Assembly (NCBI GenBank): GCA_947452765.1
Contig: CANGDR010000008.1
Location: forward strand, 1-64,000
Source: Actinomycetota bacterium
Lineage (GTDB): Bacteria > Actinomycetota > Actinomycetes > S36-B12 > UBA5976
Reading direction: 5' to 3'
DNA length: 64,000 nt
The notes under the pieces were generated by a model that searched no databases, was not told where the DNA came from, and worked only from the letters and a program-made list of their open reading frames with translations. The translations under genes and the position numbers were made by a program. This document shows, one piece after another, positions 1 through 64,000 of the stretch (within the stretch, counting starts at the first letter, position 1; every line of letters begins with the position of its first letter).

Positions 1-2
1 TA

Positions 3-890
3 ATCAACGATCTTGACGGGTCGCTAGCGAACCGAGTTGCGGGATTCGATCGTCGAATTGAAGCATTTGTAATTGAGACGCAAGGACCTGCTCCGATTCA
101 TGCCGGTCAACGCGCATCCTCCGCTCCGCCGTGGGTAGCAACAACTCTTACTTTGGTACTCGGCACATTAGGTGCTGCTACCGGAGCCGCTGCCCTGAAT
201 GCCGAACCTGTGCCGGTAGCCATTGACAAAACTGTGAAAATTGAAGCAAGCGCAGCACATCAGGCAGTGCAGCAGTATTTGGGTATCCGTGAGTCGTTTG
301 CTGCCACACAAGCCTCACGAAGTCGTCAAATTGCATCTTTGAAGTCGGAAATTGCAGCGGCGAAAATTCGTGCAAATAAAGTTTCACTACCTGGATCAGA
401 AATCATTGATGTAGCAAATAATTACGGTGGGGTTCCATATGTTCGTGGCGGAACTTCACCGAAGGGTTTTGATTGCTCGGGCTATACCTCATTTGTATAT
501 GGCCAACTTGGGATTTCCTTACCTCGCACAGCAGCCGAGCAGGCAGCATGGGCAACTCCGATTTCCAGCACCCATCGAAAAGTTGGCGATTTAATGTTTT
601 GGGGGCACGGCAATGGTGTTTACCACGTTGGCATCTACGCCGGCGATGGCATGATGTGGGATTCGCCCTACCCAGGCCGTCGCGTTGGCAAGGTAAGTAT
701 TTGGGGCAATCCGTCCTATGGGCGAGTGCCGTCCGCCGTGCTTAACGGAGCTGCAGTTGCTGAGATTGTTGCTAAGACTGCCGAGCTTGCAGATTTGCAA
801 GCAGCCGCGCCATCCCTTTCAATCAAGATTGATGCAGCAAACACGCTGCCAGAATCTAAATATGTAGCCCCACCACAAGCCGTTCAATAA
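3..890 (+). CDS. NlpC/P60-family cell-wall peptidase, 5'-truncated by the window edge
   Basis: The frame is open from base 3 (INDLDGSLANRVAGFDRR...) into the listed ORF. NlpC/P60 core: VPYVRGGTSPKGFDCSGYTSFVYGQLGISLPRTAAEQ, then GDLMFWGHGNGVYHVGIY. A hydrophobic segment (TTLTLVLGTLGAATGAAA) precedes it. Confidence 0.85.
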   Translation: MNDLDGSLANRVAGFDRRIEAFVIETQGPAPIHAGQRASSAPPWVATTLTLVLGTLGAATGAAALNAEPVPVAIDKTVKIEASAAHQAVQQYLGIRESFAATQASRSRQIASLKSEIAAAKIRANKVSLPGSEIIDVANNYGGVPYVRGGTSPKGFDCSGYTSFVYGQLGISLPRTAAEQAAWATPISSTHRKVGDLMFWGHGNGVYHVGIYAGDGMMWDSPYPGRRVGKVSIWGNPSYGRVPSAVLNGAAVAEIVAKTAELADLQAAAPSLSIKIDAANTLPESKYVAPPQAVQ

Positions 891-1010
891 TTTTTCGTTG
901 TAATTTCTGTTGATAAAACTCTTAAATATCCTTGATATCTGATAATTGGCTGATCTAATCTGGCTCTAATCAAACTCAAGAGTTGGGGTTTGGCTAACGG
1001 GGTTAAGTTA

Positions 1011-3287
1011 ATGAACGCAACTTTGGTACGCAGAATTATTTTTGGAATTAGCGCTGCCTTGATAGCTGGTTTTACCGGACCAATGCTTGCATCCGACTCA
1101 CAAGCGGTTACCTTACAAAATCTGTCGGTTGCCTACAAAGGAATCATAGCTGGAAATTTTTCCAGTACTGGAAATTCGGTTCTCACCTGCTCAACAACAG
1201 TTGGGACTTACGCAAGCGATTGTCAAGCTGCGCGCAAGCGACAGGGAAGTCATCTAAATAACGATGACTTCACCATGACCAACATCAAAGTTCCGTTTGG
1301 TTCGTTAAATTCGGCGGATTATTTCAACTCATCTCAAGGTGTGGTTGTGGTACCCACTGGATCGGTCATTGTGCATGCGACACTATTTTGGGGCGGCTCT
1401 ATGCGAATAAATGCGGGGGACTCACCAGCAGTTGACTCGACAAAAAAGAATCAAGTTTTGTTTGCTCGGTCTGATCAGAATTGCATTACCGCCTCAGACG
1501 GTTGTGCTGTAACGGCATTGCCCGAGGATGTGTACCAGGTTAACTCAGCTACTAATCTCGGTCCTTATCGAGCCAGCGCGGATGTAACTGCAAAGCTCAA
1601 TAGTGCTGACTTAGCTTGGACAGTTTCTGGACCGCATCAGAGCCTGACCTTGGGAGTTGCCAATATTCAAACTGTTACGGGTCGCGATAAATCTGCTGGC
1701 TGGGGCTTAATGGTTGTTTATCGAAATCCGAATGCCGAACCGCGAGCTATCACGATTTATAAGGGCTTTGCTCAAGAGTCATTAGTTGAAGATGACGCAT
1801 TTATTTTTGATGGTTTCCGTACTGCAACAACTGGCAATGTTCATGCAGACTTTGGCTTAGTTGCTTTTGATGGAGACGCTGCTAATCAAACGGATTCTAT
1901 TTCGTTAGTTGACGCAAAAGGCAGCGCGATGATCGCGGATTCTATAAACCCAGATAACAACATGGCAAATAGCACAATCTCAACCTCGGGCATACATTCA
2001 CCGTATTTAAATAATTCATCCCTATCTCGATCGAGAAATACTTTTGGCATTGATGTTGATCAAATTTCGATGGAAAATTCGTTAAGCAATGATGTAACTT
2101 CAGCTACTGTCTATCCATCTGTTTCTGGGGATACTTTCTATATCAGCGGATTGGCTTTAAGTGTGGAGATTAAATCTCCTGACTTAGTTCTAACAAAGTT
2201 CATATCCGTACTCTCTGGAGCGGATCCAAATGCAGTTTCAGCAGGTGACACTGTCGAATACACAATCGAAGCCAAAAACTTAGGTCAAGCAACTGCATCT
2301 TCCGTTGAGGTAAGTGATGTGATTCCTAGTGATCTAGTCGTAACTTCAAGTTCCGGATCAGACTGCGCATCGCTAACGGCAGGGGTGATCTGCAAATCTC
2401 TGGGAACGATCGAGGCAGGGAAAGCAAAAACCTTTACCATTCAAGGGCAAGTAACTGGCGACTCTGCGACCAACCCTGGCTATTTCGACAATCAAGTTAC
2501 GGGTGAATTTACTGGTCCATTTGGTCCCCAAACGGCATACTCGGATTCCGTTCGACTTACTTATGGTGCGTTCCAAGCTGACCTATCATCCGATATAAAT
2601 TTTGTAAAAGATTTTATCCAAGCGGGACAAACCGCAACCTTGACTGCTGGAGTGACCAACCTTGGGCCAGCGCCGGATTCGAACCCTAGTTTAAAAATAG
2701 TTGCCCAATCAGGCGCCAAGCTTTCGCTTGTATCTGTCCCGAGTGGTTGCTTAGTTTCGTCAAGTTCAACCTTGACCTGCGATGCAGCATCGCTGGGGAT
2801 TACTTCTGTTAACCCACTTGCGCCTGGCGAACGCGCGTCAATTACGTTGAAATTTAGGCCAGCTCGGAAAACTTCGATTCTTAAAGTGTGGTCGACGGCG
2901 ATCACTGGGGTTTCCGGTGGTGATACAAATAGTGAGAATAATGTTGCAGAAACTACGCTTTTTGTGAATCACAAACCGGTTGCGTTACCTGCAAAATTAA
3001 CTGCAAAGCAAGACGGTCCAAAAGTTAGCATTTCAATGGCGACCAGAATTTCTGACCTTGATGGCGACTCAATTCACATTAAATTAGGAAAAGTTGCGCA
3101 TGGATCGGCGATAGTAAAAGGTTCCCTTGTGACCTATACGCCACCCAAGAATTGGTACGGGTATTTTAGACTCACTTACGTAGCAAACGATGGTAAGGGT
3201 GGACGGGCGAGATCGTATTTATTGGTACACGTTTCAAAGAAAGATTCAGGTAGCTCTGGCCACTACTGCTTTGTGACAGGTTGTTAG
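1011..3287 (+). CDS. Large secreted surface protein with DUF11-like and C-terminal Ig/cadherin-like domains; tail CFVTGC
   Basis: Signal-peptide-like N-terminus. DUF11-like segments (SAGDTVEYTIEAKNLGQATASSVEVSDVIP). Homologous by eye to ORF 45691..48036. ATG at 1011 preferred over 990. Confidence 0.75.
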   Translation: MNATLVRRIIFGISAALIAGFTGPMLASDSQAVTLQNLSVAYKGIIAGNFSSTGNSVLTCSTTVGTYASDCQAARKRQGSHLNNDDFTMTNIKVPFGSLNSADYFNSSQGVVVVPTGSVIVHATLFWGGSMRINAGDSPAVDSTKKNQVLFARSDQNCITASDGCAVTALPEDVYQVNSATNLGPYRASADVTAKLNSADLAWTVSGPHQSLTLGVANIQTVTGRDKSAGWGLMVVYRNPNAEPRAITIYKGFAQESLVEDDAFIFDGFRTATTGNVHADFGLVAFDGDAANQTDSISLVDAKGSAMIADSINPDNNMANSTISTSGIHSPYLNNSSLSRSRNTFGIDVDQISMENSLSNDVTSATVYPSVSGDTFYISGLALSVEIKSPDLVLTKFISVLSGADPNAVSAGDTVEYTIEAKNLGQATASSVEVSDVIPSDLVVTSSSGSDCASLTAGVICKSLGTIEAGKAKTFTIQGQVTGDSATNPGYFDNQVTGEFTGPFGPQTAYSDSVRLTYGAFQADLSSDINFVKDFIQAGQTATLTAGVTNLGPAPDSNPSLKIVAQSGAKLSLVSVPSGCLVSSSSTLTCDAASLGITSVNPLAPGERASITLKFRPARKTSILKVWSTAITGVSGGDTNSENNVAETTLFVNHKPVALPAKLTAKQDGPKVSISMATRISDLDGDSIHIKLGKVAHGSAIVKGSLVTYTPPKNWYGYFRLTYVANDGKGGRARSYLLVHVSKKDSGSSGHYCFVTGC

Positions 3288-4228
3288 TTTGTAATTTGAT
3301 CAAGATGAAATTGCACCATTTCGCCTACCCAAGTATGTACTTGCGAAGTTGCTTGCCAACCAAGTTCTTGAAAGGCAAAACTCGGATCAACTCTGACGCT
3401 CTTGCTTTCATTGGGACGCATTAAATCAGAATCACTAATAACATATTTTTGCCAATCCGAGATTCCCACATAGGTAAAGGCTGCTTCCAGAATCGTAATT
3501 AATGAAGTACTTTTCCCGCTTGCAAGGATTACATCGCCAACAAATTTCAACTCCGCAATAAGTTTTAGGCCCCGTACAATGTCAGTTGCCGAGCTCCAAT
3601 CCTTCGATACATCCAAGTTGCCAAGCGTTAAAGTACTCGATAATCCAGCTTTGATCTGAGCAACACCATTGGCAATCTTCCCAGTTACAAAATCTGTACT
3701 TCTTAGATACGACTCGTGGTTTGCCAGAATGGCATTAGTTGCCCGGATTCCTTGGCTGCGATATTCCTGGCAAAGTAGGTATGCCTCGGCCTTGGATTCA
3801 CCATAGGGTGACCGTGGCTTTATCTTTGAATTCTCAGTAATGTTGCCAGATTCGGTATCGAAAATTTCGGTACTTGCAGCATGAATCAAGTGCGCGTCTA
3901 ATCCATTGTTCGCCATTGCATTAAGAATATTTAAAGTGCCACCTACGTTAACTGCTCTAGTTAATTCAGGTTCCTGAATTGATAATGCAACGGATGTAAT
4001 ACCTGCAAAATGAAAGATAACTTGCGGCTTGATCTGTGAAATTACCCCGGCGACGGCGACGGAATCCGTGACATCTAGCACTAAAACGTTACGTTCCAAC
4101 AAGGAATGCCTTGTTCCGAGGGTTTCAGAATCGAGTCGGGATCCATAGATATCCCAACCAGCGTCAAGTAGGGCAGCACTCAGTAATGTGCCATCTTGGC
4201 CGGCAACTCCAGTTATTAGTGCGCGCAT
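3284..4228 (-). CDS. NAD-dependent epimerase/dehydratase, divergent GDP-mannose 4,6-dehydratase-like SDR
   Basis: MRALITGVAGQDGTLLSAALL Rossmann motif, YGESK catalytic motif, NHESYLRSTDFVTGKIA aligned with the Gmd NHESPRRGPEFVTRKVS block. Confidence 0.75.
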   Translation of the reverse strand: MRALITGVAGQDGTLLSAALLDAGWDIYGSRLDSETLGTRHSLLERNVLVLDVTDSVAVAGVISQIKPQVIFHFAGITSVALSIQEPELTRAVNVGGTLNILNAMANNGLDAHLIHAASTEIFDTESGNITENSKIKPRSPYGESKAEAYLLCQEYRSQGIRATNAILANHESYLRSTDFVTGKIANGVAQIKAGLSSTLTLGNLDVSKDWSSATDIVRGLKLIAELKFVGDVILASGKSTSLITILEAAFTYVGISDWQKYVISDSDLMRPNESKSVRVDPSFAFQELGWQATSQVHTWVGEMVQFHLDQITN

Positions 4229-4230
4229 TG

Positions 4231-5214
4231 TTATTGCGTGACTTGCGATTCAATACGTAAGTCGTTTTCAACCATCATTGTTACAAGTTGCTCGAATGTC
4301 GTTTCAGTTTCCCAACCTAGCTTTGCTTTTGCTTTAGCAGGATCGCCAATCAACATATCAACTTCTGCAGGTCTCATGAACTCAGGTGATTGTTCAACAT
4401 AGTCTTCCCAGTTTGAGATGCCTGCGATCTTGAAAGCTAACTCGACTAACTCTCGGACTGATTGTGTTTGTCCGGTAGAGACCACATAGTCATCTGCCAC
4501 TTCTTGCTGCAGCATTAACCACATAGCTTTTACATAGTCTCCGGCAAATCCCCAATCGCGCTGCGCATCAAGGTTTCCCATAACTAGCTTGTCCTGCTTA
4601 CCAGTAGCAATTCGGGCTACTGACTGACTCACTTTTCGAGTCACAAATTCGGGACCTCGTCGGGGAGACTCATGATTGAACAAAATTCCAGAACTAGCAT
4701 GGAAGTTATATGACTCTCGGTAATTAATAGTCATGTAGTGTCCAAATACTTTTGCCACTCCATAAGGACTACGGGGCCAGAGCAAAGTAGTTTCTCGTTG
4801 AGGAACTTCCTGTACTTTGCCAAACATTTCTGAACTAGAAGCTTGATAGAACTTTGGCTTAGTGGAGCCACTTGCAGTGTTGATGCGAATGGCTTCTAAC
4901 ATATTCAACACCCCAAGAGCGGTTACCTGAGAAGTGAGTTGTGCTTGATCCCACGAGTATGCAACATAAGAAATCGCGCCTAAGTTATAAACTTCATCAG
5001 GCGCTGCGGTATCAAGAGCTCGAAATAGGCTTGCAGTATCGGTGAGGTCACCATTGATTAGGTTTACGCCCGGTAACTCCCGGCGAACCAAATCTTCTTT
5101 TGGATTATTTTGGCCACGAATCAAACCATGGACTTCATAACCTTTTTCCAGGAGCAGCTCGCTTAAGTAAAGTCCGTCTTGTCCGGTAATCCCGGTGATA
5201 AGTGCTGATGGCAT
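4231..5214 (-). CDS. gmd: GDP-mannose 4,6-dehydratase
   Basis: MPSALITGITGQDGLYLSELLLEKGYEVHGLIRG, QASSSEMFGKVQEVPQRE, NHESPRRGPEFVTRKVS. Internal ATG at 5214 preferred over the ORF start at 5265. Confidence 0.9.
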   Translation of the reverse strand: MPSALITGITGQDGLYLSELLLEKGYEVHGLIRGQNNPKEDLVRRELPGVNLINGDLTDTASLFRALDTAAPDEVYNLGAISYVAYSWDQAQLTSQVTALGVLNMLEAIRINTASGSTKPKFYQASSSEMFGKVQEVPQRETTLLWPRSPYGVAKVFGHYMTINYRESYNFHASSGILFNHESPRRGPEFVTRKVSQSVARIATGKQDKLVMGNLDAQRDWGFAGDYVKAMWLMLQQEVADDYVVSTGQTQSVRELVELAFKIAGISNWEDYVEQSPEFMRPAEVDMLIGDPAKAKAKLGWETETTFEQLVTMMVENDLRIESQVTQ

Positions 5215-5310
5215 CAAGGGCCTCTCGAAATATTGGCGAACTCGTATAACTACTTTACTAAGCAATATCTGAGCCTAAATTTAGTGATGATTTAGTTACT
5301 TTTAGTGATG

Positions 5311-5383
5311 TGGCCCCGGCATGATTCGAACATGCGGCACATGGTTTAGGAAACCACTGCTCTATCCCCTGAGCTACGGGGCC
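5311..5383 (-). tRNA. tRNA-Arg (anticodon CCT)
   Basis: Reverse complement folds as a cloverleaf: acceptor GGCCCCG/CGGGGCC, anticodon loop TTCCTAA, T-arm GCATG-TTCGAAT-CATGC. Confidence 0.93.
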
Positions 5384-5426
5384 CGGTTATTACATCTTAT
5401 TTAATGACGTCAATAAAAGACATTTC

Positions 5427-6656
5427 TTAAAATCGAGAGTAAACCTCAAGCAATTTTTTCTGTTCGTTTTCCCAGTTAAATTTCGTTCTAGCAATTCTTG
5501 CGCCATTTGCAAGTTTCTCTCTTAATTCAGGATCAGCCAGCAGGGAGTTAATCGAATTGGCAATGCTCTCCGGGGACTCTGGATCACAAGTTATTCCCAT
5601 TTTATTTTCGATGACAAATGTTCCCATGTCCGGATAATTTGAAGCAATGACTGGCAGACCTGCCATGGTGTATTCGAATAACTTGTTTGGCATCGCATAA
5701 AGATACGATTTTGTTTTTCCGACGATGGTACAGATTCCAATGTCAGCAGATGCGGTCCATTCAATTAGTTGATTCGCTGGAACCGGACCAAAAAATTTAA
5801 CTTTTTCAGCAAGGCCACTACTTGTGACGTAGTTCTCGAGAAATGGACGATGTTGTCCGTATCCGATTATTACGTACGTAACATTCGGGATATTTCTAAC
5901 TGCCTCAATGGACTGCTCTATCCCTCGATTACGTTGCAAGCTACCCTGATGTACAAGAAGTATATTTTCAGATGGAATACTAAATTCTTTGCGTAAATCG
6001 CGAACTTCAATTTTGGTTGGATCAAAATCTGGGGTATTCATTATTACGGTGGGCATCGGAATCCCGTATTTTTCAGAAGTGAACTTTGCACAACCATCTG
6101 AAACCATAATCACAACATCAGCTCGGTGAATTAAGGCCGCTTCTTTGGTGCCTGCACGATTCTTCTGTGCCTGAGTGTGATGGTTTCGCTCACTTGCAAT
6201 TTCATGCGAGTCGTAAACAACCGGGATAGTAAGTTCATTTTTAAGTTCGCACGCAAGTTCTAGAGTTTCAAGATCATGGGCATGAATTACATTTGGGCCA
6301 AATGCAAGAACAGCCCCTTTCATTCGACGATCGATACCACGCTGCACGTAACCTGAAAGCGGAGTTCTGGCTGCGTACTTTACAACGCGAACAACAGCCC
6401 GCTTAATTCCAGTACGAAAACTTGAGGCTGTTCCTGAAGTTCGAGTCGGATCTGAGACTCCGCGCAGGCTGGCACCGGGCCCACGTGATACCCGGGTGAT
6501 TTGGATGCCATCGAAAGTTACTTCGTAGTTTGCCAAATTCGGAGCGCCAAGTGCGACTACCTGAACCTGATGCCCAGCAGTTTGTAAGGTTCTAGCTTCA
6601 CGCCAAACGCGAGCATCATGGGTAAATGTATTTTTTACCAACATAGAAACCCGCAC
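5427..6656 (-). CDS. Glycosyltransferase family 4 (group 1)
   Basis: GT4 architecture: MRVSMLVKNTFTHDARVWREARTLQTAGHQV...; HAHDLETLELA; PNKLFEYTMAGLPVIASNYPDM. Confidence 0.85.
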   Translation of the reverse strand: MRVSMLVKNTFTHDARVWREARTLQTAGHQVQVVALGAPNLANYEVTFDGIQITRVSRGPGASLRGVSDPTRTSGTASSFRTGIKRAVVRVVKYAARTPLSGYVQRGIDRRMKGAVLAFGPNVIHAHDLETLELACELKNELTIPVVYDSHEIASERNHHTQAQKNRAGTKEAALIHRADVVIMVSDGCAKFTSEKYGIPMPTVIMNTPDFDPTKIEVRDLRKEFSIPSENILLVHQGSLQRNRGIEQSIEAVRNIPNVTYVIIGYGQHRPFLENYVTSSGLAEKVKFFGPVPANQLIEWTASADIGICTIVGKTKSYLYAMPNKLFEYTMAGLPVIASNYPDMGTFVIENKMGITCDPESPESIANSINSLLADPELREKLANGARIARTKFNWENEQKKLLEVYSRF

Positions 6657-6842
6657 GTTTGGAAGTGTAACAATTTCATCGCAGGCTTGGTTTATCCGTA
6701 ATTTTCTTTTATCTGGCGATTGTGGTGAGAATTACAGGTAAATCGCACAATTTCCTACTATCTGCGGTTCTGTGTTACCGAGCGCTCGCAACTAAAGACG
6801 GTAACCTTAGATAGTTAATAAACCCCCGTTTTAAAGGTAGAT

Positions 6843-7433
6843 ATGGGCACCCTTCACCCCACAGCGGACATTAGTCCCGATGCACACATTGCTGACTCAG
6901 CATCCGTGTGGCATTACGCGCAGGTTCGCGAAGAAGCCAAAATTGGTGAGAACTGCATCATTGGGCGCGGCGCATATATAGGTACTGGGGTCCAGATGGG
7001 CGACAACTGCAAAGTACAGAACTATGCATTGGTTTATGAACCCGCTGAACTAGGCAACGGAGTTTTTATCGGACCTGCTGCTGTCCTTACCAACGATGAA
7101 TTTCCTCGAGCAGTTTCGCCAGATGGCTCAATAAAATCTGGTCATGACTGGGAAGCTGTCGGCGTAACTATCAAAGATGGCGCATCTATTGGAGCTAGAG
7201 CAGTTTGCGTCGCTCCCGTTACTGTCGGCGCCTGGGCATTGGTTGCTGCGGGAGCCGTAGTGACCAAAGATGTTCCTAATTTTGCCCTAGTAGCTGGCGT
7301 CCCTGCTCGTCGGATTCGCTGGGTAGGTAAGGCCGGATTCCCACTCGAAGATCAAGGTAGCGGAAAATTTAAGTGCCCAAAGACCGGGCAAATTTATCGT
7401 GAAGAAAATGACGTACTACGTGAGGATGCATAA
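6843..7433 (+). CDS. Left-handed beta-helix N-acetyltransferase, WbpD/WlbB-like
   Basis: Hexapeptide repeats (IGENCIIGRGAYIGTGVQMGDNCKVQN...). First gene of a run with aminotransferase, oxidoreductase and UDP-sugar dehydrogenase. Confidence 0.85.
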   Translation: MGTLHPTADISPDAHIADSASVWHYAQVREEAKIGENCIIGRGAYIGTGVQMGDNCKVQNYALVYEPAELGNGVFIGPAAVLTNDEFPRAVSPDGSIKSGHDWEAVGVTIKDGASIGARAVCVAPVTVGAWALVAAGAVVTKDVPNFALVAGVPARRIRWVGKAGFPLEDQGSGKFKCPKTGQIYREENDVLREDA

Positions 7434-8519
7434 ATGACCGACATGATTCCAGCAGCTAAACCAATTATTGGTGATGAAGAACGTGAAGCCGTTGACCGGG
7501 TATTAAGATCTGGCATGATTGCCGGCGGACCCGAGGTTGCCGAGTTCGAATGTGAATTCTCAGCCTTCGTTGATAACCGATTCTGTGTCGCTTTGAACTC
7601 AGGCACATCGGCTTTGCACATGGCTTTTCTTGGAGTTGGTATTCAGCCGGGCGACGAAGTTCTTGTTCCATCGTTCACGTTTGCGGCAACTGCTAACTCG
7701 GTTGCGCTCGCTGGTGGAACTCCGGTCTTCGTTGACATCGAACGTGATTTCTTCTGTATGGACCCAGATGCAGTCGAAGCAGCCATTACGCCGAAGACCC
7801 GCGCGATGATGCCAGTCCATCTTTATGGTCACCCAGCCGCACTTGATAAGTACAAAGCAATTGCCGAAAAGCATGACTTGCTCTTGTTTGAAGATGCTGC
7901 CCAAGCACATGCAGCTTCGTTACACGGAATCCCGGTCGGAGCTTGGGGTATTGCGGCCTCATTTTCGTTTTATCCAACCAAGAACATGACTTCAGGAGAA
8001 GGCGGCATGGTCACGACTCCTTCGGAGGAAGTTGCACGTCGCGTAAAGCTCTATCGCAACCAAGGTATGGAAAAGCGTTACGAGAACGAGGTTGTGGGAT
8101 TCAACACCCGAATGACCGATATCCACGCCGCAATCGGCCGTGTTCAATTACGGAAACTCGAGGGCTGGACCAAACAACGTCAAGACAATGCGAAGTTCTT
8201 GGATGAAAACCTAAAGGGTGTTGTAGTGCCGCCAGTTGCTGATGGCGCAGTTCACGTTTATCACCAGTACACAATTCGAGTCGTGGATCAAGATCGCGAT
8301 GCATTTGCCGCAGAAATTGGCAAACGCGGTATCGGTTCAGGCGTTTACTACCCAATTCCAAATCACCGGTTGCCATCATTTGGATTAACAATGGACCTGC
8401 CAGAGACCGAGTTGGCTGCTAAACAAGCACTTTCACTTCCAGTACACCCGTCACTTTCACAGGCAGACCTAGAAACGATTGTTGAAGTCGTTAACTCCGT
8501 TGCTTCCGCAGGCGCTTAA
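7434..8519 (+). CDS. DegT/DnrJ/EryC1 PLP aminotransferase, WbpE-like
   Basis: MIPAAKPIIGDEEREAVDRVLRSGMIAGG, FEDAAQAHAA, SFYPTKNMTSGEGGMV with the PLP lysine. Confidence 0.9.
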   Translation: MTDMIPAAKPIIGDEEREAVDRVLRSGMIAGGPEVAEFECEFSAFVDNRFCVALNSGTSALHMAFLGVGIQPGDEVLVPSFTFAATANSVALAGGTPVFVDIERDFFCMDPDAVEAAITPKTRAMMPVHLYGHPAALDKYKAIAEKHDLLLFEDAAQAHAASLHGIPVGAWGIAASFSFYPTKNMTSGEGGMVTTPSEEVARRVKLYRNQGMEKRYENEVVGFNTRMTDIHAAIGRVQLRKLEGWTKQRQDNAKFLDENLKGVVVPPVADGAVHVYHQYTIRVVDQDRDAFAAEIGKRGIGSGVYYPIPNHRLPSFGLTMDLPETELAAKQALSLPVHPSLSQADLETIVEVVNSVASAGA

Positions 8520-9490
8520 TGAGTAATTTGCGTGCTGGCATGATCGGCTTGGGCATGATGGGTCGTCACCATGCCCGCGTTTTGGGCTCACTTGAGGGAG
8601 TCGACTTAGTTGCGGTTGCTGATCCAGCCGGCGATCCACATGGCGTTGCTGCTGGTAGGGATGTGCATTCAACCGTTCAGGAATTAATCGAAATTGGCAT
8701 TGATTATTGCGTAGTTGCAGTTCCGACTATTTATCACGAAGAAGTTGGGATGGCCCTTGCAGCCGCTGGGGTACACGCCTTGATTGAAAAGCCACTTGCG
8801 CCTGATACCGACTCGGCCACACGTCTCACCGAAGCTTTTGAAAAGCACGGTGTGATTGGCGCAGTTGGCCACATTGAACGCTATAACCCATCACTTCAAG
8901 AAGCTCGCCGCCGCATTGCAAATGGTGATCTTGGCAAGGTCTTCCAGATTGCGACTCGCCGCCAAGGCCCATTCCCGCCTCGTATTGCTGATGTCGGTGT
9001 CGTTAAAGATTTAGCTACGCACGACATCGATTTAACTGCATGGGTAGCGCAGCAACCTTTCGAGTGGGTACAGGCTCGTACGGCATATCGTTCGGGACGC
9101 CAACACGAAGATTTGGTTGCCGCAGTAGGCCAACTTGCCGACGGAACTGTCACTAGCCATTTGGTTAACTGGCTAACTCCTTTCAAGCAACGTGAAACTG
9201 TAATAACTGGGGAGCGTGGCGCGTATGTCTGTGACACTTTGACAGCCGATATAACTTTCTACGCAAATGGAACCCAAGACACTTCGTGGGATGAAGTTGC
9301 TAATTTCCGTGGCGTATCCGAAGGTGATGTAATCAGGTTCGCAATTCCAAAACCTGAACCACTTCGAGTTGAGCATGAAGCATTCCGCGATGCGGTCCTC
9401 GGTAAGGACGCTGACATTGTCACGATGCGTCAAGGCTTAAACACCGTTCGCATCGCAGACCAAATGCTCGCTTCCGCTCAAGTTAACTAA
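8519..9490 (+). CDS. Gfo/Idh/MocA oxidoreductase, WbpB-like
   Basis: LRAGMIGLGMMGRHHARVLGSLEGVDLVAVAD; EKPLAPDTDSA; VKDLATHDIDL. Confidence 0.88.
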   Translation: MSNLRAGMIGLGMMGRHHARVLGSLEGVDLVAVADPAGDPHGVAAGRDVHSTVQELIEIGIDYCVVAVPTIYHEEVGMALAAAGVHALIEKPLAPDTDSATRLTEAFEKHGVIGAVGHIERYNPSLQEARRRIANGDLGKVFQIATRRQGPFPPRIADVGVVKDLATHDIDLTAWVAQQPFEWVQARTAYRSGRQHEDLVAAVGQLADGTVTSHLVNWLTPFKQRETVITGERGAYVCDTLTADITFYANGTQDTSWDEVANFRGVSEGDVIRFAIPKPEPLRVEHEAFRDAVLGKDADIVTMRQGLNTVRIADQMLASAQVN

Positions 9491-9501
9491 TTCAAGGATC
9501 A

Positions 9502-10794
9502 ATGATGAAAATCACCGTTGTGGCAATGGGCAAAATAGGTTTGCCATTGGCTGTTCAATTTGCATCTAAAGGACACACCGTCTTTGGCGCAGATGTAAAC
9601 GAAGAAACTGTTCGATTGGTTAATGCTGGCATCGAACCGTTCCCAGGTGAAACAGATCTTGATACCAAACTTGCGGATGTAGTTTCCAAAGGACTATTGC
9701 GCGCAACAACTGATACGGCTTCTGTTGTTTCAGATTCCGAAGCGGTCGTCGTGGTTGTCCCACTTTTTGTTGATGCTGAAGGTATTCCGGATTTCGGCTG
9801 GATGGACGCAGCAACTCGTGAAATAGCCAAGGGCTTGAAGCCTGGCACGTTAGTTTCTTATGAAACCACTTTGCCAGTTGGAACCACGAGAAACCGTTTT
9901 GCCCAAATGCTTGAAGCTGGCTCAGGATTAAAGCTAGGTACAGATTTCCACTTAGTCTTTAGCCCAGAACGAGTATTTACCGGGCGAGTTTTTGAAGACT
10001 TACGAAAGTATCCAAAGCTTGTTGGTGGTGTTGACGAAGCATCAGCTAAACACGGTGTTGAATTCTATGAACAGGTCCTAGATTTTGATAAGCGCGATGA
10101 CTTGCCACGTGCTAACGGTGTTTGGGATCTTGGATCTAGCGAAGCTTCTGAGTTAGCCAAATTGGCGGAAACTACTTACCGCGACGTGAACATTGGACTC
10201 GCCAATCAATTTGCGCGATTCGCCGCTAGCAATGGAATTGACGTTTATGCGGTGATCGAGGCTTGTAATAGCCAGCCATTTAGCCATATCCACCAACCGG
10301 GTATTGCAGTCGGCGGACACTGCATTCCGATTTATCCACGAATGTATCTGTGGAACGATCCGGAGGCCACCGTGGTTCGCGCTGCGCGGGAAGCGAATGC
10401 TCAAATGCCTTCATACACAGTTGGAGTTTTGCAAGCTGCCCACGGTGACTTGAACGGCCAGCGAGTAGTTGTGCTTGGCGCTGCCTATCGAGGTGGTGTA
10501 AAAGAAACAGCATTCTCGGGAATCTTTGCCACCGTTGAATCTCTTAAGTCAGCAGGTGCAACAGTTTTGGTTCATGATCCCATGTACACCGATGACGAGT
10601 TAGCGCATTATGGATTTACTGCGTTTCACCTTGGTGATCCCGTAGATGCGGTGATTGTGCAAGCAAATCATGTGGAATATAAATCAGTTTCGGCCACAGA
10701 TTTCCCAGGTCTTAAAACTGTCGTTGACGGACGTAAGTTCTTAGATCCAACTAAATTTGCAGATACGAATTTTATTACTCTTGGAATTGGCTAA
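9502..10794 (+). CDS. UDP-N-acetylhexosamine 6-dehydrogenase (WbpA/WecC-like nucleotide sugar dehydrogenase)
   Basis: MKITVVAMGKIGLPLAVQFASKGHTVFGADV; SPERVFTGRVFEDLRKYPKLVGG; GIAVGGHCIPIYP. Confidence 0.9.
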   Translation: MMKITVVAMGKIGLPLAVQFASKGHTVFGADVNEETVRLVNAGIEPFPGETDLDTKLADVVSKGLLRATTDTASVVSDSEAVVVVVPLFVDAEGIPDFGWMDAATREIAKGLKPGTLVSYETTLPVGTTRNRFAQMLEAGSGLKLGTDFHLVFSPERVFTGRVFEDLRKYPKLVGGVDEASAKHGVEFYEQVLDFDKRDDLPRANGVWDLGSSEASELAKLAETTYRDVNIGLANQFARFAASNGIDVYAVIEACNSQPFSHIHQPGIAVGGHCIPIYPRMYLWNDPEATVVRAAREANAQMPSYTVGVLQAAHGDLNGQRVVVLGAAYRGGVKETAFSGIFATVESLKSAGATVLVHDPMYTDDELAHYGFTAFHLGDPVDAVIVQANHVEYKSVSATDFPGLKTVVDGRKFLDPTKFADTNFITLGIG

Positions 10795-10796
10795 TT

Positions 10797-11951
10797 TTAA
10801 GCACAGATCCAGGATCGTAAAACAGATCCGGAGTACGTACCGTTGTGAAATTCCGTTACAAATTTTTCACCCTGAATTCCTAGTTCTCGGCGCAGTGACT
10901 CATCTTTACTTAGCTTAAGAATTACTTCTTCAAGGTGATCGACGGTAGCTTCCACAATCGGAACTGCGCCAGGAATTCGTTCCCGCACCCATGGTGCCAC
11001 GTGCCCGACCACCACTTTCCCAGCAGCCATCGCTTGAACTGCTGTTGCACCGTAGGCACCGAGCGCAAATTGATCGATAACTACATCGGCTGATTTCACT
11101 AGCCTTGGCATGTCATCTGCCGGCACGCTATCAATTCGAATGTATTCAATACTTTCTTGCTCGGACAGGCTTTGTAAGATTTCATCAACCTTGGGACCGC
11201 CTTTAATCCAAGACTTACTTGGTGCATAAAGCACTGTAATTTTTCTGGCCTTAGGCACATATGTGTTTGTCCATTTGGCTTGATCGACAACCACAGGCAG
11301 CCAAATGCCGTTCGGTAAATCATCGATTAAGTCTGGAGTAGAAACAAAAGTTGGAATGTTCAATTTTGAATATGCTTCAACCAAAATTTTCGCTCTATTT
11401 TCCAAAGTAGCTACGACGTCAGCCGGGGCATCGAGAAATGGACTTTGCGGATACTTTGCAATGTGACGGCTAGGTATTCGAGTATCAGAGCCATGTGATA
11501 CGACGGCACAGGAAATTCCAGAGTTGGTGAAGGATGCAATTTCACCAGAAATGCTTCGCTCATGAAGACTGCTAGTAATTGGCCGCCCAGCTTCAATCAA
11601 TGCATGTGAAAATTTGGATTTAATTCGCAAGTCTTGCTGAACTTGCCATTTCGTAAATTGATACCTGAATTGGGATACTGAATCATCCGTTGGAAAATTA
11701 AAAGTGCCAACTTCTCGGGTTAGCGCTTCTGCGTACAGATCAGGTATTGCACGTTCCGCGGCTCGGGCCCAGGCAAATCCTTGACCTGCAAAATTTGCTG
11801 GGCCTATTATCAAACGGTATTTAGTATTTGGGACTTCAGGTTGCGAAGGAAGCGGCTGGTAGCGCTGGGGATTAACAAGTGACTTAATTCGCCTAGAAGC
11901 AGCTCGACGTAAATCACGGGCCGATGCTTGCTTTAAGGCATTAATGTTCAA
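10797..11951 (-). CDS. Glycosyltransferase-like protein (GT-B)
   Basis: NTYVPKARKITVLYAPSKSWIKGGPKVDEILQSL...; ADVVIDQFALGAYGATAVQAMAAGKVVVGHV resembles the GT4 C-terminal lobe. Confidence 0.65.
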   Translation of the reverse strand: MNINALKQASARDLRRAASRRIKSLVNPQRYQPLPSQPEVPNTKYRLIIGPANFAGQGFAWARAAERAIPDLYAEALTREVGTFNFPTDDSVSQFRYQFTKWQVQQDLRIKSKFSHALIEAGRPITSSLHERSISGEIASFTNSGISCAVVSHGSDTRIPSRHIAKYPQSPFLDAPADVVATLENRAKILVEAYSKLNIPTFVSTPDLIDDLPNGIWLPVVVDQAKWTNTYVPKARKITVLYAPSKSWIKGGPKVDEILQSLSEQESIEYIRIDSVPADDMPRLVKSADVVIDQFALGAYGATAVQAMAAGKVVVGHVAPWVRERIPGAVPIVEATVDHLEEVILKLSKDESLRRELGIQGEKFVTEFHNGTYSGSVLRSWICA

Positions 11952-11970
11952 GACGAAACCTCAGCCAAGC

Positions 11971-12846
11971 TTAGAAATCTTCGAGGACGACAGCACTATT
12001 TCCGGAGTCAACAAAATCGGTGTAACGGTCAACGATTTCGTCAGCAGAGCCACGGCCGACGAGTCTGCCGTGGTCTAACCAAATTGCATCGTTGCATAAT
12101 TCTTTAATTGTTCCCAGGCCGTGAGAAACAACAAGCATCGTGCGTGCATTTCCCATCAGCTCCTCCATCTTGATGCGCGCCTTTCGCTTGAATGCAGCAT
12201 CACCTGTTGAAAGCGCTTCATCAATAAGGAGAATGTCTGGGTCCATGTGAACTGCAACTGAGAAGGCTAATCGCGCGTTCATGCCAGAGGAATAGGTGCG
12301 CGTTGGCAAATCGATGAAGTCGCCTAAGTCTGCAAAGTTTGCAATTTCAAGAAATTTGTCATTTATTTCTTCCCGGGAAAGTCCGCTTGCCAAGCCGCCA
12401 AGAATCACATTTTCTCGTCCAGTTAATTGCGGATGGAAACCTAATCCCAGTGCCAACAAAGTGCTTATGTTTCCACGAACTTCAATCCGCCCAGTTGTTG
12501 GTGCCAAAATACCTGCGATACTTCGCAACAGCGTTGATTTCCCTGCACCGTTGTGCCCAATGACACCCAAAATAGTGCCGTGTTTTACGTCAAACGAGAC
12601 ATCATTAACGGCTTCAACAACTTTAAATTTATTTTTCTCGCCACGAACTAAACCAGCAACTGCTTTTTTCACTGTAGGCACACGTTCAAATTGTGTCTTA
12701 TATGTAATTGATAAATTTTGCACAGAGATAGCTAACTGTTCAGTTACCTCTTTATGCACCTTCAGAATATTTTCTGCAGATAAGCCTGGGTCTGTTTCAG
12801 ATGGATCACCAAAACTACTTGAATCAAAGTCGGACAGCGAACTCAC
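11971..12846 (-). CDS. Polysaccharide ABC exporter ATP-binding protein (Wzt/TagH-like)
   Basis: Walker A GHNGAGKSTLLRSIAG, signature YSSGMNARLAFSVA, Walker B DILLIDEALSTGD. GTG at 12846 (VSSLSDFDSS) gives a 23-bp overlap with the permease; the listed start at 12906 gives 83 bp. Confidence 0.9.
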   Translation of the reverse strand: MSSLSDFDSSSFGDPSETDPGLSAENILKVHKEVTEQLAISVQNLSITYKTQFERVPTVKKAVAGLVRGEKNKFKVVEAVNDVSFDVKHGTILGVIGHNGAGKSTLLRSIAGILAPTTGRIEVRGNISTLLALGLGFHPQLTGRENVILGGLASGLSREEINDKFLEIANFADLGDFIDLPTRTYSSGMNARLAFSVAVHMDPDILLIDEALSTGDAAFKRKARIKMEELMGNARTMLVVSHGLGTIKELCNDAIWLDHGRLVGRGSADEIVDRYTDFVDSGNSAVVLEDF

Positions 12847-13684
12847 GCTCCCTTGACATAAAGAACCAGCAACCGAATAGGAAGGCACTGATTGCCCAAG
12901 CCACACATGCTAGCCAGACGCCAACTGATGGCACGATTCCGCGCACTAAAGTGTCGGAGAACGCGCCAAGAAGCGGAAATAGCGGATTAAAGACTCCAAT
13001 TAATTTGAAATAGTGGCGTGCTTGATCTGGGTAATAAAGCACAGGGGAGATGTAGAGCAAAATACGATTTAGGTAAGGAAGGAATGCCGTAGTATCCCGA
13101 AAATATACCTGCAACGCAGCAAAGAAAGCTGCCATCCCAATCGAGAAAACCATCATTAGGCCAAATACCGGAATAGCCAAAAGCTGTTGCCACTTAAGAG
13201 TTGAGCCACCAATTACGTAAAAAATCATAAAAATTGGAACAGTTGGAATGAACCTTCCAAAGGCAGTTCGAACCGCTGCAATTGGTAGCAAGAGTCGAGG
13301 AAATGATGCATTCATAACTAGGCGTGCAGCCCCTGTGATCGAAGCAGCACCACCAATCATGCTGTTAGAAATAAAGTAAAACGCGAAGATACCTGCGACT
13401 AAGTGAGCGAAGTATTCTGGGCCGCGATGGCTGCCGCTAGAGATCACCATGACAAGAAAGTAATAAACACCCGCCAATAAAAGTGGGTTTAGAACTAGCC
13501 AAAATTTACCAATGACAGTATTTGCCTGTTGGATGCGAAGTGTGGAACGTGACATTTCGTAAGCAAAATCGCGACGTCGCCAGAGTTCTCGAAAGTAGGT
13601 TGGTAGGTGCGGCAACCCGATGCTATTTGACTGGAAAATATGGATTGGGTCGTCTTGTTTCTCGAGCTCAGCGGTCTTCGACAC
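12824..13684 (-). CDS. Polysaccharide ABC exporter permease (Wzm/TagG-like)
   Basis: ABC-2 type membrane protein with several hydrophobic segments, immediately upstream of and overlapping the ATPase. Confidence 0.88.
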   Translation of the reverse strand: MSKTAELEKQDDPIHIFQSNSIGLPHLPTYFRELWRRRDFAYEMSRSTLRIQQANTVIGKFWLVLNPLLLAGVYYFLVMVISSGSHRGPEYFAHLVAGIFAFYFISNSMIGGAASITGAARLVMNASFPRLLLPIAAVRTAFGRFIPTVPIFMIFYVIGGSTLKWQQLLAIPVFGLMMVFSIGMAAFFAALQVYFRDTTAFLPYLNRILLYISPVLYYPDQARHYFKLIGVFNPLFPLLGAFSDTLVRGIVPSVGVWLACVAWAISAFLFGCWFFMSREREFAVRL

Positions 13685-13771
13685 GAATAAATCCTATCAG
13701 AATTGGATTAATCAGGTCCTGGGTGAAAGTGACACGGGTAAAGTGTTGTTACCAGAATATATTGGAACTCC

Positions 13772-15166
13772 TTGGCCGCCAAAATTAGCGAGAAGTGGTG
13801 TGATTCATTGAATCCGGACCAAAATACATTGCCTCAGCTAACAGTTGTGATGATGGTCGCTAACGATGTATCTATCGATGTTCGCGTTAGAAAAATGGCC
13901 GCCTCTGTTGCCAGAGATCATAATGTGTTTGTGCTTGGGCTCGCATCAAATGGAAAGCGTTCAAGTTTTGAACTTGACGGCTTTAAAGTACTTTTACTCC
14001 CAGTCGTTAACCAACAACCTTTGAAAATGCGCATAAAAAAGGCGCTTGGTCGCAGAATTATGAAACTTCCAATGGGGTCTTCGATAAGGAAAATCTTCAA
14101 ATCGGGACCGCGCAAGGCAAAGACTGCTCCTGCTGCTTTGCAAACAACACCTTCGAGCGAGCAAATACCTTGGCGGGAAGTTCTCCCTGAGACCACCAAG
14201 TATGAATTTGTTTTTGGTGCTGAGCTAGAAACCATAAAACCAGATTTAGTGCATGCGCAAGATATTCACTTACTAAGTGTTGCTTCGAATTATGTAAAAA
14301 ATCGTAAGCAGAGTGGGGATAATTGCGCGCTAATTTATGACGCTCATGAATACATCAGGGGATTGGGCTCGATTAACCCGCAGCGTCGTGATGCATATGC
14401 AGATATGGAGTCTGAATATATAAATTCTGCAGACTCGGTAATCACGGTTTCGGATGCGATTGCAAGAAAAATCCAACAAGACCATGGTTTAACGTCTCAA
14501 CCATTCTTGGTCCTAAACGCACCATCCCAAAACAAAATTCAAGTATCTGAATCCAGCCCATCTGTTCGCGCTGTTTGTGGCTTGGATCTGGATGCCCCAC
14601 TTGTTATTTATTCTGGGGGAATTCACATCTCGCGTGGAATGGATTTATTAGTCTCATCCCTTGAATACCTGCCAGATGTTCATCTTGCCATGACATCAAA
14701 TCGTGATAGTTGGTACATCGAGGAATTGAAATTGAAAGCGAGCGCGATTGGCGCGTCGAGCCGGTTGCACTTTGTTCCTTATGTGTCACCCGAGGAAGTA
14801 GTGCCATATATTTCCACCGCAACTATAGGAATAAGTCCGTTGCCAGCTGATGTAGTTAATTACGACTTAGCATTACCTAACAAATTATTTGATTACATCC
14901 AAGCCGGACTTCCTTTGGTGGTGAGTAATTGTGTTGAAGTTTCAAGGTTGTTAGCCAAATTTCCGTTAGGTGGAACTTTCGAATGGCAAGATCCAAAGGC
15001 TCTCGCACAAGCCGTAATTTCTGTATTGGCTAACCAATCTGAGATTCGTGGAAACTACTTAGCGCTAAAAGATGACTTAAAACAGTTCACCTGGGAATCT
15101 CAGGAAAGCAACCTACAAAGCGCCTACTTGCTGGCATTAGCTAAATCGCGCGAGAGCTTCAGTTAA
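13772..15166 (+). CDS. Glycosyltransferase family 4
   Basis: LTVVMMVANDVSIDVRVRKMAASVA...; LVHAQDIHLL; PNKLFDYIQAGLPLVVSN. Exact start uncertain (alternative TTG/GTG starts). Confidence 0.82.
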   Translation: MAAKISEKWCDSLNPDQNTLPQLTVVMMVANDVSIDVRVRKMAASVARDHNVFVLGLASNGKRSSFELDGFKVLLLPVVNQQPLKMRIKKALGRRIMKLPMGSSIRKIFKSGPRKAKTAPAALQTTPSSEQIPWREVLPETTKYEFVFGAELETIKPDLVHAQDIHLLSVASNYVKNRKQSGDNCALIYDAHEYIRGLGSINPQRRDAYADMESEYINSADSVITVSDAIARKIQQDHGLTSQPFLVLNAPSQNKIQVSESSPSVRAVCGLDLDAPLVIYSGGIHISRGMDLLVSSLEYLPDVHLAMTSNRDSWYIEELKLKASAIGASSRLHFVPYVSPEEVVPYISTATIGISPLPADVVNYDLALPNKLFDYIQAGLPLVVSNCVEVSRLLAKFPLGGTFEWQDPKALAQAVISVLANQSEIRGNYLALKDDLKQFTWESQESNLQSAYLLALAKSRESFS

Positions 15167-16229
15167 GTAACGCATCTTCTAAACACCTAACAACATTAAG
15201 TGCAGCCTGACCATCGCCGTAAGGCATTTGGGTCGGCCAAGTTATTTCACTTGTCCTAGCAACAAATTCCGCGACGTCTTTGCTACTTGGATTGTTGTCG
15301 ACCATATTGACACCAAGCGAAACAGTTTCAACCCATTCTGTTTCAGTTCGCAAAGTTACGCACGGTGTGTGTAAAAGAAATGCTTCCTTTTGTAATCCAC
15401 CCGAATCTGTTATGGCAGCTTTGGCGTTGGCTAGAGCGCAAACTAAGTCTGGGTATCCAAGGGGAGAAATCAACTGAACGTTATTGAAATTAGTATCAAT
15501 CTTGAATTCAGCAAGTTTTGCGCGCAAGCGTGGATGAGCTGCAAGCAAAACCTTTGCATCCATATTTTCTAAAAGACCAAGTATCTCGAGTAAACGTTCC
15601 CGGCTTTCGGTATTTTCGGCCCGATGAATTGTCGCTAGGAAATATTCACCTTTTTTAACATCTAAACTTTCCAAGATCAACGATTGCGAAATTTTTTGAG
15701 TGTCAAGACATACATCAACCATCACGTCCCCAACAAGCAAAGCCAAACTTTCTAGACCTTCGTTTGCCAGGTTTGTCATGGCTTCATTGGTTGGGGCAAG
15801 TAGTAAGTCCGATGCGTGATCCGTTAAGACGCGATTGTGTTCTTCTGGCATTCGTCGGTTGAAAGACCTCAATCCCGCTTCTAAGTGCGCGACGCGTTGG
15901 TGAATCTTTACCGCCGCTAAAGTTGCCGCGAGCGTTGAATTGGTATCCCCGTATACCAAGACCCAATCGGCATTCTGAGTCATAAAAACTTCTTCAAGGC
16001 CGGTAAGGATTGATGCAGTCTGCTTGGCATGTGAATCCGAGCCAACGCCAAGGTTTATTTTGGGTGCGCTGATACCCAAATCGGAAAAAAAGTTTTCAGA
16101 CATATCTGGGTCATAATGCTGTCCAGTGTGAACAATCACATGCTCGTGTCCGCCAGCCTTTAGGGCCCGATCGATCGGTGCGAGTTTTACAAATTGCGGC
16201 CTGGCACCCACAACACTTATCACTTTCAT
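15159..16229 (-). CDS. wecB: Non-hydrolysing UDP-N-acetylglucosamine 2-epimerase (WecB/WbpI-like)
   Basis: MKVISVVGARPQFVKLAPIDRAL; VHTGQHYDPDMSENFF; VYGDTNSTLAATLAAVK; ITDSGGLQKEAFLL. ATG at 16229 preferred. Confidence 0.92.
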   Translation of the reverse strand: MKVISVVGARPQFVKLAPIDRALKAGGHEHVIVHTGQHYDPDMSENFFSDLGISAPKINLGVGSDSHAKQTASILTGLEEVFMTQNADWVLVYGDTNSTLAATLAAVKIHQRVAHLEAGLRSFNRRMPEEHNRVLTDHASDLLLAPTNEAMTNLANEGLESLALLVGDVMVDVCLDTQKISQSLILESLDVKKGEYFLATIHRAENTESRERLLEILGLLENMDAKVLLAAHPRLRAKLAEFKIDTNFNNVQLISPLGYPDLVCALANAKAAITDSGGLQKEAFLLHTPCVTLRTETEWVETVSLGVNMVDNNPSSKDVAEFVARTSEITWPTQMPYGDGQAALNVVRCLEDALLN

Positions 16230-16268
16230 TTGTGCCCACACTTCCGCCGGAGACCTGCTTTACGGCAA

Positions 16269-17702
16269 TTATCTCAGAGATTCATAAACAACGTTTAATG
16301 CTGCTTCTTGTGCTTCCCAGGTCCAAGACGATACTGGGGCTTGGGAGTATTTGCCCACATAACTCTTTTGGTTGTTGATTACCCTCGACATTGCCTCCGA
16401 TAAGGTTCGGGGGTCTCCCGCTGTGAATACCTCACCGATTCCATACTTCTCGATAGTTTTTTTGACTACTCGGACATCACTTCCAACGATAGGCAATTGG
16501 GCAATCGCATATTCATAAAATTTGCTTGGAAGTGAGACTTCATGATTGACATCATGTAAGTACGGAGCTAGTCCAAAGGAAGCATCCGCAACATATTCAA
16601 CAATTTCACTGGGCGAAACATAAGGTAACAAGTGAACTCGATTAGCGAGTCCGCGTTTTTCAGCCTCTTCCAAAAATACTGTGTTGTATGCATTTACATT
16701 GGCCACAAATGCAAAATGTAATTCCGGAATACTTTCCATTGCTTCGAGAACTGGGCTAATTCCCCGCTTGGCCGAAAGCACACCTAAATAAACGCCAAGC
16801 GGAAGTGACTCGCTGATTCCACAATCAATTCGAATTTTTCTCTTGCAAGTTTTTGCTGAAGTGGTAGTAGGGGCATTTAGCACTACTGCTGGCTGTTGAG
16901 ATAACGAATATTTATTCGTCAGTAATTCCGCAATGTCTTGTGAGACTGTGATTATGCGATCGGAACTTTTCGCAGCTACCTTCTCATTCAACAAAAAGGC
17001 AAAGGTATCCGCTGGCGTAAACCCCGATATTCCTTCGAGAAATTCATGGGCATCATAAATAACTTTGGGCCGCTTGCCACTGGCTGATAATGCATCGGCC
17101 ATGCGAACGCCGGCTCCAGCCAGCCGAAAATCATGCGCATGAACAACGTCAGGTTGGAAGTTGATTGCCACAGGAAGGAATGCACTTTCGTATTCATAAA
17201 GTGTTGGACTAATTCGGAACAAGTGCACAGAGTTCCGAGTCAGGTTAAACAGAAATCCCCTTGCCCTATTAACTAAGCCAATTTTTGAATTTTGAATTTT
17301 CCATGCCCGTGCATATTGAGCTCTGCGAAATGCGAAAATAGCAGTCATTAATCGCTCAAGCGCCTTAGGAATCACAGTTGAAGTTCCAACTTCACTTCGC
17401 GTTTTTATTGAATATTTGCGTAATTCAATCTTGGCCTTTGCCTTATCGCATTGGTCACTTCCTTGATATCCAAAAATACTTCCAATGCTTTTTCTTGGAT
17501 GAACCATGCGGAAATCTGTAATTGGTACAGCGACAGGAACTCTTACAATTTCAACGTTACCCATGTTGTTTGGGAGTTCGGGAATTCCCAAATCTCGTCC
17601 TAGAAGCAAAACTTCGTGGCCTAAGTCTGAAACCGATTTAGCGGTTTTTTGAACGCGGCTGTCACCGACGATCGCGTTATCAACCATCATCAGAACTTTC
17701 AT
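16269..17702 (-). CDS. Glycosyltransferase family 4
   Basis: MKVLMMVDNAIVGDSRVQKTAKSVSDLGHEVLLLGRD; VVHAHDFRL; LPSKFYEYAIAQLPIVGSDVR. Confidence 0.82.
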   Translation of the reverse strand: MKVLMMVDNAIVGDSRVQKTAKSVSDLGHEVLLLGRDLGIPELPNNMGNVEIVRVPVAVPITDFRMVHPRKSIGSIFGYQGSDQCDKAKAKIELRKYSIKTRSEVGTSTVIPKALERLMTAIFAFRRAQYARAWKIQNSKIGLVNRARGFLFNLTRNSVHLFRISPTLYEYESAFLPVAINFQPDVVHAHDFRLAGAGVRMADALSASGKRPKVIYDAHEFLEGISGFTPADTFAFLLNEKVAAKSSDRIITVSQDIAELLTNKYSLSQQPAVVLNAPTTTSAKTCKRKIRIDCGISESLPLGVYLGVLSAKRGISPVLEAMESIPELHFAFVANVNAYNTVFLEEAEKRGLANRVHLLPYVSPSEIVEYVADASFGLAPYLHDVNHEVSLPSKFYEYAIAQLPIVGSDVRVVKKTIEKYGIGEVFTAGDPRTLSEAMSRVINNQKSYVGKYSQAPVSSWTWEAQEAALNVVYESLR

Positions 17703-17757
17703 TGATTAGCTCCGCTCAGGTTGCTTATAAGTAGAAATTCTAGCGATCGATTTCAAG

Positions 17758-19287
17758 TCAGCGATTACAAAAAGGAATTTGGTGAAAAGTATTCATAAAT
17801 TTATCTGCAGGATCTAGGTAGCGGACAACGTTAATATCCTTGTCTTTTAATTGATCAACTATCAGACATCTACGTGAATTACCTAACCCCTTATCGCTGA
17901 CATCAGCGTTATATAACTCGTGGTAGAGGCGAGATACCGGTTCAAAATCAACGTTATACGCGCGGATAGCTGAGTAAGAGCGACCCCACTGCCCCGTGGT
18001 TAAAACAACTACCAAGATGACAAGTGCTGTCGCACCAAACAGATAGTTAGTTCGGCTAACTAAAAGCGCAATTAATAGCAGTATCAATGTGGCATACCCA
18101 AGCCAGAGACTTGGCGCATGACGGTAAGCAAAACCCCATTTAACCGTCTGTTGCGAAAGTGTAGAGACTGACATGATTGCGGCGGCCACGACACCAGTTG
18201 AAATCAAAATCGCTGCCAGCCTAGTTTGGATGATTAGGTTTTCGGAAAGGTCAGGGGCATTTACATCACTGCCGCGAAAGACTTCCCTTAAATTCAGAAT
18301 TAGCACGAAAGAAATAAAGATCGAAACAAATAAAGTGAGTCCCGAAATCTCAAACGGTAATCCGCCATTTTGGATTTTTGCAATTGCCGAATAATCAGTT
18401 AATGGGAGACCATTCACAATGTTTTTTGCAAATGTTGCTGGAGCTCCTGCGGGGCTTAATTGGGATCCCTCGTAGCAAGCAGCCAGATTGGCAGCGCATT
18501 GTTTCGCAAGAATAATTCGCATTGGAATCCAGATAGCTATGAAGCTAATTAGAAAAACACTTGAGTATCTAATTCGCATCTTCTTGCTAAAAGCCTCGGT
18601 TGGCGAAATTAACACAGCAATCAAGATTGCGACAACGGCCGTATAAGCAAGCTCATAATAGAAATTGGCCCACATGGTCGAGGCTAGAGCGAGCAACCAC
18701 GTGCCAGTATTGAGTCGGAATCCGTTCTGTGAAATTGTTCGGACATTCCGCAATACCGCAGTAGCAAAAATAGTGGCAACAATTATCGTGGGATAAATTA
18801 GCGATGGATACGCGACAGTTCCATTCAGCTTCCAAAATACATTCGCACCGAGGCCCCAAATGGTCATAAGTATTAATGGATAGCGATTCACAAATTCGCT
18901 GTCGCGACCTAAGTTAAGTTCTCGAACGAGTATTTTTAAGGTGTAGTACACGCCTGCAATCAGCGCCACCTTTGTCATTAAGTCAAAGTAATCCAAAGGC
19001 GCTTGCGTCAACTGCAAGAATTTATGCCCGACATATACATAAATTAAGCCGCTGACATCTGATATTGGAACAAAACGGCCAGGTAGAAGGCCCATTTCCC
19101 AGGTTCTATATATGTTGGTAACTGAATAATTCATATCAGCTGGAAATTTAATAAACCACCAGCGCACATCCATCAATGGCGGCGTTAACAATATAGGCAG
19201 AATCGCAACAGAAAATGAAATGTAAAGCAGGGATTTCAGTACCTTCGAAGGCGCCTGGAAGTTCTTTTCTGTTGCAGCCATTACCAA
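17758..19287 (-). CDS. Polytopic membrane protein, possibly GT-C or polysaccharide assembly related
   Basis: 509 aa with about ten hydrophobic segments, in a polysaccharide locus; no specific motif recognised. Confidence 0.6.
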   Translation of the reverse strand: MVMAATEKNFQAPSKVLKSLLYISFSVAILPILLTPPLMDVRWWFIKFPADMNYSVTNIYRTWEMGLLPGRFVPISDVSGLIYVYVGHKFLQLTQAPLDYFDLMTKVALIAGVYYTLKILVRELNLGRDSEFVNRYPLILMTIWGLGANVFWKLNGTVAYPSLIYPTIIVATIFATAVLRNVRTISQNGFRLNTGTWLLALASTMWANFYYELAYTAVVAILIAVLISPTEAFSKKMRIRYSSVFLISFIAIWIPMRIILAKQCAANLAACYEGSQLSPAGAPATFAKNIVNGLPLTDYSAIAKIQNGGLPFEISGLTLFVSIFISFVLILNLREVFRGSDVNAPDLSENLIIQTRLAAILISTGVVAAAIMSVSTLSQQTVKWGFAYRHAPSLWLGYATLILLLIALLVSRTNYLFGATALVILVVVLTTGQWGRSYSAIRAYNVDFEPVSRLYHELYNADVSDKGLGNSRRCLIVDQLKDKDINVVRYLDPADKFMNTFHQIPFCNR

Positions 19288-19347
19288 AATCTATCAGCCA
19301 TAATCACGAGTATTGGTAGTCTAGAACTTAATTACAGAGGGGTTGCG

Positions 19348-20364
19348 GTGCATTACCTAATCACAGGACATACCGGCTTTAAGGGCGCATGGCTTGCCAT
19401 GTGGCTTACGCAAGCAGGCCATGAAGTTTCAGGGCTATCCCTGGATCCAGTTCCAGGAGCCTTGTTTGAAAAGGCAAATGTAACGTCTCTTTTAAAACAC
19501 GACCTTCGCGGAGACATCCGAGACTTGGCGACAGTCCAGGCAGCCCTTTCCACCACCCAACCGGATGTAGTTTTCCATCTTGCGGCCCAACCGCTAGTTC
19601 GAGAGTCATATCAAGATCCTCGGGGAACAATTGAAACGAATGTAATTGGCACTATGAATCTTCTGACTGCGGTTTCCCAAACCCCGAGCATAAAAGCACA
19701 TGTGGTTATCACTACCGACAAGGTTTATAAGAATATCGATCAAATTTGGGGCTATCGGGAAATCGACCCGCTCGGTGGCGATGATCCGTATTCAGCCTCA
19801 AAAGCGATGGCTGACATTTTGACGCAATCGTGGGTTAAGAGTTTCGGTGGACCTCCAACGGCCATAGCTCGAGCTGGCAACGTGATTGGTGGAGGGGATG
19901 TCTGTAAAGATCGCTTACTCCCAGATTTGATAACTGCGTATTCGAAGGGGAGAACTCCAGAATTACGATTCCCAAATGCTGTTCGCCCGTGGCAACATGT
20001 GCTTGATTGCCTCAATGGATATATAACGCTTTCGAATGAATTGCTTGAGGGTCGGGGCCAAGGCGAATGGAATTTCGGTCCTGATACTGATTCTTTTGTT
20101 CCGGTGGGACAAGTAGCTAGTCTCGTAGCTGACATGTATGGAATTTCAAATCAAGTATGGACACTAGCGTCCGACCAACAACCACACGAAGCTAATCTAT
20201 TGTCGCTTGACGCAAGGAAAGCCGAGTTATCTTTAAATTGGCACAACAAACTAAATTTCCAGGAAGCGGTTCGCTGGACAGTTGAATGGCACCAACAATT
20301 GAGTCAGGGTGACGATGCCTTTGCACTTGCTTCTGATCAAATTTCACTATTTGGGGAAATGTAG
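19348..20364 (+). CDS. rfbG: CDP-glucose 4,6-dehydratase (RfbG-like)
   Basis: YLITGHTGFKGAWLAMWLTQAGHEVSGLSLDP; DVVFHLAAQPLVRESYQDPRGTIETNVIGTMNLL; TTDKVYKN; PDLITAYSKGRTPELRFPNAVRPWQHVLD. Confidence 0.9.
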   Translation: MHYLITGHTGFKGAWLAMWLTQAGHEVSGLSLDPVPGALFEKANVTSLLKHDLRGDIRDLATVQAALSTTQPDVVFHLAAQPLVRESYQDPRGTIETNVIGTMNLLTAVSQTPSIKAHVVITTDKVYKNIDQIWGYREIDPLGGDDPYSASKAMADILTQSWVKSFGGPPTAIARAGNVIGGGDVCKDRLLPDLITAYSKGRTPELRFPNAVRPWQHVLDCLNGYITLSNELLEGRGQGEWNFGPDTDSFVPVGQVASLVADMYGISNQVWTLASDQQPHEANLLSLDARKAELSLNWHNKLNFQEAVRWTVEWHQQLSQGDDAFALASDQISLFGEM

Positions 20365-20492
20365 TCAGATATCAGTAGCTAGATTTCGTTGCAAATAAAC
20401 AATTTCAAGATAATCAGGCATCTAGACAATTCACCTAAATCAGACATGAGATAGTATTAGGTATTGAAGCTATTAGGCGTAGGAGTTAAGAG

Positions 20493-22004
20493 ATGTCATT
20501 TTTCGAAGGTTCAGAGAATCGACCATTTTTGGTTCTGGATTTAGCAAATAATCACAATGGATCTGTTGAACATGGCAAAAAAATTATTGATGGCATAAAA
20601 GCAGCACTAGATGGTAGTAATTTTAAAACACTAATTAAGTTTCAATACCGCAATTTAGACACTTTCATACACCCCGATTTTAAGGGTCGCGAAGACATTA
20701 AATACATAAAGCGATTTGAAAGTACGCGACTGTCCTGGGATCAATTTCTTGAACTTGCCGATTATGTACGCGCTAGTGGTTTTATGGCTGCTTGCACGCC
20801 ATTTGACGAATTCTCAGTGTCTAAAATTGTCGAACATAAATATGATGTTTTAAAGATCGCGAGTGCGTCTTTTACAGATTGGCCTGTCTTGGAAGCTGCT
20901 GTCTTGACCGACCTGCCAATAATTGCTTCCACCGCAGGAGCCTCAGTTGAAGAGATTGATCGCGTAGTCAGCTTCTTCACAAATCGCAATAAGGATTTCT
21001 GTTTAATGCATTGTGTTGCAGCGTATCCAACTCACGATGAAGATCTGCAACTAAACAGAATCGACTTTCTAACCAATCGCTATGAAGGCATTCCAATTGG
21101 TTACTCAACCCATGAAAATCCAAATAACTACATTGCAGGTCAGTTAGCTATCGCAAAAGGTGCCAGATTATTGGAGCGCCATGTTGGTATTTCAAGTGCA
21201 GATTCCCCTCTAAATGACTATTCGTCAGGCCCTGAAACTTTAAGTGACTGGGTTAAGGCATTGGAAGATGGACTAACAATGTGTGGTCGCACCGACGGAA
21301 TGTTTAGCCCTGTTGCCGCCGAGCTCGAAGCACTGGGAGGTTTACGCCGCGGTGTTTTTGCGAAATCGTCAATTTCAGAAGGAGCTTCAATCTCTAATGA
21401 TGAGGTTTTCTTTGCAATTCCACTTCAAGACGGCCAGTTAGTAGCAAATGAATGGTCAAAGTATGTTGCTCATAAGCCAAAATCAAGTCTGGCTGAGAAC
21501 TCCCCATTGCTAAGGGAAAATCTAGATATTGAATTCCAGCAAGAAAAGATCTGGAAGATTGTTCAGGACACTCAAAATCTCTTTAAACAAGCTGGAATTA
21601 CAATTCCAGGACAAGCAGAGCTAGAGATCTCTCATCATTATGGGATCGATTCGTTTGCAGAATTTGGCTTATTAATGGTCACTGTTGTCAACCGCGATTA
21701 CTGCAAGAAATTACTTGCGGTGATGCCGGGGCAAACTCATCCCGAGCAGTACCACAAGCAAAAAGAAGAAACATTCCACTGCTTATTTGGGACTTTGGAC
21801 CTTTGGCTTGATGACGAGCATGTCGTTATGACTCCTGGAGACGTTGTTTTGGTTGAACCAGGAGTTCGACACAAGTTTTCATCAAGTGATGGCTGCGTTG
21901 TAGAGGAGATTTCCTCAACTCACTTTAAGAATGATTCTTTCTATGTTGACGAGAGCATAAATCAAAATCCGGACAGAAAGACTTTTGTTTCTTTCTGGGT
22001 GTAG
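20493..22004 (+). CDS. NeuB-family (sialic-acid-synthase-like) enzyme with SAF-like segment and C-terminal cupin domain
   Basis: NeuB barrel signatures (ACTPFDEFSVSKI, LKIASASFTDWPVLEAA, GYSTHENPNNYIAGQLAIAKGARLLERHV), RRGVFAKSSISEGASISNDEV (SAF-like), cupin (MPGQTHPEQYHKQKEETFHCLFGTLDLWLDDEHVVMTPGDVVLVEPGVRHKF). Confidence 0.85.
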   Translation: MSFFEGSENRPFLVLDLANNHNGSVEHGKKIIDGIKAALDGSNFKTLIKFQYRNLDTFIHPDFKGREDIKYIKRFESTRLSWDQFLELADYVRASGFMAACTPFDEFSVSKIVEHKYDVLKIASASFTDWPVLEAAVLTDLPIIASTAGASVEEIDRVVSFFTNRNKDFCLMHCVAAYPTHDEDLQLNRIDFLTNRYEGIPIGYSTHENPNNYIAGQLAIAKGARLLERHVGISSADSPLNDYSSGPETLSDWVKALEDGLTMCGRTDGMFSPVAAELEALGGLRRGVFAKSSISEGASISNDEVFFAIPLQDGQLVANEWSKYVAHKPKSSLAENSPLLRENLDIEFQQEKIWKIVQDTQNLFKQAGITIPGQAELEISHHYGIDSFAEFGLLMVTVVNRDYCKKLLAVMPGQTHPEQYHKQKEETFHCLFGTLDLWLDDEHVVMTPGDVVLVEPGVRHKFSSSDGCVVEEISSTHFKNDSFYVDESINQNPDRKTFVSFWV

Positions 22005-22010
22005 AAAAAA

Positions 22011-22610
22011 TTGAACACGTTAGTTGTGTGGGACATAGATGATGTCTTAAATCCATTAATGCAAGAATGGCTAGAACATCAAAAACATACGAAAAAAGTG
22101 GACCTTGAATTCAAATATACAAATTTAGAAAATCCAGATTTTAGCGAAAGCTTAAACTGGAGCCGCAAAGATTTTATTGACTCATTAGATGAATTTCGGT
22201 TGAATTTCCAAGCGACCCTTGAGCCAAATAATTTAATTCAGAAGTGGTTTATGGAAGGGAAATTAAAAGATGTACATCACGCGGCATTAACCGCAACGCC
22301 CCAGAAGTTTTCTAACATCTCAAAAGATTGGCTTCAAAGGAATTTTGGCCAGTACATTAACGATTTTTACTTAGCACCATCCGCAAGAAATGACGATCTG
22401 CAACCACGATTACGCAAGTATGACTTCTACAAAGAATTCAAAGGGAAATACTCAAACGTAATTGTAATTGATGATCGACCCGATAATTTAGAGTCTGCTA
22501 AAGCTGCTGGGGTATCCACACTATGTTGGCCCCAACCGTGGAACCATTCACTATTAGACTCTAAAGCGACATTGAAAGAACTTTCGAGGACGATTCTTGA
22601 ATGGAGTTAG
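22011..22610 (+). CDS. Small HAD-like hydrolase
   Basis: Motif I VVWDIDDVLNPL and motif IV IVIDDRPDNLESAKAAGV. TTG start 6 bp after the NeuB-cupin stop. Confidence 0.7.
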   Translation: MNTLVVWDIDDVLNPLMQEWLEHQKHTKKVDLEFKYTNLENPDFSESLNWSRKDFIDSLDEFRLNFQATLEPNNLIQKWFMEGKLKDVHHAALTATPQKFSNISKDWLQRNFGQYINDFYLAPSARNDDLQPRLRKYDFYKEFKGKYSNVIVIDDRPDNLESAKAAGVSTLCWPQPWNHSLLDSKATLKELSRTILEWS

Positions 22611-22614
22611 TTGA

Positions 22615-24396
22615 GTGAAAACGATGACAATCGCAGATTTTCTTATGCATAGATTGGCCATGTTTGGCGCTCGTCATGTTTTTCTGATTCCGGGTGGTGG
22701 TTCTATGCACCTTGTCGATGCGCTGGGAAGAAATCAAGACCTTGAACCGGTCGCAATGCTTCATGAGCAAGGAGTAGGAATTGCTGCAGAGGCGTACGCA
22801 CAGTACACAGATGGCATTGGAGTTGCTTTAGTCACTACAGGCCCTGGAGGTACGAACGTTTTGACAGCTGTTGCAGCAGCCTGGCTTGACTCCACTCCTC
22901 TCGTTGTAATTTCTGGGCAAGTTAAAACGGCTGACTTAGTTGGAAGCAGGGGAGTAAGACAATTTGGTTTTCAGGAAATTGATATTTGTGCAATGGCTAA
23001 GCCAATTACGAAAGCCGCTATAACAATTACCGATGTGTCAAAAGCCATCGAGCAAATAATAGAAACAATCACCATTGCAGTCAGCGGCAGACCAGGACCC
23101 GTTTTGATTGACATTCCTTTAGATATCCAAGCAACTGAAGTTAGTGTTACAGCGGAGCAACTAGATGGCCAAGCTGTGCGCGAAGTGGACCCTAAAGACA
23201 CGTTAGATTTGACTAGATTATTAAGTGAATTAAATCAAGCAAAGAGACCGGTTTTATTAATTGGAAATGGCGTTCGGCTCGCGAAAGCAACTGCGGCACT
23301 GATTGAATTTGCTGAACGGACAAATATTCCATGCTTGTTTACCTGGAAGGCATTCGACATGCTTCCATTCGACCATCATTTAAATGCTGGACGACCGGGT
23401 GCAGTTGCTAGCCGCTACGCCAACTTTACCCAGCAGGCATCTGATTATTTTATAAGTATTGGTGCACGACTAGATTTGGGCCAAACTGGATATCGACCTG
23501 AAAATCTTGCTCCAAGAGCGCACCGTGTAGTTGTCGACATTGATGAGAATGAAATTTTGAAGCTAGATCAGAAAGATATCGAGTCATGGGCAGTTGATGC
23601 CGGTAGTTTTTTAAACTCTCTAAATGAACAGTCGAAAAGCCTTACTTGGAGTGGCTATCAGCCGTGGCACGAAGCGATAGTAAATTGGAAATCGGAGTTT
23701 CCAATTGATCTAAAACCAGGACATGATCCTATGGAAACTTATGAAGTTCTAAAGGTGCTATCTGACTTTATGCAACCGAATGATATCTTCGTCCCTGGTA
23801 GCAGCGGTGCCTGCAGTGAAGTTTCGATGCAGGCCTTTGAAAACAAAACAAGACAACGAGTTTTGAACTCAGAAGGTCTTGGACCAATGGGGTTTGGAAT
23901 CCCAGCTCCCATAGGAGTTTCGTGTGTTGCGCCTAATGAGCGAATTTTTTCTATTGACGGTGATGGCGGCTTCCAAATGAATATTCAGGAATTGGAGGTA
24001 GCTGCGAGACGTAAGGCCAAAATTTGCTGGATCGTGCTTGATAACAACGGGTATGGATCCATAAAGGTTACTCAAGATGGTTACTTCAATGGCAGGAGAG
24101 TAGCAAGTGATCCTGATAGCGGCCTGACTTTACCTGACGCAGCTAAAGTTGCAAAATCTTTTGGGCTGAACTCACACACAGTTACTGATGCGAGTCAACT
24201 CCGCAACGCGTTAGAAGAATTTGCTGTCACACAAACACCAACAGTGATTGTTGCTAAAGTAAATCCAAATCACAAAACGGAACCAAGAATTGCGAGTATG
24301 CGCAACGAAGATGGCACAATGTCAAGTGATGCGCTGGAGAATTTAACTCCAAAGTTGCCGGCTGACGTACTTAAAGCTCATTTAACATTTGACTGA
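22615..24396 (+). CDS. ThDP-dependent enzyme of the acetolactate-synthase superfamily (carboligase or decarboxylase)
   Basis: Catalytic Glu context MLHEQGVGIAAEAYAQ; TTGPGGTNVLTAVAAAWLDSTPLVVISGQ; ThDP motif GDGGFQMNIQELEVAARRKAKICWIVLDNNGYGSI. Confidence 0.88.
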   Translation: MKTMTIADFLMHRLAMFGARHVFLIPGGGSMHLVDALGRNQDLEPVAMLHEQGVGIAAEAYAQYTDGIGVALVTTGPGGTNVLTAVAAAWLDSTPLVVISGQVKTADLVGSRGVRQFGFQEIDICAMAKPITKAAITITDVSKAIEQIIETITIAVSGRPGPVLIDIPLDIQATEVSVTAEQLDGQAVREVDPKDTLDLTRLLSELNQAKRPVLLIGNGVRLAKATAALIEFAERTNIPCLFTWKAFDMLPFDHHLNAGRPGAVASRYANFTQQASDYFISIGARLDLGQTGYRPENLAPRAHRVVVDIDENEILKLDQKDIESWAVDAGSFLNSLNEQSKSLTWSGYQPWHEAIVNWKSEFPIDLKPGHDPMETYEVLKVLSDFMQPNDIFVPGSSGACSEVSMQAFENKTRQRVLNSEGLGPMGFGIPAPIGVSCVAPNERIFSIDGDGGFQMNIQELEVAARRKAKICWIVLDNNGYGSIKVTQDGYFNGRRVASDPDSGLTLPDAAKVAKSFGLNSHTVTDASQLRNALEEFAVTQTPTVIVAKVNPNHKTEPRIASMRNEDGTMSSDALENLTPKLPADVLKAHLTFD

Positions 24397-25397
24397 GCAT
24401 GGTGCCATTCAATTGTGCGCTCAATTGAGTCTTTTAAATCTGTATAAACATCAAGGTCAAGTACATTACGCGCGCGATCAATATTCGGCACGTATTTAGT
24501 TGGTTCGTGTGTATCGCCTAAATTAATCTTGACATCGAGCTTGGCGATACTCGCAACTAGCTCGGCACATTCCCGAATTGATATAGATTTATCACTACCG
24601 ACATTCAATGGTTCGGTGTAATCACTATGCATGTATGCAAAAAGCCAGCTAATCAAATCTGCTGCGTACAAATAGGATCTGAAGTCAACGCCAGAGCTGG
24701 TGAGTGTAATTGGCTTCGATTCGATTGCAGCTCTAATAAAGTTTCCAATTGCGAAGTGTGAATCAATTGGCAAATATGGCCCAACAAAGGCAAATAAGCG
24801 CGCATTCTTAGCGCTAACTACTCCATCTTTGGTTGCCTCTTTGAGAATCATTTCCGTAGCTCGCTTAGATGCGTCATAAACTTCAGCATCCTTGAGCCAG
24901 TCATTAGCCACTCGTAAATCCTCCGTAATCTCGAGCCCTGGTTTTAAGCCCCGGCCATACACGGCACCGCTACTAGTGTGCATAAACTTTGGTGGTTCAG
25001 TTTGCCCTGCAGCTAAGTCAAGAAGTCTGAAAGTTCCGCGAATACTTGAATCGATGATGTGTGAAGAACTGGGAGTTGAAGGAACTGCACTCGAAGTTGC
25101 CAGGTGCCAAATTTGATGTACCGGCTCATCTATTTTCAATTTATTGGATACATCTTGTTCAAGATACTTGACTTTTTCGGCGCCCTTAATCCCTTGCAAC
25201 TGACTTTGCGCTTTAGTTTTAGACCTGACAATAAGAATAAGGCGCGGACTTTGCGCGCCACACCTAAGTAATGATTCAACGAGCCACCTACCGACAAATC
25301 CCGTTCCGCCCGTAATCACTACCGTTTGGTCTTGGGCAGACTCTAGGAATTGAGCACTATAGGTAGATATTTGCTCTGCGTCACGCTCACTTATCAA
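24378..25397 (-). CDS. NAD(P)-dependent sugar epimerase/reductase (extended SDR)
   Basis: TVVITGGTGFVGRWLVESLLR; HTSSGAVYGRG; YDASKRATEM (YxxxK). Convergent with the ThDP gene, 19-bp overlap. Confidence 0.85.
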   Translation of the reverse strand: MISERDAEQISTYSAQFLESAQDQTVVITGGTGFVGRWLVESLLRCGAQSPRLILIVRSKTKAQSQLQGIKGAEKVKYLEQDVSNKLKIDEPVHQIWHLATSSAVPSTPSSSHIIDSSIRGTFRLLDLAAGQTEPPKFMHTSSGAVYGRGLKPGLEITEDLRVANDWLKDAEVYDASKRATEMILKEATKDGVVSAKNARLFAFVGPYLPIDSHFAIGNFIRAAIESKPITLTSSGVDFRSYLYAADLISWLFAYMHSDYTEPLNVGSDKSISIRECAELVASIAKLDVKINLGDTHEPTKYVPNIDRARNVLDLDVYTDLKDSIERTIEWHHAQSNVK

Positions 25398-25417
25398 AAC
25401 TTCTCCTAATTAATCCG

Positions 25418-27343
25418 CTAACTCGGGTGATCATATAAGTTAGTTTCTTTAACATAACTACCTACTTGTGTTGCATATAATAAGTACTGGTTGCTAAAAC
25501 CGCTTAAGGTTCTTCCATCGCCGATTGATACATACTTCTCACCAATGTCGGTAATTGTTAAACCTAGCGATCGCGCCAAGATAGATGTTTCGTGGGTGTC
25601 ATTGCTGCAGAAGATAACTGATTTTGACTTTTCCTTCGATGCATCTCGGATAGAAGTGCGATTACCCCACGACCATGACACAAAATCTGGCCCAGCAGAT
25701 TGCCAGCGGTTATTCCAAACTGAGAGTAAGCCATCGTCGCACATAAACACCACGTTCTTATCTGCGTGCCTATACATAAACGAATCTACGATTTTGTAGT
25801 TGTAGTAATAAGCCTTTGTAACCAGCATGCCTTTTAGGGCGGGAGAATCCAACGTTACTCTTTGAACGTTGTTCTGCTTGACTGCGTTAGTTGTGCCTAT
25901 CATAACGAAGGGAAAAATAACCGCCAAACAAAACGATATCGATTGCAATCTAAATAAATTGATCTTGGACAGCTGTGCAATTAAAAATGCTAGAGCTAAC
26001 GGAGTGGACCACCAAATGTGCAACAAGTCCGCAATCGGGTAAGCGCCAATAAGGAGACACGTAGCAACGATTCCAATAACTAGTGATTGGAATTTAAGTT
26101 GGGGATGAAACTCTGATTGATTATCACTAGCAGAAGATTCCGTTACATTAGCAACGCGGTCTGTATATAGTTGCCAAATCATAAAGCCTACGATCATTGG
26201 AACGAAAATAATTGCAAGATAAAGTGGCACATTCACTTGAGCAGAGAACAATCCATCTTTGCCCCAAGGAACAAAAAATTTCGTTGGCAACTTTTTTGGG
26301 AATCGCAACCACTGGTGAGCCGCAAACATGAATGAAGTGATAGCAGCAGCAGTCAGCGTTAAAGAGGTTGCCTCGGTTGGAAGAAATTTGTTCAATAATC
26401 GATGAAGAATCCCTAGAATTAAGATCGCGAGGAGTGCACCTAATGCTGGTTCAGTCACCCTCCAAATAAAGTCGCTTAGCGCGACGGGTGATGTTGCACT
26501 TGCTGGTCCGCTTATCGTGTCAATGCGGTAGGGACCAATAAGACCTAGGTATTTCAGAATCAAAATAAAACTAAGTAGTCCAGATAGCGTTCCTAAAACC
26601 AAAGATTTGGCCTGCTTTATGTTGAAATAGTTCTTTGCAATCGAGAGTGCGACGATCAATGCAAAACCTAAAGCAAGCACAATGCCTATCGTCAACCGCG
26701 TGACTATTGCGATGGAAAGCGAAAATCCAGAAACGAAAAGAATAAATGCACTACTATGGCGATCTTGTTGGTATTCAACACCTTGCAAAAAAAGAAATAA
26801 GAAAATAAGAGCAAAAAAATTAAAAACCACATTAGACCATGGCCATTGTCCAACGAACGAATAGTTATTGTAGGTCACCGTCCAGTCCGCTGAAGTACTG
26901 CTCCACAAGACAACGCCAATCATTCCGGCAACCGGATGATTTACCTTCGCAAGAATTGCAACGATCAAAAGCGCGCTAAGAATCAGAGTTATTGCCGTCA
27001 CTAAACGAATTGTGAGGAGAGGACCAAATCCAAATTTTAAAGTAAGTCCAAGTAAATAACTGCTCACTGGACCGTACTGGTCAAAGTACCCCGAGTGTGG
27101 AAGAAAGCCGTCACGAGAAGCAATAGCTGTGGCAAGCATATATCCGTCATGATGTGGCTCTGGATCAAGTCTCGCGGCGTTGAGGAAATAAAAAGAAGTG
27201 AATGAAAGAGTGACAAAGTATGGGAGAAATTTCCATATTTTTGAGGGCGGAATTTCGGATTGCAAGCGTTGCGATTCTGCAATCATAGACATATTTATTA
27301 TCTTATCAGTGCACTTAATGACACCAGATAGGTCACCACGCAA
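25418..27343 (-). CDS. Polytopic membrane protein, GT-C-type glycosyltransferase-like
   Basis: Many hydrophobic segments; first-loop acidic motif RLDPEPHHDGYMLATAIASRDGFLPHSGYFDQYGPV typical of GT-C enzymes. Start uncertain. Confidence 0.65.
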   Translation of the reverse strand: MRGDLSGVIKCTDKIINMSMIAESQRLQSEIPPSKIWKFLPYFVTLSFTSFYFLNAARLDPEPHHDGYMLATAIASRDGFLPHSGYFDQYGPVSSYLLGLTLKFGFGPLLTIRLVTAITLILSALLIVAILAKVNHPVAGMIGVVLWSSTSADWTVTYNNYSFVGQWPWSNVVFNFFALIFLFLFLQGVEYQQDRHSSAFILFVSGFSLSIAIVTRLTIGIVLALGFALIVALSIAKNYFNIKQAKSLVLGTLSGLLSFILILKYLGLIGPYRIDTISGPASATSPVALSDFIWRVTEPALGALLAILILGILHRLLNKFLPTEATSLTLTAAAITSFMFAAHQWLRFPKKLPTKFFVPWGKDGLFSAQVNVPLYLAIIFVPMIVGFMIWQLYTDRVANVTESSASDNQSEFHPQLKFQSLVIGIVATCLLIGAYPIADLLHIWWSTPLALAFLIAQLSKINLFRLQSISFCLAVIFPFVMIGTTNAVKQNNVQRVTLDSPALKGMLVTKAYYYNYKIVDSFMYRHADKNVVFMCDDGLLSVWNNRWQSAGPDFVSWSWGNRTSIRDASKEKSKSVIFCSNDTHETSILARSLGLTITDIGEKYVSIGDGRTLSGFSNQYLLYATQVGSYVKETNLYDHPS

Positions 27344-27391
27344 CCCTGTTCTACAAGAAAAATGACCCTAAGCGCATGGTAGTATCAACAA

Positions 27392-28213
27392 ATGGCGAAC
27401 TCTAAGGTCGGTTCAAGAGTATTACTGAGAAATGCCATGATTGCATACTTGCCATCCAAACTTAGCCACTTTGTGAACTGTCAAAAGAATCTTCGATTTG
27501 GAACGCTTGAAGCTGAAATGCCCTGGCTCTCAAAAGTTACCAAAGAGATAGTCGCCACTAATGGCAAGGCTGTTGCAGTTGACGTTGGAGCAAATTTAGG
27601 ATTATTTACCCAACTATTGTTGGACAGCGGCGCGAGCGTAATTGCAATCGAGCCAAATAGCATGCTTTCAAAGTATTTAACCAAAGTATTTGGATCTAAA
27701 ATTACATGCCTCAATATTGGATTATCAAACCTAACTACCTCGGTTGAGTTAAGAATTCCAAGAATAAAAGGAGCTCCGAGACGAATGTCTGGGATGGATG
27801 CCCTAGCAACCATTCATCCACAAAATACGCTATCTGAATTCGATAAAGATTTAGCCTTTCGTAATTTAATAGAAGTAAAAACAATTGATGATTTGTTCCT
27901 TGGCCAAGAGCATCTAGATGTAATAAAAATTGATGTTGAAGGACATGAATTACAAGTTATCCAAGGTGGTCTAGCAAGTTTAAAGAAACATCAGCCTATA
28001 ATCATGTGTGAGATTGAGCTTCGGCATGGTGGAGATCTGGAATCAATTTCGGCAGTGCTCAATAAAATTGGATATCGTGTGGGCGTAATTAACCATGAAA
28101 ATTATAGAGATCTATCAGAATTAGATACTTCCAATTGGAAGGCAGGAAATAGCGAATTTTCAAACTTCATATTTGTTCCCACAAGACTTCTGTCCCTTGT
28201 GGAGAGAGCTTAA
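27392..28213 (+). CDS. FkbM-family methyltransferase
   Basis: VAVDVGANLGLFTQLLLDSGASVIAIEPN; LDVIKIDVEGHELQVIQGG. Confidence 0.88.
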   Translation: MANSKVGSRVLLRNAMIAYLPSKLSHFVNCQKNLRFGTLEAEMPWLSKVTKEIVATNGKAVAVDVGANLGLFTQLLLDSGASVIAIEPNSMLSKYLTKVFGSKITCLNIGLSNLTTSVELRIPRIKGAPRRMSGMDALATIHPQNTLSEFDKDLAFRNLIEVKTIDDLFLGQEHLDVIKIDVEGHELQVIQGGLASLKKHQPIIMCEIELRHGGDLESISAVLNKIGYRVGVINHENYRDLSELDTSNWKAGNSEFSNFIFVPTRLLSLVERA

Positions 28214-29434
28214 ATGATGTTTCAATCAGAAAATGGCCGCTCAGATATCGATTTGAATAAATTTTATAGCGATGAAAACAGTGGAAGACTTCACATGCCA
28301 ACCACCTTTTTTTGGGGTTCTGGATTCATAAGAAATATTCCAAATCTTGTCAATAGTCGAAGCGTGGAAGTTTTCATCGATGGAATCGTCGCTGAGCAAA
28401 TGGACTTGTCATGGATTGATGAACTTAACATCTCGAATTTGCATAGAACTTATGGGACTCCGTGGGTTGAAGACGTGGAGGAATACATAGAGGAGAATCC
28501 ACAAAACCCCGAATGCGCACTCGTGATCGGTGGCGGGAGTACCGCTGATTTTGCTAAAGGTGTAATTGCTCGGCGCGCATATGGAGAAATTTCGGAACTA
28601 GGGGTTGGTAAGCGCTCCGGTGCGCAAGTAGCTAAATCTGCTTTACCTGAGATAGTCGGAGTGCCAACTACGATTGGTTCTGGGGCTGAAAGCAGCAGAT
28701 ATTTTGTTCTATATGAAAAGGCAACTAAGGCAAAGGTTCATGGTAAGTCCTGGGCCTTGGTCGCCTCAACCGTAGTTGTAGACCCGGATCTGTTGCGTAA
28801 TCTGCCCCCGCAGGTAGCTATTTCAAGTGCCTTTGACTCGTTCGTACACTACTGGGAAAGCCTTATTTGTAAACATGAAAGCACCTTTGCTACAAGAATG
28901 TTTAGCAAACATGGGATTGCTGAAGTGATTATTAACCTAAAGCGTGTTTTACAAGATAGTAGCGACCTTGAGGCGTGGACTAATTTGGGTCTAAATGCAA
29001 GTTTGGCTGGTACGGCAATTTCAAATACCCGAACGGGCAACATTCACGAAGCTGCAGGAGCGCTGCTTGAACGGGTGAACCTATCGCATGGAGAAACACT
29101 AATGGTATTCGCGCAGTCCGCATACGATCAATACATGACCGAGACTTCAACCCTGCTCGATAACACTGTCCAACAATCCGGATTGGTAGATTTTCAAAGT
29201 GCTTTAAATTGGTGGAACGAGCTATTTGAAAAATATGGAATGATAAATAAGATTTCTCGAGAACTAAATTTGATTTTGGATCTAGATGAAGCTCGCCAAC
29301 ATATCTTTAAACGTGTCTCTAATGACAAAGTGTGGGTTAACAAAGAATCTCCGATTGGTTACGGAGATGCACTGATTCGGGACCTAATCGATGAAGGATT
29401 TTCTAAGTTCCTCACCGACTTAGTTGTGAGCTAG
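28214..29434 (+). CDS. Iron-containing alcohol dehydrogenase / dehydroquinate-synthase-like fold
   Basis: ALVIGGGSTADFAKGVIA (GGGSxxD), GVPTTIGSGAESSRY, FDSFVHYWESL and NLSHGETL metal-ligand-like motifs. Confidence 0.8.
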   Translation: MMFQSENGRSDIDLNKFYSDENSGRLHMPTTFFWGSGFIRNIPNLVNSRSVEVFIDGIVAEQMDLSWIDELNISNLHRTYGTPWVEDVEEYIEENPQNPECALVIGGGSTADFAKGVIARRAYGEISELGVGKRSGAQVAKSALPEIVGVPTTIGSGAESSRYFVLYEKATKAKVHGKSWALVASTVVVDPDLLRNLPPQVAISSAFDSFVHYWESLICKHESTFATRMFSKHGIAEVIINLKRVLQDSSDLEAWTNLGLNASLAGTAISNTRTGNIHEAAGALLERVNLSHGETLMVFAQSAYDQYMTETSTLLDNTVQQSGLVDFQSALNWWNELFEKYGMINKISRELNLILDLDEARQHIFKRVSNDKVWVNKESPIGYGDALIRDLIDEGFSKFLTDLVVS

Positions 29435-29450
29435 CGGAAGCAGTCTGATA

Positions 29451-30413
29451 ATGCGTAAAATTTCTCACATCACTGTAATGACTCCAGCCTTTAACGAGGA
29501 ATCCGGTATCGAAGAATGCGTAATCGCAGTCAAAAGGGTTTTCGAAGAAGAGTTGATCGGAATTCAGTTGACGCATTTAATCATTGACAATGGATCTACT
29601 GACAAAACTGTTGAAGTTTTGCGTGAAATTATTAAAACAAATCCTCAGGTAAAAGTAATTGTCAATTCCCGAAATTTTGGTCCTCATAAATCTCCATATC
29701 ACGGAACACTCCTCATGGAAGGGGATGCCGTTATTCCGTTAGTTGCAGATTTGCAGACGCCTCCTGACTTAATTCCAGCAATGGTAAGACTCTGGGAACA
29801 AGGATTCGATGTAGTGGCCGCGGTGCGGGCAGAGATGAAAGAAGGGCTCTTCACTAGGTTCACAAGAAATATCTATTACAAGATTTTAAGTAAGTTGACC
29901 GGAGCCAATCAGATCTCACATTTCATTGGCTTTGGTCTTTTTGATAAAAAGGTTATAGATGCGTTAAGGATGTTCGACGACCCAGAGCCTTACTTCCGAG
30001 GTTTAATTTCTGAAGTCGGATTCAAACAGACCACTGTCGCATATTCTCAGCCAGAGCGGAAACATGGTAAATCGCGTCAAAATATATGGGACAAAGTCGA
30101 TTACGCTTCGTTGGGCTTGACAAAGTCATCATCGCGACCGCTCTTCATACTTGTTATCCTTGCCGTCGCGTTAGGCGCGACCTCAATTCTATTAGCAGCA
30201 TTATTTACGATAGCTAAATTGATTTGGTGGAATTATTTCGCGGTTGGGATAATTCCAATTCTAATTCTCATGCTATTTCTGGGTTCCGTACAGCTTCTTT
30301 CTTTAGGTTTAATTGGCTTGTATGTAAATGTGATACTTCAACAGGTTAGGTATCGCCCGCACGTCGTGGAACTAGAGCGAATAAATTTTTCTCAGCGTAG
30401 CGATGAATCCTAG
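29451..30413 (+). CDS. GT2 polyprenyl-phosphate glycosyltransferase (GtrB/DPM1-like) with two C-terminal TM segments
   Basis: HITVMTPAFNEESGIEECVIAVKRVF; IDNGSTDKTVEVLREI; NSRNFGPHKSPYHGTLLMEGDAVIPLVADLQTPPDLIP; C-terminal TM pair. Confidence 0.88.
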   Translation: MRKISHITVMTPAFNEESGIEECVIAVKRVFEEELIGIQLTHLIIDNGSTDKTVEVLREIIKTNPQVKVIVNSRNFGPHKSPYHGTLLMEGDAVIPLVADLQTPPDLIPAMVRLWEQGFDVVAAVRAEMKEGLFTRFTRNIYYKILSKLTGANQISHFIGFGLFDKKVIDALRMFDDPEPYFRGLISEVGFKQTTVAYSQPERKHGKSRQNIWDKVDYASLGLTKSSSRPLFILVILAVALGATSILLAALFTIAKLIWWNYFAVGIIPILILMLFLGSVQLLSLGLIGLYVNVILQQVRYRPHVVELERINFSQRSDES

Positions 30414-31610
30414 ATGCAGGAATTATTCGGCCGACCTATTTCCGAAGACACTAAGCTAACGGCGCGATACGTGGTTGTCGGTAGTTGGAACATGGCTTTC
30501 GGGATAACTATTTTCACGTTGACGTACTTGTTTGTAGGTTCCGATAAGTCGTATGTACTAGTAGCGGTTATAGCGCATCCCATTAGCGTAGTGCAGGCAC
30601 ATTATGTACAACGAAAAATTGTATGGAAATCCAACAATAACTATTTTCCAGAGCTAACAAGATTTGCGATTGTACAAACGCAGGGATTAATTTCTACGCT
30701 AGCTATGATGAGTATTTTAATTGAATATTTCAAATTTGAAGTTATTTCATCTCAGATAATAAGTACTGTTATTATTACTTTTATTACCTTTCTATTCATG
30801 AGGTATTGGACATTTTCGAAGAGACAAATCTCGAAAGATAGCCCACAAGATTTGAGTTTGAGGAGCAAAAGAATGTTAACTAGACTTCGCGAATACCGAC
30901 GCTCTAACTCTGTACATACGCTTCCTGATCGCGTAGCTATGTTTCTAAATGCAATTAGTACTAAGAGAAAAAGCCAGAACATCGGGCACTTAAGTGTTGC
31001 CGAATTGAACTCCCAGCTTGGAAAGAATCCTGTAATAGTTGAGGTGGGAAGTTTTAATGGAAAAGACACTTTACGTCTTGCAAGAAACTTTACGAATGCA
31101 TCAGTTTATGGTTTTGAGCCCGTTCCAGAATTGTTTTCTGTAGCGGTGCGAAGATGCCTTAAGGCAAAAAATGTGAAAATGCTGCAGCTTGCAGCATCAA
31201 ATTTTAATGGGTGGACTTCGCTAAATGTCAGCGAGGGAACTTCAAGGGCTTCGTCCTCAATACTTGATCCCAATCCAGTGGGCAAATTTTTTAGAGGACT
31301 CACTTTTGATAACCAAAAACGGGTTCTTGTTGCAACTATCAAGCTTTCTGACTGGTTTGACGAGACAGGCCTTGAAAAAATTGACCTCCTTTGGATTGAT
31401 GTACAAGGCGCAGAGGGGCTAGTTCTGCAAGGACTTGAAGAGAAACTGAATTTAGTCAAGATGATTTATTCCGAGATTAACTTCGAGGAAACTTATACAG
31501 GGGCAATACTTTTCGAAGGCGTAAAAATATTCCTAGAAGAACGAGGGTTCACATTGAAGCAAGTTTGGCGGGATGGCCCAGCTGGCGATGCTCTGTTTAT
31601 TAGAAATTAA
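30414..31610 (+). CDS. Fusion: N-terminal GtrA-like 4-TM domain plus C-terminal FkbM methyltransferase
   Basis: N-term TARYVVVGSWNMAFGITIFTLTYLFV...FLFMRYWTFSKRQ (GtrA-like). C-term VIVEVGSFNGKDTLRLARNFTNASVYGFEPVPELF and LLWIDVQGAEGLVLQGLEE (FkbM-like). Confidence 0.85.
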   Translation: MQELFGRPISEDTKLTARYVVVGSWNMAFGITIFTLTYLFVGSDKSYVLVAVIAHPISVVQAHYVQRKIVWKSNNNYFPELTRFAIVQTQGLISTLAMMSILIEYFKFEVISSQIISTVIITFITFLFMRYWTFSKRQISKDSPQDLSLRSKRMLTRLREYRRSNSVHTLPDRVAMFLNAISTKRKSQNIGHLSVAELNSQLGKNPVIVEVGSFNGKDTLRLARNFTNASVYGFEPVPELFSVAVRRCLKAKNVKMLQLAASNFNGWTSLNVSEGTSRASSSILDPNPVGKFFRGLTFDNQKRVLVATIKLSDWFDETGLEKIDLLWIDVQGAEGLVLQGLEEKLNLVKMIYSEINFEETYTGAILFEGVKIFLEERGFTLKQVWRDGPAGDALFIRN

Positions 31611-31703
31611 ACAATAATTTGTTTTTGCTCCACGCCACTAGCGGTCGAATCCTAAGATTTGTGTGACTATTCAGCACTTTAAAGAATTCAGGTACCCAAA
31701 TCT

Positions 31704-32477
31704 TTATTTCCAACTTTTCCAAGGGGCCGTTCCATGGTCCCACATCTCGTTTAGCATCGTCGCTTCTCTGTAAGTATCCATTGGTTGCCAGAAGCCTTCA
31801 TGTCGGTACGCCATCAACTGTCCATCAGAAGCAAGCTTTGCCAAAGGTTCTTGCTCGAGTATGCAGTCATTGTCAAGATATTTGAAAACCTCAGGTTCGA
31901 AAATAAAGTAGCCAACATTTATCCAACCCTCTACTTTTGGTTTTTCTTTAAAGCTCTTAACCAACCCACTAGGCTCTACATCCATGATTCCAAATCGACT
32001 GGAAGGTTGAACGGTGGTTACCGTTGCAAGCTTTCCATGTGACTTATGGAAATCAAGTAGATCTGAAATATTTATATCTGATAGCCCGTCTCCATAGGTG
32101 CATAAGAATCGCTCACCCGCAAGATATTTTTCGGATCGTTTCACGCGTCCACCGGTCATTGTAAGTTCACCGGTGAAGGCTAATGTAACTTTCCAATTTC
32201 CTTCGTCATGTGCATCATGGAAATCAATAACCCGATTTTGGCCGAGAGAGATAGTGAAATCATTGTTTCTAGCCTCGTAATCTAAAAAATATTCCTTTAT
32301 AACGTCACTCTTGTAGCCGGTCGCTACAACAAAATCTTCAATACCGTGTTGCGAGAGACTTTTCATGATGTGCCAGATAATCGGTCGACCGCCAACTTCA
32401 ACCATTGGCTTAGGCTTAAATTCAGTTTCTTCCCGTAATCTGGTACCAAGACCACCAGCCAGTAAGAGTGCCTTCAT
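31704..32477 (-). CDS. rfbF: Glucose-1-phosphate cytidylyltransferase
   Basis: MKALLLAGGLGTRLREETEFKPKPMVEVGGRPIIWHIMK; CTYGDGLSDINI; KVEGWINVGYFIFEPEVF. ATG at 32477 follows GGGAGGAAT. Confidence 0.93.
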   Translation of the reverse strand: MKALLLAGGLGTRLREETEFKPKPMVEVGGRPIIWHIMKSLSQHGIEDFVVATGYKSDVIKEYFLDYEARNNDFTISLGQNRVIDFHDAHDEGNWKVTLAFTGELTMTGGRVKRSEKYLAGERFLCTYGDGLSDINISDLLDFHKSHGKLATVTTVQPSSRFGIMDVEPSGLVKSFKEKPKVEGWINVGYFIFEPEVFKYLDNDCILEQEPLAKLASDGQLMAYRHEGFWQPMDTYREATMLNEMWDHGTAPWKSWK

Positions 32478-32572
32478 TATTCCTCCCAGAACGTGTCCGT
32501 CTAGTGTATCGGAACCAGCTTGTTTGGTTTTCCTGATACCTTTATGCAACGCGACGAGAGGCAAGAATCACT

Positions 32573-33925
32573 ATGCTGGAGAGCGATAATTTAACCGAGA
32601 TTGGCGAAAAAGTGAGTTCTGAGAAAGTTGAACAATTAAGACAAAGTACATTAGCCGCCACTCGGGCGTTTGCGGAAGTCTCTCTTTTAAAATCTGAATT
32701 CATTCCAGGAGAATCGACAGTTCCAGTGTCGGGAAAAGTGCTTGACCCGGATGACATAGTCGCACTCGTCGAATCTTCCCTTGATGGCTGGCTCACGGCT
32801 GGTCGATTTACGGCTGAATTTGAACGCGAGTTAGCTGCATATGTGGGAGCGAGAAGTTCCTTATTTGTTAATAGCGGTTCGAGTGCGAATCTGGTAGCCC
32901 TAAGTGGATTAACCAGCCATAAATTGGGAGCAAAAGCTTTAAAGCCCGGAGATGAAGTATTAACCGTTGCCATGGGTTTTCCAACTACGGTAAATCCGAT
33001 ATTTCAAAACGGGTTAAAGCCAGTCGTTGTAGATGTCGAGCTGGGAACTTATGATGCTAAGGCTGAAATGCTGCGCGAAGCCATCGGTCCTAAGACGCGC
33101 GCAATCATGATGGCTCACACTTTGGGAAATCCATTCGATTTAGATACAGTTCAATCCCTTTGTAAAGAGCACGATCTCTGGTTGGTTGAAGATTCTTGCG
33201 ATGCACTTGGCGCTACATATAGAGGTCAACGTACGGGGAGTTTTGGCGACACTGCGACAGTAAGTTTTTACCCAGCGCATCACATAACAACAGGTGAGGG
33301 CGGCGCTGTTTTCGTAAAGTCGCCACTTGTCAAAAAGCAAGTTGAGTCATTCCGAGACTGGGGCCGCGATTGCTATTGCGAAACTGGGCACGACGATACA
33401 TGCGCGAAGCGATTTGGTTGGAAACTGGGTGATTTGCCGGAGGGATATGATCACAAATATACATATAGCCATATCGGTTACAACCTGAAAGCAACAGATA
33501 TGCAGGCCGCTCTTGGACTAACACAGTTAAAGAAGCTAGATAGATTTATCGCTGCCAGAAACGCAAATTTCGAATATTTATATTCCCGCCTGGATGGAAC
33601 TGAGGGCTTGATACTTCCTAAAGCGACAGAGCATTCTGTGCCCTCATGGTTTGGATTCCCAATTACCTTGGATCCAAGTCACCCGGTAAACCGTGAAGAA
33701 TTGCTTCGCTTCCTTGATTCACGGAAAATTGGAACGCGCTTGATGTTTGCTGGAAATATTTTGAAGCAGCCGGCATACAAGAATGTGGAATTTAGGGTTG
33801 TGGGTGATCTGACTAACACAGATATTGTCATGACTCGAACTTTTTGGGTTGGCGTATATCCAGGACTAACGGAGCCTATGTTGGATTATGTGGTGGACTC
33901 GATTCTAGAATTTGTTGGTAGATGA
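32573..33925 (+). CDS. rfbH: CDP-4-dehydro-6-deoxyglucose 3-dehydratase (RfbH/E1-like, PMP and [2Fe-2S])
   Basis: [16 protein letters not shown] (His replacing the PLP Lys), cysteine cluster [33 protein letters not shown]. Confidence 0.93.
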
Positions 33926-34016
33926 CAAAACCGAGGGCATCCCACGGGTTGTTGATTTCTCTGACGTTACTAGACTTATTTATTAGGCGTAACTGCTACT
34001 AAATTTAGGAGTCTCG

Positions 34017-34262
34017 GTGGCGACAGTAGTCGTAAATGTGGCCCTCAAGCCCGAAATACTTGACCCTCAAGGGCGTGCTGTTCTTGGCGCATTGGGTCGC
34101 CTTGGTTTAACTGGCGTTGCTGATGTGCGACAGGGTAAGCAGTTTGTACTCACCATCGATGGTGAAGTTGATGACGCTAAGCTGGCTCAAATAAATGAAA
34201 TAGCTGCCACGTTGTTGAGTAATCCGGTGATTGAAGACTTTACGGTTGAGGTTCGCCCATGA
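34017..34262 (+). CDS. purS: Phosphoribosylformylglycinamidine synthase subunit PurS
   Basis: 81 aa PurS-like protein, GTG start, overlaps purQ. Confidence 0.93.
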
Positions 34263-34951
34263 CTCCACGGGTTGGCGTGATCACCTTCCCTGGATCCCTT
34301 GACGATAAAGATGCTGCTCGCGCTGTTCGATTAGCTGGAGGCGAATCTGTAGCGCTATGGCACGCAGATGCCGACCTTCATTCAGTTGATGCCGTTGTTC
34401 TGCCGGGCGGCTTTTCTTATGGGGATTATCTGCGCTGTGGCGCGATTGCAAAGTTTGCACCTGTCATGGAAAAGCTTGTTGATGCGGCAAAAGGTGGGCT
34501 ACCGATCCTAGGTATTTGTAATGGCTTTCAGGTCTTGACCGAATCACATCTACTACCAGGAGCACTAACTCGTAACGATCATTTACATTTCATTTGTCGG
34601 GATCAAAAACTTCGAATTGAAAATAACACTTCGGTATGGACATCTGAATTTAGTATCGGCGACGAAATCTTGATTCCACTTAAGAATGGGGAAGGCGGCT
34701 ATGTCGCTGACGAAAAGACTTTGGACCAACTTGAGGGTGATGGACTCGTAATAGCTCGTTATTTAGACGTGAACCCAAATGGTTCGCGGCGAGACATTGC
34801 AGGTATTACCAACGAACGCGGCAATGTGGTTGGCATCATGCCCCATCCAGAACACGCAGTTGAAAAACTAACGGGTCCAACAACTGACGGGCTTGGCTTC
34901 TTTACCTCAATTTTGAAGTCGCTCGTTAATGATGGAAAAGTTTCGGTATGA
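34259..34951 (+). CDS. purQ: Phosphoribosylformylglycinamidine synthase subunit PurQ
   Basis: [56 protein letters not shown]. Confidence 0.96.
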
Positions 34952-37239
34952 GTGTGGACAAAGTTTCCGATGCGATTGCCTCTCCGGATGCACCGCAACC
35001 GTTTGCTGAACTAGGTCTAAAGCAAGATGAATACGAATCAATTCGAAAGATTCTAGGCCGTCGCCCAACTTCATCTGAACTAGCAATGTATTCGGTGATG
35101 TGGTCAGAACACTGCAGTTATAAATCATCCAAAGTTCACCTCCGCCAATTTGGAACAAAAGTTCCCAAGAACAATTCGATGTTGGTTGGTATCGGCGAAA
35201 ACGCAGGCGTTGTAGATATTGGTGATGGCTGGGCTGTGACGTTCAAGGTTGAGTCACATAATCACCCTTCGTATGTTGAGCCTTATCAGGGCGCTGCTAC
35301 CGGTATCGGCGGGATTGTGCGCGACATTATCTCGATGGGTGCTCGCCCGGTCGCCGTTATGGATCCGCTTCGTTTCGGTGATCCAGAAAACCCAGACACT
35401 CGACGGGTGCTAACCGGAATTGTTTCTGGCATCGGTGGCTATGGAAACTGCTTGGGTCTACCGAACATTGGTGGCGAAATAGTTTTTGATTCCAGTTACC
35501 AGGGCAACCCACTTGTCAATGCACTTTGTGTCGGCACCATGAAGCATGAAGACATTCACTTAGCGAAAGCAACTGGTCTTGGTAACGCTGTCATTCTTTA
35601 CGGGGCTCGCACCGGTGGCGATGGCATCGGTGGTGTGAGCGTTTTGGCCTCAGAGACTTTCGATGCCGATGGTCCAGCCAAACGACCAAGTGTTCAAGTT
35701 GGTGATCCATTTATGGAGAAATTGCTGATTGAATGCACACTTGAGGTTTTGCATGCCGGACTAGTTGAAGGAATTCAAGATCTTGGTGGCGCTGGAATAT
35801 CGTGCGCCACAAGTGAACTTGCTAGTAATGGTGAAGGCGGCATGCACGTTTGGCTTGATCGCGTTTTGCTGCGCGATAGCACCTTGTCGCCGGAAGAAAT
35901 CTTGATGAGCGAATCCCAAGAACGTATGTGCGCTGTGGTTGAGCCAGCCAAGATCGATGCATTCATGGCTGTGTGCAAGAAATGGGATGTTGAAGCTGTC
36001 GTAATTGGTGACGTTAACAACTCTGGTCGATTAACCGTGGAATGGCATGGGGAAGAAATTGTCAACGTGCCACCTCGTTCGGTTGCGCACGATGGTCCAG
36101 TGTATGAACGCCCATACGCTCGCCCAGATTGGATGGATGTTCGTCAGGCGTCAGGTCCAGAGAATTTAGTTCGTCCAAGTAATGCCGCGGAAGTGCGCCA
36201 GACCTGGCTAACTATGACAGGCACGCCAAACTTGGCATCTAAGGGCTGGGTCACATCGCAATATGACCGATACGTAATGGGTAATACCGTGCTGGCACAG
36301 CCAGAAGACTCCGGAATGATTCGCGTAGATGAAGAAACTGGACTTGGAGTTGCGGTTTCTACAGATTGCAATGCGCGTTTTGCCGCACTTGATCCTTACC
36401 TTGGCGCACAACTTGCGTTTGCCGAGTCCTACCGAAACGTAGCGGTATCCGGCGCGGTTCCACTTGCTGTTACCAACTGCTTGAACTTTGGATCTCCAGA
36501 AGATCCAGCAGTGATGTGGCAATTTGAACAAGCCGTAACCGGTCTTGCGGATGCCTGCCTTGAAATGGGCACGCCTGTGACAGGCGGAAACGTATCGTTC
36601 TATAACCAAACTGGCGATGTTGCAATCCACCCAACGCCGGTAATTGGTGTGCTTGGGGTTATCGATCATGTTGATCGCCGCACCCCAATGGCATGGAACG
36701 AGGATGGCGAACTTATTTACTTACTTGGAACTACTCGCGATGAACTCGCTGGTTCCGAATGGGCACATGCAATTCATAAACACTTAGGTGGGATGCCACC
36801 CGGTCTAGATTTGGCAGCCGAAAAGAATTTGGCTGAAATTCTTGTTGCTGGTTCACGCGATGGAATGCTGTCTGCAGCGCATGACGTATCTGATGGTGGA
36901 ATTGCTCAAACTCTTGCGGAAATGGCCATGCGTTCTGGTATCGGAGCTCGGGTTTCAGTCCAAGATGGAATCGATCCATTTGTATGGCTTTGGAGTGAGT
37001 CTGCTACGCGTGCAGTTGTTGTGGTTAATCGCAATGTCGAAAAGCATTTTGTAGCGATGTGTGAAGCAGGCAAATTCCCAATAACTAAGATAGGCGTGGT
37101 TGATTCTGGACTCATTTCAGAAACGGGCGGCTCTAGTCAGGTGTTAGTCATCGACAATGTTTATGGCGAGACGATTTCTTTGGGTATCGAAGAACTTCGA
37201 TCAATCAGCGAAGAAACTCTGCCTCGACTTTTTGGCTGA
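34948..37239 (+). CDS. purL: Phosphoribosylformylglycinamidine synthase subunit PurL
   Basis: [43 protein letters not shown]; tandem with purSQ. Confidence 0.97.
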
Positions 37240-37587
37240 TTAGTTTCGATTCAAAATTTCGCTCAGGTCGCTACGTTCGCCACTAGCAACAATCTGTCCA
37301 GTCGCTACCGCTTGATCCCAAGTCAATTTTCTGGTGAAAAGCTCGAGCCAAGTTTGTGGACTCATCTCGACAACCGCCGGTGGCGTGCCACGACGATGTG
37401 TGGTGCCGCCCAAAATCTGGACTGCTTTAAAGGGTGGGACACGAACCTCAACGGCTCGGCCCGGATTCGCTTGGGCAAACCATTCCAGTGACTTTCGTAC
37501 CGCTAGGGCAAGAGTGTCTCGATCCTCGGGAGCTCCCTGACACGCTGCAACTGCCAGATCGACTTCGGCTCGCGTCACGTTTGTCAT
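37240..37587 (-). CDS. Actinobacterial sterol-carrier-family protein
   Basis: VRVPPFKAVQILGGTTHRRGTPPAVVEMSPQTWLELFTRKLTWDQAVATGQIVASGERSDLSEIL; between purL and purF. Confidence 0.75.
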   Translation of the reverse strand: MTNVTRAEVDLAVAACQGAPEDRDTLALAVRKSLEWFAQANPGRAVEVRVPPFKAVQILGGTTHRRGTPPAVVEMSPQTWLELFTRKLTWDQAVATGQIVASGERSDLSEILNRN

Positions 37588-37628
37588 ACACCCATTCTCT
37601 CGCAGGTCTCGGTCAGTAGACTTAAGCT

Positions 37629-39146
37629 GTGGCAGGCGATGGTCGACTCAATCACGAGTTGCTTCCGGGGGAAAAAGGGCCGCAGGATGCCTGCGGCGTA
37701 TTCGGCGTATGGGCGCCCGATGAAGAAGTCGCCAAACTAACTTTTTATGGCTTGTATGCCCTGCAACATCGCGGACAAGAATCAGCAGGCATCGCAGTTA
37801 GCGATGGCCACAACATCACGGTATTTAAAGACATGGGATTGGTTTCCCAGGTATTCACTGAATCAGCTTTGGAATCACTAGTTGGTTACATCGCAATTGG
37901 ACACACTCGATACAGCACAACCGGCTCAAGCTGCTGGGATAACGCCCAACCAACTTTTCGCGCCACAGCTACTGGACACTTAGCGCTTTCCCACAATGGA
38001 AATCTGACGAATACTCATGAACTTTCTTCGCGGTTGCGAGATGTTCGGGAATCATCTGGTGAATTACATCCGGAATATGCGGGCCTTGCGACTACCGATA
38101 CTGACATCTTGACTGCATTGCTCGCCGCACACCCGGACATGACTATGGAGGCTGCAGCAATGCTGGAACTGCCACTCGTTCGTGGTGCGTTCTCGCTGGT
38201 GTTTATGGATGACCAAACTTTGTATGGCGCTCGCGACCCGCAAGGTATTCGCCCCTTAGTTCTCGGACGACTAGATCGCGGTTGGGTTATTGCATCTGAA
38301 ACTGCTGCGCTCGATATCGTAGGCGCAACTTTCGTTCGCGAAATTGAACCAGGCGAAATTGTTGCAATCGATGAACATGGTTTGCGATCAACTCGTTTTG
38401 CGCAAGCTGATCCAAAAGGTTGTTTATTCGAATTCGTCTACTTAGCTCGTCCCGACACCTCGATTAATGGAAATGCGGTCCATGGTGTTCGTGTTGAAGT
38501 TGGCCGTCGGCTAGCTAGAGAATTTCCAGTGGAAGCCGACTTGGTTATTCCAGTTCCTGAATCTGGCACGCCGGCTGCTGTCGGTTACGCGCAAGCAAGC
38601 GGCATCCCGTTCGCGCAAGGTTTCGTAAAAAATGCGTACGTTGGTCGCACGTTTATTCAGCCAAGTCAAACGATTCGCCAATTGGGTATTCGCCTAAAAC
38701 TCAACCCACTTCGAGAAGTTATCGAAGGTAAGCGCATCGTTGTCGTTGACGATTCAATCGTGCGGGGCAATACCCAACGCGCGATTGTAAAAATGTTGCG
38801 TGAAGTTGGCGCCGCAGAAGTTCACGTCCGAATTTCTAGCCCACCAGTGCAATGGCCATGTTTCTATGGCATCGACTTTGCCACACGCGCCGAATTAATT
38901 GCGAATGGATTATCGATTGATGAAATTCGACAGTCCATAGGAGCCGACTCACTTTCGTTCATTTCGCTTGATCAATTAGTCGAGGCAACTAACGTAGCCA
39001 AAGATCGGTTATGTCGCGCATGCTTTGACGGCGTTTACCCAGTTGAACTTCCCGACGAAGGCAAACTAGGTAAGCACGTGCTCGAAGGTTTTGGGCTAGC
39101 GCAAGACGGCATGACTGCTATCGACGAAGTGGTTCGTCGGCCTTGA
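37629..39146 (+). CDS. purF: Amidophosphoribosyltransferase
   Basis: DACGVFGVWAPDEEVAKLTFYGLYALQHRGQESAGIAV; VVVDDSIVRGNTQRAIVKMLR. Confidence 0.97.
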   Translation: MAGDGRLNHELLPGEKGPQDACGVFGVWAPDEEVAKLTFYGLYALQHRGQESAGIAVSDGHNITVFKDMGLVSQVFTESALESLVGYIAIGHTRYSTTGSSCWDNAQPTFRATATGHLALSHNGNLTNTHELSSRLRDVRESSGELHPEYAGLATTDTDILTALLAAHPDMTMEAAAMLELPLVRGAFSLVFMDDQTLYGARDPQGIRPLVLGRLDRGWVIASETAALDIVGATFVREIEPGEIVAIDEHGLRSTRFAQADPKGCLFEFVYLARPDTSINGNAVHGVRVEVGRRLAREFPVEADLVIPVPESGTPAAVGYAQASGIPFAQGFVKNAYVGRTFIQPSQTIRQLGIRLKLNPLREVIEGKRIVVVDDSIVRGNTQRAIVKMLREVGAAEVHVRISSPPVQWPCFYGIDFATRAELIANGLSIDEIRQSIGADSLSFISLDQLVEATNVAKDRLCRACFDGVYPVELPDEGKLGKHVLEGFGLAQDGMTAIDEVVRRP

Positions 39147-40249
39147 GCGAAGAATCAACAAACTCCGGAATGTCCTACGCGCAAGCAGGCGTTGACACCG
39201 AAGCAGGCGAACGAGCTGTCACCCTGATGCGATCGGCAATCGCCGGCGCGACTCGACCCGAAGTCGTTGGTGACTTTGGGGGATTCGCTGGACTTTTCGA
39301 CATTAGTGCTTTTAAAACTATGGATAAGCCGTTACTTGCAACTTCAACGGACGGCGTTGGCACCAAAATCGACGTTGCTCGGCGCATGGATATTCACGAC
39401 ACAGTTGGAATCGACTTAGTTGCCATGGTGGTCGATGACTTAGTAGTTTGCGGCGCCGAACCACTGTTCATGACCGACTACATCGCAGTCGGCAAAGTTC
39501 ACCCGGAACGGGTGGCTTCGATTGTGACCGGCATCGCGCGCGGGTGTGAGTTAGCAGGATGCGCGCTAGTTGGCGGTGAGACAGCCGAACACCCGGGCCT
39601 ACTCGGTGATGATGACTACGATATCGCAGGCGCTGGAACTGGAGTGGTTGAGGCCTCGAAACTTCTTGGTCCCGGTCGAGTCGTGGTTGGGGATGTTGCA
39701 ATCGCAATGGCATCTAGCGGATTGCATTCAAATGGATACTCACTTGCGCGCCATGTTGCATTTAATATTGCAAAATTAGATGTGCACGATCATGTTGCGG
39801 ACTTTGGTCGAACCCTTGGCGAAGAACTGTTGGAACCAACTCGGATTTACTCCAAAGACTTACTTACTTTTATTAAGGCTGTGGAAGTTCATTCAATTAG
39901 CCATATCACGGGAGGCGGGATTGCAGCCAATGTTGCGCGCGTAATGCCAGCAGACTTAGCCCTTGACTTGGATCGCTCAACCTGGACTCCGCAGGCCATT
40001 TTTGCGTGGCTCCAGGCACAAGGAAATGTCACACAGAGTGAAGCCGAAAAGACCTTCAACATGGGAATCGGAATGTTGGCATTTGTGCCAGCCAGTGCGG
40101 CGCAACTTGCGATTGTCGCTCTTCAAGTATGTGGTGTCGAGGCTTGGGTTTGCGGTGAAGTTAGGGAACGACTTGCGAATGAACTAGGTGATGCGCCCGC
40201 TAAAGGTGGAAATGGCGGCGCAGTTACTTTGGTTGGAAACTATAAGTAA
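39143..40249 (+). CDS. purM: Phosphoribosylformylglycinamidine cyclo-ligase
   Basis: SYAQAGVDTEAGERAV; STDGVGTKIDVARRM; HSNGYSLARHVAF; HITGGGIAANVARV. Confidence 0.96.
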   Translation: MSEESTNSGMSYAQAGVDTEAGERAVTLMRSAIAGATRPEVVGDFGGFAGLFDISAFKTMDKPLLATSTDGVGTKIDVARRMDIHDTVGIDLVAMVVDDLVVCGAEPLFMTDYIAVGKVHPERVASIVTGIARGCELAGCALVGGETAEHPGLLGDDDYDIAGAGTGVVEASKLLGPGRVVVGDVAIAMASSGLHSNGYSLARHVAFNIAKLDVHDHVADFGRTLGEELLEPTRIYSKDLLTFIKAVEVHSISHITGGGIAANVARVMPADLALDLDRSTWTPQAIFAWLQAQGNVTQSEAEKTFNMGIGMLAFVPASAAQLAIVALQVCGVEAWVCGEVRERLANELGDAPAKGGNGGAVTLVGNYK

Positions 40250-40251
40250 CC

Positions 40252-42174
40252 TTATTTCTGAGTTGCTTGCAAGATTGCAAAATCTACAAGTGCAGGAATA
40301 AATTGACTTGCGCCTGCCGGCGTGTAGTGGGTTCCATCGGGGCGTGCTAACTTTCCAGAAATTTTATCGTTGCATGGGTTGCGAGTATTGCGGCAAACAG
40401 ATTTAGTAATTGAAAAATAATGAGTATTGGAATTCGATTGTGTTTGCGCAAGTAGTAATTGGTTCCACTTATCTTGATAGCCCACCCCGACTGGTGAAAT
40501 TAATCGTTTCAAAAACCAATTACATTTTGAGGTATTGCAGCGACTAAGCATCCCGGTACCTGATGGTTCAATCGGAACAAAAGTAATCTGAGCATTCGAT
40601 TTCGTTAAGAAACTTACTTCTCTAGTTAGATCTTGTGCACCAAGTTGCCAAAAATCAGGCGAGTCGGGAGTTAAGTGTTTGTTGTCGCTTGATAACGCAT
40701 CAGCTATCTCATACCTCGACATCCAAATGATCGCGGAAGGGTGAAACTTTTGCATCAAAACTTGTTGCTTTTGGTGAACTGCCGCACAATCCTTTGTTGA
40801 TCCAAATTCCACACCCGATGGATCAACCATGGCCCTAGTAGTTGCAGGACATGACCCTTTAGCAGCGCTTACAACATGCCAACCTTTTGTTGTCGCGTAT
40901 GCCTCGAATTGACTACTCAGGCGTAATGGGACTGAGTCACCAACCAACATGATTACTTTTGCATTGCTGGTTCCCGGATTTACCTCTGGCGACCGTAGGA
41001 GGATATGGTTGCTGGCAAATACGACAGCAAATAAGACAATTGGCGTGGTCGTAAGCACAAACAACTTTTTCCAAGTGGAAACTGCGCCACGAATTCGTAG
41101 TGGCTTTTCGACCAAATGGTAGCTCAGGGCAGATATAGCGATAGTTAGAAAAGTCAGGATGAGAGGTTGCGCAATTCTGTTGTGAACTGAGAATTTTGGT
41201 AACAGCGGCATCAAAAAAACGGCAATTGGCCAGTGCCATAGATACATCGAGTAAGAAATTCGACCAAGGTAAGCGATCGGCCTAAATTCCAAAATTGGAG
41301 ATATGCGACTTGGTCCGGACCAAAGTGACCAAATGACGGCGGCTGCAAAAAGTCCGACGAGAAATGCGCCACCGCGAGCATAAAGGGTTGTGGGACCAAT
41401 CTTCGAACCCAGTGTGAAGCAACCAACACCGAGTGCAATAAACCCTGTGGTACCGACGATAGTTCGGCTACGAAATGTTCCGATCAATTTCGGCCGGAGG
41501 GCGATTAGCGCAGCTAAGCCTGAGCCAATCGCGAGTTGAAAGGCTCTTGAATCTGTTCCCATGTAAGCGCGTTCTGGAGACTGTGGATCCCACAGGTATG
41601 CCATCCAAAATGCAGATGTCAAGGAAATAGCGATGCTTAGCCAGGCGATGAATCTGGCTTTATTTCCTTTAGCAAATTTTGCTATTAAAGAAAAGGCAAT
41701 CGGCCAAAAAATATAGAACTGCTCTTCAACTGCTAGCGACCACATATGCAAAAGCGGGGAAACAGTATCGTCATTTGCAAAGTAGCTTGAGTGTGAAATG
41801 AAATACCAGTTAGCTACATAAGTAAGGGTTGCTGTTACATCAGACGCTAACGAAATTTTTTCAGGTAAGAGACTTCTTAAGGTTGCAAAAATAACAACAG
41901 TGATAACCATTACCACCATCACTGGAATTAGTCGCCTAATTCTTCGCACCCAAAAAGTTCCAAGGAAGATTCGACCGTAGTTAGAAAGGTCCTTAAGCAA
42001 AAGGGAAGTGATTAAGAAACCACTTAAGACAAAGAAAGCATCTACACCAATGAAGCCGCCGTACATTGGTACGCCAAAGTGAAAGGCCATAACGCTTAGG
42101 ACAGCAAAAGTTCGTAGGCCGTCAATCGACGTTCTATGCGAAGTGGGCTTTGGTGACGTTATGGAATTAGTCAT
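40252..42174 (-). CDS. Acyltransferase-3 (OafA/YrhL-like) with C-terminal SGNH-like domain
   Basis: SIDGLRTFAVLSVMAFHFGVPMYGGFIGVDAFFVLSGFLITSLLLKDL; many TM segments; SGNH motif IMLVGDSVPLRLSSQ. Confidence 0.9.
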   Translation of the reverse strand: MTNSITSPKPTSHRTSIDGLRTFAVLSVMAFHFGVPMYGGFIGVDAFFVLSGFLITSLLLKDLSNYGRIFLGTFWVRRIRRLIPVMVVMVITVVIFATLRSLLPEKISLASDVTATLTYVANWYFISHSSYFANDDTVSPLLHMWSLAVEEQFYIFWPIAFSLIAKFAKGNKARFIAWLSIAISLTSAFWMAYLWDPQSPERAYMGTDSRAFQLAIGSGLAALIALRPKLIGTFRSRTIVGTTGFIALGVGCFTLGSKIGPTTLYARGGAFLVGLFAAAVIWSLWSGPSRISPILEFRPIAYLGRISYSMYLWHWPIAVFLMPLLPKFSVHNRIAQPLILTFLTIAISALSYHLVEKPLRIRGAVSTWKKLFVLTTTPIVLFAVVFASNHILLRSPEVNPGTSNAKVIMLVGDSVPLRLSSQFEAYATTKGWHVVSAAKGSCPATTRAMVDPSGVEFGSTKDCAAVHQKQQVLMQKFHPSAIIWMSRYEIADALSSDNKHLTPDSPDFWQLGAQDLTREVSFLTKSNAQITFVPIEPSGTGMLSRCNTSKCNWFLKRLISPVGVGYQDKWNQLLLAQTQSNSNTHYFSITKSVCRNTRNPCNDKISGKLARPDGTHYTPAGASQFIPALVDFAILQATQK

Positions 42175-42213
42175 TTATGGGGAGATAACTTTGAAAATTT
42201 AAATTCTAATTAC

Positions 42214-42420
42214 TTACGCTTGTGAAATTTCGTCTTCAGATTCGTCATCCTCGTAATACTTCGCATACGGATCATTATCGAATTCTGAAGCATCGTCCAC
42301 CGGTACGTAAGATGAGCCACCAAGTTCAGCCTGAAGTGCGCTCAGGTCAGTATTAGGGCTGTTGTATTTCAAATCGCGAGCGACTTTCGTTTGCTTCGCT
42401 TTTGCACGGCCACGTCCCAT
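42214..42420 (-). CDS. DUF3073 family small protein
   Basis: MGRGRAKAKQTKVARDLKYNSPNTDLSALQAELGG with acidic tail. Confidence 0.85.
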   Translation of the reverse strand: MGRGRAKAKQTKVARDLKYNSPNTDLSALQAELGGSSYVPVDDASEFDNDPYAKYYEDDESEDEISQA

Positions 42421-42679
42421 GGCTGCGCCCCCTTAGCTATCCGGAGAATCTGTCGTTACTAATCCCGAAACTGGCGACTCGGTAACTGAACGTAAGTCTA
42501 CCTGAGGCTAGATCGAACGCATCTGACGGGTTCTCGGCGCTGGTTATCGCCAATATGGGCGATAGTAAGGATTCATTCAAGATAGTCCGATTTATGGCTT
42601 GTGCAGTAGCGATACCAGGTCGTTGGTTATTTAATAGGAAATTGGAATTACCGAAAGTTTAAATAATTAAGGGCGAGAA

Positions 42680-42874
42680 GTGACTGAAAATTATAATCTG
42701 ATGACCCCATCAGAAGTAGGTATCCTCTTTCGCGTAGATCCTAAGACTGTAACCAGGTGGGCAGAATCCGGAAAGCTGAGTTCGGTTCGAACTCTCGGCG
42801 GACATCGACGCTATTTGGAACATGAAGTGCGGGCGCTTTTGAGCAAGGGCACCACCGAAAACAATTCGAACTGA
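42680..42874 (+). CDS. BldC-like MerR-type DNA-binding regulator
   Basis: LMTPSEVGILFRVDPKTVTRWAESGKLSSVRTLGGHRRYLEHEVRALL; GTG start. Confidence 0.88.
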   Translation: MTENYNLMTPSEVGILFRVDPKTVTRWAESGKLSSVRTLGGHRRYLEHEVRALLSKGTTENNSN

Positions 42875-42992
42875 AACTTAATTTAATGTCGCTTCAGTGA
42901 GCAAACAGCCACTGAAATCAGTAAATCCCGCTTTGCCCTCAATGGGTTTTATCCCGTATGCTTCAATCTCGTGCTTTTGTAAGAAGGCATGT

Positions 42993-43065
42993 GCCCCCAT
43001 CGTCTAGTGGCCTAGGACGCTGCCCTTTCACGGCGGTAACACGGGTTCGAATCCCGTTGGGGGTA
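42993..43065 (+). tRNA. tRNA-Glu (anticodon TTC)
   Basis: Cloverleaf: acceptor GCCCCCA/TGGGGGT, anticodon loop CTTTCAC, T-arm CGGGTTCGAATCCCG. Confidence 0.96.
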
Positions 43066-43129
43066 CGCAAGATTTCTAAACTTGACCGTTTAGGAGTCGG
43101 CTGAAATGCCAGTCGCAAGGCTGGTACTA

Positions 43130-43203
43130 GGCCCCGTAGCGCAGTTGGTTAGCGCGTCGCCCTGTCACGGCGAAGGTCGCGGGTTCGAGTCCCGTCGGGG
43201 TCG
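43130..43203 (+). tRNA. tRNA-Asp (anticodon GTC)
   Basis: Cloverleaf: acceptor GGCCCCG/CGGGGTC, anticodon loop CTGTCAC, T-arm GCGGGTTCGAGTCCCGT. Confidence 0.96.
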
Positions 43204-43246
43204 CTGCAAGTCCATTGAATTCTTAACGAGCTCAGTGGGCCTGCGT

Positions 43247-43320
43247 GGCCAGGTAGCTCAGTTGGTACGAGCGTTCGACTGAAACTCGAAAGGTCGTCGG
43301 TTCGACCCCGACCCTGGCCA
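43247..43320 (+). tRNA. tRNA-Phe (anticodon GAA)
   Basis: Cloverleaf: acceptor GGCCAGG/CCTGGCC, anticodon stem-loop TTCGA-CTGAAAC-TCGAA. Confidence 0.93.
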
Positions 43321-43354
43321 CATTGGGTGATTTGAATTGGGCCCTAACGGCTAG

Positions 43355-44512
43355 CTAGGCCTGATTGCACCATTCGATTACCACGTCGGTTATGACATCT
43401 GCAACAGTTTGAACAGAGGATTCGGTAGCCCATTCAGTAGCGGCATGCGCGCCTTCGCCGTCGACTCCAAATAGCACGCTGGTTATACCTGCATCGTTCA
43501 TTAACGCAGCATCAGTCCAGTACCACTCGCCACGAAGCGTGACGTCGGTACCCGTGTGGGCTTGGTAGTGATTTTGAATTGATTTGACGATTTCATGGTC
43601 GCGAGAAACCTGAAGCGGGCGCCGAGCTAGCCCTTCGACCAAGGTGTAATTGAAGTCAGGCACGGTGTCAACAAGTCCATCGAGAATGGATTTGATTTCG
43701 GCGGTTACCGATTCATGAGTTTCACCAGGCACCGTTCGACGTTCGATGGAAATTGTGCACTCAGCGGGATAGCTCGAAACTTCTTCGCCACCTCTAATAA
43801 TCGAGGCGTGCAGCGAGCCAGTTTCGAGAAATTCGATTTTGTTTCGCTTCAATAATTCCTGTGCGTATGAATCAAGGGCAACGAGAGCGTGCCCTGCCTT
43901 TGAGATTGCATCGATGCCAAGGTCATGACGAGAGCCATGTGCTGCTCGACCATGGATCACCACATCGAACCAAGAGAAACCCTTGTGCGCGATGGTTAGC
44001 CCAAGCATGGTTGGCTCCGCCACAATTCCAACATCGGCGGTGAATAGCTTTAGCACTTCCTCTGTACCAAAGCTGGCATGTTCTTCGTCCGCAACTGCAG
44101 CAACAATTACCTGGCCATTAATGCCTGACTTGGCTGCACGATTGGCAGCCACCATCATGGCCGCCAAGCCACCCTTCATATCGAAAGTGCCGCGACCATA
44201 AACGTTGCCGTCTTTTCGAATTGGGTTTAGCGGCTCGCCTTCGTAACTTGCGATTGTGACGGTATCCATGTGTCCGTTAAGCATGATCTTGCGATCGCTG
44301 GTTGCACCTTTGCTTACAGCAACAATCGAAGGTCGTCCGGACCGTTCCTCTAGTCGAGTAACTTCAAAATCCCGATCACTGAACCACTTTGAAACGAAGT
44401 CGGCAATTTCAGATTCACCCGGAGCTCCAGGTACCAAGCTTGAATTAACTGAATTGATTGCGGTTAGCGCACACAGCAACTCAACGGGATCATCCAAGTT
44501 GTAGTTCGCCAT
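43355..44512 (-). CDS. M20-family peptidase/deacylase (ArgE/DapE-like)
   Basis: IMLNGHMDTVTI; GRGTFDMKGGLAAMMVA; VADEEHASFGTEE. Confidence 0.9.
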   Translation of the reverse strand: MANYNLDDPVELLCALTAINSVNSSLVPGAPGESEIADFVSKWFSDRDFEVTRLEERSGRPSIVAVSKGATSDRKIMLNGHMDTVTIASYEGEPLNPIRKDGNVYGRGTFDMKGGLAAMMVAANRAAKSGINGQVIVAAVADEEHASFGTEEVLKLFTADVGIVAEPTMLGLTIAHKGFSWFDVVIHGRAAHGSRHDLGIDAISKAGHALVALDSYAQELLKRNKIEFLETGSLHASIIRGGEEVSSYPAECTISIERRTVPGETHESVTAEIKSILDGLVDTVPDFNYTLVEGLARRPLQVSRDHEIVKSIQNHYQAHTGTDVTLRGEWYWTDAALMNDAGITSVLFGVDGEGAHAATEWATESSVQTVADVITDVVIEWCNQA

Positions 44513-44536
44513 CTTTCTCCTAAAATCTAGTTATTC

Positions 44537-45631
44537 CTAAGTAAGGGGATTGGCAGCGCTGCCTTCAGTGCTGAATAAAACGATGATCGAGTCTTTCGTA
44601 ATTCCTAATTCTTGTCTCCGAGATTGCGAATTGAGAGCTTCCCGAACCCCAGCAAGGGTGGCTGCGCCACATGGACCGGCATCGACTCCGAGAGCTTGCA
44701 GCTTCTTTAGGTCAATCCGGGTCTGATCATCAGTAAGTGCGACAGCAGCGTCCACTCCAGCCTGGTGAAAAGGCCACGAGTCACTGGATGGGGTGCCGCA
44801 GTTCATCCCTGCCATGATGGTCGGCAAGGTTTCTACTGAAGTCAGCACGCCGTTCTGTAGGGATTTAAGCACGCACGCAGCCCCGACAGCTTCCACGCTT
44901 AATACGACTGGATGGTGCGGCTTACTTCGGTAGTGTGCCAGGACTGAATGTAGGAATGAGCCCACACCTACTGGAACCGCAACTAGGTCAGCTGGCGGCA
45001 GACCAAGAGCTTCCAATTGCGCATCAGTTTCCACACAGAGGGTGGTGTAGCCCTCGATGATCCAGTTTGGGATTTCTTCATATCCTGGCCACGACATGTC
45101 TTGCACATGAATCGCATTGTCCAATGTCGAGGTAATTTCCTTAGCAAGTTCGACGGCTTCGTCGTAATCGTCATCGAGGATGGTTACTTCAGCACCTTCT
45201 TTTGCAATGTTGTCGATTGCTTGATCGCTAACACCATTCGGAATGACGATCGCGCAATCTAAGCCAAGTCGCTTTGCCATGTGAGCGACTGCGCGGCCGT
45301 GGTTTCCGTCAGTTGCTGCCACCAAGGTCGGCAAGTTCTCTTTTTCGAGAGCGGCTTTCACGTCATCAATACTTTTTGGATTGGTGCCACCTGTTAGGGC
45401 TTGGGCAACTGCCCAGGAAGCACCCAAAATCTTAAAGGCCGAAAGATTTAATCTCCCGGATTCATCTTTAATAAAGACTCGACCAACACCAAGCTCGTTT
45501 GCGATTGTTGGCAATTCAATTAATGGGGTGTATTCATAGTTCGGCAAGCTTTGATGGAAAATTGAAACTTCTTGTGCTGGTTCCGGGCACTGCCATTCGC
45601 GTGCGGCAGGATTTGAAAACCATAGATTCAT
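44537..45631 (-). CDS. PLP-dependent diaminopropionate ammonia-lyase-like enzyme
   Basis: YEYTPLIELPTIANELGVGRVFIKDESGRLNLSAFKILGASWAV; ATDGNHGRAVAHMAKRLG. ATG at 45631 or 45649. Confidence 0.85.
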   Translation of the reverse strand: MNLWFSNPAAREWQCPEPAQEVSIFHQSLPNYEYTPLIELPTIANELGVGRVFIKDESGRLNLSAFKILGASWAVAQALTGGTNPKSIDDVKAALEKENLPTLVAATDGNHGRAVAHMAKRLGLDCAIVIPNGVSDQAIDNIAKEGAEVTILDDDYDEAVELAKEITSTLDNAIHVQDMSWPGYEEIPNWIIEGYTTLCVETDAQLEALGLPPADLVAVPVGVGSFLHSVLAHYRSKPHHPVVLSVEAVGAACVLKSLQNGVLTSVETLPTIMAGMNCGTPSSDSWPFHQAGVDAAVALTDDQTRIDLKKLQALGVDAGPCGAATLAGVREALNSQSRRQELGITKDSIIVLFSTEGSAANPLT

Positions 45632-45641
45632 TTCAAGTGAC

Positions 45642-45680
45642 AAAGTCATGGCACGAGTATTTCACTCGTGCCATGACTTT
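45642..45680. terminator. Perfect 17-bp inverted repeat with 5-nt loop (terminator-like or translational hairpin)
   Basis: AAAGTCATGGCACGAGT-ATTTC-ACTCGTGCCATGACTTT; just past the stop of 45691..48036 on the minus strand, but with only a short T run. Confidence 0.75.
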
Positions 45681-45690
45681 TGAAACTTAC

Positions 45691-48036
45691 CTAGCAACCA
45701 GCGCGAATGAAGCAGCCAAATTTCGAATTGGATACCTTGCCAGTCTTGGTGACCTTGACGGTGATCCTCGTCTTGGAACTCTTAAGTCCCTTGATGTCAT
45801 AAACCGTGTAATAGAAAGTGGCAGTTCCGGTGAAGTTTTTCTTCGGAGTGAAAGTGAATGTGCTGCCACTTAATGAAACGGTGCCTTGAGATTTCTTCGG
45901 CTTGGTGAACTTCAACGACATCTCGTCATAGTTCACATCCGAAACCAAAGAAGCTACATCAATACCAATGGCGGTGTTCTTCTTGGTAATCACAGTTGCC
46001 GGCTTTGCTTTTGGCGCTTTGTTCTTAGGCATGGCAACAAAAGTTTGGACTGTGGCAGGTGCCGAACTAGTAACTGTTACTGCTTCACCGTTATTTGAAG
46101 CCGAGGCATCGCCATCGGTAACGCCACCAGTTGTAGTTGCAACGAATTCAAATGGGCCAGAAGTAGCGGGTAAAACAACCGGGATAGAAATCGTGTTCCA
46201 TTCGCCGGCAGTCAGCGTGTTGTCATTAGTCCCCGATTCAGTTCCCGCAGTTTCATCGCACGTAACTGTGGTTCCCGCTGCGGTGCATCCTGTCGGAGGC
46301 GTAACGGTTGTTCCGGCAGGAACTTCGATGACCACGGTGTAGTTGTTGTCTGGAGCTGGACCTTCATTTCGAATCACAACATCAATGTTCGTGCTGCTGC
46401 CGGGATCAATAGTTTCTGGCACATTAATGATGGCGGTTAAGTCTTCGGTGTATTTCAGGTATTCGAGTGTCACCACATTGGAAGTTGCCTCCATGGCACC
46501 AAGTGGGCCGGAATAAGTCGCTGTGGCGGCGTTTGGAATCGTTCCGGATCCTGCACCAACAGACACCACGAACTCGGCATAACCATGGCCGCCTGCAATA
46601 AGGTCGCCAATTGCGCAAGTGAAGGTTTGACCTGAGCCGGAACAGTTAAGTGGCGCTCCAGATGAAGGGGTCGAAACAAAAGTTAAGTTCGCCGGCAAGT
46701 TATCGGTGATAACAACATTTTGAGCTGTGCCGGAACCTGCGGAATTGTTGAAGTGAAGCTGATAAGTGATTTGATCGCCCGGATCAACCGTGGTGCTTGA
46801 AGTGCTCACTGCAACCTTGGTCAATTGAATTTCAGGGGAGTAGAGCTCAGTTGCCATGGTGAATGCGATTGGGTACCAGGTCTCAAGGTTGGTTCCCATG
46901 CGAACAGTTGCCGAGGTAGCACTGTTAGGCAACGCATTCTTTAGTGTGAACTGATCAGCATCAGTACCAAAAGTGTTTGTGTATTTGCCATCAGTGTTAT
47001 CGAAGAAAGGTTGGATCGCACCATTTTTAGAAATCGTGCTGTTGGAAGGATTATTACTTGGGTTTACCGCATCACTTATGACCGTGGTGTTCGCACCTGA
47101 GATTAGATTGATGAAGTCGCCACCTTCGGATGCATCACCTTCGGCCGAGACCACACCAAAAGTCGTGGTCACAGTTCCTGACGGAGGAGTTTGGAAGCCA
47201 CTTAAGGCCACATCAGCTGGATCATTTTGGGCAATCTTGGCAAGACCCCCATAAATAACAACATTGCGAAGCGCTTCGTCTGGGTGAGCGTAGGCCACGA
47301 TGATCGACCAGCCGGCTTGGGTGTCGCGACCCTGGGCGCTCTCAATATCACCAACGCGGACCGTAATCGATTTTTTACCGTTGGCATGAGTCCATTTGGA
47401 ATCGATGATTTGGGTCAAGGTCTTTGTAATGTCAGCATGTGCCCGATAAATACCGCTGGTTGGGTTTTCGCTCGACATCGTGTCGGCAACTACGGCTTGA
47501 GCCGCAGTATCTTTTGGTGTCAACAACCAAACCTGATCGCGGCAATAGGTCTTATCGCTGGCACATCCTTTTGCAACGCCATCGGTGTAGGCCTTACCGC
47601 CATCAGCAACTGAAGGCTTACTCATATCGCCGTGCCAAAACAGATAGGCAGCCTTGATGGTTGCACCTTCTGGAAGGGAAACATTTCCGGTCGAACTATT
47701 GATCATGGCTTTATTGCCATAAGTTCCAACTCCGGAATAAATCATCCGGTAAGCATTGTTATTCAGGTTCAGTCCGGACTTAATTGTGCGAATTCGAGCT
47801 TCCTGGCAAGCCGTTATTTCGGATGTTGGAAGAGTTGCGCCGAGAGCATCGATTGATGTTGGGCAAGTCATGTTCGTGTTCCCAGTAACTTCAACCTGGC
47901 CATTGATATTTTTGTTATACAGCGCCGTAAAAGGAGAGACGACAACTGCTTGTGATGGCACAGCGACAAAGGCGCTTGCGATTAACGAAGCAGCAACTGC
48001 AGCGCGCTTTAGTACTGAAAACTTTTTGTTATTCAT
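45691..48036 (-). CDS. Large secreted surface protein with DUF11-like and Ig-like domains; tail CFIRAGC
   Basis: Signal peptide (KRAAVAASLIASAFVAVPSQA). Shares blocks GRDxxAGWxxxVxYxxP and NPxNNxxNSTISxxG with ORF 1011..3287. DUF11-like (DPGDQITYQLHFNNSAGSGTAQNVVITDNLPANLTF). Confidence 0.8.
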   Translation of the reverse strand: MNNKKFSVLKRAAVAASLIASAFVAVPSQAVVVSPFTALYNKNINGQVEVTGNTNMTCPTSIDALGATLPTSEITACQEARIRTIKSGLNLNNNAYRMIYSGVGTYGNKAMINSSTGNVSLPEGATIKAAYLFWHGDMSKPSVADGGKAYTDGVAKGCASDKTYCRDQVWLLTPKDTAAQAVVADTMSSENPTSGIYRAHADITKTLTQIIDSKWTHANGKKSITVRVGDIESAQGRDTQAGWSIIVAYAHPDEALRNVVIYGGLAKIAQNDPADVALSGFQTPPSGTVTTTFGVVSAEGDASEGGDFINLISGANTTVISDAVNPSNNPSNSTISKNGAIQPFFDNTDGKYTNTFGTDADQFTLKNALPNSATSATVRMGTNLETWYPIAFTMATELYSPEIQLTKVAVSTSSTTVDPGDQITYQLHFNNSAGSGTAQNVVITDNLPANLTFVSTPSSGAPLNCSGSGQTFTCAIGDLIAGGHGYAEFVVSVGAGSGTIPNAATATYSGPLGAMEATSNVVTLEYLKYTEDLTAIINVPETIDPGSSTNIDVVIRNEGPAPDNNYTVVIEVPAGTTVTPPTGCTAAGTTVTCDETAGTESGTNDNTLTAGEWNTISIPVVLPATSGPFEFVATTTGGVTDGDASASNNGEAVTVTSSAPATVQTFVAMPKNKAPKAKPATVITKKNTAIGIDVASLVSDVNYDEMSLKFTKPKKSQGTVSLSGSTFTFTPKKNFTGTATFYYTVYDIKGLKSSKTRITVKVTKTGKVSNSKFGCFIRAGC

Positions 48037-48374
48037 CCTGCCCTCGTGAGCGATCGTGCTCGAAAATTTGAAATTTGCATTGTTACTTTGGAAATCTTAT
48101 CCACCTAAATTCTTTGACTTTTAACGTTGCTAATCCGTGAAACGCCGTGGATATTGAAAAATCTTAGAATTCACATTCGTTGAAAAACCCATATATCAAT
48201 GGGTTTTTTGGAGCGGTATTCGAAAAACCCACTTATTTAAGCGAATATGACTTGTAAACGTAGTGACACCCGTGTAATTTAAGGGGAAGTCCGGTTCGCC
48301 GAACGCGTAACACCAGAGTTAGTCCATTGCATTAGGGCAGGAATAACTCGTTGCGCCTAACCAGGAGGTTCCAA

Positions 48375-48635
48375 GTGAGCGAATTCGCTCTGCTTCCCTT
48401 CACGGAAACTGACAATCTAGGTTGGCACGAACGTGCACTTTGTGCCCAAACCGACCCAGAAGCTTTCTTCCCCGAAAAGGGTGGATCCACTCGTGAGGCA
48501 AAGCGCGTATGTGGCTCTTGCGAAGTGAAAGCTGACTGCCTTGAATACGCACTTGCTAACGACGAACGTTTCGGAATTTGGGGTGGGTTGTCGGAACGCG
48601 AACGCCGTCGGTTAAAGCGTTCCCAAGCAGGATAA
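48375..48635 (+). CDS. whiB: WhiB-family [4Fe-4S] regulator, WhiB/WhmD-like
   Basis: ALCAQTDPEAFFPEKGGSTREAKRVCGSCEVKADCLEYALANDERFGIWGGLSERERRRLKR. GTG at 48375 preceded by AGGAGG. Confidence 0.95.
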   Translation: MSEFALLPFTETDNLGWHERALCAQTDPEAFFPEKGGSTREAKRVCGSCEVKADCLEYALANDERFGIWGGLSERERRRLKRSQAG

Positions 48636-48648
48636 GTCTAGATTTTCT

Positions 48649-48687
48649 AATCGGCTCTGACCCTTAGGGGTTGGAGCCGATTTTTTT
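48649..48687 (+). terminator. Rho-independent terminator after whiB, shared with the convergent gene
   Basis: AATCGGCTC ... GAGCCGATT followed by TTTTT; inner CCCTTAGGG also pairs. Confidence 0.88.
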
Positions 48688-49117
48688 AGTTGCGAATTTC
48701 TGGACCTTCGTAATTTGGGTCAATGTCTTCGGGGCGAAGCGCAGTAACCATACTGACTAATTCTGCTAATACGTCGCGCAAAATTCGAGCTAACAATTCC
48801 TTAGATTCCGAACGCATTTCTATCGGCCGTTGGTACAGCACAATCGCAGTTGGATTCCCCCGATCGATTCGACCTAATGGAACATGGCCACTACTCAAGG
48901 TGAGATCAGCTTTGCTTGGGATTTCTTCAAGTGCGAATTTAATGGTGCTCAGCATTTTGCCAAGACGAGCATCTAAATCTTCGACGGCATCGCGCATTTC
49001 ACGAACAAAGAATTGATCGCTGGTTTCATAACTGGGAGCAGTGTGAGGTAGGGCTGGACCGCGCAGGCCACGATCATGTCGGTCACGTTTCACACTTTTT
49101 CGATTTTGGGTGCTCAT
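48686..49117 (-). CDS. Metallopeptidase-family-like protein (zincin type 1 relative) without a clear HExxH
   Basis: DARLGKMLSTIKFALEEIP...; VLYQRPIEMRSESKELLARILRDVLAELVSMV; position next to whiB and DUF3499 matches the actinobacterial neighbourhood. Confidence 0.6.
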   Translation of the reverse strand: MSTQNRKSVKRDRHDRGLRGPALPHTAPSYETSDQFFVREMRDAVEDLDARLGKMLSTIKFALEEIPSKADLTLSSGHVPLGRIDRGNPTAIVLYQRPIEMRSESKELLARILRDVLAELVSMVTALRPEDIDPNYEGPEIRN

Positions 49118-49193
49118 TACTTCATACCCGTATGCATATTTGTAATTACTGTTCCACACCCTCCGTGCGTTTCAATACTCACTCAAACAGCCT

Positions 49194-49562
49194 ATGTCGA
49201 CTAGTTTGTCGAATGTGGGATCACGCCGTTGTTCAAAGCCGTCATGCAGTAAGCGTGCAGTCGCAACGCTGACTTATGTGTATGCCGACTCGACCGCAGT
49301 CCTGGGTCCGCTAGCCACGTATGCCGAACCACACTGCTACGACCTATGTGAGGACCATGCAACTCGGATGACTGCACCTCGCGGCTGGGATGTGGTTCGC
49401 TTGGCTGCCGATCCAGAAGCACTGAAGCCAAGCGTTGATGACATTGAGGCCCTAGCTAATGCGGTTCGTGAAGTTGGGCGTGTTGAGCGGGTTGAAAGCA
49501 CGGTGGAAGTAAATCGCAGGGGCCACTTGCGAGTTCTGCGCGATTCAGGCAACGACACGTAA
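49194..49562 (+). CDS. DUF3499 family protein
   Basis: RRCSKPSCSKRAVATLTYVYADSTAVLGPLATYAEPHCYDLCEDHATRMTAPRGWDVVRL. Confidence 0.88.
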   Translation: MSTSLSNVGSRRCSKPSCSKRAVATLTYVYADSTAVLGPLATYAEPHCYDLCEDHATRMTAPRGWDVVRLAADPEALKPSVDDIEALANAVREVGRVERVESTVEVNRRGHLRVLRDSGNDT

Positions 49563-49593
49563 TAGGCAAGTAATCCCTGAATAGACTTAAGGG

Positions 49594-50982
49594 ATGCGCG
49601 ACCTTTCCGCCTTAATTAAGGCTTATGACATTCGTGGCGTAGTTCCGGAACAGTGGGGAACTGACCTGGCTCGAGAAGTCGGCGTAGCTTTCGTAGAGGT
49701 TTTAAAAATTCGAACGACTGATGGTGGCGCGGGCCAACTCGTGGTCGGACATGACATGCGTCCAACTGGACCAGATTTAGTTTCAGCTTTTGTTGATGGT
49801 GTGACCTCCGCCGGCGTGAACGTTGTGAACATCGGACTTTGTTCAACTGATGGTTTGTATTTTGCATCGGGGCGCCTGAACATCCCAGGTGCCATGTTTA
49901 CTGCAAGTCACAACCCAGCCGAATATAACGGCATTAAGTTGTGTCGCGCCGGAGCAGCGCCGGTCGGACAAGATTCCGGCTTAGCCGAAATCCGCGAAAT
50001 GTTGGAAAGTGAATCTCTGCCTACTTATGGCGGAACTCCAGGCACGCTAACTTCGCAAGATATGTTGGCTGCATACTCGGAATACTTGCGCGAACTGGTA
50101 CCGCTAGAAAAAAGTCGACCGTTAAAAGTTGTAATTGATACCGGCAACGGGATGGGTGGCTATACCGTTCCAGCTGTACTTGGAAATCAAATCCTTAGCG
50201 GACTGCCCCTGGAAATTACTGAAATGTATTTCGAACTAGACGGAACATTTCCAAATCACGAAGCAAATCCAATTGATCCAGAAAACTTGCGCGACTTACA
50301 GAAGAAAGTTGTCGAGGTAGGTGCTGACATTGGTTTAGCTTTCGATGGGGATGCAGATAGGTGTTTCGTAGTCGATGAAAAGGGTGGAATTGTCGACCCA
50401 TCAACTTTGACTGCGTTAATAGCAACTCGAGAACTGGCTAAAGTTCCAGGTGCCACAATCATTCACAACCTAATTACTTCGCGCGCAGTGCCTGAAATTG
50501 TTTTGGAGCATGGCGGAATCCCAGTTCGCACTCGAGTTGGCCACTCGTTTATCAAAGCAACAATGGCCGAGACTGACGCAATTTTTGGTGGCGAGCACTC
50601 GGGCCATTTCTATTTCCGAGATTTCTGGAAAGCGGATTCAGGAATGCTGGCCGCAATGCACGCGTTGGCCGCTCTTGGCGAAACTACAGAGTCGACAAAA
50701 CTCAGTGATTTATTAGCGCCGTGCTTGCGATATGTAATGAGCGGGGAAATTAACACAACTGTTTCAGATGCGAAAGCAGTCATTGCTCGAATCAAAGAAA
50801 CCGCAATAACCCAAGGTTCATTAATTGACGAGTTAGATGGCTTGACCGTATCTGGCGACGGCTGGTGGTTCAACGTACGTTCCAGCAATACGGAGCCGCT
50901 CTTGCGACTTAATGTGGAAGCAAAAGATCTTGAAAATATGGCGATTGTGAGGGACGCAATCCTGGCAATGATGGTCGGGTAG
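49594..50982 (+). CDS. manB: Phosphomannomutase/phosphoglucomutase
   Basis: IKAYDIRGVVPEQWG; GAMFTASHNPAEYNGIKL; LAFDGDADRCFVVDEKG; RSSNTEPLLRLNVEA. Confidence 0.93.
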   Translation: MRDLSALIKAYDIRGVVPEQWGTDLAREVGVAFVEVLKIRTTDGGAGQLVVGHDMRPTGPDLVSAFVDGVTSAGVNVVNIGLCSTDGLYFASGRLNIPGAMFTASHNPAEYNGIKLCRAGAAPVGQDSGLAEIREMLESESLPTYGGTPGTLTSQDMLAAYSEYLRELVPLEKSRPLKVVIDTGNGMGGYTVPAVLGNQILSGLPLEITEMYFELDGTFPNHEANPIDPENLRDLQKKVVEVGADIGLAFDGDADRCFVVDEKGGIVDPSTLTALIATRELAKVPGATIIHNLITSRAVPEIVLEHGGIPVRTRVGHSFIKATMAETDAIFGGEHSGHFYFRDFWKADSGMLAAMHALAALGETTESTKLSDLLAPCLRYVMSGEINTTVSDAKAVIARIKETAITQGSLIDELDGLTVSGDGWWFNVRSSNTEPLLRLNVEAKDLENMAIVRDAILAMMVG

Positions 50983-50992
50983 TCTTGAAACC

Positions 50993-52126
50993 GTGATTAA
51001 CGACCTGTTGCTTGATGACATAGCTGGTATGGCCGTGTTGGATAAAAGCGACATGTTGGCTGCAGTTGCCAGTTCTGGTGCGCAAATGCGTGAAGCCGTA
51101 GGCACTATTGACCGCAACCTCCTTGCAAATTTGGCAGACGGTGTCCAACCTCGAAATCTAGTAATTGCTGGACTTGGTGGATCAGGTGTCGGTGGCGAGG
51201 TACTTCGCGCAGTAATCGGCAAATCAACGCCACTTCCGATTATTAGTGAACGAAGTCATAGCCTGCCCGGTTGGGTTGGCCCTATGGACGTAGTAATTGG
51301 AGTTTCCTGCTCTGGCATGACCGAGGAAACCTTGAGCATGACTGCCGAAGCCGGTCGACGTGGCGCGCGTGTAATCACGATTGGAGCTGCTGGAAGCGAC
51401 CTGGAAAAACTTTCCGGCACGATCAGTGGCGCAACTCATTTCGCAATCGACGCAAAAGGTCGAAGTCCGCGTGCTTCACTTTGGACGCACGCGACTCCGC
51501 TTTTAATGGTGGCTAACGCACTAGGTATCACTCACATTGATGAAAAAGAATTTGATATCGCCGCTGACTTAATGGATGAAATTAGTGTCGCCAATGGTCC
51601 TTCAGTTTCCACTTTAGAAAACCCAGCCAAGATATTGGCGCTTTCGTGCGCTGAATCATTTCCTATGGTTTGGGGAACTGGAATGATCGGGGCAACAGCG
51701 GCGGCTCGATTTATGGCGCAACTTGCTGAAAACTCAAAACTTCCTTCGGCCCATGGTGAATTACCTGAAGTAGGGCATAACCAAATTGTTGCCTTCGATG
51801 GCGTACTTGCTGGAGCTGCGCCAGCAAAAGATATTTTCCGTGATCGGGAACATGATGTAACCGATCGTCGAACTCACCTTTATATTTTGCGTGACACTAA
51901 CGAGCATCCCGCAGTTGAAAAACGAATTGGTATCGTTGAAAAAATCGCAAACGAACGCGACGTACCGGTTACCTTGATACAGGCGCAAGGCAATCATGCA
52001 ATTAGTCGGCTGGCTTCGTTAATTATTCCGACCGACTGGGCAAGTGTTTATGCTGGCCTTGCTATGGGCCTTGACCCATCTGAAATCAGCACGATAAGCC
52101 AGCTCAAAGCCGGACTATCGAGTTAA
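50993..52126 (+). CDS. SIS-domain phosphomannose/phosphoglucose isomerase-type protein
   Basis: NLVIAGLGGSGVGGEVLRAVIG; IGVSCSGMTEETLSM; EVGHNQIVAFDG. Confidence 0.85.
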   Translation: MINDLLLDDIAGMAVLDKSDMLAAVASSGAQMREAVGTIDRNLLANLADGVQPRNLVIAGLGGSGVGGEVLRAVIGKSTPLPIISERSHSLPGWVGPMDVVIGVSCSGMTEETLSMTAEAGRRGARVITIGAAGSDLEKLSGTISGATHFAIDAKGRSPRASLWTHATPLLMVANALGITHIDEKEFDIAADLMDEISVANGPSVSTLENPAKILALSCAESFPMVWGTGMIGATAAARFMAQLAENSKLPSAHGELPEVGHNQIVAFDGVLAGAAPAKDIFRDREHDVTDRRTHLYILRDTNEHPAVEKRIGIVEKIANERDVPVTLIQAQGNHAISRLASLIIPTDWASVYAGLAMGLDPSEISTISQLKAGLSS

Positions 52127-52137
52127 CTGTTGAACTT

Positions 52138-53052
52138 ATGAGCACCGAAGGCGGTACGAAAGCTGTCGTAGCTGCATTAATGGCAAACACTGGAATTGCA
52201 ATCAGCAAATTTGTGTCATTTGCAATAACGGGATCAACGTCGATGTTGTCGGAAGCGATTCACTCAGTTTCAGATTCGTTAAACCAGGTCCTTTTGCTAG
52301 TCGGCGGTAAGCGATCCGAGCGCGAAGCAAACGAACAATATCAATTTGGCTACGGCCGAGTTCGATATATTTATGGATTTATAGTTGCGATCGTGTTGTT
52401 TGTCATTGGTGGCGTCTATTCGCTTTATGAGGGTTGGCATAAGTGGTCACATCCAGAAGCCGTACATAATTTTGGAATAGCTATCGGAGTCCTATTAATT
52501 GCAATTATTTTGGAATCGCTATCGTTTCGAACTGCGATAACGGAAGCGAACAAAGTTCGAGGCAGTAGATCCTTCCCACAGTTCATTCAAGACGCTCGTC
52601 AGCCTGAACTACCTGTTATTTTGCTCGAAGACTTCGGCGCACTAATTGGTTTGATATTTGCGCTAATTGGCGTGAGCCTTGCAGTGATAACTGGAGATGG
52701 TCGCTGGGATGGCATGGGTGCTATGGCTATCGGAAGTCTCCTAATTGTCATTGCCGTTATTTTGGTGCGAGAAATGACGTCAATGCTGGTGGGCGAGAGC
52801 GCACTGCCCGAGGAATACGAAGCTGTTAAAGCTGCACTCGAATCTGCACCACTGGTAGAGCGAGTAATTCACCTGCGCACCTTGCACGTAGGGCCAGATT
52901 CACTCTTGGTAGGTGCCAAGATCGCTATTACTCATAGTCAAACTGCGGAAGATATTGCTCGTGGCATTGATGAGGCAGAGCGCCTACTTCGAGCCGCTGT
53001 TCCAAGTGCCCAGTATGTATTTCTAGAGCCGGACTTTGATCGAAGCAAATAG
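52138..53052 (+). CDS. Cation diffusion facilitator (CDF) transporter
   Basis: ALMANTGIAISKFVSFAITGSTSMLSEAIHSVSDSLNQVLLLVGGKRS; several TM segments. Confidence 0.9.
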   Translation: MSTEGGTKAVVAALMANTGIAISKFVSFAITGSTSMLSEAIHSVSDSLNQVLLLVGGKRSEREANEQYQFGYGRVRYIYGFIVAIVLFVIGGVYSLYEGWHKWSHPEAVHNFGIAIGVLLIAIILESLSFRTAITEANKVRGSRSFPQFIQDARQPELPVILLEDFGALIGLIFALIGVSLAVITGDGRWDGMGAMAIGSLLIVIAVILVREMTSMLVGESALPEEYEAVKAALESAPLVERVIHLRTLHVGPDSLLVGAKIAITHSQTAEDIARGIDEAERLLRAAVPSAQYVFLEPDFDRSK

Positions 53053-53158
53053 TCCACAGCGTCAATGCTTTTCATGATTCTTAAATAGGAATGGGCAAGC
53101 CAGTTCTCTCGTTGCCATATTGATGTGCCACAATAGGGGTAGCCGCTAGCCATCGAAG

Positions 53159-53197
53159 CCTCGTGACGTTGCGGAAACAATCACAATTTTCACGAGG
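53159..53197 (+). promoter_or_regulatory. Candidate SD-sequestering hairpin in the ahcY leader
   Basis: CCTCGTGA (53159-53166) pairs perfectly with TCACGAGG (53190-53197); the 3' arm overlaps GAGGAG, 7 nt before the ATG at 53207. Confidence 0.45.
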
Positions 53198-53206
53198 AGC
53201 ACTTCC

Positions 53207-54652
53207 ATGCCGCTTGGCCCAAATGACTACAAGGTTGCCGACCTTTCGCTTGCCGAATTTGGTCGCAATGAAATCCGCTTAGCTGAAAACGAAATGCCTG
53301 GCCTAATGGCTATGCGTGCTGAATTCGGAACCAGCAAGCCACTTAAGGGCGCTCGCGTAATGGGATCCCTTCACATGACAATCCAGACCGCAGTTTTGAT
53401 TGAGACTTTAGTTGAACTAGGCGCCGACGTGCGCTGGGTATCGTGCAATATTTTCTCAACGCAAGATCATGCCGCTGCCGCAGTTGCAGTTGGCCCCAAC
53501 GGAACTGTTGATGCACCAAATGGCATTCCAGTATTCGCTTGGAAGGGCGAAAGTCTCGAAGAATATTGGTGGTGCACCGAGCAGGCGCTGCTTTGGCCGG
53601 GCCAAACCGGTCCAAACATGATCCTTGATGACGGTGGCGACGCAACGATGCTCGTACACAAGGGAACCGAATTTGAAAAGGCTGGCTTTGTGCCAGATCC
53701 TGCCGGAGCAGACTCAGAAGAATACGGCGTAGTGCTTTCGTTACTTCAGCGCTCACTTGGTGAAGATCCAAAGCGTTGGACCACAGTTGGTTCGGAAATC
53801 ATGGGAGTAACCGAAGAAACCACAACCGGGGTACTTCGCCTTTATGACATGTTCCGCGATGGAACTTTGATGTTCCCAGCAATCAACGTCAATGACTCAG
53901 TAACCAAGTCTAAGTTCGATAACAAGTACGGCACTCGCCACAGCTTGATTGATGGCATCAACCGCGCAACTGACACTTTGATCGGTGGCAAGGTTGCAGT
54001 CGTTTGTGGTTACGGCGATGTCGGTAAGGGTTCGGCTGAGTCACTTCGCGGTCAGGGCGCTCGCGTTATCGTTACCGAAATCGATCCGATCTGTGCACTG
54101 CAGGCAGCTATGGATGGTTACCAAGTTCTTCCGATCGAAGACGTTATCGGTACTGCCGACATTTTTATCACCGCAACTGGTAACAAAGATGTAATCAGTG
54201 TCGAGCACATGTCCCAGATGAAGCACCAAGCTATTGTGGGCAACATCGGTCACTTCGACAATGAAATCGACATTGCTGGATTGCAGCAGTACCCAGGCAT
54301 TGTTCGGCGTAACATCAAGCCACAGGTTGATGAATGGATCTTCCCAGATGGCCACAGCATCATCATGTTGTCCGAAGGTCGCTTGTTAAACCTTGGTAAC
54401 GCAACTGGTCACCCATCCTTCGTAATGAGCAACTCGTTCACTAACCAGGTTCTAGCTCAGATCGAACTTTTCACCAAGCAGGATGAGTATGAACTTGGCG
54501 TGCACGTGCTACCAAAGCACTTAGATGAAAAGGTAGCTCGCTTGCATCTTTCCGCGCTAGGCGTGAAGTTAACTGAACTTTCAAAGACTCAGGCTGATTA
54601 CCTCGGCGTGGATGTCGACGGTCCTTACAAGTCGGATCACTATCGTTACTAG
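53207..54652 (+). CDS. ahcY: Adenosylhomocysteinase
   Basis: [86 protein letters not shown]-terminus. Confidence 0.98.
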
Positions 54653-54654
54653 GG

Positions 54655-55434
54655 ATGGATTCCTTTTCGCCCCAAAGCTCAAACGGCGCTTCCGGTTATC
54701 CGGGGGCGCCGTGGGCATTTCGGCGCGCCTTGGCTCGGGATGAAAATTTAGTTTTCCCAACCTGGGGTATGGGTGATGCAACTATCGCCTTAGTAGGTGC
54801 GGCAGCAACTGGAGTCATCGCAGGCTTCTTATTAATGCAACTTCACATAGATCCAGCAAATGGCTGGGGCTTAATAATTTCATTCGTAACGCCTTGGATA
54901 TTTCTTATTGGTTGGCCAGTCTTTGCAACGTTAACCAAAGGCAATGGTCCAAAACTTGATTTGGGATTAGCAGCGGCCTCGCAACATCGGCGCCTGGGAG
55001 TTATTGCTGGCCTTGTTTCTCTAGGTGGTGCGTTAGCGGTTGCTTTTGTCATTACAAAATTATTTGGACCACTTTCTTCAACCGCAGGCGATGTTGGGAA
55101 GTCACAGCACGGATTCGTGTTAATAGTTTTTGTATTGTTGGCAATGTTTGGCGCCCCGATTGCCGAAGAGATCGCATTTCGCGGAATGCTGTATGGCGCA
55201 TTATCTAAGGCATATATTCCGCAATGGGCGGTTGTGGTAATCACGGCCGCAGTTTTTGCGCTATTTCACTTCGAACCAAAACGATTCCTAGTCCTATTTG
55301 TAATTGGCTTGGTGCTAGGCGAAGTGCGTCGTCGCACTGGATCTACGGTCGCGGCCATAATCGCGCACTCGATCAACAACACTCCACCTGCCATCGGCAT
55401 CCTGATAGCTGGGTTAGGTTTGCTCGGGAAATAA
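54655..55434 (+). CDS. CPBP-family intramembrane metalloprotease
   Basis: PIAEEIAFRGMLYGAL; FALFHFEPKRFLVLFVIGLVLGEVRRRTGSTVAAIIAHSINN. Confidence 0.9.
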   Translation: MDSFSPQSSNGASGYPGAPWAFRRALARDENLVFPTWGMGDATIALVGAAATGVIAGFLLMQLHIDPANGWGLIISFVTPWIFLIGWPVFATLTKGNGPKLDLGLAAASQHRRLGVIAGLVSLGGALAVAFVITKLFGPLSSTAGDVGKSQHGFVLIVFVLLAMFGAPIAEEIAFRGMLYGALSKAYIPQWAVVVITAAVFALFHFEPKRFLVLFVIGLVLGEVRRRTGSTVAAIIAHSINNTPPAIGILIAGLGLLGK

Positions 55435-55458
55435 CAGGCTTTTGTTTCAACTAGGCTT

Positions 55459-56625
55459 ATGACAGTGAGCGCACAAATTGCAGGAACTCCAATCGTCGGA
55501 GTCATCGGCGGTGGCCAACTAGCCCGCATGATGCAGCCTGCAGCAATTAACTTAGGTATTCATCTTCGGGTGCTATCAGCCACCGCAACAGACAGCGCGG
55601 CACAAGTTATCCCAGACACAGTTGTTGGATCACATGAAGACTGGGAAGCTCTAAAAGCATTTGCACAGGGTTGTGACGTCGTAACCTTTGATCACGAGCA
55701 CGTACCGACTGAATTTCTTGAAGAGTTAATCAAGCTTGGGGTTGCCGTACGACCGGGACCGCATGCCTTGCAATACGCACAAGACAAAATTTTGATGCGA
55801 ACTGCATTGACTGAGGCTGGGATTGCGTGTCCGCAATGGAAAGAAATAACTTCGGAAGCAGACCTAGCAGCATTTGGTGAAACCGTAGGTTGGCCACTAG
55901 TACTTAAAACTGCTCGTGGTGGTTATGACGGCAAAGGTGTTTGGCTTGTCAAGGCCCAATCGGAAGCTATCGGTGTAGTTAACCAAATACACGAAGCTGG
56001 AAATCGAGTGCTTGCAGAAGAGTTAGTCCTATTTACGCGCGAACTTGCAGCTCAAGTGGCTCGTAGCCCACATGGTCAATGTGTTGCTTACCCAGTTGTG
56101 AAGTCAACCCAGACTGATGGCATATGCCACGAAGTAATTGCACCTTGTCCAGATCTTGATCAAGAGCGAGCAGCACGGGTTCAGGCAATGGCAATCACGA
56201 TTGCAAATACATTAGATGTTCACGGCATGCTTGCAGTAGAACTTTTTGATACTGGTTCGGAAATCTTGGTTAATGAACTTGCAATGCGCCCTCACAACTC
56301 TGGGCACTGGTCAATGGATGGTGCGGTAACGAGTCAGTTTGAAAACCATTTGCGCGCAATTTTGGATTGGCCGCTTGGATCCCCAGCGCCAACGAGCCCA
56401 GCAACCGTGATGGTGAATTTGCTAGGCAAAGATGTTGATAATTTACACAGTGCATTTCGCCATGTAATGGCGCGTGATCCAGGGATCAAGGTTCATTTGT
56501 ATGGGAAAACCGTTAAGCCGGGTCGCAAAATTGGTCATGTGAATGCCACAGGTGGCAACATTGGAGACTTACTGCAACGTGCTTGGCACGCGGCCGACTA
56601 CCTAACGGGAGTAATCGATGAGTAA
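55459..56625 (+). CDS. purK: 5-(carboxyamino)imidazole ribonucleotide synthase
   Basis: [68 protein letters not shown]. Confidence 0.96.
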
Positions 56626-57151
56626 TTCACCACTTGTTGGAATCATCATGGGTAGCGACTCGGACTGGGAAACCATGAAGGCAGCTGTTGACATTCTTGA
56701 TGAACTTGGCATTTCACATGAGGCAGAAGTTGTTTCAGCTCATCGCATGCCCGAAGACATGGTTACCTACGCAAAGGCAGCAGCTAACAAAGGAATCCGA
56801 GTAATAATTGCGGGCGCCGGTGGCGCTGCTCACTTACCAGGCATGGTTGCTTCGATCACTACGCTTCCGGTTATTGGTATTCCGGTGCCGCTTCAACACC
56901 TAGACGGTCTGGATTCACTGTTATCAATCGTTCAGATGCCAGCAGGCGTTCCAGTCGCAACTGTAGGTATCGGAAATGCAAAGAATGCAGGATTACTAGC
57001 GGCTCGAATTATTTCCAGTGCGGGCGATGAATTCGGAAACGGAATTGCGAGCAAATTAGATAAGTTCCAGGTCGATATGCGACAGATCGCAATCGACAAA
57101 GGCGATGCACTTAAAGCGCAGCTAGCGAACCTGGCTTCCCAAGATAAGTAA
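56618..57151 (+). CDS. purE: 5-(carboxyamino)imidazole ribonucleotide mutase
   Basis: [57 protein letters not shown]. Confidence 0.97.
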
Positions 57152-58442
57152 TGTGCCACCCGGCATTTGACCACACTTCACGATCCAAAACATTTCTGCC
57201 ATCAATGATGCGCTTACATGAAACTTTTTCGCCCAACGTAGCTGGATTCAAATCACGGTAGTTTTTCCATTCAGTTAAATGTAAAACTAAATCTGCATTG
57301 GCGAATGCTTCAGAAACATCATCGATTGCTGTTACCGGCAAATTCCGAGCGCGAACTTGTGGCAAGGCAACTGGATCATGTAACTGGACTGCTGCACCAG
57401 AATTTGCTAAGGCAAGTGCAATATCTAGTGCCGGGGAATCTCGAATGTCATCGCTATCAGGCTTGAAAGCTGCCCCAAGAATTGTTATGGTCTTGCCGTC
57501 AATTGAGCCAAGTGCTTCCCGAGCCAACTCAACCATGCGTGCCCGTCGGGACTTATTCACACTGTCGACATTCTTTAAGAATTCAAATTGCTCGCCAAGG
57601 CCAAGTTCATTAGCGCGTGCTTGTAGTGCGCGGATATCCTTCGGCAGACAGCCACCGCCGAAACCGATCCCGGCGTTTAAGAAACGACGTCCTATGCGCG
57701 AGTCGTGGCCGATTGCGTCAGCAAGGGTTCCCACGTCTGCACCAACTTTGTCAGCTAGGTCTGCAAAAGCATTGATAAATGAAATCTTTGTAGCAAGGAA
57801 TGCATTGGCGGCAACCTTAACAAGTTCAGCAGTTGCATAGTCAGTCGAGATTAGTGGGGCATCATTCTTGAGTGCCGATGCATAAACTTCCCGAAGCACT
57901 TCAACATCAGAGCTATGTGAAACCCCGAGAACAATTCGATCTGGGTAAAGCGTGTCTTTAACCGCAAAACCTTCGCGTAGGAATTCGGGATTCCAAACTA
58001 AGTGCACATCTTTGCCGGCTGGTGAATTCGCTTCGAAGTAGTCAGCGATCCATTGTGCGGTACCCACAGGCACGGTGGACTTTCCAACAACAATGCAAGG
58101 TTTTGAAAGTAGCGGAGCAAGCGTGGCAACTGCAGCGCGAATCTGCCCCATGTCGGCAGCGTCAGAACCTGCAGATTGTGGGGTGCCGACACAAAGGAAA
58201 TGCACATCAGCGCCGACTGCAACGTCACTCCAGGAGGAAGTGAAGGCAAGATTTCCTGAAGCTATCGAAGCTTGCAGCAATTCTGGCAACTCTGGCTCGT
58301 GAAACGGCACGGTTCCAACCGAAAGTGCCGCGATCTTTACTTCATCGATATCTAGGGCAACCACGCTGTGACCCAAGCTGGCCATGCAAGCGGCATGGGT
58401 GACGCCTAGATATCCTGTGCCAATTACGGAGAGACGTGCCAT
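57111..58442 (-). CDS. ugd: UDP-glucose 6-dehydrogenase-like nucleotide sugar dehydrogenase
   Basis: [70 protein letters not shown]. Confidence 0.92.
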
Positions 58443-58475
58443 TGAAGCAGTTTACCGAACCGATAGCGTTGACCT

Positions 58476-59477
58476 GTGACGCAATGGCCAGATGTAGCAG
58501 TAGTTATTCCCGTTCTCAATGAAGAGAACTACTTATCGGCTGCTGTGCAGGCAATTCTTGCGCAGGATTACGCGGGCAAAATGCACGTCGTATTAGCCCT
58601 CGGGCCATCATCAGATCAAACTAATTCAGTCGCTGCGCAACTTTGTGCCTCCGATGTGCGAGTCACTTCGGTTCCTAATCCAACAGGACGCACTCCAGAA
58701 GGACTTAATGCTGCGTTAGCAGCAACAACCGAACCAATTGTGGTTCGAGTGGATGCTCATAGCGAACTCTCTGAAGGTTATATTCGTAAAGCAGTTGAGA
58801 CATTGCAACGCACCGGTGCGGATAACGTCGGTGGCATTATGGGCGCCCGCGGCGTAACTAAATTTGAAAATGCTGTTGCTGCTGCGATGACTTCGCCGCT
58901 TGGCGTTGGTTCCGCTTCATTTCACACCGGTGGAGTCGAGGGTCCTGCAGAAACGGTTTATCTCGGAGTATTCCAAAGAGCTGCGCTGGAACGTATAGGG
59001 GGATACGACCCTGCATTTACCAGAGCACAAGACTGGGAAATGAATTATCGAATCCGTGCAACTGGGGGCGTAGTTTGGTTTAATCCAGAACTATTCGTCA
59101 CTTACCGCCCAAGACCATCGATTCGCAAACTTGCAAAACAGTATTTTCAATATGGATCTTGGCGTCATGAAGTTATGCGTCGCCATCCAGAAACTCGCAG
59201 AACTAAGTCGGCATTGCGTTACTACGCACCGCCGATAGCAGTACTTGGTGTCATCGGCGGCACAATTGCTGGTTACCTCGGCAGTGCACTACAAATATTC
59301 CCACTAGCATTTTGGGGATTCTTGGCACCAGTTGGATATCTGGCGCTGACTATAGCTTCTTCACTTAGTTTGGCCAAGCGTGCAAAAACTGGCGCATTCT
59401 GGTTGCCAGTCGTGTTAGTAACTATGCAAATGTCCTGGGGTATCGGGTTCTTGGTCAGCAAGCGGAAACTTACTTAG
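58476..59477 (+). CDS. GT2 glycosyltransferase with C-terminal TM segments (ExoA-like)
   Basis: VAVVIPVLNEENYLSAAVQAILAQDYAG; VVRVDAHSELSEGYIRKAVETL; C-terminal hydrophobic helices. Confidence 0.87.
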   Translation: MTQWPDVAVVIPVLNEENYLSAAVQAILAQDYAGKMHVVLALGPSSDQTNSVAAQLCASDVRVTSVPNPTGRTPEGLNAALAATTEPIVVRVDAHSELSEGYIRKAVETLQRTGADNVGGIMGARGVTKFENAVAAAMTSPLGVGSASFHTGGVEGPAETVYLGVFQRAALERIGGYDPAFTRAQDWEMNYRIRATGGVVWFNPELFVTYRPRPSIRKLAKQYFQYGSWRHEVMRRHPETRRTKSALRYYAPPIAVLGVIGGTIAGYLGSALQIFPLAFWGFLAPVGYLALTIASSLSLAKRAKTGAFWLPVVLVTMQMSWGIGFLVSKRKLT

Positions 59478-60708
59478 ATTTTGTTTTGCCATTTCCTTTA
59501 GTGCAGGCAAAAACTGCAGCTGTTGTTGTCCCAGGCGATAGCGATGGAGTAGCCGAGGCTGAAGCACTAGCAACCGGCGTTGCAGAAACAGAGGCGCTAG
59601 CCGGGGCTGTTGGACTAACAGAAGGCCCAGCACTACCTGGTGGCCATGGCTGGTCTTTTTGAAGTGCTTTCCACATTTTATCAGCCTCAGAAGTCCAGCC
59701 AACATTTCCGTGTCCAACCATGCTGTACGGCGTGGTGACAAAAGTTATGTTTGCAGGCTTTAGATTTGCCAGGGATAGGGCAAAGTTCTGCAGTGCTTGA
59801 ATTGATGCGAACTCGGAATTAGTTGTCAACGAAGAAGTGATCGCGTTTAGCACGCGGTACATCATTGAGGGATTTGTGATCAAGCCCTTATCAGTCATTC
59901 CGCTGATCATCGATGCAACAAATTCTTGCTGGCGCTTGATTCGACTCAAGTCGCTTCCATCACCTAAGGATTCTCGGGCACGCACGAAGGCTAGTGCTTG
60001 CTCGCCATCGATTGTGCTGTACCCAGCAGGTAAGTTGAGTCCGCTTCCACCGCGGCCCGGTATAACTGGATCATAAGCTGGAGATGTTAAGCAGACTTTA
60101 ACGCCTCCTAGCGCATCGACCACAGTCTTAAATGCAGCAAAGTCAACCACGACGAAGTTGTTGATCCGAATGTTCGTTAATTTCTCAATGGTCTTAATGG
60201 TGCAGATCGGACCACCGATTGAAAAGGCAGCGTTAAATTTTGACATGTAGGGAATAGTTGTGCCGCCGCCAGTTTTGGTACAGCCCGCAAGTTGCACAAA
60301 GCTATCGCGTGGAATCGAGACGATGACTGCAGATTTTCTGCCTTGGTAAATGTGAACTAAAAGGGTGGTATCCGATCTAGCGCCACCGGCTTTTCCGTAT
60401 GCCCCATTAGTACCGGCCCTTGAGTCTGAGCCCATGATTAAGAGGTTCGTAGCACTCGTATCTGTTTGCACGACTGTCGAAGGTCGAGGCGCCTTATTCA
60501 AATCAGTGGTGTCAACTGAGGTGATGTTCTTACCTAATCCGTTGATTGCATACACCGCACCGCCGCCGACCGCAGTTGCGATCAAAATTAAGATTGCGAA
60601 AAAAGCTGTAACTTTCCTAAGCCCTGGGTGTGCAGCAGATGGAGTGCTGGGCGCGCGATGTTTCCCCACATTCACTCCATTCAAAAATTGCGGTTTTCGA
60701 AATAGCAA
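59470..60708 (-). CDS. LytR-CpsA-Psr (LCP) family cell-wall glycopolymer ligase
   Basis: NLLIMGSDSRAGTNGAYGKAGGARSDTTLLVHIYQGRKSAVIVSIPRDSFVQL; GGVKVCLTSPAYD; DGEQALAFVRAR; low-complexity A/S/P/T tail. Confidence 0.93.
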   Translation of the reverse strand: MLFRKPQFLNGVNVGKHRAPSTPSAAHPGLRKVTAFFAILILIATAVGGGAVYAINGLGKNITSVDTTDLNKAPRPSTVVQTDTSATNLLIMGSDSRAGTNGAYGKAGGARSDTTLLVHIYQGRKSAVIVSIPRDSFVQLAGCTKTGGGTTIPYMSKFNAAFSIGGPICTIKTIEKLTNIRINNFVVVDFAAFKTVVDALGGVKVCLTSPAYDPVIPGRGGSGLNLPAGYSTIDGEQALAFVRARESLGDGSDLSRIKRQQEFVASMISGMTDKGLITNPSMMYRVLNAITSSLTTNSEFASIQALQNFALSLANLKPANITFVTTPYSMVGHGNVGWTSEADKMWKALQKDQPWPPGSAGPSVSPTAPASASVSATPVASASASATPSLSPGTTTAAVFACTKGNGKTKSK

Positions 60709-60857
60709 GCTAACCGCGCGCTAAATGTCTCCTCTGATCGTATGTCATTTTTTGGGTTAGGGAAAAATCCGACAAACTTTCAAAATTTCAATAATAGAAG
60801 CAAATTTGGGTGTGGCATTGCCAAGGGAATGGAGCATAGATCAGGCAGACTGGAGCT

Positions 60858-63080
60858 ATGCTTCCCCGCAGAAAAATAGGCGCACTTCGCGTTGCCGGAA
60901 TTTCGGTATCGGTTTGTACATTGATCATTGGTATTTCCCCATTTTCAAATGCGCAAGTGGCAATTTCGCAGGGCGACGCTCCTAAACTTCAAAAATCCAG
61001 CAGGTATGTGCCACCCGTCACGTCGCAAAACATTTCACCACATTCAGTAAAACTGAATTCGGTGCCCTTGAATTTACCTCCAGAATCAACTGATTCGAAA
61101 GTTAAATATGCTTTTGAAGTAGTTGCCCCTAAAACTGTTCCGACATTCACACTGGCTGGATTAACTTGGACAAGCAAAATCTCGGCACACACATATTTTG
61201 TCACACGAGTTCGTGAATCTGGAGTCTGGTCATCTTGGTACGCGATGACATTCTGTGAAACTCACGGAGTAGATCCAAGTAGCCAAGAGGCAAAAGGTAT
61301 TAAATCAGGAACTGATCCGTTGCTAACTGGCTTGGCCGATGGAATTGAAATCCTAATGGTTTCCGATACGGAAATAGTTCCACAGAATCTCCAAGTAAAT
61401 TTATTTAATTCACAGGAAACAACACAAGACAAGATAATTGTCGAGACATCCGCAATTAACTCTGCTCGCAGCTTTAATAGCTCAACGGTTAGCACGATGG
61501 CAACACCATCAATCAACACGACAGCCACTGCCTTTCCGCAAACAGTTGTATCACCGCAAGGCGCAGTTGTATCACGGCCGAATATTGTCACTCGAGCACA
61601 ATGGGGTGCCGATGAGACTTGGCGCGATCCGATTCCAAAAATGGGAACTCGGATTATTGCAGGATTTGTCCATCACACAGCTACCACCAACAACTACACA
61701 CCAGCCCAAGCGCCAGCAGAAATGCGAAATTTATACGCATACTTCACGCATAGTCTGGGGTACGCAGACATGGCCTACAACTTTTTGGTGGATAAATACG
61801 GAACAATTTATGAAGGGCGAGCGGGTTGTGTTTACCTAGACCCGACTCCATGCGACGGACCTAGTTTGCCCGTTCAAGGTGCCCATACCGCAGGGATGAA
61901 TCTGGATACCTTCGCAATTTCGGCAATAGGAAACTTTGATGTTGCACCGGTTGAGCACCCTCAGGAATTGGTTAATTCGATTGCAGCTCTAATGGCATGG
62001 AAGATCGCGCCCTACGGACTTTCGCCAAATGCGAACGCAAGAATTACATCTACCGATACCTCTGGTTTATCGCAGTACAGCAGTGGACAAGTCGCAGTAG
62101 TGCCAGTTATATCAGGGCACCGTGATGTTGGCCGCACTGCTTGTCCGGGTAAGTATCTATATGCATACCTGCCTGCTATTCGTGCAAAGGCAGAAGACAT
62201 ACTTTTGCCCGTAATCAGCAAAGTTTCTGTGGCCCCTAAGAGTCTGGACGAATCTGTAGCGAAGGATGCAATAATCCAAGCAACAATCCCAGCAACAGCG
62301 ACGTGGACGATCGCGGTCAACAACGAAGAAACAGGTGCATTGGTAAATTCAACATCAGGCACACAAGCACAAACCGGCGTGGTTTCTTACGACTGGAATC
62401 GAACAGATACAACTGGTCAAACTGTTTCGGCGGGTCGATACGTAGTAACTGTGAATGCCACTTTGGGACAGATCCCGCTAAGTTCAGCTCCTAAAATAAT
62501 CACGCTAGCAAAACTCCCGACGATTTCGGGCGGTGTATTAGTTAGGAGGATTAGCCCAACGCGCACTTTAGTTACTTGGCAAGTTAATACTTCGAAATAT
62601 GCTCCAACAACTTCGAATCAATATCGGATTTCACAAAATAATGGCCGAACTTGGACACCTTGGATCTCGGTAATTGTTCCGGCATTTTCAACCAAAAAGT
62701 GGTTTACCGGACAGAGTTATTTAGTTGAGGTTAAAGGCTCGAATATTATCGGCGGGTCAAATGTCGTTCGGAAAAAATATGTAGTCAAGCAATACCGGCC
62801 ACCAATTCCAGGTGCTGTTAGTCAAATTACATTTACGCAGTCCACGCCTAATAAATTACAAATCAGTTGGACTCGAGGAGCAAGTGTTTACGTCCTTGAA
62901 GGTTATTTGACGAGAGTTTCTATAAATGGCGGGACGTGGAGCGCTTGGCAAAGAACCGCCAAGACGAATGCTTACACCAAACTTGCGGTCAAACCCGGCG
63001 ACAATATTAAGATTCAAGTTGTGGAGCGTAATGGCACAGGTAAATCAACTCCGGTTCTTGCCCGCTACCTAGTTAGTTAA
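60858..63080 (+). CDS. PGRP-type N-acetylmuramoyl-L-alanine amidase with C-terminal Ig-like repeats
   Basis: IVTRAQWGADETWRD; AGFVHHTATTNNYTPAQAPAEMRNLYAYFTHSLGYADMAYNFLVDKYGTIYEGR; ISGHRDVGRTACPGKYLYAYLPAIR. Confidence 0.93.
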   Translation: MLPRRKIGALRVAGISVSVCTLIIGISPFSNAQVAISQGDAPKLQKSSRYVPPVTSQNISPHSVKLNSVPLNLPPESTDSKVKYAFEVVAPKTVPTFTLAGLTWTSKISAHTYFVTRVRESGVWSSWYAMTFCETHGVDPSSQEAKGIKSGTDPLLTGLADGIEILMVSDTEIVPQNLQVNLFNSQETTQDKIIVETSAINSARSFNSSTVSTMATPSINTTATAFPQTVVSPQGAVVSRPNIVTRAQWGADETWRDPIPKMGTRIIAGFVHHTATTNNYTPAQAPAEMRNLYAYFTHSLGYADMAYNFLVDKYGTIYEGRAGCVYLDPTPCDGPSLPVQGAHTAGMNLDTFAISAIGNFDVAPVEHPQELVNSIAALMAWKIAPYGLSPNANARITSTDTSGLSQYSSGQVAVVPVISGHRDVGRTACPGKYLYAYLPAIRAKAEDILLPVISKVSVAPKSLDESVAKDAIIQATIPATATWTIAVNNEETGALVNSTSGTQAQTGVVSYDWNRTDTTGQTVSAGRYVVTVNATLGQIPLSSAPKIITLAKLPTISGGVLVRRISPTRTLVTWQVNTSKYAPTTSNQYRISQNNGRTWTPWISVIVPAFSTKKWFTGQSYLVEVKGSNIIGGSNVVRKKYVVKQYRPPIPGAVSQITFTQSTPNKLQISWTRGASVYVLEGYLTRVSINGGTWSAWQRTAKTNAYTKLAVKPGDNIKIQVVERNGTGKSTPVLARYLVS

Positions 63081-63785
63081 ATGTCGAAGTATTTCGAGTT
63101 ACTCAAGCGCGCCGCGATTATGCGTGGTGGGGATCCAGTAATTACTTGGATTTCAGATTCAGGGCGAATTGAGTTATCAAACACAACTTTCCTTAATTCG
63201 GTAAGCAAAGCAGCCAATTTTCTAGTTGATGGCTTAGAACTTGATGAAGAGTCTTCGATTGAAGTAGAACTCGGAAATCACTGGCAGACTCCGGTTTGGC
63301 TTGGTGCCGCACTTGCAGCTGGCGTGCAACTCAATACCCAAGGAGACATTTTATTTTCTGATTTGGAATGCGCGACGTCATGGCAAGGACCAAGAGAGTC
63401 TTTAGTGGTAATAAGTCGAGATCCCTTTGGCATGCCGAGTAAAGATGTGCCAGACGGATTTGTGAATGGTTCTGCTGAGGTACGAACTTATGGAGATTAT
63501 TTTGCGCCTAGGTGGAGCAACGAACTTGATGTACTTATCGAAGGCACTGAGAGCTTCAATTGGGACGAGTTAGTTGGCCATACTCGGGCATTACAAATCA
63601 ATTATGAAATTTCAGACGGTGATTGCGTCGGGCTCCTGGTACCTGGTGATTTGCTTACCCGCGTGTCGTTGACCGTTTTGCTCCCCGCGATTGCTGGTGT
63701 TTCAGTTGTTCTCATTGATCAACCTAATCCGGACCTAACTGCAATTACGAAACAGGAAAAGGTCAACCGAATCATTTCAAATTAG
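63081..63785 (+). CDS. TIGR03089-like actinobacterial protein
   Basis: FELLKRAAIMRGGDPVITWISDSGRIELSNTTFLNSVSKAANFLVDGLELDEESSIEVELGNHWQTPVWLGAALAAGV. Confidence 0.8.
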   Translation: MSKYFELLKRAAIMRGGDPVITWISDSGRIELSNTTFLNSVSKAANFLVDGLELDEESSIEVELGNHWQTPVWLGAALAAGVQLNTQGDILFSDLECATSWQGPRESLVVISRDPFGMPSKDVPDGFVNGSAEVRTYGDYFAPRWSNELDVLIEGTESFNWDELVGHTRALQINYEISDGDCVGLLVPGDLLTRVSLTVLLPAIAGVSVVLIDQPNPDLTAITKQEKVNRIISN

Positions 63786-63807
63786 CAACTTAGTTAGGCT
63801 TAGTACC

Positions 63808-64000
63808 GTGTTGGAAGCAATCCTGTTAGTTGGTGGGCAAGGAACTCGGTTGCGACCATTGACGATTTCAACGCCAAAGCCAATGCTGCCCGTTGCTGGA
63901 TATGCCTGCACTGAACATCAAGTTGCGTTGGCTCGAGCCGCAGGCGTAAGTCGGATAGTCCTTGGTACGTCGTATCGTGCGGAAGTATTTGAAGACCACT
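63808..64000 (+). CDS. Sugar-1-phosphate nucleotidyltransferase (ManC/RmlA-like), truncated by window end
   Basis: Frame from GTG 63808: VLEAILLVGGQGTRLRPLTISTPKPMLPVAGYACTEHQVALARAAGVSRIVLGTSYRAEVFEDH; open to base 64000. Confidence 0.88.
   Translation, partial: MLEAILLVGGQGTRLRPLTISTPKPMLPVAGYACTEHQVALARAAGVSRIVLGTSYRAEVFEDH

Follow-up and report, generated by a model that had tools for sequence, protein, structure and literature searches.

The window, i.e. the whole stretch of 64,000 nucleotides analysed, carries five adjacent genes between positions 19348 and 25397 and two more of the same island further on. The set opens on the forward strand with RfbG, a CDP-glucose 4,6-dehydratase (19348-20364; TIGR02622, 401.5 bits against a cut-off of 278.45). 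After 128 bp follows a gene predicted to encode the fusion of a PEP-dependent 3-deoxy-ulosonate synthase (NeuB) with a cupin of the D-lyxose isomerase type (20493-22004; Pfam NeuB and Cupin_2), here called NeuB-cupin. A predicted HAD phosphatase, recognised by family alignment and predicted fold (22011-22610), starts 6 bp further on, and 4 bp separate it from a predicted YerE-like ThDP carboligase containing three TPP-enzyme domains (22615-24396). The 3' end of the latter gene is overlapped for 19 bp by a convergent gene on the reverse strand (24378-25397), encoding an extended SDR (Pfam Epimerase), which is proposed to act as 1'-ketone reductase, the role of YerF. The open reading frames bear out the positions and strands of the five genes, the 4-6 bp gaps and the convergent SDR, as listed in the original prediction.

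RfbF, which takes its name of glucose-1-phosphate cytidylyltransferase from that prediction, is encoded on the reverse strand (31704-32564), probably starting at the first ATG downstream of the listed TTG; homologues 45-63% identical to it lie beside the gene set in many loci. On the forward strand, RfbH (32573-33925) is a CDP-4-keto-6-deoxyglucose 3-dehydrase (E1), matching PRK15407 with 694 bits against a cut-off of 423; its PLP-lysine site carries a His (SFYPAHH) and the Cys cluster is present. DdhD, the canonical reductase partner of RfbH, was not found in the genome, the assembly of which is 91.65% complete, and the two FAD_binding_6 matches detected there resemble other reductases. The GC content is 41-43% at 20-32 kb, versus 45-51% for most of the sequence past 34 kb. 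A PsrA-like Fe-ADH at 28214 hints at a phosphonate route; no other phosphonate gene was detected among those scanned.

The ThDP, NeuB-cupin and HAD proteins

A PDB search with the ThDP enzyme returned 8rph as the top solved relative (1.4e-90). This structure shows a CDG motif instead of GDG and, since such a motif is described for JanthE (PMC12247030), it was taken as JanthE. The GDG at 449-451 and Glu51, corresponding to the ThDP-binding motif and the catalytic Glu, are invariant in the alignment. In a tree of 107 sequences, YerE itself not being among them, the window enzyme groups with JanthE and 5ahk, apart from the acetolactate synthases. A clade with support 0.995 is formed by the window enzyme, 68 of the 70 enzymes from NeuB-cupin loci and seven viral enzymes, all seven viral loci also containing a NeuB-cupin; within this tree, the clade is composed of NeuB-cupin-linked enzymes only. 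Genes for the production of a CDP-4-keto-3,6-dideoxyhexose acceptor are found nearby, RfbG adjoining the set and RfbF and RfbH being located in the same island.

It is extremely improbable that the ThDP protein is the acetolactate synthase of the genome, found at this position by accident. No protein of the assembly matches TIGR00118 better, but the score of 357.6 bits falls below the cut-off of 538.35, and the identification as a housekeeping enzyme was rejected. Matches over the cut-off (638-785 bits) are present in 21 of 23 genomes of the same genus, and in the genome itself the start of IlvB is found behind ilvD, named from its sequence, where contig C33 is cut off. Grouping with IlvB, the outcome against which the original prediction had been set, is thus not observed: the tree separates the enzyme from acetolactate synthases and the genus has a true one.

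The predicted fold of NeuB-cupin matches 3g8r (TM 0.96-0.97 by target length) and also 1xuu. Residues H207 and H230 of the NeuB domain align with the metal histidines of NmeNeuB and are conserved in the NeuB-cupin family. The position of NmeNeuB Arg314 is occupied by Ile309 in the window protein and most often by Phe in the family; the fold matches include structures of the R314A (4ipi) and R314K (4ipj) mutants. Because of this replacement, the aldose used by the enzyme is probably not an N-acetylamino sugar. The cupin domain is similar, in sequence and fold, to D-lyxose/D-mannose isomerases, matching 2y0o (TM 0.71 by target length, rmsd 1.8) and 7nzp; H421, E426 and H460 are invariant in the family, and in the alignment to 2y0o a Gln stands in for the His at one of the ligand positions.

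The HAD gene has no Pfam match, and its match to HAD-IA remains below the cut-off (27.6 vs 29.4 bits). Nevertheless, D8, D10, K136 and D155 are invariant and T94 is near-invariant in an alignment of 15 homologues, and the AlphaFold model (pLDDT 93) matches the fold of HAD phosphatases. Other clusters carry a different HAD type, which fits a simple dephosphorylation role.

Association of NeuB-cupin with ThDP and rfb genes

The NeuB-cupin protein was used as a query against 84,980 species genomes and the best 80 loci were analysed, which span Pseudomonadota, Actinomycetota, Chloroflexi, Bacteroidetes, other bacterial MAGs and archaeal MAGs. A YerE-like ThDP gene is located within 2.5 kb of NeuB-cupin in 71 of these 80 nearest loci, always on the same strand. 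Its start lies at most 60 bp from the NeuB end in 43 loci, while in 19 others the two are separated by one small gene, in most cases a HAD of the window type; SDR matches recur near the ThDP gene in many loci of the same comparison. Many of the loci are cut by contig ends, and with this limit rfbH was detected in 60 of 80, the complete combination of rfbF, rfbG, rfbH and ThDP in 46, and ThDP with no detected rfb gene in 13. The pairing of NeuB-cupin with ThDP is not due to chance. The co-occurrence of the gene set in other genomes, rfbFGH included, had been named in the original prediction as a check and proved to be very wide.

No ThDP gene was found in 12 loci around distant NeuB hits, where the flanks extend for only about 1.5 kb. 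Searches of plasmid and annotated-phage proteins yielded only distant NeuB or short cupin matches, and the ThDP query produced acetolactate-synthase-type matches on plasmids. The host of the window is a small-genome actinobacterium. Dozens of bacteria share the set, as do some archaea and many phage contigs. NeuB and ThDP distances are correlated (r 0.76, n=69, with a permutation maximum of 0.23), which fits coupled enzymes and also joint inheritance.

The genes found beside NeuB bear on the fate of its product. Over genome, viral and extra loci, 125 contain ThDP only, 21 a CMP-sugar synthetase only and one apparently both (Fisher p 3.6e-14, loci being counted irrespective of their relatedness). 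Locus L029 was rejected as an exception, the ThDP fragment found there being an acetolactate synthase. No CMP-sugar synthetase was detected in the genome of the window, at the completeness given above, the sole CTP_transf_3 match being GlmU.

A search of Actinobacteria for the ThDP family also yielded loci without NeuB, and rfbFGH are found beside such NeuB-less members too. In four of them (L238-L241) an HpcH/HpaI aldolase is located close to ThDP; the same aldolase occurs in none of the 80 NeuB-cupin loci, as evaluated by comparison with chosen reference sequences. HpcH/HpaI aldolases make 4-hydroxy-2-oxo acids. In a sister species the island near purQ keeps rfbF (82%) and rfbH (84%), and a DHQ-synthase-like gene, ThDP, HpcH/HpaI and SDR take the place of NeuB-cupin, HAD, ThDP and SDR. 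The exclusion between ThDP and CMP-synthetase, the aldolase of the NeuB-less loci and this swap of modules all point to NeuB as the supplier of the donor. In two mycobacterial genomes a NeuB without cupin adjoins ThDP, with GT2 and rfbF behind. At six YerE-like loci (L242-L247) no recognised donor enzyme was found; pyruvate may be the donor at some of them, or an enzyme supplying another donor may have escaped recognition.

Proposed pathway and alternative readings

Taken together, these data suggest, with a probability of about 0.7, that the product of the island is a CDP-activated 3,6-dideoxyhexose bearing a long polyhydroxyalkyl branch at C4, in which NeuB-cupin and HAD supply the donor used by the ThDP enzyme. 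According to their families, RfbF, RfbG and RfbH would produce CDP-4-keto-3,6-dideoxyglucose, the acceptor. The cupin domain may convert a ketose into an aldose and back, perhaps in phosphorylated form; PEP and the aldose would be condensed by the NeuB domain into a 3-deoxy-2-ulosonate, from which HAD would remove the phosphate. The 2-keto acid would then be decarboxylated by the ThDP enzyme and the resulting polyhydroxyacyl anion added to the ketone at C4 of the acceptor, leaving a new 1'-ketone to be reduced by the SDR, by analogy with YerF. The expected branch is CHOH-CH2-CHOH-..., with a length of seven carbons for a pentose as the aldose and of eight for a hexose, and a glycosyltransferase may finally transfer the branched sugar into a surface glycan.

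The analogy with YerE and YerF and the use of the RfbFGH product, both put forward in the original prediction, are supported. NeuB-cupin and HAD had been placed outside the pathway, or assigned to a hybrid or nonulosonic-like sugar; this part calls for revision. The two are constant partners of the ThDP clade, and most likely they make a 2-keto-acid donor which replaces the pyruvate of the yersiniose pathway. As the product, a nonulosonic sugar of the conventional kind, CMP-activated and N-acetylated, is disfavoured, because a CMP-sugar synthetase was not found in the genome and Arg314, essential in NeuB, is lost.

Two other readings were weighed. The island could direct the synthesis of two separate sugars, with ThDP, using pyruvate, and SDR forming a yersiniose-like sugar from the RfbFGH product, and NeuB-cupin and HAD an unrelated ulosonic acid destined to the same glycan. 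Loci for yersiniose that carry yerE and yerF are known, as in Pseudomonas WCS417 (PMC4509608), some YerE-like loci show no recognised donor enzyme, and the CMP-linked NeuB-cupin loci indicate that the synthase family is able to feed an ordinary ulosonate route. Co-occurrence and co-evolution are also compatible with the joint transfer of two sugar pathways. This reading is nevertheless considered unlikely in view of the exclusively NeuB-cupin-linked ThDP clade, of the usual start of ThDP at the NeuB end or one small gene on, and of the mutual exclusion with CMP-synthetase, missing from the searched genome as well.

Alternatively, ThDP might act on the NeuB product with no involvement of a CDP sugar, either adding the acetyl unit of pyruvate or decarboxylating it to a shorter aldehyde, to give a modified ulosonic acid or a fragment of it. 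NeuB-cupin and ThDP are indeed the tightest pair, and the loci lacking a detected rfb gene, many of them contig-cut, would agree with such a scheme, but the frequency of rfbH and the association of rfbFGH with NeuB-less family members speak against it, as does the addition to CDP-ketosugars carried out by known YerE-like enzymes (PMC12247030). It is judged slightly less likely still than the production of two sugars.

Beyond the branched CDP-sugar proposed for the window, the data favour, somewhat less firmly, the existence of a widespread and unnamed route, in bacteria, archaea and phages, to surface sugars with long branches. In this route the ulosonic acid made by an isomerase-fused synthase of the sialic acid type would escape CMP activation; a YerE-like enzyme dedicated to the step would decarboxylate it and attach the remainder to a CDP-ketosugar. 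The branch would be set by a swappable donor module, i.e. NeuB-cupin, NeuB alone or an HpcH/HpaI aldolase, optionally with a DHQ-synthase-like cyclase. YerE-type branching is already known. To the extent checked, the NeuB-cupin donor module has not been described before, and a text search covering part of the YerE-like literature found no earlier proposal of NeuB as a donor enzyme.

If true, the pathway would explain the source of the unusual 2-oxo-acid donors of long-branched sugars, and NeuB-type products would have a fate besides CMP activation. More than 70 loci would become branched-sugar predictions, including the locus of Pseudomonas capeferrum WCS358, a strain in which the O-antigen genes are at odds with the composition reported (PMC4509608). 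There is interest in YerE-like enzymes as biocatalysts for making chiral tertiary alcohols (PMC12247030), and the NeuB-cupin-linked clade may take long polyhydroxylated donors.

Comparison with known systems

The yersiniose A pathway, based on the Ddh enzymes, YerE and YerF, shares with the window set the CDP-4-keto-3,6-dideoxyglucose acceptor, a YerE-like ThDP enzyme and an SDR-type partner. YerE takes pyruvate, whereas the window enzyme belongs to another branch of the family and is accompanied by a dedicated NeuB-cupin and HAD. JanthE lies outside the NeuB-cupin clade, its sister on the tree being the enzyme of an aldolase-linked locus, L240 (support 0.94).

The NeuB domain shares fold and metal histidines with the NeuB/PseI nonulosonate synthases. 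It differs from these, and from the KDO and KDN routes, in the hydrophobic residue replacing Arg314, the fused cupin isomerase, the lack of a detected CMP-synthetase and the proposed use of the acid as an acyl donor. The order isomerase-synthase-phosphatase resembles KdsD-KdsA-KdsC.

Further parallels are ErwE, for erwiniose, and MMAR_2332, for caryophyllose, which use hydroxylated 2-oxo-acid donors to form 4-C-branched 3,6-dideoxyhexoses (PMC12247030, PMC5706390). Pyruvate is not used by ErwE, whose preference is for 4-hydroxy-2-oxo acids, and MMAR_2332 behaves similarly (PMC12247030). When MMAR_2331, 2332 or 2333 is lost, LOS-II* is left, which lacks caryophyllose (PMC5706390). The source of the donor is not given in either paper (PMC12247030, PMC5706390), while NeuB-cupin is proposed here as the donor enzyme. 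Caryophyllose carries a 1,3,4,5-tetrahydroxyhexyl branch on C4 of a 3,6-dideoxyhexose (PMC5706390). This pattern is what would be expected from the addition of a decarboxylated 2-keto-3-deoxy acid to the C4 ketone. Gastriose has a similar branch, a chain of seven carbons (C7), as expected from a C8 ulosonic acid. The window set would likewise yield a caryophyllose-type sugar with a long branch.

NeuB and ThDP genes on viral contigs

A gene for the YerE-like ThDP carboligase adjoins the gene of the NeuB-type synthase, whether the cupin is present or absent, in 48 of the 80 IMG/VR loci (L106-L185; examples are L106:7760-11782, L112:9995-13269 and L153:9977-13776), frequently accompanied by RfbH-like and SDR genes. 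Spot checks of these contigs revealed phage-type genes, encoding dUTPase, dNMP kinase, PhoH and exonuclease, and the phage ThDP protein of L153 matches phrog_11199, a family of unknown function.

Candidate genes for additional modification

A radical SAM protein and a C-methyltransferase-type protein are each common to about 20 of the loci (example positions are L064:14667-15776 and L094:12783-13916), and their recurrence suggests that the sugar is further modified. A DHQ-synthase-like gene adjoins ThDP and HpcH/HpaI aldolase genes in the sister species (L248:6854-10533; L249:1317-4979) and in the NeuB-less locus L239 (7183-10978), and is also found in 12 viral NeuB loci and in L022; in the loci carrying it, a carbocyclic branch on the sugar is possible.

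The window also encodes an iron-type alcohol dehydrogenase (28214-29434), flanked by a FkbM methyltransferase and a GT2, of which a 37% relative is found in the Polynucleobacter locus L027.

Acetolactate synthase and NeuB-cupin loci lacking ThDP

No full acetolactate synthase is contained in the assembly of the genome from which the window comes, because its own ilvB, whose putative start lies behind ilvD (G000:C33:3-80, locus L193), appears to be truncated by the contig end.

At other NeuB-cupin loci (Pontimonas, G418), a CMP-sugar synthetase gene takes the place of the ThDP gene, together with one for an oxidoreductase of the GFO/IDH type (L029:2445-5778; L024:6344-10423), a combination which points to a different ulosonic acid route.
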